Shown here piece by piece: positions 1 through 64,000 of a stretch of 64,000 nt of DNA. Position numbers and translations under genes: made by a program. The DNA is from Larus michahellis (Eukaryota > Chordata > Aves > Charadriiformes > Laridae). Where the stretch lies: contig NC_133907.1 in the NCBI RefSeq assembly GCF_964199755.1, positions 1,307,001-1,371,000 on the forward strand, given 5' to 3'. The notes under the pieces are model-generated. The model saw only the letters and a program-made list of their open reading frames with translations, ran no database searches and was not told the origin of the DNA. The first letter of the stretch is position 1. Each line of letters opens with the position of its first letter.

Positions 1-1842
1 ATTCAGGTCCTTAAGCTAGTTTGGATCCGCAGCACAAGTAATTACAGAAAGACATTGATTTAATTTGCAGAGCGTAATCGATAGGGACCAAAGTAAGCTG
101 CTGTGGTTGTCGCAGCCATTGGTGCTGTTTTATAACAAAAACCTGACCAGGACAAGGTGTGTAGCAGTTGTGAGCTACTGGTAACACAAGGGTTGAGCAG
201 GGATTCAGCAGGGTGGCAGCCCTCACCAGTTGTGGGGATGGTTGCGGTGTTGCTGAGATTATTTAGGATTGGATTTTTTGTTGTGAAACCTGTTCATGGA
301 ATTCAGGAAGAACGTTTTATGCACTTAATGCCAAGCACTTACTTCACTGTAGTTGAAACAGAAGCAAGATGGGATGGACAGTATGCATCTGAAAGACGAT
401 GAACTGGTATAAGCAAAATCTCAGCCAGAAGGGGGTTTGGCTGCATGTTTTCCAGTTTTAATGTACTCAGTTTCAGACTTGACGCTTGGAAGCATATGGA
501 ACAAGAGAGAGGGGAGGGGTAGTTTTGGTTTCGTGTTGGTCCTCCTACTCCACCACCGCTTTTAAACCTAGCCACCTTTATATGCAGACTGGACAGAAAC
601 GAGTTTCACCATAACTGCTGCTTTGAATTGCCTGCAGAATACTGAAGCAGACAGAATTCACTTCCACAGAATTTGTAGCATGGCTTTTAGACTGGGGAAG
701 GGAAGAGACAAAGCCTTCTCACAGTGCGGTGTGACATTTGCACACACCATACCTGGAGGACATATGGCTAGTACCACAGCAGGACCTTATCACTGCTTTA
801 TGGGCCAGTCTTGTCAGATGAGTCATCTGCACCTTTGTGTGAAGAACTCAAGCATGTTTTTGGACTCTCTTCCAAGAACTGGCTCACCACATGTGATCCA
901 AGGAAACTGCAATTAATACAGTGCAGTTGCTGGCCCTCCAAATACTGTTAGAGTTACTACAGATTCCTCCCCCTGCAGCTCTGAGCACAACTTCTGTAGC
1001 CTGGTTCGTTCAAGATCTTAATTCCTCCCAGGAATCAGAGGCTTGGGCTTGCTGCTTTCATATAGGAAAACTGGGTCAGTATAGCACGGTTTCCACCTTT
1101 TTGAAGTAACCTTAGACAAGGCAAGGGGGGTGAAAAATGAAGGAAATAAGTATTTAGGAAATAGGGAGGGGGGGAAAGGAGAGAAAACAGGTCAGAATAG
1201 AAGGTCATTGTTTCTTATCGAACACTGCTTAATAAATATTGTACAGTCATATCAATTATTAAAATGTAGTTCTAGCTAAATCTTTTTGATTCTATTGCCT
1301 ATGCCCACCTGGCAAGCTGCAGCTGTATAATCAGGTCTTGTGGGGGTTTTCCTGTTTATTTGTGTAGCTCAGGAGCTACTTGGGTCAAACAGAGCACCAC
1401 AAGTTTCCCTCAGCATTTTTTTTTTTTCAGGATAATTAACTCATCCAAGCAGACAGCGCACTTCCTTGACCTCTCCAGACTCTGCAGACTGTTTTTTTCC
1501 CCCAGAAAGTACTCTCGTTTTCTGTCTTTTTCTTTATCTGTTGCATGTAACACACCAAAGGACAAAAAAGGACTCCCAGATCTATCAATCCATGCTCAAG
1601 TACTTGTCCAGTGAAATAAAAAGGAAACAGACACCAGCTTTGGGGGTGGAGGACCTCCTTCTGCTCAAAGCCCACTGATGCAGAGGACTGTATCAAGGCA
1701 ACTAGGAAACACACCTGCTTAAAGAACCAGCATGTTGCTAAAATCTGAGTCTTAAATCACATTAGAAAGAGGTTTCTGCAAACCAGTTTCACATCTTTGT
1801 ATAACAATGGGGTCAGGTTTTTTGGGGTTTTTTTTTTGTTTG

Positions 1843-1861
1843 TTTTTTTTTTTTTTTTTTT
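1843..1861. repeat. T homopolymer (19 nt)
   Basis: An uninterrupted run of 19 T, preceded by further T-rich sequence from about 1818. It is a simple repeat; no retroposon body was recognised next to it. Confidence 0.85.
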
Positions 1862-4800
1862 AAAACTATACAAAATATCACTCGGCCAGGAGTCAAACAC
1901 CAGAATGCAAACATGAGTGCCTTACTGTTGACAAAAAGCCCTCAAAATCAAGACTACATGGCTCATAGATGAACAGCCACTGTCATTTGCTTGAGATGAT
2001 CATATTCATTAGGCAAATTAAATTCTGAATGAATTAATACTTCAGTAGTTTTTCAGAAATCATGTAAAAAAAAAAAAAAGCCAGGATCTCACAACAGTCT
2101 CTCCAGATAGCAGCTGGTCTGTTGCAAAGAAATCAGGCTAATTTGAGGGTGTTTGCAAAAGCGATACTCTGGCCAGGCTGCACTGCAGCCTTATTATTGT
2201 AGTTGTCACAGGCAGTGGCTGCAGCACTTCCAAAAACCACCCAACAGGGGAGAAATCCTCCTTCTCCAGAAAAGGTTAAACAAACCAGTACTAATGTGGT
2301 AAGGAAAGTTGTATTTATAGGCATAATCCATTTAATTTAAAAAAAATAGTATTTTTGCAGCCTGTTTACAACATAAAGGAAAAAGCTAACAGAGAACGAT
2401 AGGTGTGTGGAAACACCAAGCTTAGGTCTCCAAGGGTGATGGGAGAAGGAAGCTCAGGGTGAGCAGGGACTTTCTGGTGGACTAGAGGCCCAGCACTCAA
2501 ACGCAGCGTTACTTGTGACTTGCTGTGCATCAGCGGCAATGAAAAAACACATGCTACAAAAGCCTAGAAAACCAGCGTATGATGGAGGTCTTCTGCAGAG
2601 AGACAAGGCCTTTGCTAGCTTTGAAGAAGTCACTGCCACCTTACGTTGCTGTGCATAGCTCCCCCCATCCCAGCAGGCAGACAGGGAGCAACTCTAAGGA
2701 GACATGGAGGCAGTAAAATGGAATCCTGTCCCAAGAACATGGAGACTTCACAAAGGTTTTCTGTCACAGCCTTGCACTTTGACGGTAACAGTGAGAGGAT
2801 GTTGTACCACAACAAATCATAGCAGTAATGTCAACACTAAATGCTCAGGCCAATAGGAAATGTTACATAATTTAATGTTTACATTTTATTCAATTGAGGA
2901 ACTCGGATTTCAGAAGCACAGGATTTTCTGTCCTGACTGAAATTTTCCAACAACCCCTATTTGGATTTACACCACCATAACTGAACGGAGGATCCTAACT
3001 GGAACTAAGGAGGGTCCCAAAAAGCTGGGGGAAGAACACGCAGAATATATGGATGCATTTTTAAATTCAAATCCTGTCTGCATTTTCATGTAGGTTAGTC
3101 TGTATGTAGTGCTCAGTGTCACGCTTTGTGGCATCAAGTGACAAGTCATACTCCTTACACAGCCCAACTTAAAACCAAAGAAAAACAGAATGACTAAAAT
3201 ACCATTTGTAGTGGGAAGTGAATAAATCCCTGGAGGGCCTGCAAGTCTGGTTTTCCAGACGAGACACTTAGCCACATTTTCCTATTCTGTTCAACATGGA
3301 TAACCATACAGACTAGTTTTGCAGAGCACTATGAGATCTGCTGGTGAAATAACTACAAAATAGATGATTATTCCTGTTGCGACCAGGGGACTCATGCTCC
3401 TACCAAGTGCTTGGGCCACATCTTCGAGTTGTCAATGGAATTTCTCACTTCACTCTTTGCATTGAAAATCAACAGATAATCTCAAGAGAAATTCTGAAAA
3501 AGGCAAAAGACTAAAATAAAACAAGCAGGGATGCAGTAAAGCAGCAGGATTCAGAGCATGCTGTGGGCAAAGGCTGCATGGCCAGTTTTGGTTACTGACA
3601 GCATGAGGGCAAGCTGTTGGTCTAGCTCTGCGCTGAAAAATGCTGGGCTAACAATAGTGTGCACAAGAGAAACAGAAAATAGTACAACAGATGGTGCTGT
3701 GCTATCTGAAGGCAGGGATATCCCATCCTTTTGGGGATGCTGTGTGGGTGAGTGACAGGAGAGAACTAGAAAGCACTCGCGTTGCCAGGGAGAGTGTTTC
3801 CAGAGAGATCCCTGCAGTTGGATAGCAGGTGAGCAGTCAGACATATGGTCCCAGCAGGGACTGTCTGTCCCAGAAGCATTTGCAACTTTAGGAATCACTA
3901 TCATTTAGGTTTTTTCTGTAGGGATTACACAAAGCCAAGAGCACGCTGCATTTTCCTTGATTTACTTCAGTGATTAAGTAAGCTATCCCTTGGTGTAAAA
4001 TCTGGCATTACAAGCGGCTGGGAAGCGCAGTGGCATGTCCTCTCCTGTTAGGGTTTGCAGCTGCTGGGTTAGTCGGCTCACACAATCTGATACCACCAGC
4101 TCTGGGTAAATCCTTGCTCTTGCTTTATGCAACACCTTGCAATGGCAAATATGCCTGCAGGTGTTTATTTGTCACTTCGCAGACTTTGCAGATTGCCAGA
4201 GGGTCCTTTATGTCCAAATACAGGTTACAGGGAACAGAGAAGTATATTCTCCAGAGCTCACATTGCATGGGGAAATTCCCAGCAGCTTGTATCCATGGCA
4301 AGAATGGCCATTCTCAAATCATTTTACATTAAATGAGGGGGCGGAGGAGAATTTACATAAAGTCAGCAGAGGCAGGCTGACAGGCTATGCATACCAATAT
4401 TTCTTTGTCTGCTCTCTGCAAACCCAGCTGTGATTTCTTCCAGTGACCCAAATCCCACAGTTGTACAGTGCAGTGGCATCTGTTGACCGGGGAAACTGTT
4501 TATAGGTTAAGCGCACAGTTTTGCAGGATCTTAACACTAGCTGTGCAACAGTGAGCATCCCAGCTGAATTCAGGACATTCTGGCACACTTCCAGCCACAT
4601 ACAGTATCTCTGTTTCGTGGACTCTGAAATGTAGCTAGTGCTACAGTCCAAACTGACTTTCTGTCCTGCTGCCCCTGTTCCCTCTGACTGCGATGGCTGC
4701 ACTTGCGTTCCTGGCTGCCCAGGAGGCCGAGCCAGAGCCCATGGACACTTCACTTCTTACAGGGCTGACGGGTGGCTGGCAGCCCAGCCTCAGTCTCCCT

Positions 4801-5278
4801 GCACGAGCACTGTATTAGGCATCCTTTATACAGTGAAGTTAAAGCCTAATTTTTTTTTTCTTTTTGTACATATCGTTACCCAGTGAGCGTCCAGGAGTAT
4901 GCAACTGTTTCACCAGGAGATTTGGGAAGTCTCAGGAAAGGGGCAGTCCCCACCACTGGGCTAAGATTTGTTTCTTGGCTCCTAGTGATTGACTTGGTAG
5001 ACTCCCTACTGTTGCTCAAGCAGTCACTATCAGAGTTGATTTTTAGCATCACTTCAGCAGTGGCAGATGTCCTTATTTAAAATAATATAATGGCAATACA
5101 TACATAATGGGATAGAACTAAAACCCTGGGATTTATATGATTTCTTTTGTTTGCATGTCCTGAAGCATCAAACCCGTGATGTTCTCAATTTGCCCAAATC
5201 TAAGCTATGTAACAGTGCTTTTTCCCACCGCCTCCCCTGTGGGAACACAGGGCTCCAGGGTTTTACTCCTGCTTCATA

Positions 5279-5318
5279 GAAAAAGAAAAAAAAAAAAGAG
5301 AGAGAGAAAGAGAAAAAT
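5279..5318. repeat. Purine-only tract (A/G)
   Basis: About 40 nt of almost pure A and G, with an A run followed by GA dinucleotides, inside the PHACTR3 intron. It is low-complexity sequence. Confidence 0.7.
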
Positions 5319-7866
5319 CTATTGCTTTGCAATGAAACATTATTCACCACTTTCAGTGACCTGTACAGCATGACCCAGATCATAACCAGTGTGTGCTTTC
5401 AGTTGGGAGACCCTTCAACATACATTTTAATACATAGCCTTGAGCCCTCCTCAGCCTTCAGCAGAGGAGTTGCACTGGGAGCCTGCACCATTCGCTCTGT
5501 TGTTTGAAGAGCATGTTCTTTCAGCAGGTTTTCTTGCTGAGCTATTTTTAGCTGGAACGTATTTCCCTAACCAGTTCTTCGCCCAGCTGCAAGGCAGAGC
5601 AGAAGAGCAAGTGGCAGTGCTGCTCACGCTGACATTGCTACCAAAGAAACACTCAAACTGCAGACTCAGAGCCTGTCTTTGGCTGAAAAATCAGTTGTAC
5701 TTTTGTCACCCTCATGACTAAATATTGTATTTCTATTACAAACAGGACAGATCCACTATCTAGCAGCTCTGTTAAACCAGAGTGGGGGAGCAGATGGGAG
5801 AAGAGAAAGCTCCTGTTCTGAAATAAGCAGCTATAAGATTTATACCCTAGTGTAGGCACTTGTGTATTAACTAATAGCTCAAATGAAAATAAAAACCTTT
5901 ATGTTATCTCAGTCCTGGAAGGTGCCACAACATCATCCCAGAGTCCTCACCTACATGTTGAGAGAGGTATGAAAGCAAAAGTGGTGGAGGATGCTCAGCA
6001 TCTTCACTGAGCTTTGCAGCAGGCCTTTGAACTGAGGGCCAGGCTCTGCTCTCCAGCTGCGTCTGGCCTTTCTTCCTCACACATTGAGAAAACTAAGAAA
6101 CCAAAGGTCAAATGCAGCAGGGCTTTCATAGGTGGTGAAAACAGTGATTACCGTAAAGGCTTCTCCATCTGAATCCTCTCCCATAATTAGATACTGGCTC
6201 TGTTGGTGTATTTCAGCCCACACAGTGCTTATCACTAAGTAACACTATGCAATAGCAAACCTGTCACAAGGATGTAGGTCGTTCAGGGACAGTGGGTTAT
6301 GATACAAGGGTCACGCTGGGCAAGTACGTAGTTTTTATTCCAACTGAAATCTGAACTCCTTATTGCAGGGCTTATATCACAGAAATTATAACGATGAACA
6401 ACCGTAACTGCCTGGGAGATGAATGACAACATAATTAACTGAACTCTTGCTGATTTGCAGCCTTGAAAATCCAGACAGAACTGAAGGCCAAACAAACAAA
6501 TAAGATGTGTAATTAAGGCAACATATATGGCCTCTGCATTTATCCAGTATGTTCTATTGGACACCCAAAGGCAATTTTCTTATTTGAATGCAAAAACTAG
6601 TTTAAAAGGAACATGGACACAAATATTGGGCAATTTTAAAGAAGTAAAGTTTTTGCATGCAACTCGCAGAATCTGCCATACCAGCTCACCCTTTTCATAC
6701 TGCTCTTCAGCCTCCTACCAGGAGAGAATGGAGCAACTACTCTTATCCTGTTATGGGAAATGCTGGCACATCACTCAGCTACCACTTTTTACATGCTCCA
6801 GAGTTACCTTGGGGTAAAACCAAGATTGTATCTCAGTGTCTGCCTTCTAATTTTGTACAGACTGTAAAAGGCAAGTCCCTCCTACCGAGGATTTACTACT
6901 ACCCATAATTGTACATTGCAAGCAGTACCACACTGCCACGGTGCAGCGTGTGGGTGACTCAAAGCCCTGGCACACATCCTCTTCACGGCTACTTATGGGA
7001 AGGATGAAAATAAATTTCTTGTTGAATTGAACATGATGTTCTGGTAATAGAGGTGCCAATTTAAGAGGCAGAGCCTTTGTTTCCTGATGGGCAGCAGACA
7101 CAAGCTGCTTTATGAGAAGCGAGCACAGGGCACTCCCGTTCCTCCCCACTTTGCCTCTATCTGCAGAACTGCCCGCCACAAGAGACAATCAATGCAACTG
7201 CTGCTGGCTACAGCTCGCTTACTGAAGGCTGGATTGATTGCTCACTTGTCAGACCAGAGTCCACAGGCACACGCATGTGTCCATGTCTACCTGCTCTACC
7301 CCTCCCTTTGTAGATTATCAGAATCACATGGATCTAACTAAGAGCAGAAACAGGATTCCAAAGTATGTCTTTTGACTTCAACTACAAATCTGAAAGAAAT
7401 CCAGTTTTATGACAATCATACATACAGACACGGTGCAACAGACTCTGTGCAAAAATATATTTTGGAAACAACACATTTTGGGGACAGATCAGAAACCCCA
7501 ATGTGAGCTTTTTTTGCACTGGATTCTGCTGAGCACTTGCTAGGGTCTGCCAGGCAGGTGAGCCTGCACACTAGTAAGAGGAGCTGGAAAGGAAGGACTG
7601 TCTCAGGTGTGGGGAGTCACCATAGCCCCGTACACATACGGGCAGGCTGTACCCCTTCCAAATTAGTCTCTCATCAGCTATTCTGTGCCCATACCTGCAA
7701 GCCCCCAGCCTGCTGTGGCTTTGCTGAGGTGCAATTCCCACAACAGACAAAGCAGACACTGCTAAGGTTAACTATGAGGACAGAGAGCTTTGCAGCATCT
7801 CCTGCTTTAGGACATATTGATGCATTGCCTATCTGACAGCAGCCCCTGGGATCTCAGTGACACACA

Positions 7867-7888
7867 AATCCTCAGACTGCTGAGGATT
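7867..7888. repeat. Perfect short hairpin
   Basis: AATCCTCAG, loop ACTG, then CTGAGGATT: nine-base-pair perfect arms with a four-base loop. It is intronic and its function is unknown. Confidence 0.7.
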
Positions 7889-10800
7889 CAGAGTCACCTG
7901 TAACAGTCCAATACCATCAGCCTTGGTGTAATGCTGGTCCCAATACATTAATTCCCTTGAATGTGAAGGGACAATCCGACTGTGTGAATAAACATTGATC
8001 TATTGATCAGTCACAGGCACATGTGAGAGTCATCGGGCTCATGAACATGTGACCTTGCCCCAGAAGGGACGAGCAATTAGTGCTCTTCCCCTTGAAGCTG
8101 ACTCCAGCATCTGCACTTGTGCTTGTGTCAAACGTGTTAGTTAGCAGGACCTCAAACTGGACTCTCGTGGTGGAGGGCTACAGCCCACTCCACCAGACCA
8201 GCCAACAGGGACTTGCCCACCCATCGGGCCAGTAGGGGCCATACTCATTATCTCCCTGGGCAGCCTGTTTTGCTACAGTTATACACCGCACATGTACGTC
8301 AAGGGAAACAGCCAGACACACCTAGATTTATGGCCCCTCTCAGAGCCAGCATGGAGCACTTATGAAGGTCCCAGCATTCCCATGCACACATTGCATGGAG
8401 AAAACAAATACCCCGAGGCCACGTGCGGGCTCTCAGCACCCGCGGTACTCTGAGACCAAGAGTGCACATGGCTGGACCTGCAGGGTGTTCTCGGGGCGAA
8501 CCACAGGTGGCTGAGCTCACCTGCAGTGACCTGCTCCTCTCACCCTCAGGAGTAACACTGCAGAGGACATGGCAGCAGGCAAAGTCTTTGCTTCTGAGAG
8601 ATGGCAATATGTAAATTTATCCAGTTATCTTTCTAAACCCAAATTACTAGAGAAAACATTCTAAAGATAATCTGAAAATACGCCACTAAACACCCCCCAA
8701 ATGTCAAACAGCTGAAGAATGCCTGCTGCTTGAAGGTTTATGCTCACTTTGCACAGAACAACAATAACACAAAAACTTTGTTATTTGTACAAACTTAAGA
8801 ACTAGCTGTCTGTGCAGTGTTGCGTGTCCCTTCCCCCTCCCCCCCAGTTTACGGCGACTGCTTTGTCATTATGAGAAAATATTCAGATTTTGGTCTCTAT
8901 CCAGACTTGGAGCATCACTGACACATGTACAGCAAACTCTGTCTGAACTGTACCCAGACATCATTTACAGGGGAGTGACATCGGTGACTCCGGTTCTGCT
9001 CGGTTTCCCCGAGGCAGCTGCAGTTGCCTCGACTGAGGCGCTGCGGGTTCAGCTCTGCTTTCTTCTGCTCTTGGCATCCCTCGGTTTAAGCTAATGGGGA
9101 AGCAAATTCTGGGAGCAGATACTCTTAACATGAGACTGTGGCAATATCAGTGACAATGCACACATGTACACCGTGGGGGATCTGGACAGAGATAGGACTT
9201 GCCTGCAAGTTACTTCAGGGTTTTCAAGAAAGTTTCAAGACCTTTCCAAAACCAGCTGGCCCTGCAGAGGTGCTCAGAGGGAGCACTCCTGCCTCAGCAG
9301 GCAGTGCAAAAATACACAAACCTAGATTTTAATATCGCCCAAAACCACAACAGCATTAATTGGATGCTTTCTCAAAAGCAATAAATAGCTATCTAAATTT
9401 AAATCAACTGAAAAGAAACAATTACTGCAACACAACGGAAGTGGTGTGCTGCATTAGTACTCCCCGTGGAGCTTACAGTCACCTCACTGAGGTAAGTCCT
9501 CTGTGGGGCCCAGTCCCCAGCTGGAAAAAACAACAGAAACAAAACGCACAGGACTCACATGTCCACGTCCACGTCCACATTGCAGCGGTGCTGGAGTCTC
9601 ATGCCCACCTCAGACCTTCAAACGGCTCCTGCAAGCAGAGCTGCAGAGCAGCATGGCTCCCCGCTGGGCGCAGGCTGGGCCCAGGCGGAGCCCTGCAGCC
9701 GCCCACGCTCAGGTGCAAGAACTTTGCTGAACCCACAGGACGCGAGCCAGGACTCGGCTCTGCTTCAGAGTGGCCTGTGGCTCTGAAATACAAAATCCTC
9801 TCTGTGCAAAGCTTGCGGAGACCATGCACAGTCCACTGAGGGCTCAGTTTTTAGCCTTTGCCAGGGCTCCTATATGGCAGGTGCCTGCTTCATCCTCTGG
9901 GATCACACACCAGCTCCCCGCTGCAATGCAATCTGCTGACAGTCGTTATTCCGATGGAATTTGTGTCCTTTGAACAGGAGATTTGAGCATCCCCTCCCTA
10001 GAGCCTTAGCGTCTCAGTGCCCGCTTCCTGGCCTCCCCAACAGCGCTGTGAGGAGAGCTGGCCGCCATTTCCCCTGGCCCGGCCTCCCTGAGCTGCGGCG
10101 GTGTTTCCAAGGCCATGGCGCTGCCTCTCCGCACAGGGGACATTTTCTGGTTCTGTCAGCAGCAGGATTTCATGTTTTAACAGCTTCAGAGAAAAATACA
10201 AAATAAATATGCGAAGTAGAGCGCTTGTTGCTCAGGAGAGCATGTGGAGCCCCATGGTGCCCAGAGAACAGCTCGCCCAAGCAGAGGCACAAACTCATCT
10301 GAAAGTTTCTTACTTAAAAGCCGCCTTCAGGAGGGAGCGCGTTTCTGACAGAGGTAACCCACAGCCTCCTGCGCTGGGCTGAGCCACTGGCCTGGCCGGA
10401 GCCCTCAGAAACGCCTCTGCCCTGATCTTACCCCAAGCCCGGCTGCAGGCGAGTCCTGAGGGAAGTCAACAGCATCAAGGGGGACTGTGTGTCCTCTTCT
10501 GAGGAAACGATGTGCAGCTGCGGCCACTTAGACCCTTCTCCCCCCTGCCACAGCAGCTGAGTGGCTCGGGCAGGACGGGCTCTGCTCGCACGGCAACTAG
10601 TTTCTTGTTATGGCGGCAGATGCGCTGTGGCAGCAGGCTCGCTCCTCTCTGGGCCTGGGAAAGCCCCTCCTGCAGAAGATGCCTCTTGTGCCCCGATGCA
10701 CTGCGGGCAGCCCAGCACTCGCCGCTGCTTCCCCTCTGCACAGCCAGCGGCCCTTGGTGGGGGCATGGGAGCCCGTCACCTCCACCAGCTTGCCCGGAGC

Positions 10801-12992
10801 CCAGCCGCCATGTGGCACAGCTCTCGCAGCGGGGAAAGCTAACTGTTAGAACGTTATTTTGAAGAAAAGCCCACTTGTAGTTTCATGGCCATGACAAAAT
10901 GCTTGGAAGTGTGGCCCACATCTCTGAAAAACGCGGGGGGGCGGGGAATGCAATGCCCTCTTGTGCGTATGTGTGCCTGTGGGCGCCTGCACCTTTTCCT
11001 TCTGTTGTCGGCAAAGCCGAGGGTGGGCACACAAATACGTTGTTGTCGCTGGGCACCCACCATGTAGTTATCAAAACCAAAAGGGAAACAGCGTTTTAAT
11101 TAATCAACCGTCATAGATATTGCAACTATATATTAAAAAAAATATAGAGCATCATTCATCTACATATGCATTCTCACACTGCTTTAATCATTTCTGTTAG
11201 GCTTTTAATCCCCCAGTTTAAAAGGGGCCTCTGAAATCTAATGTACTGATTCTGGGAGAATCTATAAATCTCGCGTGGAAGGGCTGTAATTAAGAACGGC
11301 TTGAGAGAGGCATGTGAGCAGCAGGTTGGGTGGACCTTTCATTTGCAGATAAGCTCTCCAAGTCAGTCATTCTTCCCTGATTTATATTATAAAATGCACA
11401 TTAATCTCTTTCAAACAAAACCTAACCAAAGTTGTACAATTTCTGAGACATACAGGGAAATGAGGGAGGAGACTAAGGGTAACAGGAATTAAAAATACAT
11501 GTTTAAAGTCTTTAGTGGGGCATTTCAGCACCATTCCTGTTTCAGTATTCGACCTCCTACTCCAAGAAGAAATCCAGAGGCCGGGAGAAAAACCTGAGGT
11601 GACACGAAGTGTTAGGCAGGAAGAAGGAGAGTCAGGCTATAGGTGTGTCTAAGCTCAAGAGCTCGTCATCTAAGTTTTCTGTTGGTGTGAACCTGGTATA
11701 GTACTTGTGATGCCTTCCCGTTGCCAAAGATAAGAGCTTTCCCAGTGATCTCAGGGAAATGCATTAAAAAAGAATAAGGAGATTCATTCATATTTTGTGC
11801 TGTTGGTCTCGTAACATATGAATACAGAGCTGATTTTTAAAGTATATTTGGTAAGCTTAAAAACCAAGGAGAAATTAGAATCAGGTGCTTTTACCAGTTC
11901 TTTTACAATCTGTTAAAGGTTACTTCATTTTTTCATCTCTTATCTATTTGACAAAATGTAGATCTTGTTACAGCATCACTTTATAATCATTCCTTTATTT
12001 CCTATACACAGTAGAGGGCTAACTAGTGCAGCAGTGGTTTGCGGTGTGGTCCCTGCTTGGAGTATTTCTTTGTCTCTGTAACTTCATCTCTGGCTTGGCA
12101 ACATCTGCTGGAGAGGAGACGATGAGAATCCTTAAGGCTGCCAGAACGCAGGCCAGAAAGCGTCGTAAACTCCTTCCGATCTGCTTGCTGGATTATTACT
12201 TGAGAGCTAGCAAATGCAGTGCGTGTGTGTGTCTGCCGAGGGGGGCGTTCAGTTACCTGAGATTCTCTGCAGATATGAGCAGCGTCTCGTGGGGAAGCCT
12301 CATTTAGTATGCAGAATAAAATCGCTATGGCACTGATCATATGATTTGAAGGCTCAATCCTGAAGCAGCGCTCCTGAAAAGGGGAGGTGAAACTGCCTGA
12401 GACACTCCGTTCCGACAGCGTGAGGCTGTGAGCAGCACACGAATTTTATTCAGCAGGCAGGAGGAGAGCTGCTGGATTGGTCTGTCAGATGTGTAGTCGG
12501 GAAACCACGGGAAAGCTTTATTTCTGGCAAGTCTGCATTTTGTCAGGATGCACCACTGGCGTTACTAGGAAAAAGGAAGCCCGCTGCTACGTGAGATTAA
12601 AAGGTAGAGGCAGTGGTAGCTACAGAAGATCCCTGTGAAACGCATTTGATAACCACCTTAAATACCCCCTCCAGAGTGACTTTAACTGTGGGAGAGCACT
12701 GCTTCCAAGTGACTGTCTGGCAAGTGTGGTGAAAAGGATGCACGTTCCGAGGAAGCGCTTCGCTGACAGAGCAAACTAGAGGAGAACTTCTGCCTGCATT
12801 GCTGACATTTGGGAACAATAATACAAGAAAGCATTCTGGTGCCAGGATTCTTGTATTTTTTTTTAATTCCTGAGTCCTGGAGAGGGATTTTGTAGCACCT
12901 CCCTGAGGAAAACACCAACCAGAACTCAGAATACTGCAGACTTTCCAAAGAACAGGCATGGTACAAAATGTGATTTTGGTGTTTTTCCGCAG

Positions 12993-13048
12993 GCGACTCA
13001 GCCAAAGACCTGCTGTTGAGGAGCTAGAAAGAAGAAATATACTTAAAC
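12993..13048 (+). CDS. PHACTR3: PHACTR3 exon: RPEL motif
   Basis: The acceptor is tttttccgcag and the donor is gtgagt. The exon has one leading base, 18 codons ([18 protein letters not shown]) and one trailing C. The trailing C joins AA of the next exon to give Gln. Confidence 0.93.
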
Positions 13049-16000
13049 GTGAGTATTTTTTTCCTGAAGTATTTTATGTGTGTTTGCTGAAACAAGTGAT
13101 TGCTTTTCTAGAACATATTATTTTTAAATAGACAAATTCATCCACTGGGATTATTTTCTGTACCTAAAACTTTTAATTTTTCACATGTCCTGGCTTTCAA
13201 ATCCTGCAGGAATCAGAATTTACACTTTGATAAAGACATGCAATTTAATAGAGAAAACAATGACCTGTTCAAATTTAGGCTTTCAAATAATTTTCATTCT
13301 GATTACACTATTCGAGATGTCTAAGTAGGGACTACGATCTTAGTGTCACACAGTGCAATGGGAATTGGACTGGCGGCTTTCAAGATGTGGTCTGTCATGG
13401 CAAACCGTACACTGGATGCCACCGAGGCTAAAGTGGGATGGAGAGAGCATCCTCGCAGAGCCGTGATTCTCCTCGCAAGTGCATTAGTTCATCTCATTAG
13501 AGACCTTCCCAAAGAGACGTCAAAGAAAGATCATTCCGAGATATCAGAGTTAGTAGAGGGACAGTCCCGGGCCTGTTACAGATGCTGCCACAGGGGAATG
13601 TTCTCAACATCTCTCAAATAAACACAAGGCATAAACTTCCGACTCTTTTCCTAAAGATTGGTGTTCTGAGCTGGGGATCAAACAAGGGCTGAACATAATC
13701 CCTTTCCTTACAAGTGCTGGGAATCCTCGAAGTCAGGGGAAGGCGAGAGAGAGCTTTGAAATTGTGTCCGTGAGGAGTCTCGGGCGGAGAGAGGGGGAGG
13801 CCGTCTGCTTGAAGGGAAAGCGTGTTGCTTCTCTTCTTTACATGGGCTAGTTAGTGCTGACAGACACAAACCGAACGATGTGAACAACAGTTTGTTTCTC
13901 ATTAAACAAGCATAAAACATAAAGCCACATAAGTTCATGTCACACAAGCAATGCTGCCTATGCTATTTAATTCATATTTAATTATTAATGTGATTGTAAT
14001 TCACTAGGGAAAAACTCATCTACATTTTGTTACCTAAAATTAATGTCTTGGAACTTTCTTGGTAGTTCATAGAAAAAGCCTTATGCCATTGCCATAGAAG
14101 TTATTGGGGATTTTATTTCAGTTTTACACAAAGGAATTCCATAGTCACATTTCTCGGTATTTCCAGTCCTGTTCCAATGCATACATCACACCTGGCAAAA
14201 TGAGATGTATCTAACACGTGCACGGCTAAGTGAGAAACAGGATACATTCTTTGCAAATGTGAATGGATGAACGCGGCCTAACCTCACCTGCCGTCTCCCA
14301 CAAGAGACAAGAAAAAGCATTAACCCAAGATGCTGAAATTTGCCAGATTTTCAAGAGTCAGAACCTAAGATCTCTGAAAATCTGTCCCTTTGCGTTTTTT
14401 TTCCTGGCTAAGGAAGAGCTGATCTCTACTGAAAAAATCTGCTCCTTTATGTTTACTTTCTGAAGTGTGCTGGTTACATCCTTAATCTGGATTAAACTGA
14501 CCAGCTGTAATAATAAAAAAGTTTGAATACATTCATATAATGAGCTTAGAGAGAGATAAAGCAGAAAGAAGATAAAGCAGAATTAAAGATATTTCCTGAA
14601 TGCAGCTAAACATACTGGTCTAGACTCGTATCTCATTTAAAGAGCTCCCAGCACGGAGCAAATGTATTGACTTCAGATCAGTTGCTCGGGCTTCAGACAG
14701 GGTCAGCCCCGAACTGCGTCTATTTTATTCACCTCCTCCATTACAGAAAGAGCAGGGTCTCTTGTAGAGCTAAGTCATCACTTAGCTGGGGCTGCTCTAA
14801 TCTTAAAAGGCTGCACTGATGCAACAACTCTAGTCTCAGTTTTGAGTGAATTTGGAAATTAGTAAAGTCTCCTTTTATTAATAGGGGTGTTGACATTCTT
14901 GTTAGGGACATTAAAAGCACCTGGATTGGGTCTGACAGGCAAAGCTGAAGCAGTATCAACGCCCTTCGGTGAAATCTCTACAACCTCCTCCAGGTTGTAA
15001 GGGTTTGTACAGGTGTGTCCTAAGTTTCCAAACATCTTTGTTGGGAAATTCATAATACATACTGCTAACGGAAGCAGTGCTACCCCCAGAGCTGTTCTAA
15101 GGACAAATAATTCACGTTTGTATAACTCCGTCAAAATGAGAAGCATATTGCAAGTGCCTAAGTGCAACTACTATGTTATTTTAAAACAAATCTTAGTAAG
15201 ATTAAAGTAAGTGACTTCTTACCTCCCTTAGGGAGGTGTTGCTGAGATAAAAGTAACACTTAAAAAGCAAACTTGAAGCCAACTCTTTCTTACGATTTTG
15301 TTGATCTTCTAAGTCCTTTGCAAAGCCTGATGGTTCACCTCAAAGGCTGAAAGGCAAATGAACGGCCATCCCGCCCGCGGAGCTCACAGGCGTGCTTCCC
15401 TGCGCCACAGAAAGCTGACGTTCCCATCCAAGTGGCAGCATCTCTTCAGTCCCACTCTACAATCCCCGGTTCATTCTTAAAACCAGGAATTGGGTTAGTG
15501 TCCGGCGCAGCTCCGAGCTCCCTGAATAACCCAGAGCGCAGCCAAGGGATCGGCAGCGATGACTGGGAGGACCGCACACGCCACCTCCTGAGGGGAGCGT
15601 CTCCCCTCAGATTTACAAAACCAGCCCTCAGAGCTGAATGGATCCCAGTGTGGGCAGAGCGATGCGATGGGAAAACCTCTCGGGTTTGTCTCTGGAATAA
15701 CGCTTCGTGGTGTCATGCCCTTGCTAGCATGTCCTGTCACATCCTGGTTTATTGTTTTCGAAAAGAACCACTTCTTGTATTTCTTGAAGCTGGGAATCAG
15801 CAGTGAACCCGAGTGACTGTCTTGCAGAAATGGGTCACTGTACATGTTTGGTATATTTGGAAAAGCATTTTCTGATCAGAAATGCCTATTTGTGGTTTTT
15901 CTTTAGGAATTCTCTCAGCGCTATGCCCCAGAAAATTCTCTTCTTTTAATAAAAATGTAGGAATATCTACTCTAAAAGGGGTGAATTAAAACCAAATGAA

Positions 16001-19000
16001 GCACATTAGTAACTTCTTGCAGGCATCTCTGCATCTTGGAATACGGTTTTTAAAGTCTGTTCTCTTTTTAAATATTCCAGACTTAAATAGCTGCTCATCC
16101 CTGACACAGCACTAATTTTAGCTCTCCTGTTCTCTTTTAAATTTGTGTGCCTTGCCACCGAATTGTAATAGAGCACATTATAGCATTTTAGATTCACTTG
16201 ATTTGCATTTTTACTACAGCCAGTTGTGGCTATGCCCTACTATGTTATTTTAAATAGATAGTTATGACTGCATTTCAGTGTAATCCAATGAGCATGAAAA
16301 TAAGGGAGAAGAATACTTCATTACTAAAAATATCATTTCAGAAACTCATCCGCAGTGCTAGAGTTTTTCCAAGGCACACTAAAAATCACGTGTGTGCTTT
16401 AACACTGGAAATAGCTAATGCAAGCGGTGTAAGAAACTTCCCAGTAGTACCTAGAGAATCCCAGAACGGTTAAACATTTTTGTCTAGGTCTTCAGCTTTT
16501 TCAGGTCATAGGCTCACGCCTTAATTTAGTAACAGACGGCACTAGAAATAGAAACGCCATTAACTTGTTTCCCAAGGCAAAGGATCTATTTCACCCAGCG
16601 TTACAGCACTCTCGGCTATTTTTAGATCCAGCGTGTAGGAGTTATCACGGCTTGAATGTTAATAGGCACAACACAAAAGCAAGCTGGCTTAGGTTAGAAC
16701 GCAACGCTACACAAGAAACCTGCGAGGATAAAGAGGTTCCAATGTCAGTCCCATGTCCTGAATAGCAGAGAAAAAAAGCTTGCAAGTCAAAGATAAGTAT
16801 TGTGGCAGCGTGACCATCTCAAGGTGTAGCCTGAGAATAAGGTCACGCAGGAAAGAACAGAGTTTCCCTGGAGCTGCTGCAATAAGTCTGTTCAGCATCT
16901 ACAGCGATGAATGGCTCCAGCAACGGGGAGAATAAAAAATGATGATTAACTGTAGAAGATTTTGATTTTCCTTCTAAACTTTACACAGTTAGGGAACTGG
17001 TGTGGCTGCTGTTGTTTTATTAAATCTCCCTGGAACTGGAGTTTAGAGCCCAGGGAAAGCCGACCCTGGCACCAGTTCACTGTCCTTGCGGAGACGTAAC
17101 TGTGTGTGCTCCTGGAGAGAGAGAGATGGACGCAACTAACGGAACAGACAGCTAAGAGCCAGCTACCGGGCTTCCCGTACTCCCATTTTTATTGCCTGGA
17201 ACTTTGGAAACTACCATTCCTCCTCATGAGGAAAGTCATCTTTTTTTTTATATTCTCCACAGAACGAAATGATCAAACAGAACAGGAAGAAAGAAGGGAA
17301 ATCAAACAGAGACTGACAAGAAAGGTAAAATCTTGCAATACCTTCTATTTGTTTCTAGAAATTTAGCAAAGCTCATATAACATCAACAGTCACAGAGGTC
17401 GTTACTACACAAAACCTCCCGTAACATACATCCTCCTCAGCAGCGGCTGAGATAGTGGTATCTAACACTATGAATTATAAAAATACCTACCTCATCTCAG
17501 CTACATGAGACTTCGGAGCATATTTACGTATACACCTTAAATCAGAAAATGGCATTTGCTTGCACAGTGCCTGTTTTGCAGCTGCATTGCTAGAAAAGCA
17601 CTGCTTCATTCTTTGTAGCAATCAGCGGCCGTGCTGACTCCCGCTGGGCGCCGGGTGGGCTCCCACAATGAATTTCTCTTTGCATTTAAGGCATTCTCAG
17701 AATCAGAACTACATCTTGTTATTGTTCTGTTCCTAGGAATCCCTCCTGGAATTACAAGCCTAATATGCCGATAACTTGTTAAAGCCAAATTGAAATTCTT
17801 ATGGTGGGTCCGGTCCTGAAAGCCTTACCCAGACAGCGCGCCACTGAGTTCAGTAGAAGAGCCCTACAGCATATGATATTATACAGGGATCCTAATAAAC
17901 CCGTTATGATTCCGTTACCTATTGTAAATGCATTTTATCAATATCCAGGTTAAACTATTTTCTCCTTTCTCCCATTATAAAGACACTGTGCTGTAGCCCA
18001 CAACTCCATTTAAGCCATTATTACTCTCCTGAGAATCCTCTGAAGGACTGAGTATTTCCCTGGAATTTCCAAGGGTTTGGGTTTCTTTCCATATACATAA
18101 AAGCACACTAAGCTAAGGTGGGAAGCAGAAAATGTTGCACATTTTATTGGTATGTTTGTTATTAACATGGGTTTTATTTTACAAAACTATTTAATACAGC
18201 TTAACCAGAGACCTACAGTTGATGAACTGAGAGACAGAAAAATCCTGATTCGCTTCAGTGATTATGTGGAAGTGGCGAAAGCCCAGGACTACGACCGGCG
18301 AGCAGATAAACCGTGGACGAGACTATCGGCAGCAGATAAGGTACTGACATAACTAAAATGACGTATTACTGCTTTCTACTTGCTTTGTCCATAATGATAC
18401 ATCAGATTCTGCGAAGACATTTAACCTCTGGGACATTAATCTCTGTAAATGTTACCATTGGTTTTTATGCTGAAACCATGCTGACCAACGCACAGTGTCA
18501 TAAAAGATGCTATTTATAAACATGCCTATTTAGTACTGTAAAGGCTTCTACCCAGCACATCACCTGATAGAGGGGGGAAAAAAAAAAAAAAGGTAGCTGC
18601 AGTCTTTCCTAATGCTTTAAAACATTTCCAGCCAATGCAGTTTTAACATTTATCCTCAGACTGGAAGTTTTGTCGCAGATGCACAAATACGTTCACTGTT
18701 TCTGAACATGAAATCGTTCCTTTCCTGCTTCCTGTGAATGCTCACGGAGTCACTTGATCCCACATTTTCACAAGCACAAACACACACTCGGGTTTTTTCC
18801 ATCACATACGTGCCACCTAGCTGATTTACACCCTACTTTAACCTTCGCATTTAGCTGCTTGAGCACCTAAAGGAAATAGCTCAGCGTGATTCCCGATAGA
18901 CGCGCAGGCGAGTAAGCCCTGGAGCTGCAGGGCTGCAGCAGGCGGAAGGGACGGGGATGCCGAGGCACCCGCTGGGTAGAAGGGCCAACACGGGACGGTT

Positions 19001-21790
19001 TCCTGCGGCTCTGCTCCGAGCTGGGCAGACCAAACGCTTCCTTCTCCAGTCCAGTGTCTCCCCAGTAATAAGTACAATAAATGGGTTTAGAGGAGTCATG
19101 GAAAAGGCACAATGTATCCTACTACAGTAGCGCTCTCCCCTGAGCTCACTAACGTGCTGAATAAGCTATTACATATTAATCAATGGAATAATCATTTTAC
19201 ATACTCAGTATGTATTAAAATCAGGCTTTTCCTAGTTTTACTGTTTTTATATTTTAAACTAGGCAGGTTTATAAGCAAGAAAGCGCCAGAGTTCGACTGT
19301 AGCTACTGGTGGCATACGCCAGGAATCCAGGGTCAGGAGTTCGACCACTGCGTTAGTGACTGAGAAACTTCTCTTTCAGAGTAGACAAATACATTGTTTC
19401 TCCTCATTTTTCTTTTAATAAGCCAAATGTCTGATCTAAAACATGAACATGGCTATAAGCCTCATCATTTTAGGTAGCTAAACCACAAAGCACCAAATAT
19501 ATAAGAATCTGTGAAAGCACCAGTATGTTCCAGTTCACTCACATTTGCCATTTAAACAAAAGAATGCTCTCACTTCTAGCGTCTTGAATTTCATTATATT
19601 AAGTACCAAAAGAGAACATTTTTCTCCACTTCTGACTGTGCAATCCTATGGATAGAGGTGAGAACACAGTCTGGACTGGTATTTGCAAGTTGTGATAAGG
19701 CAAACAGTCTGGTTTTTATTAAAGTATGACATCCATTGAAATTCCATAAAAGTCACTTGAGCAGCTGATCAGCTTCTCAGCAACTTCTAATCTTTACGAA
19801 GTTTTAACTGGGATCTTACTGAATGGGAGGCAGTAAGCACCATGGTTTTATGCTCCTGTCAGCATTGCTTCTAGACAGAAGTGACGCCGTCAGCAATCAG
19901 TAACAAATGACATGACCAATCCATATAACTGAAATATTCAGCATCTCTAGGGGCACAGTACTCTTTGCTATGCCCAATACCTGTTATTCCTACTTTAGAA
20001 AACTCCTGTTCAGCTCTAGAAGTCTGGTATTTTACAATGCTTCAAAATACAAAATTATTTATTAACCTTCTTCTATTTTCAATTCCTAGGCAGCAATTCG
20101 GAAAGAGCTAAATGAATACAAGAGTAATGAAATGGAGGTACACGCGTCAAGCAAACATTTGACAAGGTCAGTTTTCCAGCTCTTTCTTTCCATTGCCCGC
20201 TAAAACCAGCCTGCTTGAGTCCTGAATCTGTAGATTTTGCTCTTACATGCTGAATGCGGGAGAATACACAGAGGAAGCTTTATTTTAAAAGAAAATGGAA
20301 GTACTCCTCTTCCTGTTCAGAACCTGGCTTTTTTTTTTTCCTTGTGCTTTGATTAGCATGTACAGAGAAGCCCCCAGACCTTCTCCAGAACATCACTCAG
20401 CTTGCCTTCCTTGCACCAAAACCGCAAAAGCTCTGACAAAGGATTAAATGTCGTGGCTGGGCCAGCGTGAGGCTGGCCAGTCCAGCGCTTGCTTCACGGG
20501 CCAGCACTGATGAGAGGGACCATGGTTAAACATGCATGAAAACATTCATTTCCCTTTTCTAAGTGGGAAAAAACGTGAGCGAGGCTGATCCCACAGCCGT
20601 TGTTACTTGCAAAAAGACTTTGTTAGTTAGTGAAAAACTGAAACAGCAATCAGTTCTTTCCTACAATTGCCATTCTCTCTCTTGAGCAAGCCCAACGGCT
20701 CTTAAAGCACGCTCCTGGGAGGTGTTTGGGAGCGTGGTGTACTCTTGCCATGCCTGGGAGCACTCAGCTGTGCTCACTGCTAAAAGAAATGCTAAACGAA
20801 GGAAGGTGGCTGCAGCCTCGCATTCTGGAACACTCACTTCAGCAGCACCCACATTTCCCTGCTTATTGCTGAACTCTGAATTCCGGCTTAACCGAGCTTC
20901 AGCTGGTCAATGAAAAGATGGTCTGGACAAATACACTTGAGTTGTAAATGCAATGTACATTGATCTAAATGCTATATTTATATAATTCTAGACTGCTCAT
21001 ACAATTGTTAGGGCCCCTTTTAATGTTCCAGGACTCAGACTCAATGTTTATGGCGAGACATCACTGTGTTGATAGAATGAAAGAGAGGAAAAAAAAATGG
21101 GATGGCTGCAGTTTAAGTCTGAAAGTGAGATATACCGTCTCTAATTGAAGCTACCTGGGGAGTTTAAGTAGATTATAATGATATATTTTGAAATTTGTTC
21201 AGGATATTAGGAGTAAACAGGCTTACAATTTACATTTAGTGCTAAGGCATTACAAATGACCGGGACTTTAATTATATCTCCCAGCCAAAAGAACAAGCCT
21301 ACAGAGCAAAAGTATGGTTATTCCAGACAGACTCTAAGACTATTGTACATTAAACCAACAATATGTCCTCCTATTTTCCAAAGCATCAGCTCAACATTGC
21401 TTAACTCCTACAAAACAAGATCACTGCACAATAAAGAATACTTCCTCCAATGAGACTGTGGCTTAAGAAAGAAACAAAATCAACCCCACGGCTACTATTT
21501 GCACTTGCACTCCCAAATACCTGTACACTGCTTAGACTGGGCCCTGCGGACTGTGACTGCACTACGGTCACGGCATACGTGTGGAAACGTGGGTGAAAAT
21601 TGAGACTTAGTTGCTAGTGTTCTTCACTACTGTTACTGTACCTTTAAACAGAATGAATGGGTTTTTTTCAAAATAAGATTTTTTTTTTGTTAATCTAGCA
21701 AAGAATTTTTTAAAATTCTATGTATTTTTTCAAAATTTCAAAGTGGTTTGAAAAACGTCTCTTATTTCTCCTAGATTTCACAGGCCATAG
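12993..21790 (+). CDS. PHACTR3: PHACTR3 (phosphatase and actin regulator 3), C-terminal exons
   Basis: PHACTR3 (scapinin) is a nuclear or cytoskeletal protein that binds G-actin through RPEL motifs and protein phosphatase 1 through its C-terminus. Five exons are visible: 12993-13048, 17263-17324, 18200-18340, 20090-20166 and 21775-21790. All have AG/GT borders and matching phases. They encode two RPEL motifs ([17 protein letters not shown] and [17 protein letters not shown]). After these come an RVxF-like LIRF, the following DYVEV, the DRRADKPW arginine/tryptophan segment and the terminal FHRP. This is the PHACTR PP1-binding module as known from PHACTR1. I choose PHACTR3 over its paralogues from the [10 protein letters not shown] linker and the AKAQDYD and ASSKHLTR variants, as remembered, and from SYCP2 as neighbour. 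The N-terminal exons lie outside the window. Confidence 0.95.
13049..17262 (+). other. PHACTR3: PHACTR3 intron
   Basis: A 4.2-kb intron. No exon or repeat family was recognised. It includes a 12-nt direct repeat (GATAAAGCAGAA) at 14555-14566 and 14571-14582, and a small palindrome near 15222-15238. Confidence 0.8.
17263..17324 (+). CDS. PHACTR3: PHACTR3 exon: RPEL linker
   Basis: The T-rich acceptor ends in ccacag and the donor is gtaaaa. Two leading bases complete Gln, followed by [20 protein letters not shown], which ends in phase 0 at the start of the next RPEL motif. Confidence 0.94.
17325..18199 (+). other. PHACTR3: PHACTR3 intron
   Basis: An 875-nt intron. I see nothing beyond the splice signals. 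Confidence 0.85.
18200..18340 (+). CDS. PHACTR3: PHACTR3 exon: last RPEL and PP1-binding segment
   Basis: An exon of 47 whole codons with acceptor ttaatacag and donor gtactg. It encodes the last RPEL ([16 protein letters not shown]), then IRFSDYVEV and [10 protein letters not shown]. In PHACTR proteins these form the RVxF, hydrophobic, Arg and Trp contacts with PP1. Confidence 0.96.
18341..20089 (+). other. PHACTR3: PHACTR3 intron
   Basis: A 1.75-kb intron with a short A run near 18575-18590. No other feature was recognised. Confidence 0.85.
20090..20166 (+). CDS. PHACTR3: PHACTR3 exon: helical C-terminal segment
   Basis: The acceptor is aattcctag and the donor is gtcagt. It encodes [20 protein letters not shown], then SKHLT, plus two bases (AG) that complete Arg with the next exon. 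Confidence 0.95.
20167..21774 (+). other. PHACTR3: PHACTR3 last intron
   Basis: A 1.6-kb intron with no additional feature recognised. Confidence 0.85.
21775..21790 (+). CDS. PHACTR3: PHACTR3 terminal coding exon (FHRP stop)
   Basis: After the acceptor tttctcctag, a single A completes Arg, followed by TTC-type codons for Phe-His-Arg-Pro and TAG. The conserved RFHRP end of PHACTR proteins is thus coded by a 16-nt segment of the last exon. Confidence 0.94.
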
Positions 21791-23792
21791 AAATTTTCTT
21801 CTGAGAAGAATCTGTCTTTACTTTTTGATACTGCTGCTGAACACACATCAGGGAATATATGAGTCTTTCCCTCAAGTTCAGTCCAGGATACCTTGATGTT
21901 TATGTGAAAGAAGGACTCCGCAGACGAAGTCTCTGAGCACTTACGGACAGAGAGACACCAGAGATGTACTTCGCTCTGAAGTCAGAAGAGCGACGGCCTG
22001 TGGAGTGGGACGATCTGCTGAAAAAGACTGAAGTAGAGCTACTTGAAAGAACCTACTACTCTCCTTTAACACTTGTTTTAAACTGTTTTGCAGTCTGTCC
22101 TGGAAAAGGAGATGTTGTGCATGTACAGGCTTTACCATTCCAAGGCCTCTGACATAAACGGACATGACACACTGTCATTCGGTATTATGTTGACAAGACA
22201 TTTGGAACTTACCACAATTAGTTTGTAAAACACTTAAGTTCATGTTCTAAAAACTAATTTAATGTATTATAATTTCATTCTTTTTTATATAATGTCTAAC
22301 AGAATCACAGCTGCAAGCATTTTTGATTCCTGTTACTTTTGTTCTTTAATTAAATGACTACTTATTGCAGGAAATGAACACGTTTCCCAAAGCTCTTTCT
22401 TCCCCAGGGACAGTTGGGAAGGGAAGAGATGACAATTATTATGCCCCAGCTCATATCGCTTCTTTATCAACACAAGAGTCTTCAAAAGGATGATCTTAAG
22501 TAAGGTTTTCCATCTTGTGGAATAGCGATGTTTTGGACCTGATCCTAACCAGCATAACATGATTGTCATTCTACACTAGTTGAGGTTCTGGCTCTCTAAA
22601 GAATTACAATTAAGTTCACTGTTACTCTCATTCAAAAATTACTAACTTGGACAACGATATATAAAAATGTAACAATGTACTTTGATGTTTAGCAAACAAA
22701 TGATTTTAATGCTTTCTTGACAGTAAAAGGAAAAAAGTTACTAAATGCTAATAACAAAACAAATAGAACTGGTTGAGAAAAATGTAAAGCCAGACATTCT
22801 AGTAATGCTCGACATCTAGAAGCACCTGGGAATTCTACTCAGAATACTACTAAAAGGAAAAAACTCAGAAAAACCCTCCCACACTGCTGCCGGAAAGCAT
22901 GCCCAACAAGACAGCAACAAAATAACACATACACTTAGAAGGCACGCATTTCTCTGCCAGAGTCTAAAATGCTATCCTTTTAGGAAGTTGTTTGATGTTA
23001 AAAGTTTGAAAAAGGCTCTCTGGATCTCGTAGCTTTGCTGAGATGATCTCCATGAAACATGAAAAGAAGAAAGAAAATAAGGTATGTAAAATTGTTTGTA
23101 TAGAATACTACTACATTGCTGCAAGATGGTGAAGAGAATCAATGCAAACAGTGGATGGACAACTTTCAGTTCTCTTCTGCTGCTCAGTGTGGGGATGAAA
23201 TAACACAAATACAGTGCTATTCTTTAGATAAACTACCATTTTAAAGTGGAAGGTAAGAACATACAGCACAACAATTAAAATACATGTCAGTAAGGGCAAT
23301 GCTAGAAGAAATCGATGAATCATGGGAGACGCGGTGCCCAGGACCAACAAAGCTTGCCAGCTTCGGTGTAGCTAGCTGTAATTTGGTACGACTTTTTAAT
23401 GTTTGACTCAAGTGACTATCAGTTGAAGACCTGAATTACCCAATTACTTGATCCAAAGATTATTTTTTTTCCTATTTATTGCAATTTTGTAACTTGCTGG
23501 CTTTTCACAGAAATAAGTAACATTATAACTAGCCTTTTAACATACTGTTAATGATATTTATCAATCATTTTATTATTAACTAAATACTATTAATTCTAAA
23601 CAACAATATAATGACAGTCCAAGGTGTAATATACCAAAAGGGTAAACAGAAAGGAGAGCAAAGTTTCTTCAGCAGAACCACCGCTTTCAGTTTCAGAACA
23701 GTAGATGACCCACTATTGACTACAAACTTGGCAATAATCCATGAAAGTAACACTCCTATTTAGCAGTGACGCATACTTTCACTGGTAATAAA
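21791..23792 (+). other. PHACTR3: PHACTR3 3' UTR (extent uncertain)
   Basis: AT-rich noncoding sequence after the stop codon. The first good AATAAA on the + strand after the stop is at 23787, but ATTAAA near 22347 could serve for a shorter form. The 3' end is inferred, not seen. Confidence 0.4.
23787..23792 (+). terminator. PHACTR3: Candidate poly(A) signal AATAAA
   Basis: AATAAA within GGTAATAAAAATATTG, about 2.0 kb after the PHACTR3 stop. It is one of several possible signals. Confidence 0.3.
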
Positions 23793-26700
23793 AATATTGT
23801 ATAAAACATATTAAAATGATGTTGAAAATAATAAGATGAAAAGTATCTTAAGGGTAACTTAGATAATTTTTTAAAATTTCAAACAATGCCTACGAGCTGT
23901 ATTACTAACATGACTTCACCATCTTGTAGTTACGCAGCAATACGCTTCGCTTCTTCCCCATGTTCTCAGCTGTCCTTCCACCACAAGCATCCCGGCCTGT
24001 TTTCTGCTTTGGTCTGGCAAGAGACAGAAAGTTGTGACCACTTCAAAGCCACCAGCAGCCCGTGTCAGCTCACTGCCATCAGCGCGCTGTGGGCAAGTCC
24101 AGCAAGTCCTGTGGAGGCTGCCCGCGCCGGGCCGTGCAGCGTGCTCGGGTACTGCTGGAACACGGGCATGTTTAGTGCAGGGACCTGTTCTCCTTGTGCT
24201 GCTTCTTCCCAATGGAAAAAAGAAACAGGCCTGCAGTGCACAATTCCTATCGCTTCATTTAGGTGTCTGCTGTGGATGGCCCCTGGGGTTTCCCATCCAC
24301 AAACCGAAAAAGAAAAAAAAAGAATCTCCCTATGCTGAACTTTGCCTTTGTGAGTCCTCCCTTGTGATATGCTTCACACTTGTACATTTGTTAAATTTGA
24401 CTGTACCTGCTCAAAGTTTTTAGAAGTTAATGGGTTGGGGTAAAAACTGATAGGTGAACAGTTGAATTTTATACTTCTGTTTTATCATGAGTCCTCACTA
24501 AAACTAGCAGTTATTATTTTTCCAATATGCAATTCACTGTAAGTGAAGAATTTGGGCCTTGCAGTGCACTTTTTAAAACCTTGTGCAGTTAAGAGAAAAA
24601 TACTGTTTCATGTACAGGTAAAGTTCAATTAGACCAGCGGAAAAAAAAAGTTTAGCATCTCATGAGGTCCATCTAGTGGAGATGACAGTGAACACGGGCT
24701 CAAAAAAAAACCCAAACAAAAATCAGAGGCTCAGAAAAATTAGAAAAGCATTAAGTGCACTTATGTAGACAGGATAAGTGGACCAGATTATTTACTGGCA
24801 ATTTCAATATACTAGTTGAGAGAACACAGCCTTGTGTTTTTAAAATTAGTTCATAAGAAATAATTTCATTTACAACTATTTCTGTTTAGAATAAGCCATT
24901 TCCCATCAATGAAGTTTAAGAACAGCAATTACTCTGCATTCTACTCCCAGTGCACCCTGGATAGAAATCTCACATCCATTTCTCATCCAAGAAGTTGTTT
25001 TTTAAAGCTGCTATTTTCAATAAGGATAAAGCAGTCTTTTTCATAAAGTTATACATTAATTTGGGTTGGTAAGAACCAAGGCCCTTTCCCAAGGTCACTG
25101 GGTCCCTCCCCCTGCTCCGAGTGAGGGAACCTTTGAAATTAGAGTAGGTGGCTCAGCAAGCGCTGAGTCCGGGCTACAGTCTGAGCATGGTCTTTTCTTG
25201 TCTTAATTTAAAGGCAGTATTAATATAAAGATAGAGAAGCAATTTAGAATCAATAGATTTTCCCATTTTCTTTTAGGACATCTGTGAAAGCGTTTTCTAC
25301 CTTAACTTTACCTTAGAATTCCATTTTAAATCATGCCATTTTTCTCTCTGAAAATAAACTTTAGGAAACGGTTACTCTCAGAAATAATGAAGGATAAATC
25401 AAAGACATGAAGCACCTGTAGGACAGAGAGATTGCAGGGGCAAGTCAACAAAGGGTTAACAAAAGGAGACTGGTTTAGTATCACCAAAGATGCAGACAGT
25501 GATGAAGTTCAGCAGGGAACTTCTACTGGACAAATATTCTTAAAAAATGATAGGTAGGTTTGAAGGAAGTCAAATCAACGTGAGACCTAAGTAACAGCCA
25601 ACAACTTAAAATGATGAAAGCCAGTCTACTAGATTAAAAAAAAATATTAGACAACAATAATAGCAATATAGCATAATCGCTGCATTCAGAATTAGCTGGA
25701 ATGAAAATAAGAATTTGAGAGATATTGACAGTGGTTTCAGTAACATATGAGAAAAAAATAGAAGAAAGAATACTACTGTAAGCAAAAGTCGCTGTGTTGA
25801 TAAAAGTAGCATTAGGAATGTAGAAAGGAAACTGAGGAAAAACAGAAGAGTTCAGAGGGTAAGGGGTTAACAGAGAAATGACAGAGAAGTGTGTGTGACG
25901 TTAAAGACAGCCAAATGACAAAATAAGAGGGGTGTTCACCTGGAGCCTGTCCCACGGCAGGTAATGTAGACAAGCTCCAAGACACGCACGTTCTATGAGA
26001 TACTCTCTACACCCGTTACTGCTGGGTCAGCTGCAAGATTTTAATCCCCATTTTTTAAGAGAACATAAATGAAAAATACTAAAAATCTGAAACCGAAAAG
26101 TTTACAGTATATACATGCGGGATTGCAAGTTAAAAAAGATTAAAAGATTGTAAGGAACTATAAAATGCAAGGTACCTTTTTGTTTAATTTAAAAGCAAGT
26201 GAAGAGCAACATTAGCTTAGAAGTTGCAAATCGTAAATATTCAGAAGAAACCTTCTAGTTGATACATGGTAACAAAGCAGAAGCATAAACGATGACTCAC
26301 TGGTCATTTTCTTAGGAAAACTTTTGGAATTTAAGTCTATGGAATAGATTTCATTACTATGTAGGATATATTTCTGACCTCCAGAGAGCAGACCCTCTTA
26401 GACCTGTTGTCTTACGCAAAATACTTGCGCAGCAACAAGTTTTATTTGACTGACATGTAAATGTGTATTATTGATTTAAAGTGAAATCGTAATGACATCA
26501 TTTTGTAAAAAAAACCAAAATCAACAGACAATATATATTTTTCTTGAAATATTTAATACAACTATTTGCAACGTAGTTCAACCACAAATGTTTAGAGTTT
26601 TGTTTGCTCTTAAAAACTCCTATTGAAGTCTAACGCCACAGACAAATAGGACTGAGATCAAAATAGGCAATTTGATCCCTAAATTTCTGACAGTACTCTG

Positions 26701-27050
26701 GATCAGACAAAAGGGGTATTCTGTACATACAGGTCCAAAACATTGATTCAAAGTGAAATTCAAAGTAATTTATCTGAATGTCAGTAAAATAACCTATAAA
26801 AATTGTTAAAGACTTCTCAAAACCAGCATGTGCTAAAAATAAAAATTACACATTGCATTTTAGCAGATTCAGTAAAATAACTGCAAATCTCACAGATTAA
26901 AGAAGTCTTCTCCACAAAGATTTTAATATTATTAAGGAAAATATGCTTTCATTACAATAGTTTCCTTTAGTGTAAGACAAAGTTGTCAAATTTTACATTA
27001 TAAAAGAATGTTTATATTCACCTTGAATTTCAGGAAGGTATTTGAAAATT
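23793..27050. other. Gap between convergent PHACTR3 and SYCP2, incl. SYCP2 3' UTR
   Basis: Both neighbouring genes read into this 3.3-kb stretch. It contains a GC-richer patch at 23.94-24.25 kb with overlapping short frames on both strands that resemble no known protein. The rest is AT-rich. The SYCP2 3' UTR occupies its right end. Confidence 0.6.
26441..26446 (-). terminator. SYCP2: Candidate SYCP2 poly(A) signal
   Basis: AATAAA on the - strand about 610 nt after the SYCP2 stop. A variant ATTAAA lies nearer, around 26551. The choice is not certain. Confidence 0.3.
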
Positions 27051-27125
27051 TTACTTCAGAATTCTATCTTCTCCTTGAAACAGTGTCTGCAATCCTCTGC
27101 GAACATTACACAGTTCCTCTTCTTG
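27051..27125 (-). CDS. SYCP2: SYCP2 coding exon 44 (stop)
   Basis: Acceptor ctgcacag. Encodes QEEELCNVRRGL, then QTLFQGEDRILK and TAA. The EELxNVRR block matches the mammalian C-terminus, but the tail differs. Confidence 0.93.
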   Translation of the reverse strand, partial: QEEELCNVRRGLQTLFQGEDRILK

Positions 27126-30100
27126 CTGTGCAGAAAGCATTACATTGATCACATACTTTAAATAAAATCTTCCTTTCTTTTTTTAAGTATAATTCTGATA
27201 CGTAGTATACGCTGCTTTTAACATATCAAATACGATACTTTTCCATGTCAACCTTCAACATATTAAGACACAGAGCTAAAAGAGTATACCCACATCTACC
27301 TGCTGCTTTTAATACCCAGATAAAGTATAACATGTCGGTAATACTTGGATTCTGACTCATTTTTATTTTTGATAGAGGACCAGAAATTACAATTTTTAGT
27401 AATTTAGTGTTCAAACAGCTATACTTAAACAATAAATATAAATGAGGACAAGATAACTTCATTTACCATTTCTTTAAGAAGTTTCTCTTGGAGTCCTTTT
27501 ATGTCTTCTTTCATCAGACGCATCTATAAGGAAATATCAAATGCATCTTCTCTGCTTACAGTTGGTAACCCATTTTCAAGACAATTACATCCCTAAATGG
27601 TCTATAACTGAGAGACGCAGATGCACATGCATCCACCTGCCTAAGGAAAGGGACGCGGCTTTTAAATTTGTTCTTTCTTGGGTGATTAACACTGGTGAAC
27701 AAAGCCACGGAATACAGAATAAGTCTTGCATCCGTTTTCCAAATAATTGCACACACCTTCTAATGAGTGAAGTCTCAGCCTAAACCACTCAATATTGTTA
27801 CATTAACAGATATTTTATGACAATGAAAAACTACAAAAATACTTAATTGGCATTAATACAATGCTGAGGAAAAAGACTTTCTTTGGAAAGAGTCAATACT
27901 TCTATCTGTTGGTAAAATTGAAGAATTATTAAAACAAGAAAGAAACAAAAGTTCCCCATACCTCTGAAGTAAAAATATGTTCTTCATAGTCAACAGTATG
28001 GTAGATGTTCTTTTCAAATGAAGATTTAAGAATCTGAATTCTGAAGAAATAAAAGGCAGTTCTAACAGCTTTGCTACATATGAACTTTCAACACATATTT
28101 ATGAATGCATCCCATTGTTTGTAGTTTATTTGTACTTAAAAGCACGGATAAATATTACCATCATCGTTACTACTGGAATAGTCCCTAAGGTATGTGGAGA
28201 AATTCAGATGGAGAATAATTACATTTTCAATCTCATTTTCCCATCTCATCTATATCACTATTTTATGGATGAGAGAAATTGCAGAGGGAATAGTAGCTGG
28301 CCTAATTTATACCTCAAATGAACAGAGCACAAGTCTCATCCTGGGATTAAGGAAGCCTACTAACCTCTGCTGTTCATTTTTCATGTATGTACTAAAAGTA
28401 TGCGTATGTTTTTTCCAAAAGGTCTGGAAAGAAAAATATTAATAGATCATCAATAGGAACTCGTATTTTCTGAACTGACTAATATCTAATATGAACAAAA
28501 TAACACACAACCACTGACTCAGCACACAATGGGTGGGAGTTACAGTCACCACAGGTGCTTGGAAAAAAAAGAAACGCTTAGCTGGCAAGATGAGGCACTT
28601 CAGGAGTTCTTTTTTCATGGAACCAGTTTCACCAAAAATATGTTCTGCATAACAGTTTCAAAACAATGAAAAAGAATATGCATGGCATTTTAACCAGACT
28701 TTCCATACAATTTAAGCCATGCCTTCAGAGTAAAAGAAAAAAAAGAAAATTTAAGTCTTGTGTTTACGTGAGTATTTGTATATTGATTTTTACATTACAG
28801 CAAGTAGCAGACCCATAATGTCAACTGGCTTGTCGTAGAACACACAGCAAATCAGGTTCAACGGTCTACAAGCTGTTCCTGAGAGCCAGGCCGGCTGGAT
28901 GAAAGGCTCATGAAGCGGGGTAAACAGCCCGCTAAAAGCAGCAGTAGTAGTAGTTTAGTCGAGGAAGAAAAACATATAGTGTTGATCTAGAAATTCTAAG
29001 ACCACAGCATTAGCCAATCCCAACACTTCAAATTCATTATTTGAAATATGACCCAACGTCAAGCACAATGATAAAGGCTTTTTAAAACAGAATTAATGAT
29101 CTAAAGTTAAAGTGGTATCAGTAATCTATGGGTTCCATAAGAACTTGTTTTTCTCCATGATCAAGCAATTAAAATACAAACCGAGAATTCTTTTTCCAAG
29201 TTTTTCAGGGACTGAGAATCTTTTTCAAAATTCTCAAGTTCCTCAAGGAGAGCAAAATGAAATTTGTCCAGCTGCCTGATCCTACCAAAACAAAATGCGT
29301 TACTTTTAGAAGGTATTCATTGCATTTTAAGGGTGTTTTAAAATAAATCTTTTGTTACAGACCTGCATTCGTGAAGCTGGTAACTCATTGTTGTCAAATG
29401 CTCATGGGCAGCTCTTAATGATTGCTTAGTAAAATGATCCATTTTCTGTGAGCGGCTCTATGAGGATGTTTTAACATTAAATTCAGATTACTTGCACTTT
29501 AGGAAAAAACCCACCTGTAGTATGTTTAGTACTGTAATTCCTTAGTATCACAGAACATACTGAGCAAAAAACCTTTTTTTTTTTTATTATCTCCCTATCC
29601 TTTAAGGAAAATCTTTCTACTAATGAAATGTAAATAAACACAGGGTTTATGTTTAGGTAAAATTCTACCTAACTTAATTAGAAGTACATTATTTGAAAAA
29701 TGCATTGCCTCAAAATAGAGAAAGTACACATGAAACAAATGACATGTGCCTACAGCTGTCTTAGATGAACAAATGCATTATTCACACTCAAGTTTTCCTT
29801 TTTGCAAATAAATTTCATTCATGGGTTTGACAATTTGAAAAAAAAAAATCAAGATGCAGTATGCTCATTGCTTTAGATACATAAGCTTCTTTTGAAACAA
29901 CAGACAGGATAAAAAATAAAACAGACCTGGGGGGGGGGGGGAGAAAAAAAATCATTGGAGAGTAAGGTACGTAGAGGAATTGAAAATGGCATAAAACCAA
30001 ACTTTAAGTTCTATGCACGTGGCTGTTTTCATGTCCTTTTAAGCAAATTCTGTGGTGTAAGACCAGCTGTCATTCATATGCGTGTGCAGCCACCCAGACA

Positions 30101-33100
30101 ACTAATATTGTATACGAAACGCCTTGCCTCAATTTTCTTCGTAAATTCTTTTTGGAGCTTCTGACATACGCTGATAGTTGAACAGCCAGGTTCCCAGATC
30201 TCTCCATCCAAAAGAGACATGTCATTTACAGATACAGTAGATACGCTTTCAGACACTGAAGAGAAGTGAAAGATAATGCCACAATTCAATATGAAAAAGC
30301 ATCCTAGCTGAAGTTACAACAGGGCCTAGAGCAGCTTTGTTATACATAGATTAATTTCACCAATAAGATGGCTGAGACCAGTTTCTCTTTTCGTATCAGT
30401 TTTCTGACTTTTTAAATGGATACAGTCTCTAAATATTTAAAATTTCGGTTTTTTTTTTAACATATAAAAAACTTTTTTATGGATACTATCTTTTCTTGTT
30501 AAAACTTTTATTTGTTATGTTATTTTAAACTTTTGCACATCTATAGTCAACTTTCACTCCATAACTAACCTCTGTAAGTAACAGCATCATCTGTTTTAAA
30601 TAATTTTCTAGGCTGTAACTTTGTTCTTCTCTTTCCTTTCTTTTCCTCCTCTTTGCTTGTTTCTACTTCATCAGAATTGCTTTCTGTGTCACTGTGGTAC
30701 CTTCGTTTGAGAAATGTCTGTATAGTTGGTCCTTTAATAAATATGAAAATAATACTTAATTTTAGGATTATTTAGAACAATGACATGGGAAGATGGCCCT
30801 TTGGATCCACACTCTAGGATTATGTGTCTTGGCTTTAAAACTGGAGGGCGTGTTCAGCAGATAGGAGAACTCGATGCACCTGAAGAGCAGGATTTGAATG
30901 GAACACAGAACTCTGACTCATGCAAGACTCGCTCATTAGAAGAGATTCACCCCAAGTTCTCTTTTCCTCATGATGCATTATCCCCACTTTTCTCCAGTAT
31001 CAGTGGGAATGCTTCTAACTCTTTCTTGAGAGCACAACTAACTCTTCACAGTAACTGCATTTTGGAGCCCAATCTTCGGGTTTTCTGGGGGTACTTAAAA
31101 CAGCAGAGAAAATGAGAAAAAGAGTAAAAGTGGAGTAGTACTGAAAATCTAGAAGAGAAAACAAGATTAAAAAACTTGGGCCATATTTTTATGCCAAATA
31201 AACATTTTTCTTAACCTTTATGGATACACATCAAAAGCCTTTTGCTTTAAATCAAATGTTTGTACCTGACTCAGGTATGGGGCCATAAGGTTCTTCACTG
31301 CCACTGGTAACAGACAATGGAGATCGTGGGACACACTCCTAAAACAAAAGTCACTGATTTATTAGCTTCCAAATTAGCTTCCACTTTTGGAAGTCTTAAT
31401 CAGAAATCCACATTTATGTTGCTTTTCATTAAACTAGGGACATGAACACAACTACAGTAAGAAAAACAAACCAAAAAAACCACTACACGAATTACTACTA
31501 GGTCTCATTAGATGACAGAATAAACAAATTCTTCACCATACTAATAATTAATGATAGCAATAAGTCTAATGATCAATAAGGTCTAACCATTTCTTGCAAT
31601 AGGTCACAAACAGAATTATTTCTTAAAGGAGTCATTAATGCTTTTTTCACCAGAAAAAGTACTTACAAGAAGTGCTTTGAAGGTATACAGCAGTTTTTAT
31701 TTATTTGCCAATGCTACAATAGCTGTTATATTGAGTAGTACATCAACGCTAAACCTACGAGAGCACTTTCTCACCTCAAGAATTTTTCCATGCAGAAGTC
31801 ACTACTCTTTAATTTGTGAAAAATCATTTATTTTTTATTGAAAGTCAAGAAAAAAAATTAATCCCTGTTATTTTTTAAGATATTAATTATAACTGATTTT
31901 GTTGGGATACAATTCTTTCCTTGTATGCATATGATAAAGAATTCCCTAATTTATCTCAAATATTTAAAAATCAATAGTAGGATTTTCCAAGGTCACAAGT
32001 AAACATTATATATAGTGTTTAACATTAAGAAAGATGCATTTCCCTTAAACCACACCACCTGTAAAGTAGACGAAACAGACAAAAACCTGCAGCTCTCTTC
32101 TGAGGAGCAAAGGCTTTAGTAACATACCTCCTCTTTACTTCTGGCGACAGGTTTAGTGATATCTTGTAGTTTTCCTTTAATAGAAAGTATGTCTGAAAAG
32201 CCGTGTCTGAAACTTGAATCTTCATTATTGTCGTGTGTTTCAGATACTGATCCCTTTGTATGTTTTCCACTGACAGTTTTGTACGTTGTTAAGCTGAGCT
32301 ACACATTAACAAAAAAAAAAATCATTATTGAAAGGAGATGTATAAAAGCATAGAACAGCTGGCAGCTGAATGGAGCAATTTCAGTTAAAATAACTGTAGA
32401 CTAACTTCAGTATTCTTACCAAAGATGCTTCAGTTAAAACTGGTGAGAAACTTTTATTTCCAAATGTTAACTTTCTAACAGTCACCTCAGGGGACTGATT
32501 TAGACATATACTTTGAATATTATTTTTTTGCAGATAGAGATTATTGGGAGAGATCCCTTCCTCAAAGTTTAACACTTCCGTTTTTTCTGGTGTTAACTCC
32601 TGAAGACCAGGTGATCTTTCACTACAAGTGAGCTCTTGAGGAACATCTCCTTCTGATACCCTCTCAGCACCTAGAAAACAGTTGTTTGTGTCAGCATGAG
32701 GAATGAAAGTTCGCAGAGGTAAGTGGAAGCCCCCCATTGCTAACTGTTCCAACTCTAGGTATTTGCAAGTCTCATACGTGTGGAATGGTACTTCAAGTGT
32801 CGGCTTGCCACACTTGCACGTTTTGTACCCTCCGCGCTATTTTAGTGGTTACCAGATTCATTCTAACACTTATGTATTGCACTTCTGTATTATGCTGACG
32901 TCAAATAACCGCGCCAACCTTAAATACACTTCCTTAAATTATGTGGTACGCACTGAATTAGCAGCTATTAACTTATTTTAAAAGCATGAAATAAACGTAA
33001 AATTGTACTATTGTGATAATCCTCATTTAACCTCCAACTTTTGATACGGAATTGCTATAAATTAAAAGTCAAAATACATACATCTCATTGTCTCAAGAGA

Positions 33101-36100
33101 TGCAGGACTCTCAGATGAAGGCACTTCAATTTCCTTTTCTTTTGCAGAATTCTTTGGTTTAATAAATGCTTTATGTACAGAGTTAGCTACTCTCTTTGGC
33201 TGCATAGATAGAATATTCTGGAGTTCCTTTTGCTGAGTATCATCCTTGTTTTCCCCATTCATATGTTTCTATTAAAATACAAAGTTTACATAAACATTAT
33301 TTGTAAACATACCGGAAATGTGTATATATATGCAGGTAAAGAGCATATTATCTATATGTACCCTTGAACAGGGAACATCATTAGAAGTACTTAAATTCAT
33401 AAGGCTATCAGGTGTTCAAATCTCAACATGCATTGAATTTGTTTAATTCAGCACCCAAATTTCTATTCTTATGAACTTCTTAACTACTGGAGGCAATTAC
33501 CAATGCTTCAGGATTTCATCAATGAAGTTTACAGACCTATCCGCATACACTGAAGTGTTATGCTAAGAGAATGAAAGTGTTTTAACACCAACACCATTGC
33601 TTAATTTACTAAAAATTCCACTTGGATATTCAGCAAACACATTGATATACCCTCTACCAAGTCAGCATTTTCTATTGTATGCAGATTATGCTTACATTAT
33701 CAAAATCATCTTATCCAAAAGAAAAAATTTGGCTCACTAAAACCTCCCATTTAATAGACATTTTCAAAATACCGGTAAGTTTTCAAAATAAAGGACACAG
33801 TAGTTCTTTGCAGCAGAGTAAGTTTCATAAATAGAAACTGAAATACTATGATGACTGAGAAGGTTATTTAGGACTGATTTTCTTAGCAGCTAAATACTCA
33901 TTATTAAAAAAGGGCACTGCTAGAAATAATCAAGAAAATTAGTTTCCACTTGCTCATGTTGGGCACTTAAAATTCAGGAGTACTAAGTACAAAGTAGACC
34001 AGAGTTTATTTTGAAAAATACAGCAGAAGTGGATTTTTAAGAATAAAGTGCAACTTTATACCTGTATTTTTGATTTCTCCTCCTTAGAGTTGCATGCTGA
34101 AGATTTCCTTTCACTCTCCGACTCTGAACTGGAAGGCTCTTTGTAATTTTTTGCTAATGCTGCTCTTCGAGGTCGTTTTTGTCTGATGGTTTGTTCTATT
34201 GTTTCATCTGTTCTTGAATCCTGTTTTTTACATTTGTTTCTCTTTGGAAGAAAACAAACATCTTCAGTTTATATCAGAATAATTAATAAACATATAAGAA
34301 TAAATGGCAAGTAACTTGGTTTATTTACTTGAAATCCATTATTTCAGAACAACTAAAGAAGTTTAACATTACCAAAGCCCAGAGAGTGTACTAAGTATTT
34401 TGGGAAGGTAATTTTCACTGTAGGGTACTGCACTGTAGTGCAGTCAGGAATGTAAGAGTGAAAAAAGCGAAGAGGCAAAATAAATGCCATTTTTGAACTA
34501 CAGCAAAGCTGATGTGGGTTTCCAAAGCTTGCTCTCTGAAATATGTGCACGTTTAAATTAGACAGTAACTGGTTTGAAACAGGACAAAACCAAAAGCCTG
34601 CAGAGTGAGCAGGAACCAGTATCCTTGATCATTACCTGTGCACTGACGACCTTAACCTCTAGCCCAGAATCAGTCTTCCCTTCTATCTGTCGCCCTGCTA
34701 CATCCCAACTACCGCCACTCTCTACACAGCAGTCAGTGTTCAGAGATAGAGCAAAGCATGTTCTCACTCAAAATACGCCTGGGACCTGACGTTTGAGGGG
34801 ATGTGAAGCTTAAGTACGATGCTTCTCAGACTAGGAGAGATTACAGTTCTTGCCTCCTGCTCTTTGAGAAGTGCTCTACGCAAAACGTACGCTTTCCCAG
34901 CCTCCTCATAGCCAGGGTCAAGTCTACTAGTGACTTCCTGGGCTTCAGATGCTCCCCATCGAAGGCTACGCAGTAGTGGAACCCTACCTCCTCAAAGCAG
35001 GCACTTTGAACTTGCTTGGGTAGAGCTGGGGAATTTTGCTACTAACAAAGGACACTTTTTAGTAAGTAGAGATTCAACACTGGGCAGTTAAGTCCTCTTC
35101 AGTTTTAATATACATGGACTAGACATAACCATCAATACCTACATATGGTGATCATATCTTCATATGCATGATTTACATTGAGTGCATGTATGTAGCTTTA
35201 AGCTATGGATGTTAAATTTGAATAATTATTGTACAGTCTGAGAGACCAAAGAATAGTCTGGAGGGGACAGATTTTGGGGTTTTCTGACATTTTTGTTTTT
35301 TAAACTGTGGCTTACAAACATCTCAAGTACCTTCCATTAACATGTTCATAATCTCTTATAATTTTTTATACTTCCAACTTTAATACGCTTACAATATTTT
35401 GCAATTATTATTCTTTATTAACATCTGTAACATTTTTGGTTTTGCTGTTTCACTATATTACATACATTCATTTAAAGAAATTATAATCTTAAAGGTATTA
35501 AAATTCAATTAAGCACATTAGACACAAGAAAACCCTTGCTGAAAAGCTAATGGCATATTCAATGGAGCAGATGGCTATTAAGCAGTAAATAGACATAATC
35601 AATAGTTTTAAGCAACAAAACTTACAGAAGCATCAATGTATAATAATCTTTCTTACTCATAGCTAGTATGCCTGAAACACTAGCTAAATGCTACATAAAA
35701 AGAATGTAGTACCTGAAAAGAACAAACTGAATTAAACAAATGATCTTGAAATAAGCATGGAGAAATGTCAAATATTTATGAAAAATTATTTTTAAATTAT
35801 TTCAGGAGTAAGACAAGACATTTTGAATATGTATTACAAGTCTAGTTGCAAATTTACATTTACCTTTTTCTTATTGGCATTTTTGCCTTTAGGTTTCTCC
35901 ATGTGGCAAGCAGGTTCAGAGAATTTATCTGCTGTTATAATACATAAAGTTAGGAAAAAATTAGCAAAATAGACAAATGTTTGACATTTAAGAGTTTTAG
36001 CTGTAAAAATCAAAGAATTACTACATGCCCACAAACTTACTGATTCAGTAAACTGCTTTCAGCACGTTATTTTAAAAAGCCAAAGTTTTTTTTGTTGACA

Positions 36101-39100
36101 ACAACCTCTGCCTGTCCTATCCTCCAATAATTTTCCGTGTTAAAATACAGACTTTTTGGAAATTAATCCTTATGCTTGCAAATAAGACAACAGAAATATA
36201 TCATATCTGCAACACAGCACATCACATGCTGTGCAGTGAATATCTATGGACAAACTTATTGCAGCATTCTTAAGAAATACGAAAAAGAGTTTCTTACTTT
36301 TGTCTGTGCTTATTGGTTTCCCTAAGTTTTTATTTCTACTGTAGTCAGTTAACTGGGCTTTAGATTTTCTATTTGATTCCTGTAGCCAGCTAATGTCTGT
36401 CTTGCTGTCATCAGCTCTATATTCTGTGTCTGTGTCACTAAAGAGATGCTTCTTGTTTTGGTTGTTTCTAGTCTACAAAAAACAAAAAAGTTCTTAAGTT
36501 ATCAATCTATTTTTAATATACCTTTCACTTACATAATTGGTATTTAGAGGCAGGAATACAAGATATGCTGATCCACAAAAATCTGAGCCTTACTTTTTTT
36601 CTTCCTTTCACTTCAGTGCTGGTTTTCCTGTCATCTGGGTTCCTTAATCAGAAAAAAACCAAACACCTTTAAATGATACATTTAAAAATACTTGTTCTAA
36701 ATCTTTCTACTGTTCATGTGATACATGGATTAAGGATTCAAACAAATGTACCTACTTTTGTTTTCACATCCATTTAGGAGGTATCTGTTTACCTTAAAAC
36801 GTAAAGGATGTGCTTATTTGCTACTGATCAGTAAGAACACCCAGTAACGACACGTCCCTCTGATCATTACCAAAACACCGCCCCCCTCTTTTCTGCTCCA
36901 TGAAGAGAACTAAAGACATTCTCTTCATGGAACACATTCCCTCCTGTTTAACAGCTTCCCAAAGGAAAATCATAACACAGCCTAGGAGGCCACAACAGCT
37001 ATGTTTATTGTTTGAAAAAACAACACAGTGAAGACGTTATTGTCACGCATACATTCCTTGGATTTTCACAACGGAATGCTGGAGAATGCAGCCAGTACTA
37101 TTCTTGATGATTATCGGCAGACTAGGACACAATGTAACATCCCTACCCTTTTTTGTTTGGATCTGTATGAACACTCAGTTCAGTAACATGCAATTCTGGG
37201 ACCTAAAAATGTAAATAAATTAGAAACAAATGAAAGGTTTGATTTGTTATAAAACTTAAAAAAAATCAAACTGGCCATCAGACAGTAACAGCTAAGGGCT
37301 TTCTTGCTCAGTTTTTATATTCAGCAACTAAATTACAATGATTAATTTCTATCTTAGAAATTATTTAACAACAGAGCTGATGTTTAAAACCAACTGGAAC
37401 TGACTGAAGCTTTCGATATCTCAAACTAATACATTAGTTTCCATCCACTTTGCTTCCCTACCTTCACCAATTCAGCAGGCTCCTCTGAGCCACAAGCAGC
37501 AAAACTATCTTTTGTTGTTTTTTGTTTGTACCTTTGCTAGATTTTCTTTTTACTCAAACATCTGGGCAAAGATGTCTTTACAATAGCGCTTTGAGGATAA
37601 TGGGAGAAATTGAAAGATAATGATACTCCTAAAAAACTCTTTTATTCTTAATTCTGGAAAACATCATAATATCTTTAAGTCGCCAGAACCTTAGGATAGC
37701 AAATACCATTACACATTTGAAAGGGATGGAGGTATTTACGTGGCAAACGTTTTTCCCCACTTAGATCAGTGACATAATTTGAAATTTTAGATGTTAAGTA
37801 TACTTTCAGTAGACATAATTTAAGTTGACTGAGCTCCTTTATATTCTATTCATAACGTATCAGTTTCAGTTATAGTCTTACTCCAAGCTTTATTGTAGGC
37901 TCATCAAACCCACTGATGTTAAAGTTGTAGACATCATCCCTGTCAAACAGACACACAGATCAATTTTGTGACTGAATTAATGAACAAATTAATGAACATT
38001 TCACAGAGTTAGGTATGGGTAATTAGAAATTCTGTTTGAAAATGTTTTAACTACTTACATAATACGACTAGCAGTTACATTAAGAAAAGTAGTGGTTGTC
38101 GGGTTTCTATGCTGAACTTCTTCCTATACATAAATAAAAAGTTAACTCATATGTCAAATTTGGAGGATGCATTCATGCACCCTGTCATCTCAAAAAGCAA
38201 GGAACATCTGAAAAACCCTAGCAGCTGCTCAGACTTCCACTTGACTAGCAAGAGTACAATATGGCAAAAGGGGACAAGAGCTAGTAGAAAATAAATCTTT
38301 TAGAATTTAACCTTTAAGGATACCAACAAAGCCTCACAATTTCCCCCCCCCCCCAAACACTAAGACTAATTTCTGTGTCTTGGCTATATCCCATTTAAGG
38401 ATTCTATAATCGCATTTACTATAATATTTTTATTCTAAATATTTAGCATTGCCATGTTCAAAAGGAGCAGATTCAATTATATAATTTGTAAACAGAAATT
38501 AATTTGGGCTTCACTGGCTGATAGTTACCTGTAAAAATATTCCATATAAGTAAATATATAATAAGTATTTTAAGTATATAGAGTCAATGTGTAATTAACA
38601 TTAATGTCTACAGGTATTTTACATTCAGTGGTTTGTGAACTTTAGCTTTACATCTACTAGCTACCACCACATATGTACATGTATCTGATATGAAAAAACA
38701 CTCCAAAAAAAAGCAATATGTTACCTTAGAGACACTGGATTTATTTAAATGTGGCCTAAAAAATAAGGATACATTCTGTTAAATGCTAATTAGAATATAT
38801 GCATTGGAATACTGCTTATATAAATAAAAGCCTTATCAAAACACAACAAACTTATTCAGGCATTTAAATACAACCCAAGTGGATTAAGAGATCAGCCCCT
38901 TTCATTTTTGTGCTCTAGAAAAATTCATTCCGGATCACACAGCTATATTGCAGGTTCTCACGTCTTCCAAGTCCCCATCCAAAAGGTTTAACAGGTGACA
39001 TAGCTTAACTATTCCAGTCCTTTGTCACCCAGTTACAATCAAACAGCACGTAATCATATATAAAACATATCTCCAAGACTCAGTTCCAGCAAGGTAAGAC

Positions 39101-42100
39101 CAACGTTCTTATTTAAGATTTTTTAAATTTAAACTCTCTAACAGTCAGCTCTTTCAGGAAGAGAGAACTAGGAACTTTGGATTATCAAAAAAATTGATGA
39201 CAGAATCCAAGTTTGGCCCCCAAACCATGACAGCAGCATGGAGACACCCAACGTATGCAGTGCCCAGGAACTATCCCAGTTAATTTCTCTCCATGAAAGG
39301 CATTGTGAGTGAGGGAATGAGAGAAAGACCACTGAAGAGAGTTTCTAACAGCCTTTGTAGTTCTGTCAACCACTGGCACTATTTGATACTAGTCTCCTAC
39401 TCTTTGGAAAAATAAGGTTTATCATTAGTGAACAAATGATTCAGATGAAAGCCGCATGTGAAATAACTGTAGACAGAGGAGTGGATCACAAAGCCACATG
39501 CACACAAAGAACAAGCACAAAAATAAATAGTTCACATCATACCTGTTAAAATCCAAGGAGTATCTTGGTTTGCTTTTCTCATCAGTCTTCACTTTGTATC
39601 TGTCACTAATTTTAGTGATTAGTGATTTTGTTGCATCTGTCATCTCTTTAGACTTTGTTTTCTATAAAAACAAGAGCTTAAGACTCAACTTTGAACCCAT
39701 TAAACAGAAGGGCAAAGCTGCAAACAGAATTACAGGTTCCTACCAATCACCTGAACTTCATTAAATGCCTTCTAGATGTACTAAATCACATTCCTTTGAA
39801 TACCATTTTCCCTTGCGTTGCCCAAATAGGGAGCAATAAAACATCATTTTAGCAGATATTTTTTTTTAAATGTTATGATTTTGTGTACTATAACATTCCA
39901 AAGTGAATGAAGAAGTGCATGAGAAGTGCAAGTTGATGCTTATTTAAGAATCTTTTTTTTAAAAAATTATTTTTAAAAAGAAATTCAGAATAAACTAATC
40001 TTAAACAGGTGACACTGAAAAAACAGTGAAGCTGACATTATTTAATTCACTCGGTATTAGTGGAAATTCAGTTAAAAACAAGTTTGTGACTAAATGAACG
40101 TAAAATACAAATTCTGAAACACTGAAAGTTTGACAATTCTCTTAACTGCAAGTCAAAGAAATGAAGGTAAGAACCTCTCACCATCTTTGATTGTTTTGGA
40201 TTTGCAGTCTCTTTTCTAAAGAGATCAGGTTCCTCTTTTGTAGCATCAGAATGCAAAGATGTTTCAGACACTCTTCCTGAAAGAAATGTTTCAAATGATG
40301 TGTCAGTAGTAGTTTAAATACTTTCCCCTTCTGTAATTAACAGTTTCTGTTCCAAATGATTAGCACTCTGATGTCTACTAAGTATTTTGCAGTTTTCTTT
40401 CCTCATGGTATCAATTTAATTTTCTTGGGTTTCTTCTCTCTTTTAATTTCTTTGTTTATCTGGGGAGATCCTTCAAAAAATTGAATAAAAAGCTTTTTGT
40501 TTCACAGGTCTTCCACTAACAATACAAACTAGTACAGGGGAAAAAAATAGGGCTGCAGGTTAAAAATTCATCTGAAACATTTTAAACACTAAGAGTTAAC
40601 AAAGCGTGAACATAACCTGGATGGGATGTATGTGTCAATGATGGATGTAGCTTTTGCTTGTCACCAGTTGTTATATTCTGCTCAGGAACAGAGCATGCTC
40701 TTTTCTTCAACATTTTGGTTTTGTCAAAAGAACTCTCCAAAAGACCAGACAACCTAACAAAGACAATAGCATATTATTATCAGTGAATTGCAGAAAGTGT
40801 CTTTATTATAATAAATATGCATCACAAATGAGGAATATAGTGATACCTTGTAGATATCAATGCATTTTACATTGGTACCCAAGCCTGTTACCATCGTTCA
40901 GTTAACCAATGCAGTGTAAAATGGCAAACCTTCAGAAACAACATATATTTTTAAGTCAACTTCAAAGAGGCAACAATATGCCATGGCCATCATTAAACCT
41001 TGAACCTAGATAACTGCGGTGTGTCAAATCTACGACTTTTTATGGCACAGCTCACTTATGTAAACCCATATGTCATTTGTGTTTTACCTTCTGATATCAT
41101 CTGAAAGAATTACTCTCCTTGTTACTGCCAAAACTTACTTAAACTCATACTCTGGTCTTGTTAATGAGTACTATTTTCACAAACAGATTAACCAATTTAA
41201 AGTCAAAATGAATAGTATTGTTCATGAAGTAGTCTTAGCAAATACATGGCTACTGGTTTGGTGCCATGAACTTCAGAATAAATTAAAAAACCCAACCCAA
41301 CACAGTAAAAGCGACCTGACTTACACACCCAACAGTTCTTAATGCAATACTCAGAGAAGACAAGACAATTAAATTTCGTCATTTTCCGAAACTATGCAAC
41401 AAAATTTAAATTCTGGCAACACTTGAAAATACTCCCTTCAAAGTGAGTGACAACAACAGTGACTTGTTGTTCTTTTCCAATACTTACAAAGGTTTGTCGG
41501 TTCTCTCTACTGGCTGAGAATCAGGAACAATATCTAACGCATCATCTAAATGAGACATTAATTTGGTATCAATTATTATTACAAAAGAAATGGACAAAAT
41601 TAAAATAATTTTAAAAGTAAGGACTATCAACGCTTGTAAAATTACTTGCCTATATTTTGCTTTTTTGTGGCCTCAATTTCTGCCTCTTCTATCATTTCTA
41701 AAACTTCTTCAGCACACATTCGCTACAGTGGGATAACACCCAAAAGAAAATATTAGCATAGGACTATAAACAGTATAACCTTGTAAACTTGCATTTTCCC
41801 TAATAAAATATGAAATTATTTTTTCATTTTATACAAGTGCTGATTCCAGACCTTTTCGGGTAGTTTTGCCTCATTTCTGATACTTGACTTCCTGATCATC
41901 TTCTCAGTTTCACAAAATTCATTGTCTAGCATACGTCTTTGCTCACTCTAGAAAGCACAATAAGTAACACTGACAATTACAACCAATAAAAGTCAAAGAA
42001 GTAAAATTCTCCTAGAAAGTAACACTTGAAATATTCTAAACTACACATTCTATATGTTAAAGCCTTTTTCTAAAGTATGGCTATATCAAAAAATGCTTCA

Positions 42101-45100
42101 GAATTCCATAGTCCAGGATTTGACTCGATTCTGACCCGGAAAGACATTAAGAAGCAGAAATAAAATTAAAATGTTACTTTGAAGTCTTTGTTCAACTGGA
42201 ACAGAAGCAAAAATACATATACTCAAACTGCAGTTCAGTGACACATATAATTTTGTTTGATTTTAGTGAATGCCTAATCAAAAATGCACTAAACCAGGTG
42301 CTATAAATGCTATAACCTCAAGACATTAACATTTCACAACTACAGCTGAATGTATCATATGTTTTTAAGAGTATTTCAACACTGCATAATAATTTGAGAT
42401 TCTCTGCACACACCCTTCTCATATTATTCACAAAGGAAGAACTATGGTTCTAGTAAAAGCAAGTTAACTCTGGGGTCAGAACTGATGAGTGAATACAAAT
42501 TTTGGCTAATTTTATGAGTTCAGTCTGACTTTAGACATATTAAACCTGAAATCCATAGGAGAAGAAAACATTATGCAATAAAGTAAAACACAGTATTTTC
42601 AACAAGTTGCTGACTGGAAAACTCTTAGCTCTTTAAAAATATGTATTACGACAAATTACAATAGAAATTAATGTTATTCTAAGTAAAAGACTTAGATAAA
42701 TATGACATGCATACTCCAGTAGGTTCTTGATAGAAATTCTTTGTTCTGGTCTCATTTATTGCATTATTGTTAGACCTTTCAGCAGAGCTCATCATTTCCA
42801 AAGGTAATTTAAATCGCCCTTTACAAGGAGTGGCTGAAAACAAACCAGAAACATGTTAAAATTCTACCATTTCTTCTATTACAATTACTGTGCTGTCTGT
42901 GTCATCAATATGAAGAGTTCTGCCTGTGATCACATCTATTCCTTAAACTTCAAAAAAAAGTTGTCTAGTATTTATATCAACTCATTATGTACCTATTATA
43001 ACTCTATTGATTTCAATTAAATTACATGGAGGTTAATGAGCCCATAGACTGTGGATGCCTGGAGGCAAGCGGTGTAAAAATTACAGCCTGGCTCTAGTAG
43101 AAAATAGTTGGTTGCCTAATTAAAGATTTTACTGTAATATATTTTTGCTGGAATAGACTGTGTGGCTAAGTTCCAAATGAAGTTACAGAAGTTCTCAGTC
43201 CTGTCCTATCTTAATTTGAAAATGCTTTTTTCTCTAGCCTCTGTTACTCTTAATTTATGTGTGACACATGGTTGCACATAACTAAGGACACTGAGGCACT
43301 TGAGACTGTTAGAGCAAGAAAATTAAGCCCAATAGTCATGCTATTCTGCCACTAGTTGTATCTCCAGCATCTACTGGTCTTTGTCTTACAAACGTCTCCC
43401 CTCATAGAAAGCATTAAATATCTGTCACAGTAAGACTATTAGTAGAAAAGTGATGATTCCTACTTGTGGTAAAATCTCTTCCTTATCCTTTTCTCTATAT
43501 GAGAGGCATTTTTGACGTAAGTATCACTAGCACTGGACCTGTGACTCAAACTTGCAGTGGATCCCACCTTGCCCACTGGCCATATAATCAACTCCCCTTT
43601 TAAGAAACACATGCAGTGTCTAGGTAAAATGCTAGTGATGCACACATTGGAGAAAGCCGATTTTCCACTGCAACTGCTATAAAAGCACTAACTGTACTAC
43701 TGACCAGTAGCAAGTGGCCTAGTTTAAAAATTTCAAATTTAAAATCACCTGCTAGGGAGATTTTATAAGGTCTACTTTTTGTTTCCAGCTCTGCAAAGGA
43801 TCGCAGTTCATGCTTGCATTTCGAGACGATTTAGAACATATTTTTACCCTGAAAGCACTCGTAAACATACATGTGCTAACAAATACCAGTGGACTCCTTG
43901 TGGAAAATCTTGTAGTTCCAGGAATAAGCACGGATGCTTCGGACACCTTCTTTTTACCAGACGTAGTTATCTTGAGGAACAGAAAACACTTGACCATAAT
44001 ACACAGATTTAAGGATGACAACAAAAGATTCCAGAAAACCTATTTCCAAGAGTCTTTTGACACTTTCTGTTATTGGAATGTCAATTGCTGCACATAGCAA
44101 TGCAAAGTGATTTTTATGCAGCTCCCTATTTAGAGAAAGTTCACCAAAATACTTGAATGGTATACTACTTAAAACTAATGGTTTTAAACTGAGATCAGTG
44201 ATTGTTGTTTTCTAAATTGATTCAATAAAGCATGGACAAATCCCGCCCCTTGTTAACAAGCAAAGTAAGCAAGATGATTCCCAGGAGTTTCTGCAAAGCC
44301 ATCACATAAGCTATAAACCAGCAGAGCCTCAGGAACAGGTTTACTAGACTCCTGCTAGCAAGATATGCATGACGAAGACACGGTGACACTGCTTCTTCTT
44401 TCCCCCCATCCCTAGCATATCTGTAGTTAGTACCAGTACAGCCGTTAGACATTTATAGCTTTAGAGTGACTGGGGGGCAACAGAAACACCAGGCTTAATG
44501 AATGCGGGTCCTCTCAGTTAAACCAGAGAATCAGCAACACGTAGGAGCAGTGCCATGAAATTGTGATTTGAGTAACCAGGATACAGGGTTCACCTTGACA
44601 GCCACATGGGTTTTTGTTATCATCAGTCTTTGTGAACACCAAGCCTACAGGCCTTGTCTCTAATTACAGCTATTGCTATTGATGATCATTGGTAAGTCTC
44701 CAGAGGCCATATATGGGACTTGCGCGTATCATAAGACATCTAAGCATGTCTTGAAAACATTTCTCTTTAAAGAGAATTCTCAGAGCATAATGGTCTAAAG
44801 AACATTAACAACTGCTTTTTGTTTCTGTCACATTGTTATAATTTCAAGATACATGACAATGAGAAACTTTTTTGAAAAGGGATTTATATAGCTTAGTGTC
44901 AAGTCATAAGAAAAACAACCAATCAAACCCTGTATTGATTATATACCAATTGTAAAATAACAGAGGGTTTATATTAGAAAATATGACAAATATTTAAATT
45001 GACTTCTAATGTGCTCTATTCTGTTTTGATAATCCTACTTACCTTGGAGGAACCACCTCTGCATTTTTGTTGATGGTTATTTTTACTCAGAGTCCTCGAA

Positions 45101-48100
45101 GTTCCAGGAAGTTGCTGCGTTTTCAACTTACTGAGTTTCTCCTCCTCTTCAGATTTTTCTTCCAAACATGGGGACAACTGACTTTCTGGTACCAGAACCT
45201 ATGTAATATTTTGGATTTAAAAAAAAAATAAAGATATATTTACACTATATTTGGATTTTATTATGTTTTATATTTATACTAACACACACAAAGCAACTTC
45301 TTTACCCTAAGTAACACATTCCTCACTGTAGATTTTGATAAACTTCAGAGATTCTATACTTTTAGTTGAAAAGCATCCAATCTAACTGTTATTTTTGCTA
45401 ACAAGAACGGGTTACCAAATCACAATTCACACAGAACCTTCCCTGTGTATACTTGTCTGAAGTATTCTAGGATTTGGATATTAATATTATTCTCTACTCA
45501 AATACATACAATACATACGTAGAAATCACTTAACTGATTTTAGAGTTGCCTTCACCTATTGGCATTTTAAAAGCCATTGGTTTTATAGAGAATGTTCATA
45601 AAAGAGCTAATAATCAGACTAAACATAAAAAACAAGTAAACAATCATCTCAGTATACTGAAGTAAAATACCTGCGATCCGCTTTCATCAAAGACGACGTG
45701 TACAGTTGTTTTGGCAACTGATGCAGACTGCTTCTTACTAAAGCCCTAGAATGTGAGTAACCATCTATGTAAAATATACACTTTGCTCACTTTTTTAAAA
45801 CAAGAAACAGAAAGAAAATATTTAAGTCAGAGATCATAAGTGTCTGAAATGAGGCTATAGGAGAAAATAGATTCTACAAGCTCATAGCACTTCCATTCCT
45901 CACGAGTTTCTCAGCCAGACAGAGTTCAGGGCAAAGCAGTTTGTTATAAGCAGTAAGGAGTAAGCTATGGCTTGCTAAAATTTTTTTACTAAGTGAGTAA
46001 TTTCATAAGAGTGGTAAATGTATTGCAAAATGCAATAGCTAATGAAAAATTTCTGAAATATTTGTAAGCACCCAGTTCTTGCATTTCTGGGAAATTATAT
46101 ATGCAAAACTTGACTTTAAGCTATGGCGATTCCTTTCCAGCCAGTTAATTTTTGTTGCAATCAATTTTATACCTTATTGAAGCTTAACATGTTACGGGAG
46201 AAATGCTGTTCTCTAATGGTGATGTTAATCAGAAACTCTTGGTATAATAGATACCAATAATCACAGCTATAACAACATTTATACAGCACCAAGACATTTA
46301 TTTTGAATCAATTAAAAACTATTCAAAAAGGTGTTTAAATCTTACCTTACATTTACTTAATCCATAGATCTTTCTGGTTACATCTTTGATTTCCAAGATA
46401 GAATCAAAATATAAAAAAAATTTCTCTCCTTCTTGACTACCCACATTCATTCGGCTTTTTAGATCTATGGTTAATAATTTCCTTGAACCTTTTTCTGGAC
46501 AAAAATGAAATTTGAAAAGTAGTTTCGTTACAATTTAACAGCATCTCATACGTTTGAAAGTACGTGAAACTTACTCGTATTCTTCAGTTCAGCTATTAAG
46601 ATGTGTATTTTATTTAATTCGCTCTGACCTCCCATCAGTTTTATTAGCGAAACAAGTCAAGATTCCATCTTTTAGAAATACTTATTCTATTTATTAGCCT
46701 GTGGAATTTTCTTTGAAGGTTATTAACTATAGCTGCAGACAAATCATAGATATTTACAAAGCTATTCTAATTAGTTTAATGGAGATATTATTAAATGTCA
46801 TTGTCTTATGCCTTATTTTGCACTGAAATAGCTGTAACACGTTTTTTAAAAATTCTTTTAATAAAATCACACCTGCATGCCTAGAATGCAAATGCAAACA
46901 CAGTGCAATTTTATCTGATAAAAATAGTACCTGTAATATTTTAAGTGGGATTTTTGCTTTGCTGAGGATTGAGTCCGTACTTTAGGATTAATCAATTTGA
47001 AAATCCAAGTTAGTGTGTAATAAAAGGTCAGATTTTTGAGTGCCAATACCTTCAAGGCTGTACAGATCTACCTCTTCTTCTGGTATAATGACTGTTTCCC
47101 ACTGATGATCCTTATATGAAAAATACATAGATAGAAATAGACAATAGAAGAGATAGAAAAGCATTATATTACAATTAAATGATGTGCAGGGATCAGAAAG
47201 TTACTCAGGGAGAACAAATTTTCAACTTTTTAAATCCTCTGTTGCAAGGAGTGACAATGAACATACGCTTCATTTATAACAACGAACAATGTTTCAGAAG
47301 AGCTTTGGTAGAGACATTAATCTGAACAGTTGAGTTTCATTTACAAAAATTATAACTGCAATTTTGTAAATGGCTTCTTGTCCACATGTGCATATGTTAA
47401 ACTGTTTGCAAATAGTATTAGAAAATTATTACTTTGAAATTGTTTGATCTAAGTAGGTACACCAAATCTAGATCACTTTTTTCCCCCCCTCACACTGTAG
47501 ATGCACGTGTAGCTTCCACACTTTGATGTGGGGAAAAAAAATTTGATACGCTTGAAAGAATGCGTACCTACTGCCTCAGAACAATCTAGTACGACAGACA
47601 AAACTTAGCTTACTGTATCATCTGCTGCCACATAGAAAGATATACTTCTGCTACCAACGTTGAAATCAATCCAAAATTCTTCAAGATTTTCATCCAGTGG
47701 TACCTGTAGCTAAAACAAAAAAAAAGATTAAAGAATAAGAGCTAAGAGCAATGATTTATACCAGCTAACAGGCTTTGTGTTACAGTCTGACAAGCTTTAA
47801 ATACATACACATCTGGACGCTCCTAAAAAAAATAATTTTCTTGATCCTTATTTTTTTCTTAACTAGAAGGCATTCTTCAGCTGCGCAAATGAAAATATGT
47901 GGATATATGATAACTTACCTCATATTTATCAAGAGCTGCTGATAAACACGGATATGTAAAAACCCTGTAAGAAAAGGATGTTTTGTTAAGTATCCTAAAA
48001 TGCTTTAAAAAGATTTTGCGTATCTGAACACAGCAACTGGATTGTGTTTTCAGGACAAAACTTGTGTACTTTAGAGACCAAGAGATCACAGCCATCAAAA

Positions 48101-51100
48101 GAGCAATAGCTTGACTGCACTTCTTCCCCAAAGGAGATAACATGGAATTTTACACATCCTCACAATTAAAGCAGTGGTCTCAGACTACGTTCATACTTCT
48201 AACTTAGCTGATGGTATTTTAAGAATGGTATCCCAACTGAATATATACCTGATAAAGACATAACACAATATCTCTTTGCTGTCATGATACATAAAAGTAA
48301 CACGAACATCATGTAATCATATAGAAGAAAAAGGTTCGTATTTTTTCCACCTTTTCGTGTCCTATTTCTCTAGCAGATATTCCCCTTGATCATTATCTCA
48401 ATGTAAATTTCCTAAATCAATAACGGAATATATAGCAACTGATCACTAGCTATTGTTAGATGATGTTTATTGAATTAGTGAGCATCTAAAGATTTTGCAA
48501 CAGAACTGAACAGAATACAAAAACTAGTTCCTTATAAGCATTTATTAAAGGAAGCGCAGAAAGGTTACTCCCAATGAATGGCCACAAAATCCAAATAAAA
48601 AAGTAATATTAATTTTAAGAAATTCATTTTTACCTTCTTTTGTCTCCAAGCATGCCATTCACCTGGTTAAGAAATTTTCTGCAATCCTATTAAAACACAG
48701 AAATTTCTTAAAGAATTGTAAAACATAAGTTTACCTCCCTGGAAATATTTTTCATATGACTTACTGTTTCAAACTCAGAATCTTTAATTCCTTTAAATGC
48801 ATTGGACACAAACTCCATGGAAAACCACTGGCACGCCAGTTCTCCTCTTTGTTTCTCTGATATCATTCTGCATAAAGCTTCCGTAATGGCGACTTGCAGG
48901 TCATAGTCTACAGCACAATACATTTCACAGGATTAGTCTTAAAGATACTACTGATGTGAAAAAGTTATTATTACGTAGGAAACTGGTATAAGCAGTGTTG
49001 AACATTTCACATTACATACCACATCACGATAGACAGGTAAAGATAGATAGATAAATAGATAAAGAATAGATAAAGATAGATAAAGAGCTAAGGGAATAAG
49101 CATGACTAAACAACTCATGTTTCACAATGAAATTTCAACCAAACTTTCAAGGAATGGCAGAGCAACACTAAGCATATGAGCAAGAGGTAAGATGTTTTCA
49201 GCTTTCACCTGTCTGAACTGGGAAATTGTTGGATACCAAAGTGCTCCCCGAGAGAAGTTACAGTACAACTAAACATGGCTAGCAGCTCACTCTCCTCAAA
49301 GACTGACTTCCTTATGAGCTTTTGCTATTTTAAAACTTATATTCTAGAGAAGAAGAGGACTGAAACCTTCGAAGACTTAGGCCTACACTGCACGCATCTG
49401 AAAAATTCCAGTTTGCAGACTGTTTTCATGCAGTATTTGTCTTTGTCAAAGGACTGTAATTGCAACATTCTGCAGCTGCTAAATGCCTTCTCTGGATTTT
49501 TAATTGATCTGCATGTAATACTAAGTTATTTATTAAGTCCCATGCTCACCTCCAGCATCCAAAATTCTCCTCCCCATGTCACTCCTGCCAAACAAAGTAA
49601 CGTTTCAGAAAAATATGACCACAACACAAAGCATAGAAGACCAGTTTAGTTAATGACAAGCTTTCAATGTCTGAGACAAAACCCTGATTCCGCTGAACTA
49701 TCAGACTTCAAAGGGCTAAGTCTGTTATGCTAAGGATATACATCTGAAAGTACTACTGGGGAAGCAAATCACCACATATATAATTTTTTTTCCTATTTGT
49801 TTTTTGAAATACTGTAAAAAAAAAATTCCCAACATGAATACCTTGTCCTTCCAGTGACTGATTCACTGTGCTTCACACACTTTCTTATAAATACAAGTTT
49901 AATTATTTTAAGACAACTGGGATGAGAAGCCTGACTCAGGTCGGGAAACAGGTAAATTTTGGCTTGTGACGGAGAATAACCCATGAGAATACCTGCCCAC
50001 AGCCACTACCCCAGGCAACACAATAGCAAATGCAAAAGTGAGTTAAAAAGGGACCAATCTGCACGCATTAAAAGCGGCCTTAGTAAAAATTGCCTTCCCA
50101 ATTATCCAAATGATATAATGATATACAAATTATACTGAAGATTATTTACATGACAAGCAACGTTTCCTTTGAAGAAAATATTTTTTTCCTGGCATCTCGA
50201 GGCATGTTGTCAAGCATTAAATTAAGTTTTCTTACTACCTAAGAAGAGTGGAAAAAAGGGAGTAAGATTCAATATAAAATAAGTTCTTAAAATTTAAGTT
50301 ATTCTTATTATGGGCCCTTGTCATATATTTCTTACCACTAAAGAAAGTAACATGCTTAAATAATTGCAAAACAAGAAAAGACAATGAGTTCTATCAGATC
50401 TGAAATTGTATTTATCTTAATATAACTACCTCAATTTCAATAAATTAGATTAGTTTTAATGTGAACAACCTGTTAAAGGATTATGTTTCTTATTTGCAGG
50501 TTTAAATATAGAAAAAATACTTCCAAAGCTAGTTCTGTCTGCAGCCAATTGCTGAGCTAAAGTGTGTCTTAAATTTGCATTAAAAAGCCTTTCCTTTGGG
50601 GATGTAGCCTTTACAGAAGACTTTTTTTGAAACCTCCCCTTTCTTTAGAGAGGGAAAAAAAACCAACCTGACAACCTAAAGTTACTAAAATAAATAGGAT
50701 AAATTCCGGTATACTACAAGTTATACAAACTCTAAAGAATTTACAACCAAGAGTATTAATCCTATTTATAGCAGTTATAATACAGCATATTATTTCCTAT
50801 GTTTTTATACAGCTTTCTCCACGGCATCTTAATACTGCTGTTTTGTAATTTATTGTCCAAACCAAAAATTATAGGTCAGTAATCTGAAAAAAAACAACCA
50901 ACCCCCAACATATAAACAATAACAAACATTCCCATATCATCGTTCTGATACTATTCTCTTTTTTTTGTAGCACCTGTACGGTTAAATTACTATCTTCATA
51001 AAGTCTGTTAAAATACTAACCAGAAAGTTGTTGCTTAGAAAGAATAATGTTTACCTCCTGTTGAACATAAATACTAATTCTTACATCAGTGATGAGAGTA

Positions 51101-54100
51101 CATGTTCTCAGAACAAAGTTTTCTAGTATTTGCATTTTACCTAATGAACACGAAAAAAAAAGTTATCAAGAGTGTACTAGGGTACTCATCAACATTTGGA
51201 AAAAGATTCATTTTCATATAGAAATAAAATACGGTATCTCTCCCTTTCCATATAGCATTATTGATATTTAAAAATAAACACCTTAAGATTCATGGTTAAA
51301 TGTAAGACAGAATAATTACTTCAATTTACAGTAAATATGGCTCTTTATGATGTTTCTATTCCTGTGCATCACTGCATAAGTCCCCTGGGCATGAGATCAT
51401 TGTTTTTAAAATATAATCAGATCAATTCTGTAACTTAGCTCTCTGAGATATAATTCAGACCCTTGTATTTATTTTCCCAGGGACAAGGAAATTAATCTTT
51501 CATTTTGATCACGACAGCGCAATGGTCTGTAGTGACTTTCTGCCTACTGAAAGGTAAGAGCAGCGGGATATTCATGATAAGAAGGTCAATAAAGGACCAC
51601 TGTGCTATGCGGAGCTATGACAGTAGCTCAGAACCAATGCTGCTCTTAGGGAAAAACTCAGTTCAGTTGCCATCTCTGAGGAGACTAGACTATCCTGCTT
51701 TTTTATTACTGACATCAGCAAGTTACAAGGAAATCTGTCAGTAGAGAAACCTCAAATTAAACAACCAAATTTATAGTTGTCATTAAAGCTCTCTTCACAT
51801 GCATAAGAAATGTAGCCCTTTGTGTGCAGAACAGCCCTGCCGAGGATAAGCCCTTTTCTGTTACAGCTGATTAGCTGAAGCATATACATCTGGTGGTATA
51901 TTTACTTTAGATAAAAAACTTTGTACCACCCTCATTATACATGGTTTATCTCAGAATTACCTTGCCTCAAGATGGCTCCACAAGCAGTAAGGGTTATTTT
52001 AACACTGATAACTTTAAAATGTCTCTTTTCAGAATACTTTAACTATTGTATCTAGTGTATACTTTTTTTAAGCTCACCTTCAGGCCTGCTATCACATATA
52101 GCCTACAATAAAAACCAAAACATATCATTTTGATACTGTAAATATTACAGCATAAAAATCAGATAACACGTACCTAAAGCAAGTAATCAAAAAGCATTTA
52201 AGATTTTAAAATTATTTCCTCTTTAGTGAAGAACATAAGAGATTTCTTCTAATACCAAGTGTGGTTTCCCAAAATTATACACCACTTAAATATATGGAAA
52301 TTAATTCCTCAAAGACAAAAATTTTTATGAACAGAAGAAAACTCACAGATCTTATAAACTTGGGATCCTTCATAGGTAGTTTATATAATCAAAATTAGAC
52401 AAGATTAATTATTTTTTGTTCATTGAACATTTACATTTTTAGAGTTTTTTTAATTTTATTTCATTATGGTAATCATGAACAGGAAATGAGTATGAATATA
52501 GGTAACCTATCCAAAAAGACTTATCATCTATTCCAGAAATCACTGTAACATTAACTTTAGAAGGATATTAAACACATTTGAAAGACTTTTTGTTGCTAAA
52601 GTAGTAACAATTCCTTTGACAAATACACAATATTATCAATATATTTTTACCAGCAACACGTTGAAGAAATCTTCAGCCAGATTTGTAAGCATTTCATTCT
52701 TTTCATGTCCTCTGAGGATCAAAATTCCTTTTACCTTTTCAAACCAATTAACCATGTAAAGGGAAAAGAAATCTATTTTAATAGCATGAAAAATGATAAC
52801 AGTTTATATCATACTGAAGTAAAATTATACAAAGATTAAAACAACAGCAACAACATTACTGGTCTGCTGAGGGTATGTTAGCCCCAGACTGAAATTTCTC
52901 ACTCTCGCTAAACAAAGGTAGGTGATTTCAAACTAATATAAGTAATTTCTGTAGCTGACTTTCTAAGATGAGAACTAGAGATCTACTACAACTGCCATCA
53001 CAGACCAAAGAGCTGAAAACGGATAGTGGCTGAAGGAAGTGTGTTTGCAGGTGTGAATATAAGCATGAAGTTGTCACCACACGTTTTAAAGCAGTTGAGA
53101 AGGCAACTGACTAACGCTCATCTGACATTGCTGTTAATTTTCTTCAGTGAAATCTCTGGTGAAAGCAATAAGGGAGTGGTGTCTAATTTTCAGTATGCTT
53201 AGTATGTTGAGTTACAAATGATTAACGCGTTTAACATGTAGGCTGAAATAACACAATATATAAGCACTACAATCTGTTGAAAGAATAAGTACAATATTGC
53301 TGTTGCAAGTATTAACAACAACAAAATCATTAAATTGCACCAGGAAATTCCAATTCCTCATTGAGCAGCAGTACAGCCAGCTCATACAAAAAGGTATCGT
53401 CTTGTTGTAATTGCTGTAAGCATATCTAAATTAATTATATATCACACAATTTGCAAAACCTTCTCTGTGGTAGAGCAGCATCACTTTAAAAGTAGCTTCT
53501 TGTCAAATAACATTTAACTCTGAATAATATCTGTTGCAAAGTTATAAGAAATTCTTAATTCAGAAACAATCAAGAATCAAATCAAATACTAAGCATTACT
53601 TAAGCATGTTTTATTTATCTTATTTTTTTTTAGAAGTTCATATATGCTTTATGGTTATACTTATCCTCCCAATGAGACCGTATTTTATCATTGCTGGCAG
53701 CCCATCTTCTCCTGCTATGCTGACTTTTTTCCCACATTTCTGGATAGAATTTAGCAAAGCGGAAATGCTTTTGACTTCTTGTCTGTCAAGTTCCTGAAAT
53801 TGAAATTTTAACATACTCTTTAGAGTAGAGTTCTAGAAGAACCTGCATCTAATTAACCAGATGCCATTTTGTTCTCAAAAGCCAACTTAATTGCAGCTTG
53901 AAGTAGAGGTTTCATTCTTAAATTTTATTTCAGTTTTCCAAATCAGCTGCTGGTATAAACCAAGCTAAATGAAAAAAATCTTTTTCAGACTTTTACAATG
54001 ACAGTATAGGTGATTCTGATGTAACAATTACATTACCCGACAGAGAAGCCTGTCTAATTTGTTGACAAACTGTTTACTGCATTTGTGAGAGACATTTTCA

Positions 54101-54898
54101 CAGTCTTCTGTTGCCAGAAATTGTTCTAATAATTGGAAATCTTTTTTTCTTGTAGCTTCATCAATTAACTTTTCAAACTGTCAACAATAAAAGAAAACAG
54201 AGCAACTGTATTACTGTATGCTTAACACCAATACTGATTTAACAAGATTTAATGTTGGCTTTACGCATTCTAAGTTAATATTCTGAATCATAAAACCACT
54301 AAATATAAAACCTAAAGTACAGAACACCGTATCTAATACATTAATCATGCAAATACTTATTCGCTGGGTTTTTAATTATTTGCCAGTTCTCCTTAACAGA
54401 ATGTTTTTATTTTCCTCATAGTACAAATAAATGCTTACTTAAGTGCTCATTGTGTTAATACCCCTTCCTTAGTAGATTTAGTATTTTGCATTTCTAAGTT
54501 ATCTAATAGTGACTTTAAAAGCTATTTATTCGATGACTACCGCCTTCCACAGCTATTTTGCCACTCTATTCTTTCTAGATCAATTATAACCAGATTTCAA
54601 CATTTTGATCTGAAGTATCGTCCCAACTAATTCATGTCTATCAAATGCATATGATTTATTTTCATCAATAACAATTTCCAGTTCTTCTTCCTTTCTACAC
54701 AGCTACTTAGCACTAACCTATGCCAAAGGAAGATTTTTCCTATCACATTCTTTGCCACGCTGCCAATTTTACTTGTAATTAAATACCAGAAAGAGTGCTT
54801 TAAGCTAGTAATTAGAACAATCAATAGTCATATTCTGGTCTATAAGCACATACCTGCATCTCATTCCTGTCTGCCATTTTTGCAAATCATCTACTCAG
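27051..54898 (-). CDS. SYCP2: SYCP2 (synaptonemal complex protein 2), complete coding region
   Basis: SYCP2 is a meiotic chromosome-axis protein that pairs with SYCP3 and recruits HORMA-domain proteins. I rebuilt 44 coding exons from the ATG at 54877 to the TAA at 27051-27053. Each junction was placed by splice signals, reading frame and remembered similarity to mammalian SYCP2. Lengths sum to 4,329 nt with the stop (1,442 residues; human is 1,530). Approximate order: armadillo-like N-terminal domain (1-293, exons 1-11), Spt16M-like domain (294-395, exons 12-14), HORMA closure-motif region (395-435, exons 15-16), a long Ser/Lys-rich divergent middle, and a C-terminal coiled coil (about 1289-1442, exons 39-44) that should bind SYCP3. 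It converges on PHACTR3 and starts near a CpG island. Intron 20 uses a GC donor, and intron 38 may. Exon 5 has two in-frame donors. Confidence 0.96.
27467..27523 (-). CDS. SYCP2: SYCP2 coding exon 43
   Basis: Nineteen whole codons, MRLMKEDIKGLQEKLLKEM, in the heptad-rich C-terminal coiled coil. Donor gtaaat. Confidence 0.95.
27962..28040 (-). CDS. SYCP2: SYCP2 coding exon 42
   Basis: One base completes Arg, followed by IQILKSSFEKNIYHT and VDYEEHIFTSE. The FTSE end matches mammals. Donor gtatgg, phase 0. Confidence 0.93.
28365..28423 (-). CDS. SYCP2: SYCP2 coding exon 41
   Basis: TFWKKHTHTFSTYMKNEQQ plus AG, after a pyrimidine-rich acceptor (tttctttccag). The FW...EQQR pattern matches mammalian SYCP2. 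Donor gttagt. Confidence 0.92.
29182..29281 (-). CDS. SYCP2: SYCP2 coding exon 40
   Basis: Contains EELENFEKDSQSLKNLEKEF, nearly identical to the mammalian coiled coil. One leading G completes Arg. The donor gtttgt is weak but keeps phase. Confidence 0.96.
29363..29457 (-). CDS. SYCP2: SYCP2 coding exon 39
   Basis: Thirty-one codons starting SRSQKMDHFTKQSLRAAHEH, ending phase 2 (AG). Start of the C-terminal coiled coil. Confidence 0.94.
29929..29941. repeat. G homopolymer (13 nt)
   Basis: Thirteen consecutive G on the + strand, followed by an A run, in the SYCP2 intron between coding exons 38 and 39. Confidence 0.9.
30128..30255 (-). CDS. SYCP2: SYCP2 coding exon 38 (GC or GT donor)
   Basis: Two bases complete Val, followed by SESVSTVSVNDMSLL and, further on, CQKLQKEFTKKIE. 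The end is set at a GC donor (GAG|GCAAGG), which gives the same spacing to the next block as in mammals. A GTATAC donor 12 nt further (exon end 30116) also keeps phase and would add four residues. Confidence 0.85.
30570..30731 (-). CDS. SYCP2: SYCP2 coding exon 37
   Basis: Two bases complete Gly before PTIQTFLKRRYHSDTESNSD. The rest is Lys/Glu-rich (EEEKKGKRR). The acceptor attaaag rather than the nearer atacag is required by phase and by the conserved SGPT. Confidence 0.9.
31266..31338 (-). CDS. SYCP2: SYCP2 coding exon 36
   Basis: ECVPRSPLSVTSGSEEPYGP, then IPES plus G. Acceptor gttttag, donor gtacaa. Little conserved in sequence, but phase fits both sides. Confidence 0.85.
32128..32298 (-). 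CDS. SYCP2: SYCP2 coding exon 35
   Basis: Fifty-seven whole codons, starting LSLTTYKTVSGKHTKG and ending KPVARSKEE. Two other frames are partly open, but only this one fits both neighbours. The acceptor gtgtag follows a T-rich tract. A variant acceptor five bases on would shift frame. Confidence 0.85.
32420..32670 (-). CDS. SYCP2: SYCP2 coding exon 34
   Basis: Largest SYCP2 exon here: 83 codons in the disordered middle. It contains RKLTFGNKSFSPVLTEASL, near the mammalian SPIPRPLF-like block. Donor gtaaga. Confidence 0.9.
33082..33268 (-). CDS. SYCP2: SYCP2 coding exon 33
   Basis: Sixty-two codons starting KHMNGENKDDTQQKELQNIL, plus T. Donor gtatgt. Lys/Ser/Glu-rich and probably disordered. 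Confidence 0.9.
34062..34241 (-). CDS. SYCP2: SYCP2 coding exon 32
   Basis: Sixty whole codons with the basic-acidic block RQKRPRRAALAKNYKEPSSS and the following ESESER, matching the mammalian LPRKATK...NYKDLSNSESE region. Donor gtataa. Confidence 0.93.
35864..35928 (-). CDS. SYCP2: SYCP2 coding exon 31
   Basis: Two bases, then KFSEPACHMEKPKGKNANKK and K. Tandem acceptor CAGCAG: using the first CAG would start at 35931 and add one residue. Donor gtaaat. Confidence 0.87.
36298..36472 (-). CDS. SYCP2: SYCP2 coding exon 30
   Basis: Contains HLFSDTDTEYRADDSKTDIS, the best-conserved block of the SYCP2 middle region, then WLQES and DYSRNKN. Donor gtaaga, ends phase 1. Confidence 0.96.
36594..36642 (-). 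CDS. SYCP2: SYCP2 coding exon 29
   Basis: A small exon: one base then NPDDRKTSTEVKGRKK. Phase fits on both sides. Donor gtaagg. Confidence 0.87.
36897..36931. repeat. Perfect 13-bp inverted repeat
   Basis: Arms TCCATGAAGAGAA and TTCTCTTCATGGA pair perfectly around a nine-base loop (36910-36918), in the SYCP2 intron between coding exons 28 and 29. Confidence 0.85.
37147..37202 (-). CDS. SYCP2: SYCP2 coding exon 28
   Basis: VPELHVTELSVHTDPNKK plus GG. Acceptor atttttag. Similarity is weak, but the phase links exons 27 and 29 exactly. Confidence 0.82.
37882..37939 (-). CDS. SYCP2: SYCP2 coding exon 27
   Basis: DDVYNFNISGFDEPTIKLG, closely matching the mammalian DVYNFN...IIKLG block. Donor gtaaga. 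Confidence 0.96.
38059..38123 (-). CDS. SYCP2: SYCP2 coding exon 26
   Basis: EEVQHRNPTTTTFLNVTASR, then I plus AT. The TTF-NVT core is conserved. Donor gtaagt. Confidence 0.93.
38343..38354. repeat. C homopolymer (12 nt)
   Basis: Twelve consecutive C on the + strand, in the SYCP2 intron between coding exons 25 and 26. Confidence 0.9.
38725..38755 (-). CDS. SYCP2: SYCP2 coding exon 25 (31-nt microexon)
   Basis: One base plus PHLNKSSVSK. Acceptor attttttag, donor gtaaca. It joins exons 24 and 26 in phase. Confidence 0.85.
39543..39661 (-). CDS. SYCP2: SYCP2 coding exon 24
   Basis: KTKSKEMTDATKSLITKISD, then RYKVKTDEKSKPRYSLDFN plus AG. It resembles the mammalian SKGKEF...SLISQINKRYKTKDD segment. 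Confidence 0.93.
40182..40276 (-). CDS. SYCP2: SYCP2 coding exon 23
   Basis: Two bases, then RVSETSLHSDATKEEPDLFR and KETANPKQSKM. Donor gtgaga. Confidence 0.89.
40617..40753 (-). CDS. SYCP2: SYCP2 coding exon 22
   Basis: One base, 45 codons starting LSGLLESSFDKTKMLKKRAC, then G. Acceptor ttgttag, donor gttatg. Confidence 0.88.
41488..41545 (-). CDS. SYCP2: SYCP2 coding exon 21
   Basis: AT plus DALDIVPDSQPVERTDKP plus TT. VIPDSQ is conserved in mammals. It follows the GC-AG intron. Donor gtaagt. Confidence 0.93.
41650..41722 (-). CDS. SYCP2: SYCP2 coding exon 20 (GC donor)
   Basis: RMCAEEVLEMIEEAEIEATK, then KQNI plus G. The donor is AG|GCAAGT, a perfect GC-AG consensus. The nearest GT, four bases on, would break the frame of exon 21. 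Confidence 0.88.
41852..41947 (-). CDS. SYCP2: SYCP2 coding exon 19
   Basis: Thirty-two whole codons, SEQRRMLDNEFCETEKMIRK and on to LPEK. Donor gtctgg is weak, but phase 0 fits both sides. Confidence 0.86.
42715..42833 (-). CDS. SYCP2: SYCP2 coding exon 18
   Basis: Two bases, then TPCKGRFKLPLEMMSSAERS; the mammalian counterpart is RRIKPPLQMTSSAEK. Donor gtatgc. Confidence 0.92.
43871..43970 (-). CDS. SYCP2: SYCP2 coding exon 17
   Basis: ITTSGKKKVSEASVLIPGTT, then RFSTRSPLVFVST plus T. The KKxSEAS and RSPxxF signatures are conserved. Donor gtatgt; the open frame continues past it but phase requires this end. Confidence 0.94.
45043..45198 (-). CDS. SYCP2: SYCP2 coding exon 16 (end of closure-motif region)
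   Basis: Fifty-two whole codons starting VLVPESQLSPCLEEKSEEEE. VLVPESQ is almost invariant compared with mammals. Donor gtaagt. Confidence 0.96.
45671..45745 (-). CDS. SYCP2: SYCP2 coding exon 15 (HORMA closure-motif region)
   Basis: GFSKKQSASVAKTTVHVVFD then ESGSQ. With exon 16 it forms the short conserved stretch just after the Spt16M-like domain, where mammalian SYCP2 carries its HORMA-binding closure motif. Confidence 0.95.
46346..46494 (-). CDS. SYCP2: SYCP2 coding exon 14
   Basis: KGSRKLLTIDLKSRMNVGSQ, then EGEKFFLYFDSILEI and KDVTRKIYGLSKCK. End of the Spt16M-like domain. Donor gtaaga. Confidence 0.96.
47050..47110 (-). CDS. SYCP2: SYCP2 coding exon 13
   Basis: DHQWETVIIPEEEVDLYSLE plus G, matching mammalian DHQWEAV.VPEE. 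Donor gtattg. Confidence 0.97.
47614..47709 (-). CDS. SYCP2: SYCP2 coding exon 12
   Basis: LQVPLDENLEEFWIDFNVGS, then RSISFYVAADDT. Start of the Spt16M-like domain. Highly conserved. Donor gtaagc. Confidence 0.97.
47919..47964 (-). CDS. SYCP2: SYCP2 coding exon 11
   Basis: One base completes Arg, followed by VFTYPCLSAALDKYE. Acceptor tcttacag, donor gtaagt. Confidence 0.97.
48634..48686 (-). CDS. SYCP2: SYCP2 coding exon 10
   Basis: DCRKFLNQVNGMLGDKR plus AG, almost identical to mammals. Donor gtaaaa. Confidence 0.97.
48765..48907 (-). CDS. SYCP2: SYCP2 coding exon 9
   Basis: YDLQVAITEALCRMISEKQR, then GELACQWFSMEFVSNAFKGI and KDSEFET. Armadillo-like domain core. Donor gtaagt. Confidence 0.98.
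49040..49085. repeat. GATA-type tetranucleotide array
   Basis: Interrupted AGAT/AAAT units over about 45 nt in the short SYCP2 intron between coding exons 8 and 9. Confidence 0.85.
49550..49584 (-). CDS. SYCP2: SYCP2 coding exon 8 (35-nt microexon)
   Basis: One base, SDMGRRILDAG, one base. Acceptor tttggcag, donor gtgagc. It matches mammalian SSMGERILDAG exactly in length. Confidence 0.95.
50150..50238 (-). CDS. SYCP2: SYCP2 coding exon 7
   Basis: VVRKLNLMLDNMPRDARKKI, then FSSKETLLV plus AT. Acceptor cttcttag, donor gtaaat. Confidence 0.96.
51055..51122 (-). CDS. SYCP2: SYCP2 coding exon 6
   Basis: Two bases, then NFVLRTCTLITDVRISIYVQ, then QE. Donor gtaaac. Confidence 0.94.
52078..52102 (-). 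CDS. SYCP2: SYCP2 coding exon 5 (tandem donors)
   Basis: Short form AICDSRPE plus G, ending at the strong donor AAG|GTGAGC. A second donor (AAA|GTATAC) would extend the exon to 52063, adding GELKK and changing the junction codon while keeping phase. The long form is closer to the mammalian length. Confidence 0.85.
52651..52772 (-). CDS. SYCP2: SYCP2 coding exon 4
   Basis: Two bases, FFSLY, then MVNWFEKVKGILILRGHEKN and EMLTNLAEDFFNVLL. MVxWFEK is conserved. The acceptor (aaaatag) is the only phase-compatible one near and adds residues not seen in mammals. Confidence 0.87.
53661..53793 (-). CDS. SYCP2: SYCP2 coding exon 3
   Basis: ELDRQEVKSISALLNSIQKC, then GKKVSIAGEDGLPAMIKYGL and IGRI plus A. 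Donor gtataa. Armadillo-like domain. Confidence 0.93.
54037..54177 (-). CDS. SYCP2: SYCP2 coding exon 2
   Basis: FEKLIDEATRKKDFQLLEQF, then LATEDCENVSHKCSKQFVNK and LDRLLCR. Clear match to the mammalian N-terminus. Donor gtaatg. Confidence 0.97.
54854..54898 (-). CDS. SYCP2: SYCP2 coding exon 1 with ATG
   Basis: Acceptor ctatgcag at 54899-54900, 21 nt of 5' UTR, ATG at 54877 (context GCAAAAATGG, A at -3 and G at +4), then MADRNEMQ. Donor gtatgt. Mammals have a different but equally short start before LEKCID. Confidence 0.88.
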
Positions 54899-55840
54899 CT
54901 GCATAGGAAAGGAACAATCATCACTTGACCAAAACACAATTCACTGACATAGACTTCTAATGGCTTTTGCAAACGCATCAGTTATCAGTGAAAACACACT
55001 ACAAATTCCAAAATTTGTCAGTAGTGTAAACACTATTTAAGGTATTAATCTAACTGGGGATATAAGGAAACATCCTTACATGGATAAACAATTGATTAAG
55101 AGAGCGGAAGGAAGGATCAACTTTGGCAATGGAGGGCCAGAGAGCCCTGCAGCGGACTCCCAAGCTTTGTCACAGAGAAAAGAGCACGAAGACGGACAGT
55201 TGTGCTGGCAACTCCAGCTATTCAGGACAGGTGAGTCGACAGAACTCCAGAAGGGCCTCATTATAAAATGGCACATGAAATCATTTAAGAAAAACGTGAC
55301 AAACGCATGAAGGGAAAAAGCCTTCCTAATTACACATAGAGTGAGGGGCTCGGAGATAACTATTACACCAAAAAGCAAGACCTCGAAATTATAGTTTCCT
55401 GAAAACATTGTCTTCATATTCAAGAGCAGTCAAAAGTACTTTGAGACTTAACATGTAAAAAACAAACCCCACAATCATTTTTGTGCTTTGTATAAGTTAA
55501 TTTACATCAACTGATCTACCACGTGCAGTTTCGGTCTTCTCACCCCAGAAGTTACGTAAAATTAGACAGAGACATAATGATTAAAAATAGGGAATGACTT
55601 CTGTAGAACAAGCAACTGGGAACACACTAGTCATTTCTCCCATATTACTCCCAAGTAATACAGAAATAACAAATACTGGGTGGGGAAGGTTATTATTTTT
55701 TCCAGGACAAGAATGCAACCACCTACGTTGAAACCTCTGCTATCACCTCACAGGTCTCTTGTCTCCTGCCTAGTCGGACAGGCCAGAGAAGAAAATATAA
55801 AGCCCTTCCAGGTGTCTCCTTCTCGACGACTGAGTGAGAC
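54899..55840 (-). other. SYCP2: SYCP2 5' intron (between CpG island and coding exon 1)
   Basis: The splice acceptor at 54899-54900 implies at least one noncoding exon upstream, most simply in the CpG island at 55.85-56.35 kb. The interval itself shows no further exon that I can support. Confidence 0.55.
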
Positions 55841-56330
55841 CTCCGCGCTCGAAACACAGGTAGTGCCTGGCATCTCCCCTAAGACCCTTGCTACTGAGAG
55901 GAGCGCGCCCCGCAGTGCCCCCGCCTCCTCAACAGCGGGACGCGCCGCGCCGGGAGCGCCGGGGCAGCAGCGAAGGGCCCCGCAGCATGGCGGCCCTCAC
56001 CTCACCGCCGGCAGAGAAAAAAGCGCCACTTCCCGCCGGCCAATCACTTCCAGCGCCCGTAGCCTGCAGCCAATCACTGCCGGCGAGCGCGCCAGGCGGA
56101 CCAATCGCCGTCGTAGTTGCGGGGCGGGAGGAGGGTTTCCTTATCGTGAGGCGCTTCCTCCGCACCTGACGCCCAGCCGGTCAGCCGCCGCGGAGGAGGC
56201 GGCGCTTTGCCGAGGCGTCGCTGCGGGAGGTGGGGAACGGGCGGTGGGGAACGGGCGGGCGGCTGCGGGGGAGCTGCCTCGCGGCGACAGCGGGGAAAAT
56301 TTAGCACGAATGCCACGAATTCCTGCGGAG
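55840..56330. promoter_or_regulatory. CpG-island promoter, probably shared by SYCP2 (-) and FAM217B (+)
   Basis: A sharply GC- and CpG-rich block between AT-rich flanks, lying upstream of SYCP2. In human, as I recall, SYCP2 and FAM217B start head to head about 100 bp apart, so the same arrangement is likely here. A candidate SYCP2 donor (GAG|GTGAGG) lies at 56001/56000 on the - strand. Start sites cannot be fixed from sequence. The long + strand open frame over this block (55680-56432) looks like CpG-rich chance coding. Confidence 0.65.
56040..56105 (+). promoter_or_regulatory. Three CCAAT boxes at about 30-bp spacing
   Basis: CCAAT pentamers at 56040-56044, 56070-56074 and 56101-56105, the first two within the longer word CCAATCACT. 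They match NF-Y sites, all in the same orientation, in the middle of the CpG island. Confidence 0.75.
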
Positions 56331-58527
56331 CACCGGGAAGCATCTCCGTGCATACCTAGAATAAGCAGCAATAGCGGCATGGGGAACTTGGAGCAGCAGC
56401 AGTTCTGTATAAAAATGGAATTCATCATATGAAGCAGAAGTAATTAAAGCCAGTTTGGATTTGGTGCTTTCCCTTACCAGTCACGTTAGCATACACGCAG
56501 GCTTAGACAATCCACAGGTTCCCAGATCTCGTAAAGCAAACAGCCTTACTCATTCCACAGCAAAAGAAAGGCGAGCCGTAAAGCTGGGGAGAAGCGGATC
56601 CCACAGCCCCGCGCTGGTAGCGCTGAGGGGACGGGGACGCCACTGCACCTGCCTCGCTCTCTGATGTCTGCCTTGCTTGGTTCGCAGAAGGGAGGCCAAC
56701 AGAAAGGATTTTCATCAAGTTACGCATTAAACAGTCTGGAACAAGCAGTGAAATTATCTGGGCCACAGATAATGGCAACTATGCTTGAAAAATTCTGAGA
56801 CAATGGAAGCAGAACTGTCTTTAGGGTAGGGCAGCACCGTGTACAGGGACTCTCACTGCAGTCACAGAAATATTCACCTTCAGTGCAGGTACTGGAAAAC
56901 ATTGCACTGGTCCATAGAACCCATCTTTGGCACGGCTGCTGTTGTGGGTAGAACTGAGAAGGGTCAGAAGTGTTGATGCCAACAGTTTTAATACCAAGTG
57001 TCAGCTGAAATAGCTGCCGATCTGAGATCATAAGGAGAAAGCCAAATCAGGAAAGAGGTCAGCACTAACATTAGACTCATGTTGACAAATGACTAATCGT
57101 GTAGACTCGCCGTGCTGTGTTTCTACCAGGCAGTGCTGTAAAGCACATACAACATTGGATTGAGCACTGATGATGCACTAAATTAAGTACCGTATGACTG
57201 TTAGCATATTACCGTTACTACAAGTTGGATTTTTTTTTCTTTGTAAGATAAGTACAAAGAAACTATGACTTTGAAACCCACCATATATTGGTATATTGGT
57301 CTGCAAGTGACAGCTCAGCACTAAGCTGGCTCATGAGTTTTCTTAAATGTTGAAAGGAGTACCATTGACAAGAACAACGTAAAACTGTGAAAAGCTTTAA
57401 TTACAATCTTTTGTATTACAATAGCCGTAGTTTTATTTTTTAAAAAATTAAGCAAGCCCTTTGCAATTGTACAATGCTCCACTAAAATAAAATGAGCTTT
57501 TGTGTAGCATATGTGCTTTATTGATATACTGTGTAAAGTACTTTATTCTGGACAAGATGCTTAATCAGGAAAGACAACCCCTTTTCATTTACATGGATTC
57601 CATATGTTTATTTAAAAAACGTGCTTGAAAGAACCTTGAAAATGTAGACTACTAGACATTAATTTATTGTGTGACTATAATAAATACAGGTTTTTAAAAG
57701 TGCATTATATGGCAATAACCCTTGTGAAGAATTCACTTTTACAAAATCCTCGTTATAAGGGAAGTGTTCGATTTGAACACAGTGCAAGCAATCAAGTTGT
57801 CCTGAGAATTTATAAAGGTGAACATAAGTTTACGCCAGCTGTGTATTACCACTACTCCATGGCTTAATCCCTTTTTTGTCAACTAGAATCCTTTTGATGT
57901 TCACTACTGAATGTGACAGGAAAACATAACTGCAAATTTCATCTTCCCTGTGACAGGTGCCAGTACTGATGTGTGAACGTTTAACAGCTTACCCCAGAGA
58001 TCCCTCTCAGTTCCGCTATAGGGTAGGTCTGCTCAGCTCCAGTCAGTGATGCCAGACACCCCCTTTACTAACAGCTACTGTCAGTTCTTCTCCAGCAGTG
58101 CGGGACAAGCAAAGAGAGAAAGGGCAAACTTGGAATAATACTTTAGCATTCAAGATTTTGCACATGCAAATACCCTGAGAGGTTGCGGAGGGAAGACAAT
58201 ACAAGCCAAACTCATGTTGCCGAGACATTAATTTCCCACCTGATACTGTGGTGTACACAACATTAACCTTTAAACTGACAGCCTCAGCTTTACATCATGT
58301 CCCTGCCTGCAATAACACTCAGATCTGACATTTGCTAGCACATGAGCCTCTCCCAGATGATGGCAACAGCATCTTCCTGCCAGCAGGCCAAGTATTGCAC
58401 TGTAAACTGGTGTCAAATACCAGTCTCATGAGAGAGGGATTTCTAATGGCATGCTGAGAGGCAATTCAGTGTTTTTCCTGATGGGACGGGGAAGGAGGGG
58501 GGGAAATAATATTTTAAAATAGTGCCT

Positions 58528-58533
58528 TTTATT
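58528..58533 (-). terminator. PPP1R3D: Candidate PPP1R3D poly(A) signal
   Basis: AATAAA on the - strand about 2.5 kb after the PPP1R3D stop, roughly the 3' UTR size I recall for the human gene. Other AATAAA copies lie near 57.5-57.7 kb. Confidence 0.25.
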
Positions 58534-60550
58534 CAGCACAAGTGCTCCTGTGCATGTGTCTGTGTTCGTTTTCTTCTTACTTCGATGACAAGTACATAAA
58601 ATGTCACTTCTACGAACTTTAACAATACTGGATAAACTTTAGTGGAATTCCTTAGAGAATGCAAGTTTCAACAAAGTTCAATTTCAATTGATGCCAAGAA
58701 AGATTCTTCTGCAGTCACTGAAGGCATATTTCTGCTCATCTAACTTGACACCTACAGACTCTGTCAGAATTTGGCACAACCCACACTAATGCTGAGAACT
58801 GCAGTATGGCAGAACTAGTCCCGCCGTGTTCTCCCTGTGCTCAGCAGGGATGACACAGTTTGTCCCACCCCAGGTCATCTGCTAACTATAGCAAAAACAT
58901 CTCCACTGACTATGCAGAGCATAGGCTGACTGGTTCAGATGTTATGTCCTGTATTGTCCTATATGTCATTTAGTCACGTGAAGCCCACCACAGGAGGCAA
59001 AAAACCCTTACAATTAGATAGTGCCCCTTCTTTACAGGGCTCTCATTTCTGTGCCATGAGGAAGACTAGACTTCCAGTTGCTGCACTGATTTTTCTAGGA
59101 GACAAGAGTTGCTGCCAGATTGGTAACGGTCACTTCTCTAGCCCAGGTACAGAAAATAACACAGGTGGATTGAAAGCAGGCAGCACTTTTTCCTCTCTGT
59201 AGCTGGGAACCGCACCTCAGCCTCACCTCCTCCTGCGAAACAATTTCAACTTAAATGTTTGACCTCACAGTGCTCCAATACAGAGTTAAAGCAGACAACG
59301 CAGTCAATTCTCAACACTCTCAAGTAGCACTGAGTTTTCTCAGTACTCTGCAAGAGGTGCTCGGCAGCTCACAGAATCATCATTAATGACTTTGGTTCCT
59401 TCGAAAGTCAAAGACTAATGGAACCAGGCAGCTTCTTCACTCGAAGTCCTAGCTTTGCTGAACGGGTATCACAACTAAGTAGCAACATTAGGTTGCCAGA
59501 CACATGAATTTTCTTTGGGTTTCTGCACTTCCAGAATTACTCAGTAGACTTTCTGGACTAATATATACTTGGCTGTTGGTTGCTTACAACTGTGATTTTA
59601 AAAACAACTTGTGATTTTGATGAATAAGCAGCAATCCAAGATGAGATGCCTGAACAAGTGGCCTGATTTTCATAGTATAATCCTTCTAAAAAGCAGCTCT
59701 TGTAATATATCCAGCCAGCCAGTTTTGAAAAATTATGCTCCATGTATAAAGCTAAACACTGCATGCAGTGATGAATACATATGAAAAAAAATCATTGACA
59801 ATCTTTTACTTACTAGATTTAAGCCTGTTGCCAATCTTAAACCACACTGAAACCACAGAATGGAAGTGCCAAGCAAGAGGCATGGGAAGACTGTGTGTAC
59901 GTGTTACTGTGCTCGCCCTGCTGCAGAAGGGATTCTGTTTATGGGTGCAGGTAAGTTTAAACTTACCAGTAAAATCATCATTTTGCTTTGAAATTCCCAC
60001 TTTGTGATGCAAAGGTACTACTGCAGTGTACTGGGATGCTGGGGAACAGGGAGCCAGGATTTAGGGTTCTGATGTATTATTCCAAGGCTCTGTAACCAGC
60101 TCCCTGTATTGTTTTTTTATATATATCTCATATCCATTTCCTGATTTATAAATTTACCTGTTTCAGGTAACAGTGTAAGATCATTAGCGTTCATATAGTG
60201 CTTTGAGATCTTCAACTGTAATGCAACATGAGTGCAAAATTGCTCTAGTTTCCCTTAGTAAGAGCAGGTGCCAAGGAAAGAACAACTCCTGTACCACCAC
60301 CTAGAGAAAAAGCCTACCTGTGCACCACCTGAAAAAGCTGAGAACTTCCCAAGATCTGCCTTGCACAAACTTTGGTAACAATAATTCCTGCTGCCTCCAG
60401 CAAACATTGGAGATAAGAAAAGGCAACCTTTTTTTTTAAAGGAAACAGAGGGGCTGATGGGACATTTTCATTTATGTTCTGCACCTAATAGCATTTAATT
60501 TCCAACCCAAATATTAATGGAAATATTTAACATGGTTACAGTCTTAATTT

Positions 60551-60566
60551 TATATATATATATATA
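60551..60566. repeat. (TA)8 simple repeat
   Basis: Eight TA dinucleotides followed by an A run. Simple repeat. Confidence 0.85.
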
Positions 60567-61061
60567 AAAATACAAGTACTTCCCTACAGTGTCCGCCATC
60601 CAAATCATGTATAGATGGAATAGTGCCCAGACTTGGTGAGACAATTAGAAACAAAACCAGTAAAGCCACACTGCCTATTTAGAAAATAGACAGTACAAAA
60701 TGGTAAAACAAATCAGTTAGAAATATTCTATGCAACCTAGAATATTAATAGCAACATGAAGTGTGTTGTTTTGCCCTCTGGTTGCCTGAGAGCATCCCTT
60801 GGAACCATTCTGCACCGGTACATACGCTAAAAGAAATCACACGGGCTTTCAACAGATGTAACTCAATACACATTTTGGCCCTTTTTGCTTTCCGAGAGGT
60901 TTAGAACAGTTTGTACGGGTCATTCGCTACTTCCCTGCAACACTTTGCCAGGTTTGGCAGGTTTCAAAAAGGAGACTGTTGCCATAGGAGCAGAGAGCCA
61001 GGCCAAGGCCGAGGGTGCCACCGAGACTACTGACAAGCTGCCCTGCATCCACTTTCTTCAT

Positions 61062-61985
61062 TCAGATGAAGTGGATCCAGCTCTCCTCACATTCCCTAGG
61101 CATCTTAAGGGGGTGAGTCCGGCAGGTAAGACTGTAGTTTTTGCCTCTGTTGTTATCCCAATACTCCCAGCCGTTGACTTGGTACCTTGCTGCGAACTGG
61201 ACTACAGAGCACAGCTGAAGGAGGAAAGGAGGCACAGGGAGAAAGAAAGTGAAAACATCAACCTGACCCTGCCCGTTTTTCTCAGGGATGCTACTGTGCC
61301 AACGAGCACACACTTCATGGAGGCTTTCCCAGTGGTTGAAGGTGTATCGCACAGACACCTGCTTCTCAAAAGCCACATTGCGAACCTGGATGGTGCCACT
61401 GAGCCCCAAATCTGAGCTGGTCACTCGTTCAAGACACACCTGCTGCTCCTGGAGCCGGGAGGAAAAATCCATACAGTCTGCAGGCTGCTGGAAGTCAGGG
61501 ACCAAGCACTGCATGGTAAACTCCAAGTCCGAGCTGCTGTACCAGAGGTCTGAGTTTATGGAGAGCCTGGAAAGGACATGCAAGGGGATCGATGGATCCT
61601 CCCCAGTCTGGAAGACTTTCACTTCAGTGAGCTCCAAGCCCAAAGCATCAGCAAATCTCACACGGTTCATGCGTCTCTGGCATACAGGAACTTGACACTG
61701 CGCTGCTGCCTGCTTCCTTCTTTCAGGCAATGTAGGCAAAGACCTCGCTCGGCGGCGTATGATAGGCCGTAACGCCGGATCACAGCTGGAGGAAGTGCTG
61801 CTCTGAAGCTTATTTGGCTGGGGGCCCCCCTCGGCTGGGGTTCTGCTCCAAAGAGTCATGCTGCTACATGCATGGGGTGCTGGGGGCTGCTGCTGCCCTC
61901 GCCCCGCTGCTTCTGCAGCCCGTAACATGTTCTGATAGAGATCAGAGAGGTAGCTGGGATTCCTCCGAGGACCACGTATCTCCAT
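61062..61985 (-). CDS. PPP1R3D: PPP1R3D (protein phosphatase 1 regulatory subunit 3D)
   Basis: This is a glycogen-targeting subunit that brings PP1 to glycogen particles, favouring glycogen synthase activation. The 307-residue frame in one exon carries the PP1-docking RVxF motif RVRF at 108-111. A CBM21 carbohydrate-binding domain spans about 183-290, with VRNVAFEKQVSVRYTF, the WDNN loop at 276-279 and NYSLTC. It also carries RRRARSLP at 78-84 and ends ECEESWIHFI. The length is close to human PPP1R3D (299). The MEIRGP start resembles human MSRGP, so the ATG at 61985 is the likely ancestral start. A TGA lies in frame 22 nt upstream, but a good intron acceptor separates it from the ATG, so an upstream exon may add to the N-terminus. 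The gene is antisense to, and probably nested in, FAM217B. Confidence 0.95.
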   Translation of the reverse strand: MEIRGPRRNPSYLSDLYQNMLRAAEAAGRGQQQPPAPHACSSMTLWSRTPAEGGPQPNKLQSSTSSSCDPALRPIIRRRARSLPTLPERRKQAAAQCQVPVCQRRMNRVRFADALGLELTEVKVFQTGEDPSIPLHVLSRLSINSDLWYSSSDLEFTMQCLVPDFQQPADCMDFSSRLQEQQVCLERVTSSDLGLSGTIQVRNVAFEKQVSVRYTFNHWESLHEVCARWHSSIPEKNGQGQVDVFTFFLPVPPFLLQLCSVVQFAARYQVNGWEYWDNNRGKNYSLTCRTHPLKMPRECEESWIHFI

Positions 61986-61986
61986 T

Positions 61987-62229
61987 CTTAACCGATGACA
62001 AAAAAATCAGCGTTAGCACTGCAGGCGACAATGAACACTGCCTCTCTGAAGGACGTCACTCAGGAATGGCAGCCACGGGCAGTATTTGAGGTTATTGGAC
62101 TGGACGCGTCAAGAAGCAACTGGAACAAGGCAGCCTGCCAAACTAAGGGCAGCAACCTGGATGCTCTGGCAGCAGCTGGAAGCGAAGCAGAGGCTAGTGC
62201 ATTGTATGGGGAGATGAAGGCAGTCTCAC
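61987..62229 (-). other. PPP1R3D: Predicted 243-nt PPP1R3D intron
   Basis: On the - strand a GTGAGA donor follows AGCCA at 62230. The far end has TGCTAAC (a near-ideal branch site), seven T and TTAAG at 61987-61988, followed by A and the PPP1R3D ATG. Splicing joins CA to A (Gln) and keeps the PPP1R3D frame. Confidence 0.6.
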
Positions 62230-62804
62230 TGGCTGGCAAACTCGAGGCCGCTGTGCTGGCTGGTGGACCCGTTGCTCAGGCTGGAAAGGGACTCAAGGCT
62301 GTCCCCCTGGATGCTGGAGGACCTGAAGCTCTCCCGCAGGCTGGAGAGCGACTGGAGGCTGTCGTGCGGGGTCCCGAAGGACTCCAGGCTGTCGGAGAGG
62401 TCACTGGCTGCCCGGGGGTGGCGCGCTCGGCCGCTGCAGGCGGGGAGGGGGGGCTGCAGGCTGTCCTCGCAGACGCCCACCGACCCCGCGCTGCCGCAGG
62501 AGCAGCAGCCGCAGCAGCAGGGACACTCCAGGCTGTCACACTGGATACTGGGCGACTCGCGAGGGCTGCCGGGGCAGGCCTGGAGGCTGTCGGGCTGGAG
62601 GGAGCCGGAGCCGAGGCCGGGGCTGCTGCAGAGGCTGGAGGGCGGGCGGGGGCTGTCGGGCGGGGCGGCGGCAGGCTCGGCCCTGCGGCCGGAGGGGGAG
62701 GGACCCGCCCCTGGGGACTCCACCGCCCTCATCGGCCGCACGCCCCGGTCTAGTCCGGCCCGCCGCCGCCCGGCGCAGCCGCCCCTCACGGCCCCGCGGC
62801 GCAT
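62230..62804 (-). CDS. Upstream exon with Ser-rich DSL-repeat frame, in frame with PPP1R3D
   Basis: A 192-codon frame starts at ATG 62804. It lies in the same frame as PPP1R3D and, if the 243-nt intron is removed, would give a 499-residue product. The second half repeats DSL followed by Q or E at residues 72, 90, 114, 138, 148 and 168, often as SIQxDSLE or DSLESL. It also has a Cys-rich patch (ECPCCCGCCSC). I know no such extension in mammalian PPP1R3D, so it is either a lineage-specific N-terminus, an upstream frame in the 5' UTR, or chance in GC-rich DNA. The ATG overlaps an NRF-1 site and may lie upstream of transcription. An in-frame ATG at 62732 is an alternative. Confidence 0.45.
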
Positions 62805-62808
62805 GCGC
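62799..62808. promoter_or_regulatory. NRF-1 site (palindromic GCGCATGCGC)
   Basis: A perfect palindromic NRF-1 core between the two divergent transcription units. It contains the ATG of the - strand upstream frame. A weaker relative (TGCGCAGTGC) lies at 62834-62843. Confidence 0.75.
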
Positions 62809-62839
62809 GGAACCGCCCCCCATCTGACCGGCCTGCGCA

Positions 62840-62901
62840 GTGCCCGCCTGGCGTCGCCGCTCGCGGCCTGCCCGTAGTTGCCGGTGGCGGCTGAGACCGA
62901 G
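62840..62901 (+). other. FAM217B: Probable noncoding first exon of FAM217B (5' end uncertain)
   Basis: GCTGAGACCGAG is followed by a perfect GTAAGT donor at 62902. There is no convincing coding frame. It is placed head to head with PPP1R3D. The start given is a guess within the island. Confidence 0.5.
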
Positions 62902-63790
62902 GTAAGTACGGGGGGGGGGGCGCGCGGCGGGGCGGAGGACCGGAGGGGCTGAAAACGCGCGGGGGCGGCCCGCTAGCGAAGGAGCTGCCCTCCGGTCCCG
63001 TCGTCAGGCGGGAATGGCCGGTGTGTGCCGGGACGGGCACCGGTGAGGAGCAGGGGCGGGTCAGATGTAAACAGACACGGGCGTGAGTGTGAACATAAAT
63101 ATATAAATAGCGCCGCCCCGAAGCTGACGGCGGGCGGGGAGAGGCGCTCCGGCGCGAGTCGATGCCCGTCCGCGCTCTCCCGGGACGGGAACGCGGCTCT
63201 GGGAAAGAGGAGAATGCAGCGAATTCTGCTCTGAGGGTTTTCAGTAGGAGCTCAGGAGCGCCGAGACGTGGGTTTGGGAAGAAGAAAAAAAATCAAGTAT
63301 TGGGTACCAAATTTGCACATATGAGCAGAGCGCCTTTTCTGCCAGAAGGGCAGCTCCGCGCGCCGATCCGCTGTCGGGTTAAATGAAGCGCAGAAACGCT
63401 GCTGCCGGCGGGGCCCGTGGCGCCGCGCGGCGGGGCCGGGGGCTGAGGAGCGGCTCGTGCAGGGGGACGCGCTCCCGGAGCGCCGCCGCACCCGCACGGG
63501 CCTCCCGTGCTTCGCCCGCGCGCCCTCGGGGGCGGGCCCGGCTCCCCCGGGGCTGTGCCCCGGCCCGGGGCTGTCCCCCGGCCCGCTCTGCTCCCCGCAC
63601 CGGACCGTGGCGGCTCGGCGTGGACCCGCGGTGGTGGGGCGAGGGGTTGGGGCTGGTTCCCGTTAAGCGAGCGCTGGGGGAGGGGACGGCGTTTTCCAGT
63701 ACTGTTTGGTAGCCGATTACGCCTATTTTACTGCTTTAAAAATACATCCCGTTGGGAGGAATGCACGGTGTTTGTTTACTGCATCTCTAG
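62902..63790 (+). other. FAM217B: Probable FAM217B intron (CpG-rich)
   Basis: Runs from the GTAAGT donor to the acceptor ttactgcatctctag at 63790. It begins with an 11-G run (62910-62920) and contains a TATA-like element at 63102. The open frames on both strands around 63.4-63.7 kb reflect high GC content. Confidence 0.5.
63102..63109 (+). promoter_or_regulatory. TATA-box-like element in CpG island
   Basis: TATAAATA within ATATATAAATAGCGCCGCC, an isolated A/T stretch followed at once by GC-rich sequence. It could set a + strand start near 63.13 kb. No transcript is known from the sequence itself. Confidence 0.35.
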
Positions 63791-64000
63791 GACGTGGTGA
63801 TGTTTGCGTTTGATACGCTGTGTCTTACGAACCCGAAAGACTGGAGTCGTTTGAAGATTATGTAAAAATAAAGGTGCAGATGCCCTTTAAAAAGAGTAAT
63901 AATGGGACCGGGCATTCAAGAATATCCCTTATTACTGCACAGAGAGACACAGAAAAAGGAAAGCCAAATCAATGGAAACCACAAAGGAATGGTAAAGTAA
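63791..64000 (+). CDS. FAM217B: Probable first coding exon of FAM217B (partial, runs off the window)
   Basis: After a good acceptor at 63789-63790 the exon has a short upstream frame (63800-63865). ATG at 63880 then opens a frame to the window end: MPFKKSNNGTGHSRISLITA, then QRDTEKGKPNQWKPQRNG. A GT with AAAGT follows at 63991 and could be a donor. The basic, Ser/Asn/Gln-rich N-terminus and position fit FAM217B, a poorly understood protein next to SYCP2 and PPP1R3D in mammals. Similarity to the human N-terminus is faint (SKNSSGKRQSK), so the name rests mainly on synteny. The -3 base is C, a weak start context. Confidence 0.42.

Follow-up and report, generated by a model that had tools for sequence, protein, structure and literature searches.

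The window, that is, the whole 64,000-nucleotide stretch that was analyzed (C16:1307001-1371000), contains on its minus strand the gene for PPP1R3D, a subunit that directs protein phosphatase 1 (PP1) to glycogen. According to the preliminary description, a 192-codon frame lies upstream of this gene in the same reading frame, separated from it by a 243-nt stretch with a GTGAGA donor, a TGCTAAC site, and an AAG acceptor. Re-reading of the sequence found all these elements in place: the upstream frame occupies positions 62804 to 62229 of the minus strand and is closed by the TGA codon at 62228-62226, and removal of the 243 nucleotides reproduces the described in-frame Gln-Met fusion to the 307-residue PPP1R3D frame. 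The six DSL(Q/E) motifs reported for the upstream frame (hereafter the DSL frame) were also recovered, all of them in that single frame. The features discussed below are as follows.

62899 to 62907, plus strand: splice donor GAG/GTAAGT, first intron base 62902, 11.57 bits
62733 to 62804, minus strand: possible extra N-terminal 24 codons from ATG 62804, without codon-choice signal and less likely
62230 to 62732, minus strand: proposed coding part of PPP1R3D exon 1, starting at ATG 62732, judged by GC1/2/3 and the synonymous score
62292 to 62591, minus strand: six DSL(Q/E) motifs, in one frame
62493 to 62540, minus strand: in-frame cysteine-rich cluster CDSLECPCCCGCCSCG, overlapping a GCA/TGC run at 62496-62520
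61987 to 62229, minus strand: proposed 243-nt phase-2 intron, donor CCA/GTGAGA, acceptor TTAAG/A
62012 to 62018, minus strand: TGCTAAC, a branch-point-like site with the branch A 26 nt before the acceptor
61062 to 61985, minus strand: PPP1R3D core of 307 aa, with CBM_21 at residues 178-286 and the family motifs

Residues 178 to 286 of the core match the CBM_21 domain (Pfam accession number PF03370) with an E value of 1e-32; this domain is found at 7 places in the genome, PPP1R3D included. The core also contains the motifs RARSLP at residue 79, RVRF at residue 108 (before the CBM_21 domain), and WDNN at residue 276. The combination of CBM_21 with an RVxF motif places the protein in the PPP1R3 family, and RARSLP identifies it as the PPP1R3D orthologue: this 14-3-3 motif is described as absent from R5/PTG and GL (PMC4482762).

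Arranged head to head with PPP1R3D is a FAM217 gene (PF15344, E value of 1.9e-78), encoded on the plus strand at C16:1373187, equivalent to position 66187 in window numbering; this is the sole PF15344 match listed for the genome. Based on the head-to-head synteny of the human genes, we take this neighbor to be FAM217B. The strong plus-strand donor at 62902 probably ends FAM217B exon 1, in which case positions 62800-62900 would constitute a promoter shared by the two genes. In the CpG island upstream, positions 63546-63585 are occupied by 2.2 copies of an 18-nt unit with 95% matching.

The length of the DSL frame was dropped as evidence for coding, because shuffled sequences reach the same openness by chance: of 2000 dinucleotide shuffles of the 744 nucleotides from 62972 to 62229, 29% had one or more of the six frames open from end to end, and for 2000 such shuffles of the 504-nt region 62732-62229 the proportion was 69%. 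The base composition at the three codon positions (GC1/2/3) is.65/.69/.92 over the 192 codons and.58/.62/.92 in 62603-62229; the respective values for the proposed intron are.52/.51/.55, and triplet periodicity is absent there. Masking the DSL(Q/E) motifs in 62230-62732 gives.59/.75/.92, and GC3 likewise stays at.92 when repeat-like residues are masked. Within-codon shuffling was applied 20000 times to each of four subsets, with the repeat-like residues masked in two of them, and the GC3 excess was never matched.

For comparison, a control set of 29 out of 52 sequences from the same genome (303,206 bases) was assembled from the window, L002, L003, and L006 to L031 and was deliberately enriched with the six further CBM_21 genes; the overlapping L001, L004, and L005 and the short receptor pieces L032 to L051 were left out. 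The set contains 201 open frames with a length of 140 codons or more. In order of GC3 excess, measured over the best 140 codons, the DSL frame (.31) is fifth, preceded by two CBM_21 genes, a haem peroxidase, and its own opposite-strand mirror. Fairly high values are also seen in frames without a Pfam match: the opposite-strand counterpart of a reverse-transcriptase frame in L022 has.25, and two other frames have.21 and.18.

Synonymous codon choice, with 14 receptor exons with GC3 of at least.75 as the reference, places the DSL frame first among the 128 open frames with a GC content of at least.58 (.225 per codon in the best 140 codons). Ranks 2 to 6 are held by frames whose coding capacity is supported by Pfam, namely, three CBM_21 genes, a Kunitz/WAP exon, and an opioid precursor. 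Among the frames with no identified coding domain, only some of which were compared with Pfam, the best score is.107, versus.225 for the DSL frame. The next frame after the identified coding ones is a GC-rich open frame of 208 codons on the minus strand of L002 (L002:8991-9614; synonymous score of.107). In the full codon score, which includes amino acid make-up, the DSL frame is only 5th of the 128; this score is negative in most 30-codon windows, and the last three are the sole ones in which it is clearly positive. In leave-one-out controls, the true frame beat the other five in all 18 coding pieces with GC3 of at least.75 (from a total of 26), and the DSL frame similarly outscores its other five frames, the mirror included. 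When the DSL(Q/E) motifs were masked, the synonymous score still exceeded those of all 3000 shuffles. Strict masking, which leaves 93 codons, lowers that score from.192 (168 codons) to.068, a value reached by 4 of 3000 shuffles, so a good part of the coding signal resides in the repeats. Overall, the DSL frame is very probably protein-coding, and GC-rich chance, listed as an alternative in the preliminary description, is unlikely, since both the periodicity and the codon choice survive masking of the motifs. According to a change-point model fitted over 62732-61987, the periodicity ends at 62240; the 2-log-unit interval, 62217-62249, covers the donor at 62229 as well as the stop codon at 62228-62226, so the fit does not separate an exon from a separate open reading frame (ORF).

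An N-terminal extension of PPP1R3D is plausible, but synonymous codon choice makes a length of 168 residues, counted from ATG 62732, likelier than the 192 proposed originally. When the frame is scanned in 30-codon windows, the synonymous score stays between -.20 and +.05 in windows starting above 62732 (-0.16 to -0.06 in those starting at 62822-62762); the windows from 62732 onward all have positive scores apart from those at 62492 (-.03) and 62432 (-.01). Because the windows at 62822-62762 lack a synonymous signal, ATG 62732, which is the sole ATG of the three minus-strand frames within 62732-62229, is favored over ATG 62804 and is the likely translation start. The GC1/2/3 values of.75/.77/.86 in 62972-62805 indicate that GC3 is somewhat raised farther upstream as well, which counts against certainty on this point. 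ATG 62804 is surrounded by the palindrome GCGCATGCGC (62799-62808), which we take to be NRF1-like and which lies between the divergent PPP1R3D and FAM217B genes; this arrangement suggests that this ATG may sit in the promoter and not in the mRNA.

The proposed exon 1 comprises 168 codons from ATG 62732, with exon 2 supplying the final base of the last one. Splice sites in 61900-63000 were scored with general vertebrate frequencies. The donor CCA/GTGAGA (62229), with A at position -1, has 5.33 bits, a score that occurs 2.9 times per kb per strand, but it is nonetheless the top donor in this region. The acceptor at 61986 has 5.79 bits and is the 12th best in the region, such scores occurring 5.6 times per kb. 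Four acceptors inside the intron, at 62175, 62134, 62018, and 62099, outscore it. Joined to exon 1, each of these four runs into a stop codon within 10 to 22 residues, and all were rejected; among the five acceptors tried, 61986 is the only one that gives an open frame from exon 1 into the core. The proposed CA/A-ATG junction is in phase 2, would join the proteins as FASQ-MEIR, and has the same position as the intron of PPP1R3C.

The PPP1R3C gene in L026 (best match, the PPP1R3C chain of 7qm2, with an E value of 2.3e-95) provides a family reference for intron position. Its predicted join, MHCSR/MIQVLD, spans a 1588-nt phase-2 intron, with exon 1 at 616-629 of the reverse complement of L026, a donor of 11.34 bits, and exon 2 starting with A-ATG at 2218. 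When exon 1 is included, the RVVF motif falls at residue 85; the corresponding human residue is R84 (PMC4482762), and this agreement supports the MHCSR exon. In PPP1R3B (L027), an acceptor picked by eye lies 31 nt before the ATG and one base before whole codons, in the same phase as in PPP1R3C. With its weak but phase-compatible sites and the matching intron in a paralogue, splicing of exon 1 onto PPP1R3D is plausible on sequence grounds. The complete reading, in which the DSL frame is coding and is spliced to PPP1R3D as its first exon, can be given a probability of about two in three.

Alternatively, the PPP1R3D mRNA might stay unspliced, and its 5' leader would then carry the same frame as a translated upstream ORF of its own, with TGA 62228-62226 as the stop codon; this ORF would yield a separate small protein or damp PPP1R3D translation. 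Such an ORF would have the same coding signature and, because the stop codon lies inside the donor, the same end point as the exon. It is also consistent with the weak splice sites and with the sequence around Met 61985, which in unspliced RNA offers a strong start context, with A at -3 and G at +4; splicing turns the -3 base into C. However, the splice sites are in frame, are compatible in phase, and come with a good branch point, and PPP1R3C has a matching phase-2 intron. In addition, under the scanning model, an unspliced upstream ORF of 168 codons is expected to block most PPP1R3D translation, as reinitiation after that many codons is normally very poor. All this makes a separate ORF unlikely.

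The six DSL(Q/E) motifs have their first bases at 62591, 62537, 62465, 62393, 62363, and 62303, whereas the maximum was 1 motif in both 5000 residue shuffles and 2000 dinucleotide shuffles. The suggestion that these repeats reflect selection on the protein rather than on the DNA is not supported in the form given. The 8 bases GACAGCCT are identical in all six motifs, and a comparison of the 20-residue copy at 62393-62334 with that at 62333-62274 shows 6, 5, and 8 base changes at codon positions 1, 2, and 3, respectively. These amount to 3 synonymous and 10 nonsynonymous codon differences, so there is no synonymous excess in this one pair of duplicated units that was compared. Copying at the DNA level is therefore likely, the repeats offer no case for protein selection, and short-repeat copying explains the number of DSL(Q/E) motifs without it. 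The D3 repeat family has a spacing of 60 nt. These observations, i.e., the 8 identical bases per motif, the 60-nt spacing of D3, and the copies with no synonymous excess, along with the frequent openness of shuffled sequences and the weakening of the signal under strict masking, would also fit a GC-rich, repeat-driven promoter or 5' untranslated region (UTR), in which a short repeat copied in multiples of three generated open frames and repeated motifs with no translation. That explanation is very doubtful, given that the periodicity and codon choice outlast motif masking, that frames with no identified coding domain (Pfam having been applied to some of them only) do not exceed.107 as against.225 here, and that the signal ends at the donor.

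It is most improbable that the plus-strand frame 62218-62877 is the true coding frame and the DSL frame its mirror: although it is open for 219 codons with a GC3 excess of.31 in its best 140 codons, it has a full codon score of -.16 (versus.04 per codon for the minus-strand frame), a synonymous score of.033 (versus.225), no Pfam match, and a signal end that coincides with the minus-strand donor, and the codon scores explain it as the mirror of the DSL frame.

Searches of the 1.4-Gb genome of the same species with exon 1 retrieved only the exon itself, with an E value of 0.001. Six other places, matched by a 125-aa piece with E values of 0.55 to 8.53, were taken as chance. No Pfam family matched exon 1 at E values up to 1 (of matches weaker than about 0.1, few pass the HMMER filters), Rfam searches at gathering scores found nothing in 60500-64000, and no homologues of the PPP1R3D core were confirmed in viral_contigs and genome_contigs, searched without a vertebrate collection. 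Among the literature matches listed for PPP1R3D, chicken, FAM217B, PPP1R3 introns, and GC-rich bird genes (titles and abstract starts), none dealt with an N-terminal extension of PPP1R3D; gene models in the databases, which were beyond the scope of this search, may include the exon. An expression variant of PPP1R3D in chicken heart is mentioned in PMC12807649.

If the DSL frame is indeed the first exon, transcription would start in the CpG island common to PPP1R3D and the head-to-head FAM217B, and translation would likely begin at ATG 62732. Removal of the 243-nt intron, a phase-2 intron that would stem from the PPP1R3 family and is seen in PPP1R3C too, would then place, through the CA/A-ATG join, ∼168 Ser/Pro-rich residues (41 Ser and 20 Pro) in front of the 307-residue glycogen-targeting protein, for a total of ∼475 aa. 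The strong context of Met 61985 in unspliced RNA suggests that a short, mammal-like form starting from this residue may be made as well. The N-terminal tail is probably disordered; the AlphaFold model of the 168 residues alone, built without an alignment, has a mean pLDDT of 43.1 and no fold, a result that fits disorder but is uninformative. A disordered docking tail would be the cautious reading. More speculatively, the tail could tune the location of the PP1-glycogen complex by acting as a multivalent segment for docking or phosphorylation, and membrane anchoring through the cysteine cluster, which overlaps the GCA/TGC run, is also a speculative option. It is rather improbable that birds, or some of them, have a long PPP1R3D isoform in which a disordered DSL(Q/E) docking tail with a CPCCCGCCSCG segment that could be lipid-modified moves PP1-glycogen control to membranes or clusters it; the ∼76% GC content of the island around the exon would explain why such an isoform had been overlooked. 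Earlier vertebrate references are reported to have missed 5' UTRs and first exons in a large share of genes, tracking GC content (PMC8081667). The proposed exon would be another first exon concealed by a GC-rich promoter and would tie the N terminus of PPP1R3D to an intron common with PPP1R3C. A PPP1R3D model that starts at Met 61985 would then miss 168 of the 475 residues, about a third, leaving work on glycogen control in this lineage with a truncated protein.

The paralogue nearest in look to PPP1R3D, as judged by eye, is encoded in L030 and presumably is PPP1R3G-like; it ends with WIHFI, contains the sequence RRRAKSLPTP, and, in searches of its own genome, differs from PPP1R3D in having no match to the DSL frame. 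Human PPP1R3D is a single-exon gene for a protein of ∼299 residues, relative to which the 168-residue exon proposed here is extra. Human PPP1R3D (R6) also has the CBM_21 domain, and its 14-3-3, PP1-binding (RVRF), and WDNN sites, given as S74, R102, and W267 in PMC4482762, are placed close to those of the core. The human protein has been studied and is glycogenic with RVRF at residue 102, and hence without such a tail (PMC4482762). PPP1R3C (R5/PTG) resembles the proposed gene structure in having a phase-2 intron right before A-ATG, so that its exon 1, too, adds N-terminal codons. However, exon 1 of PPP1R3C codes for just 5 residues and has a strong donor, whereas that of PPP1R3D would contribute 168 codons from a weak one.
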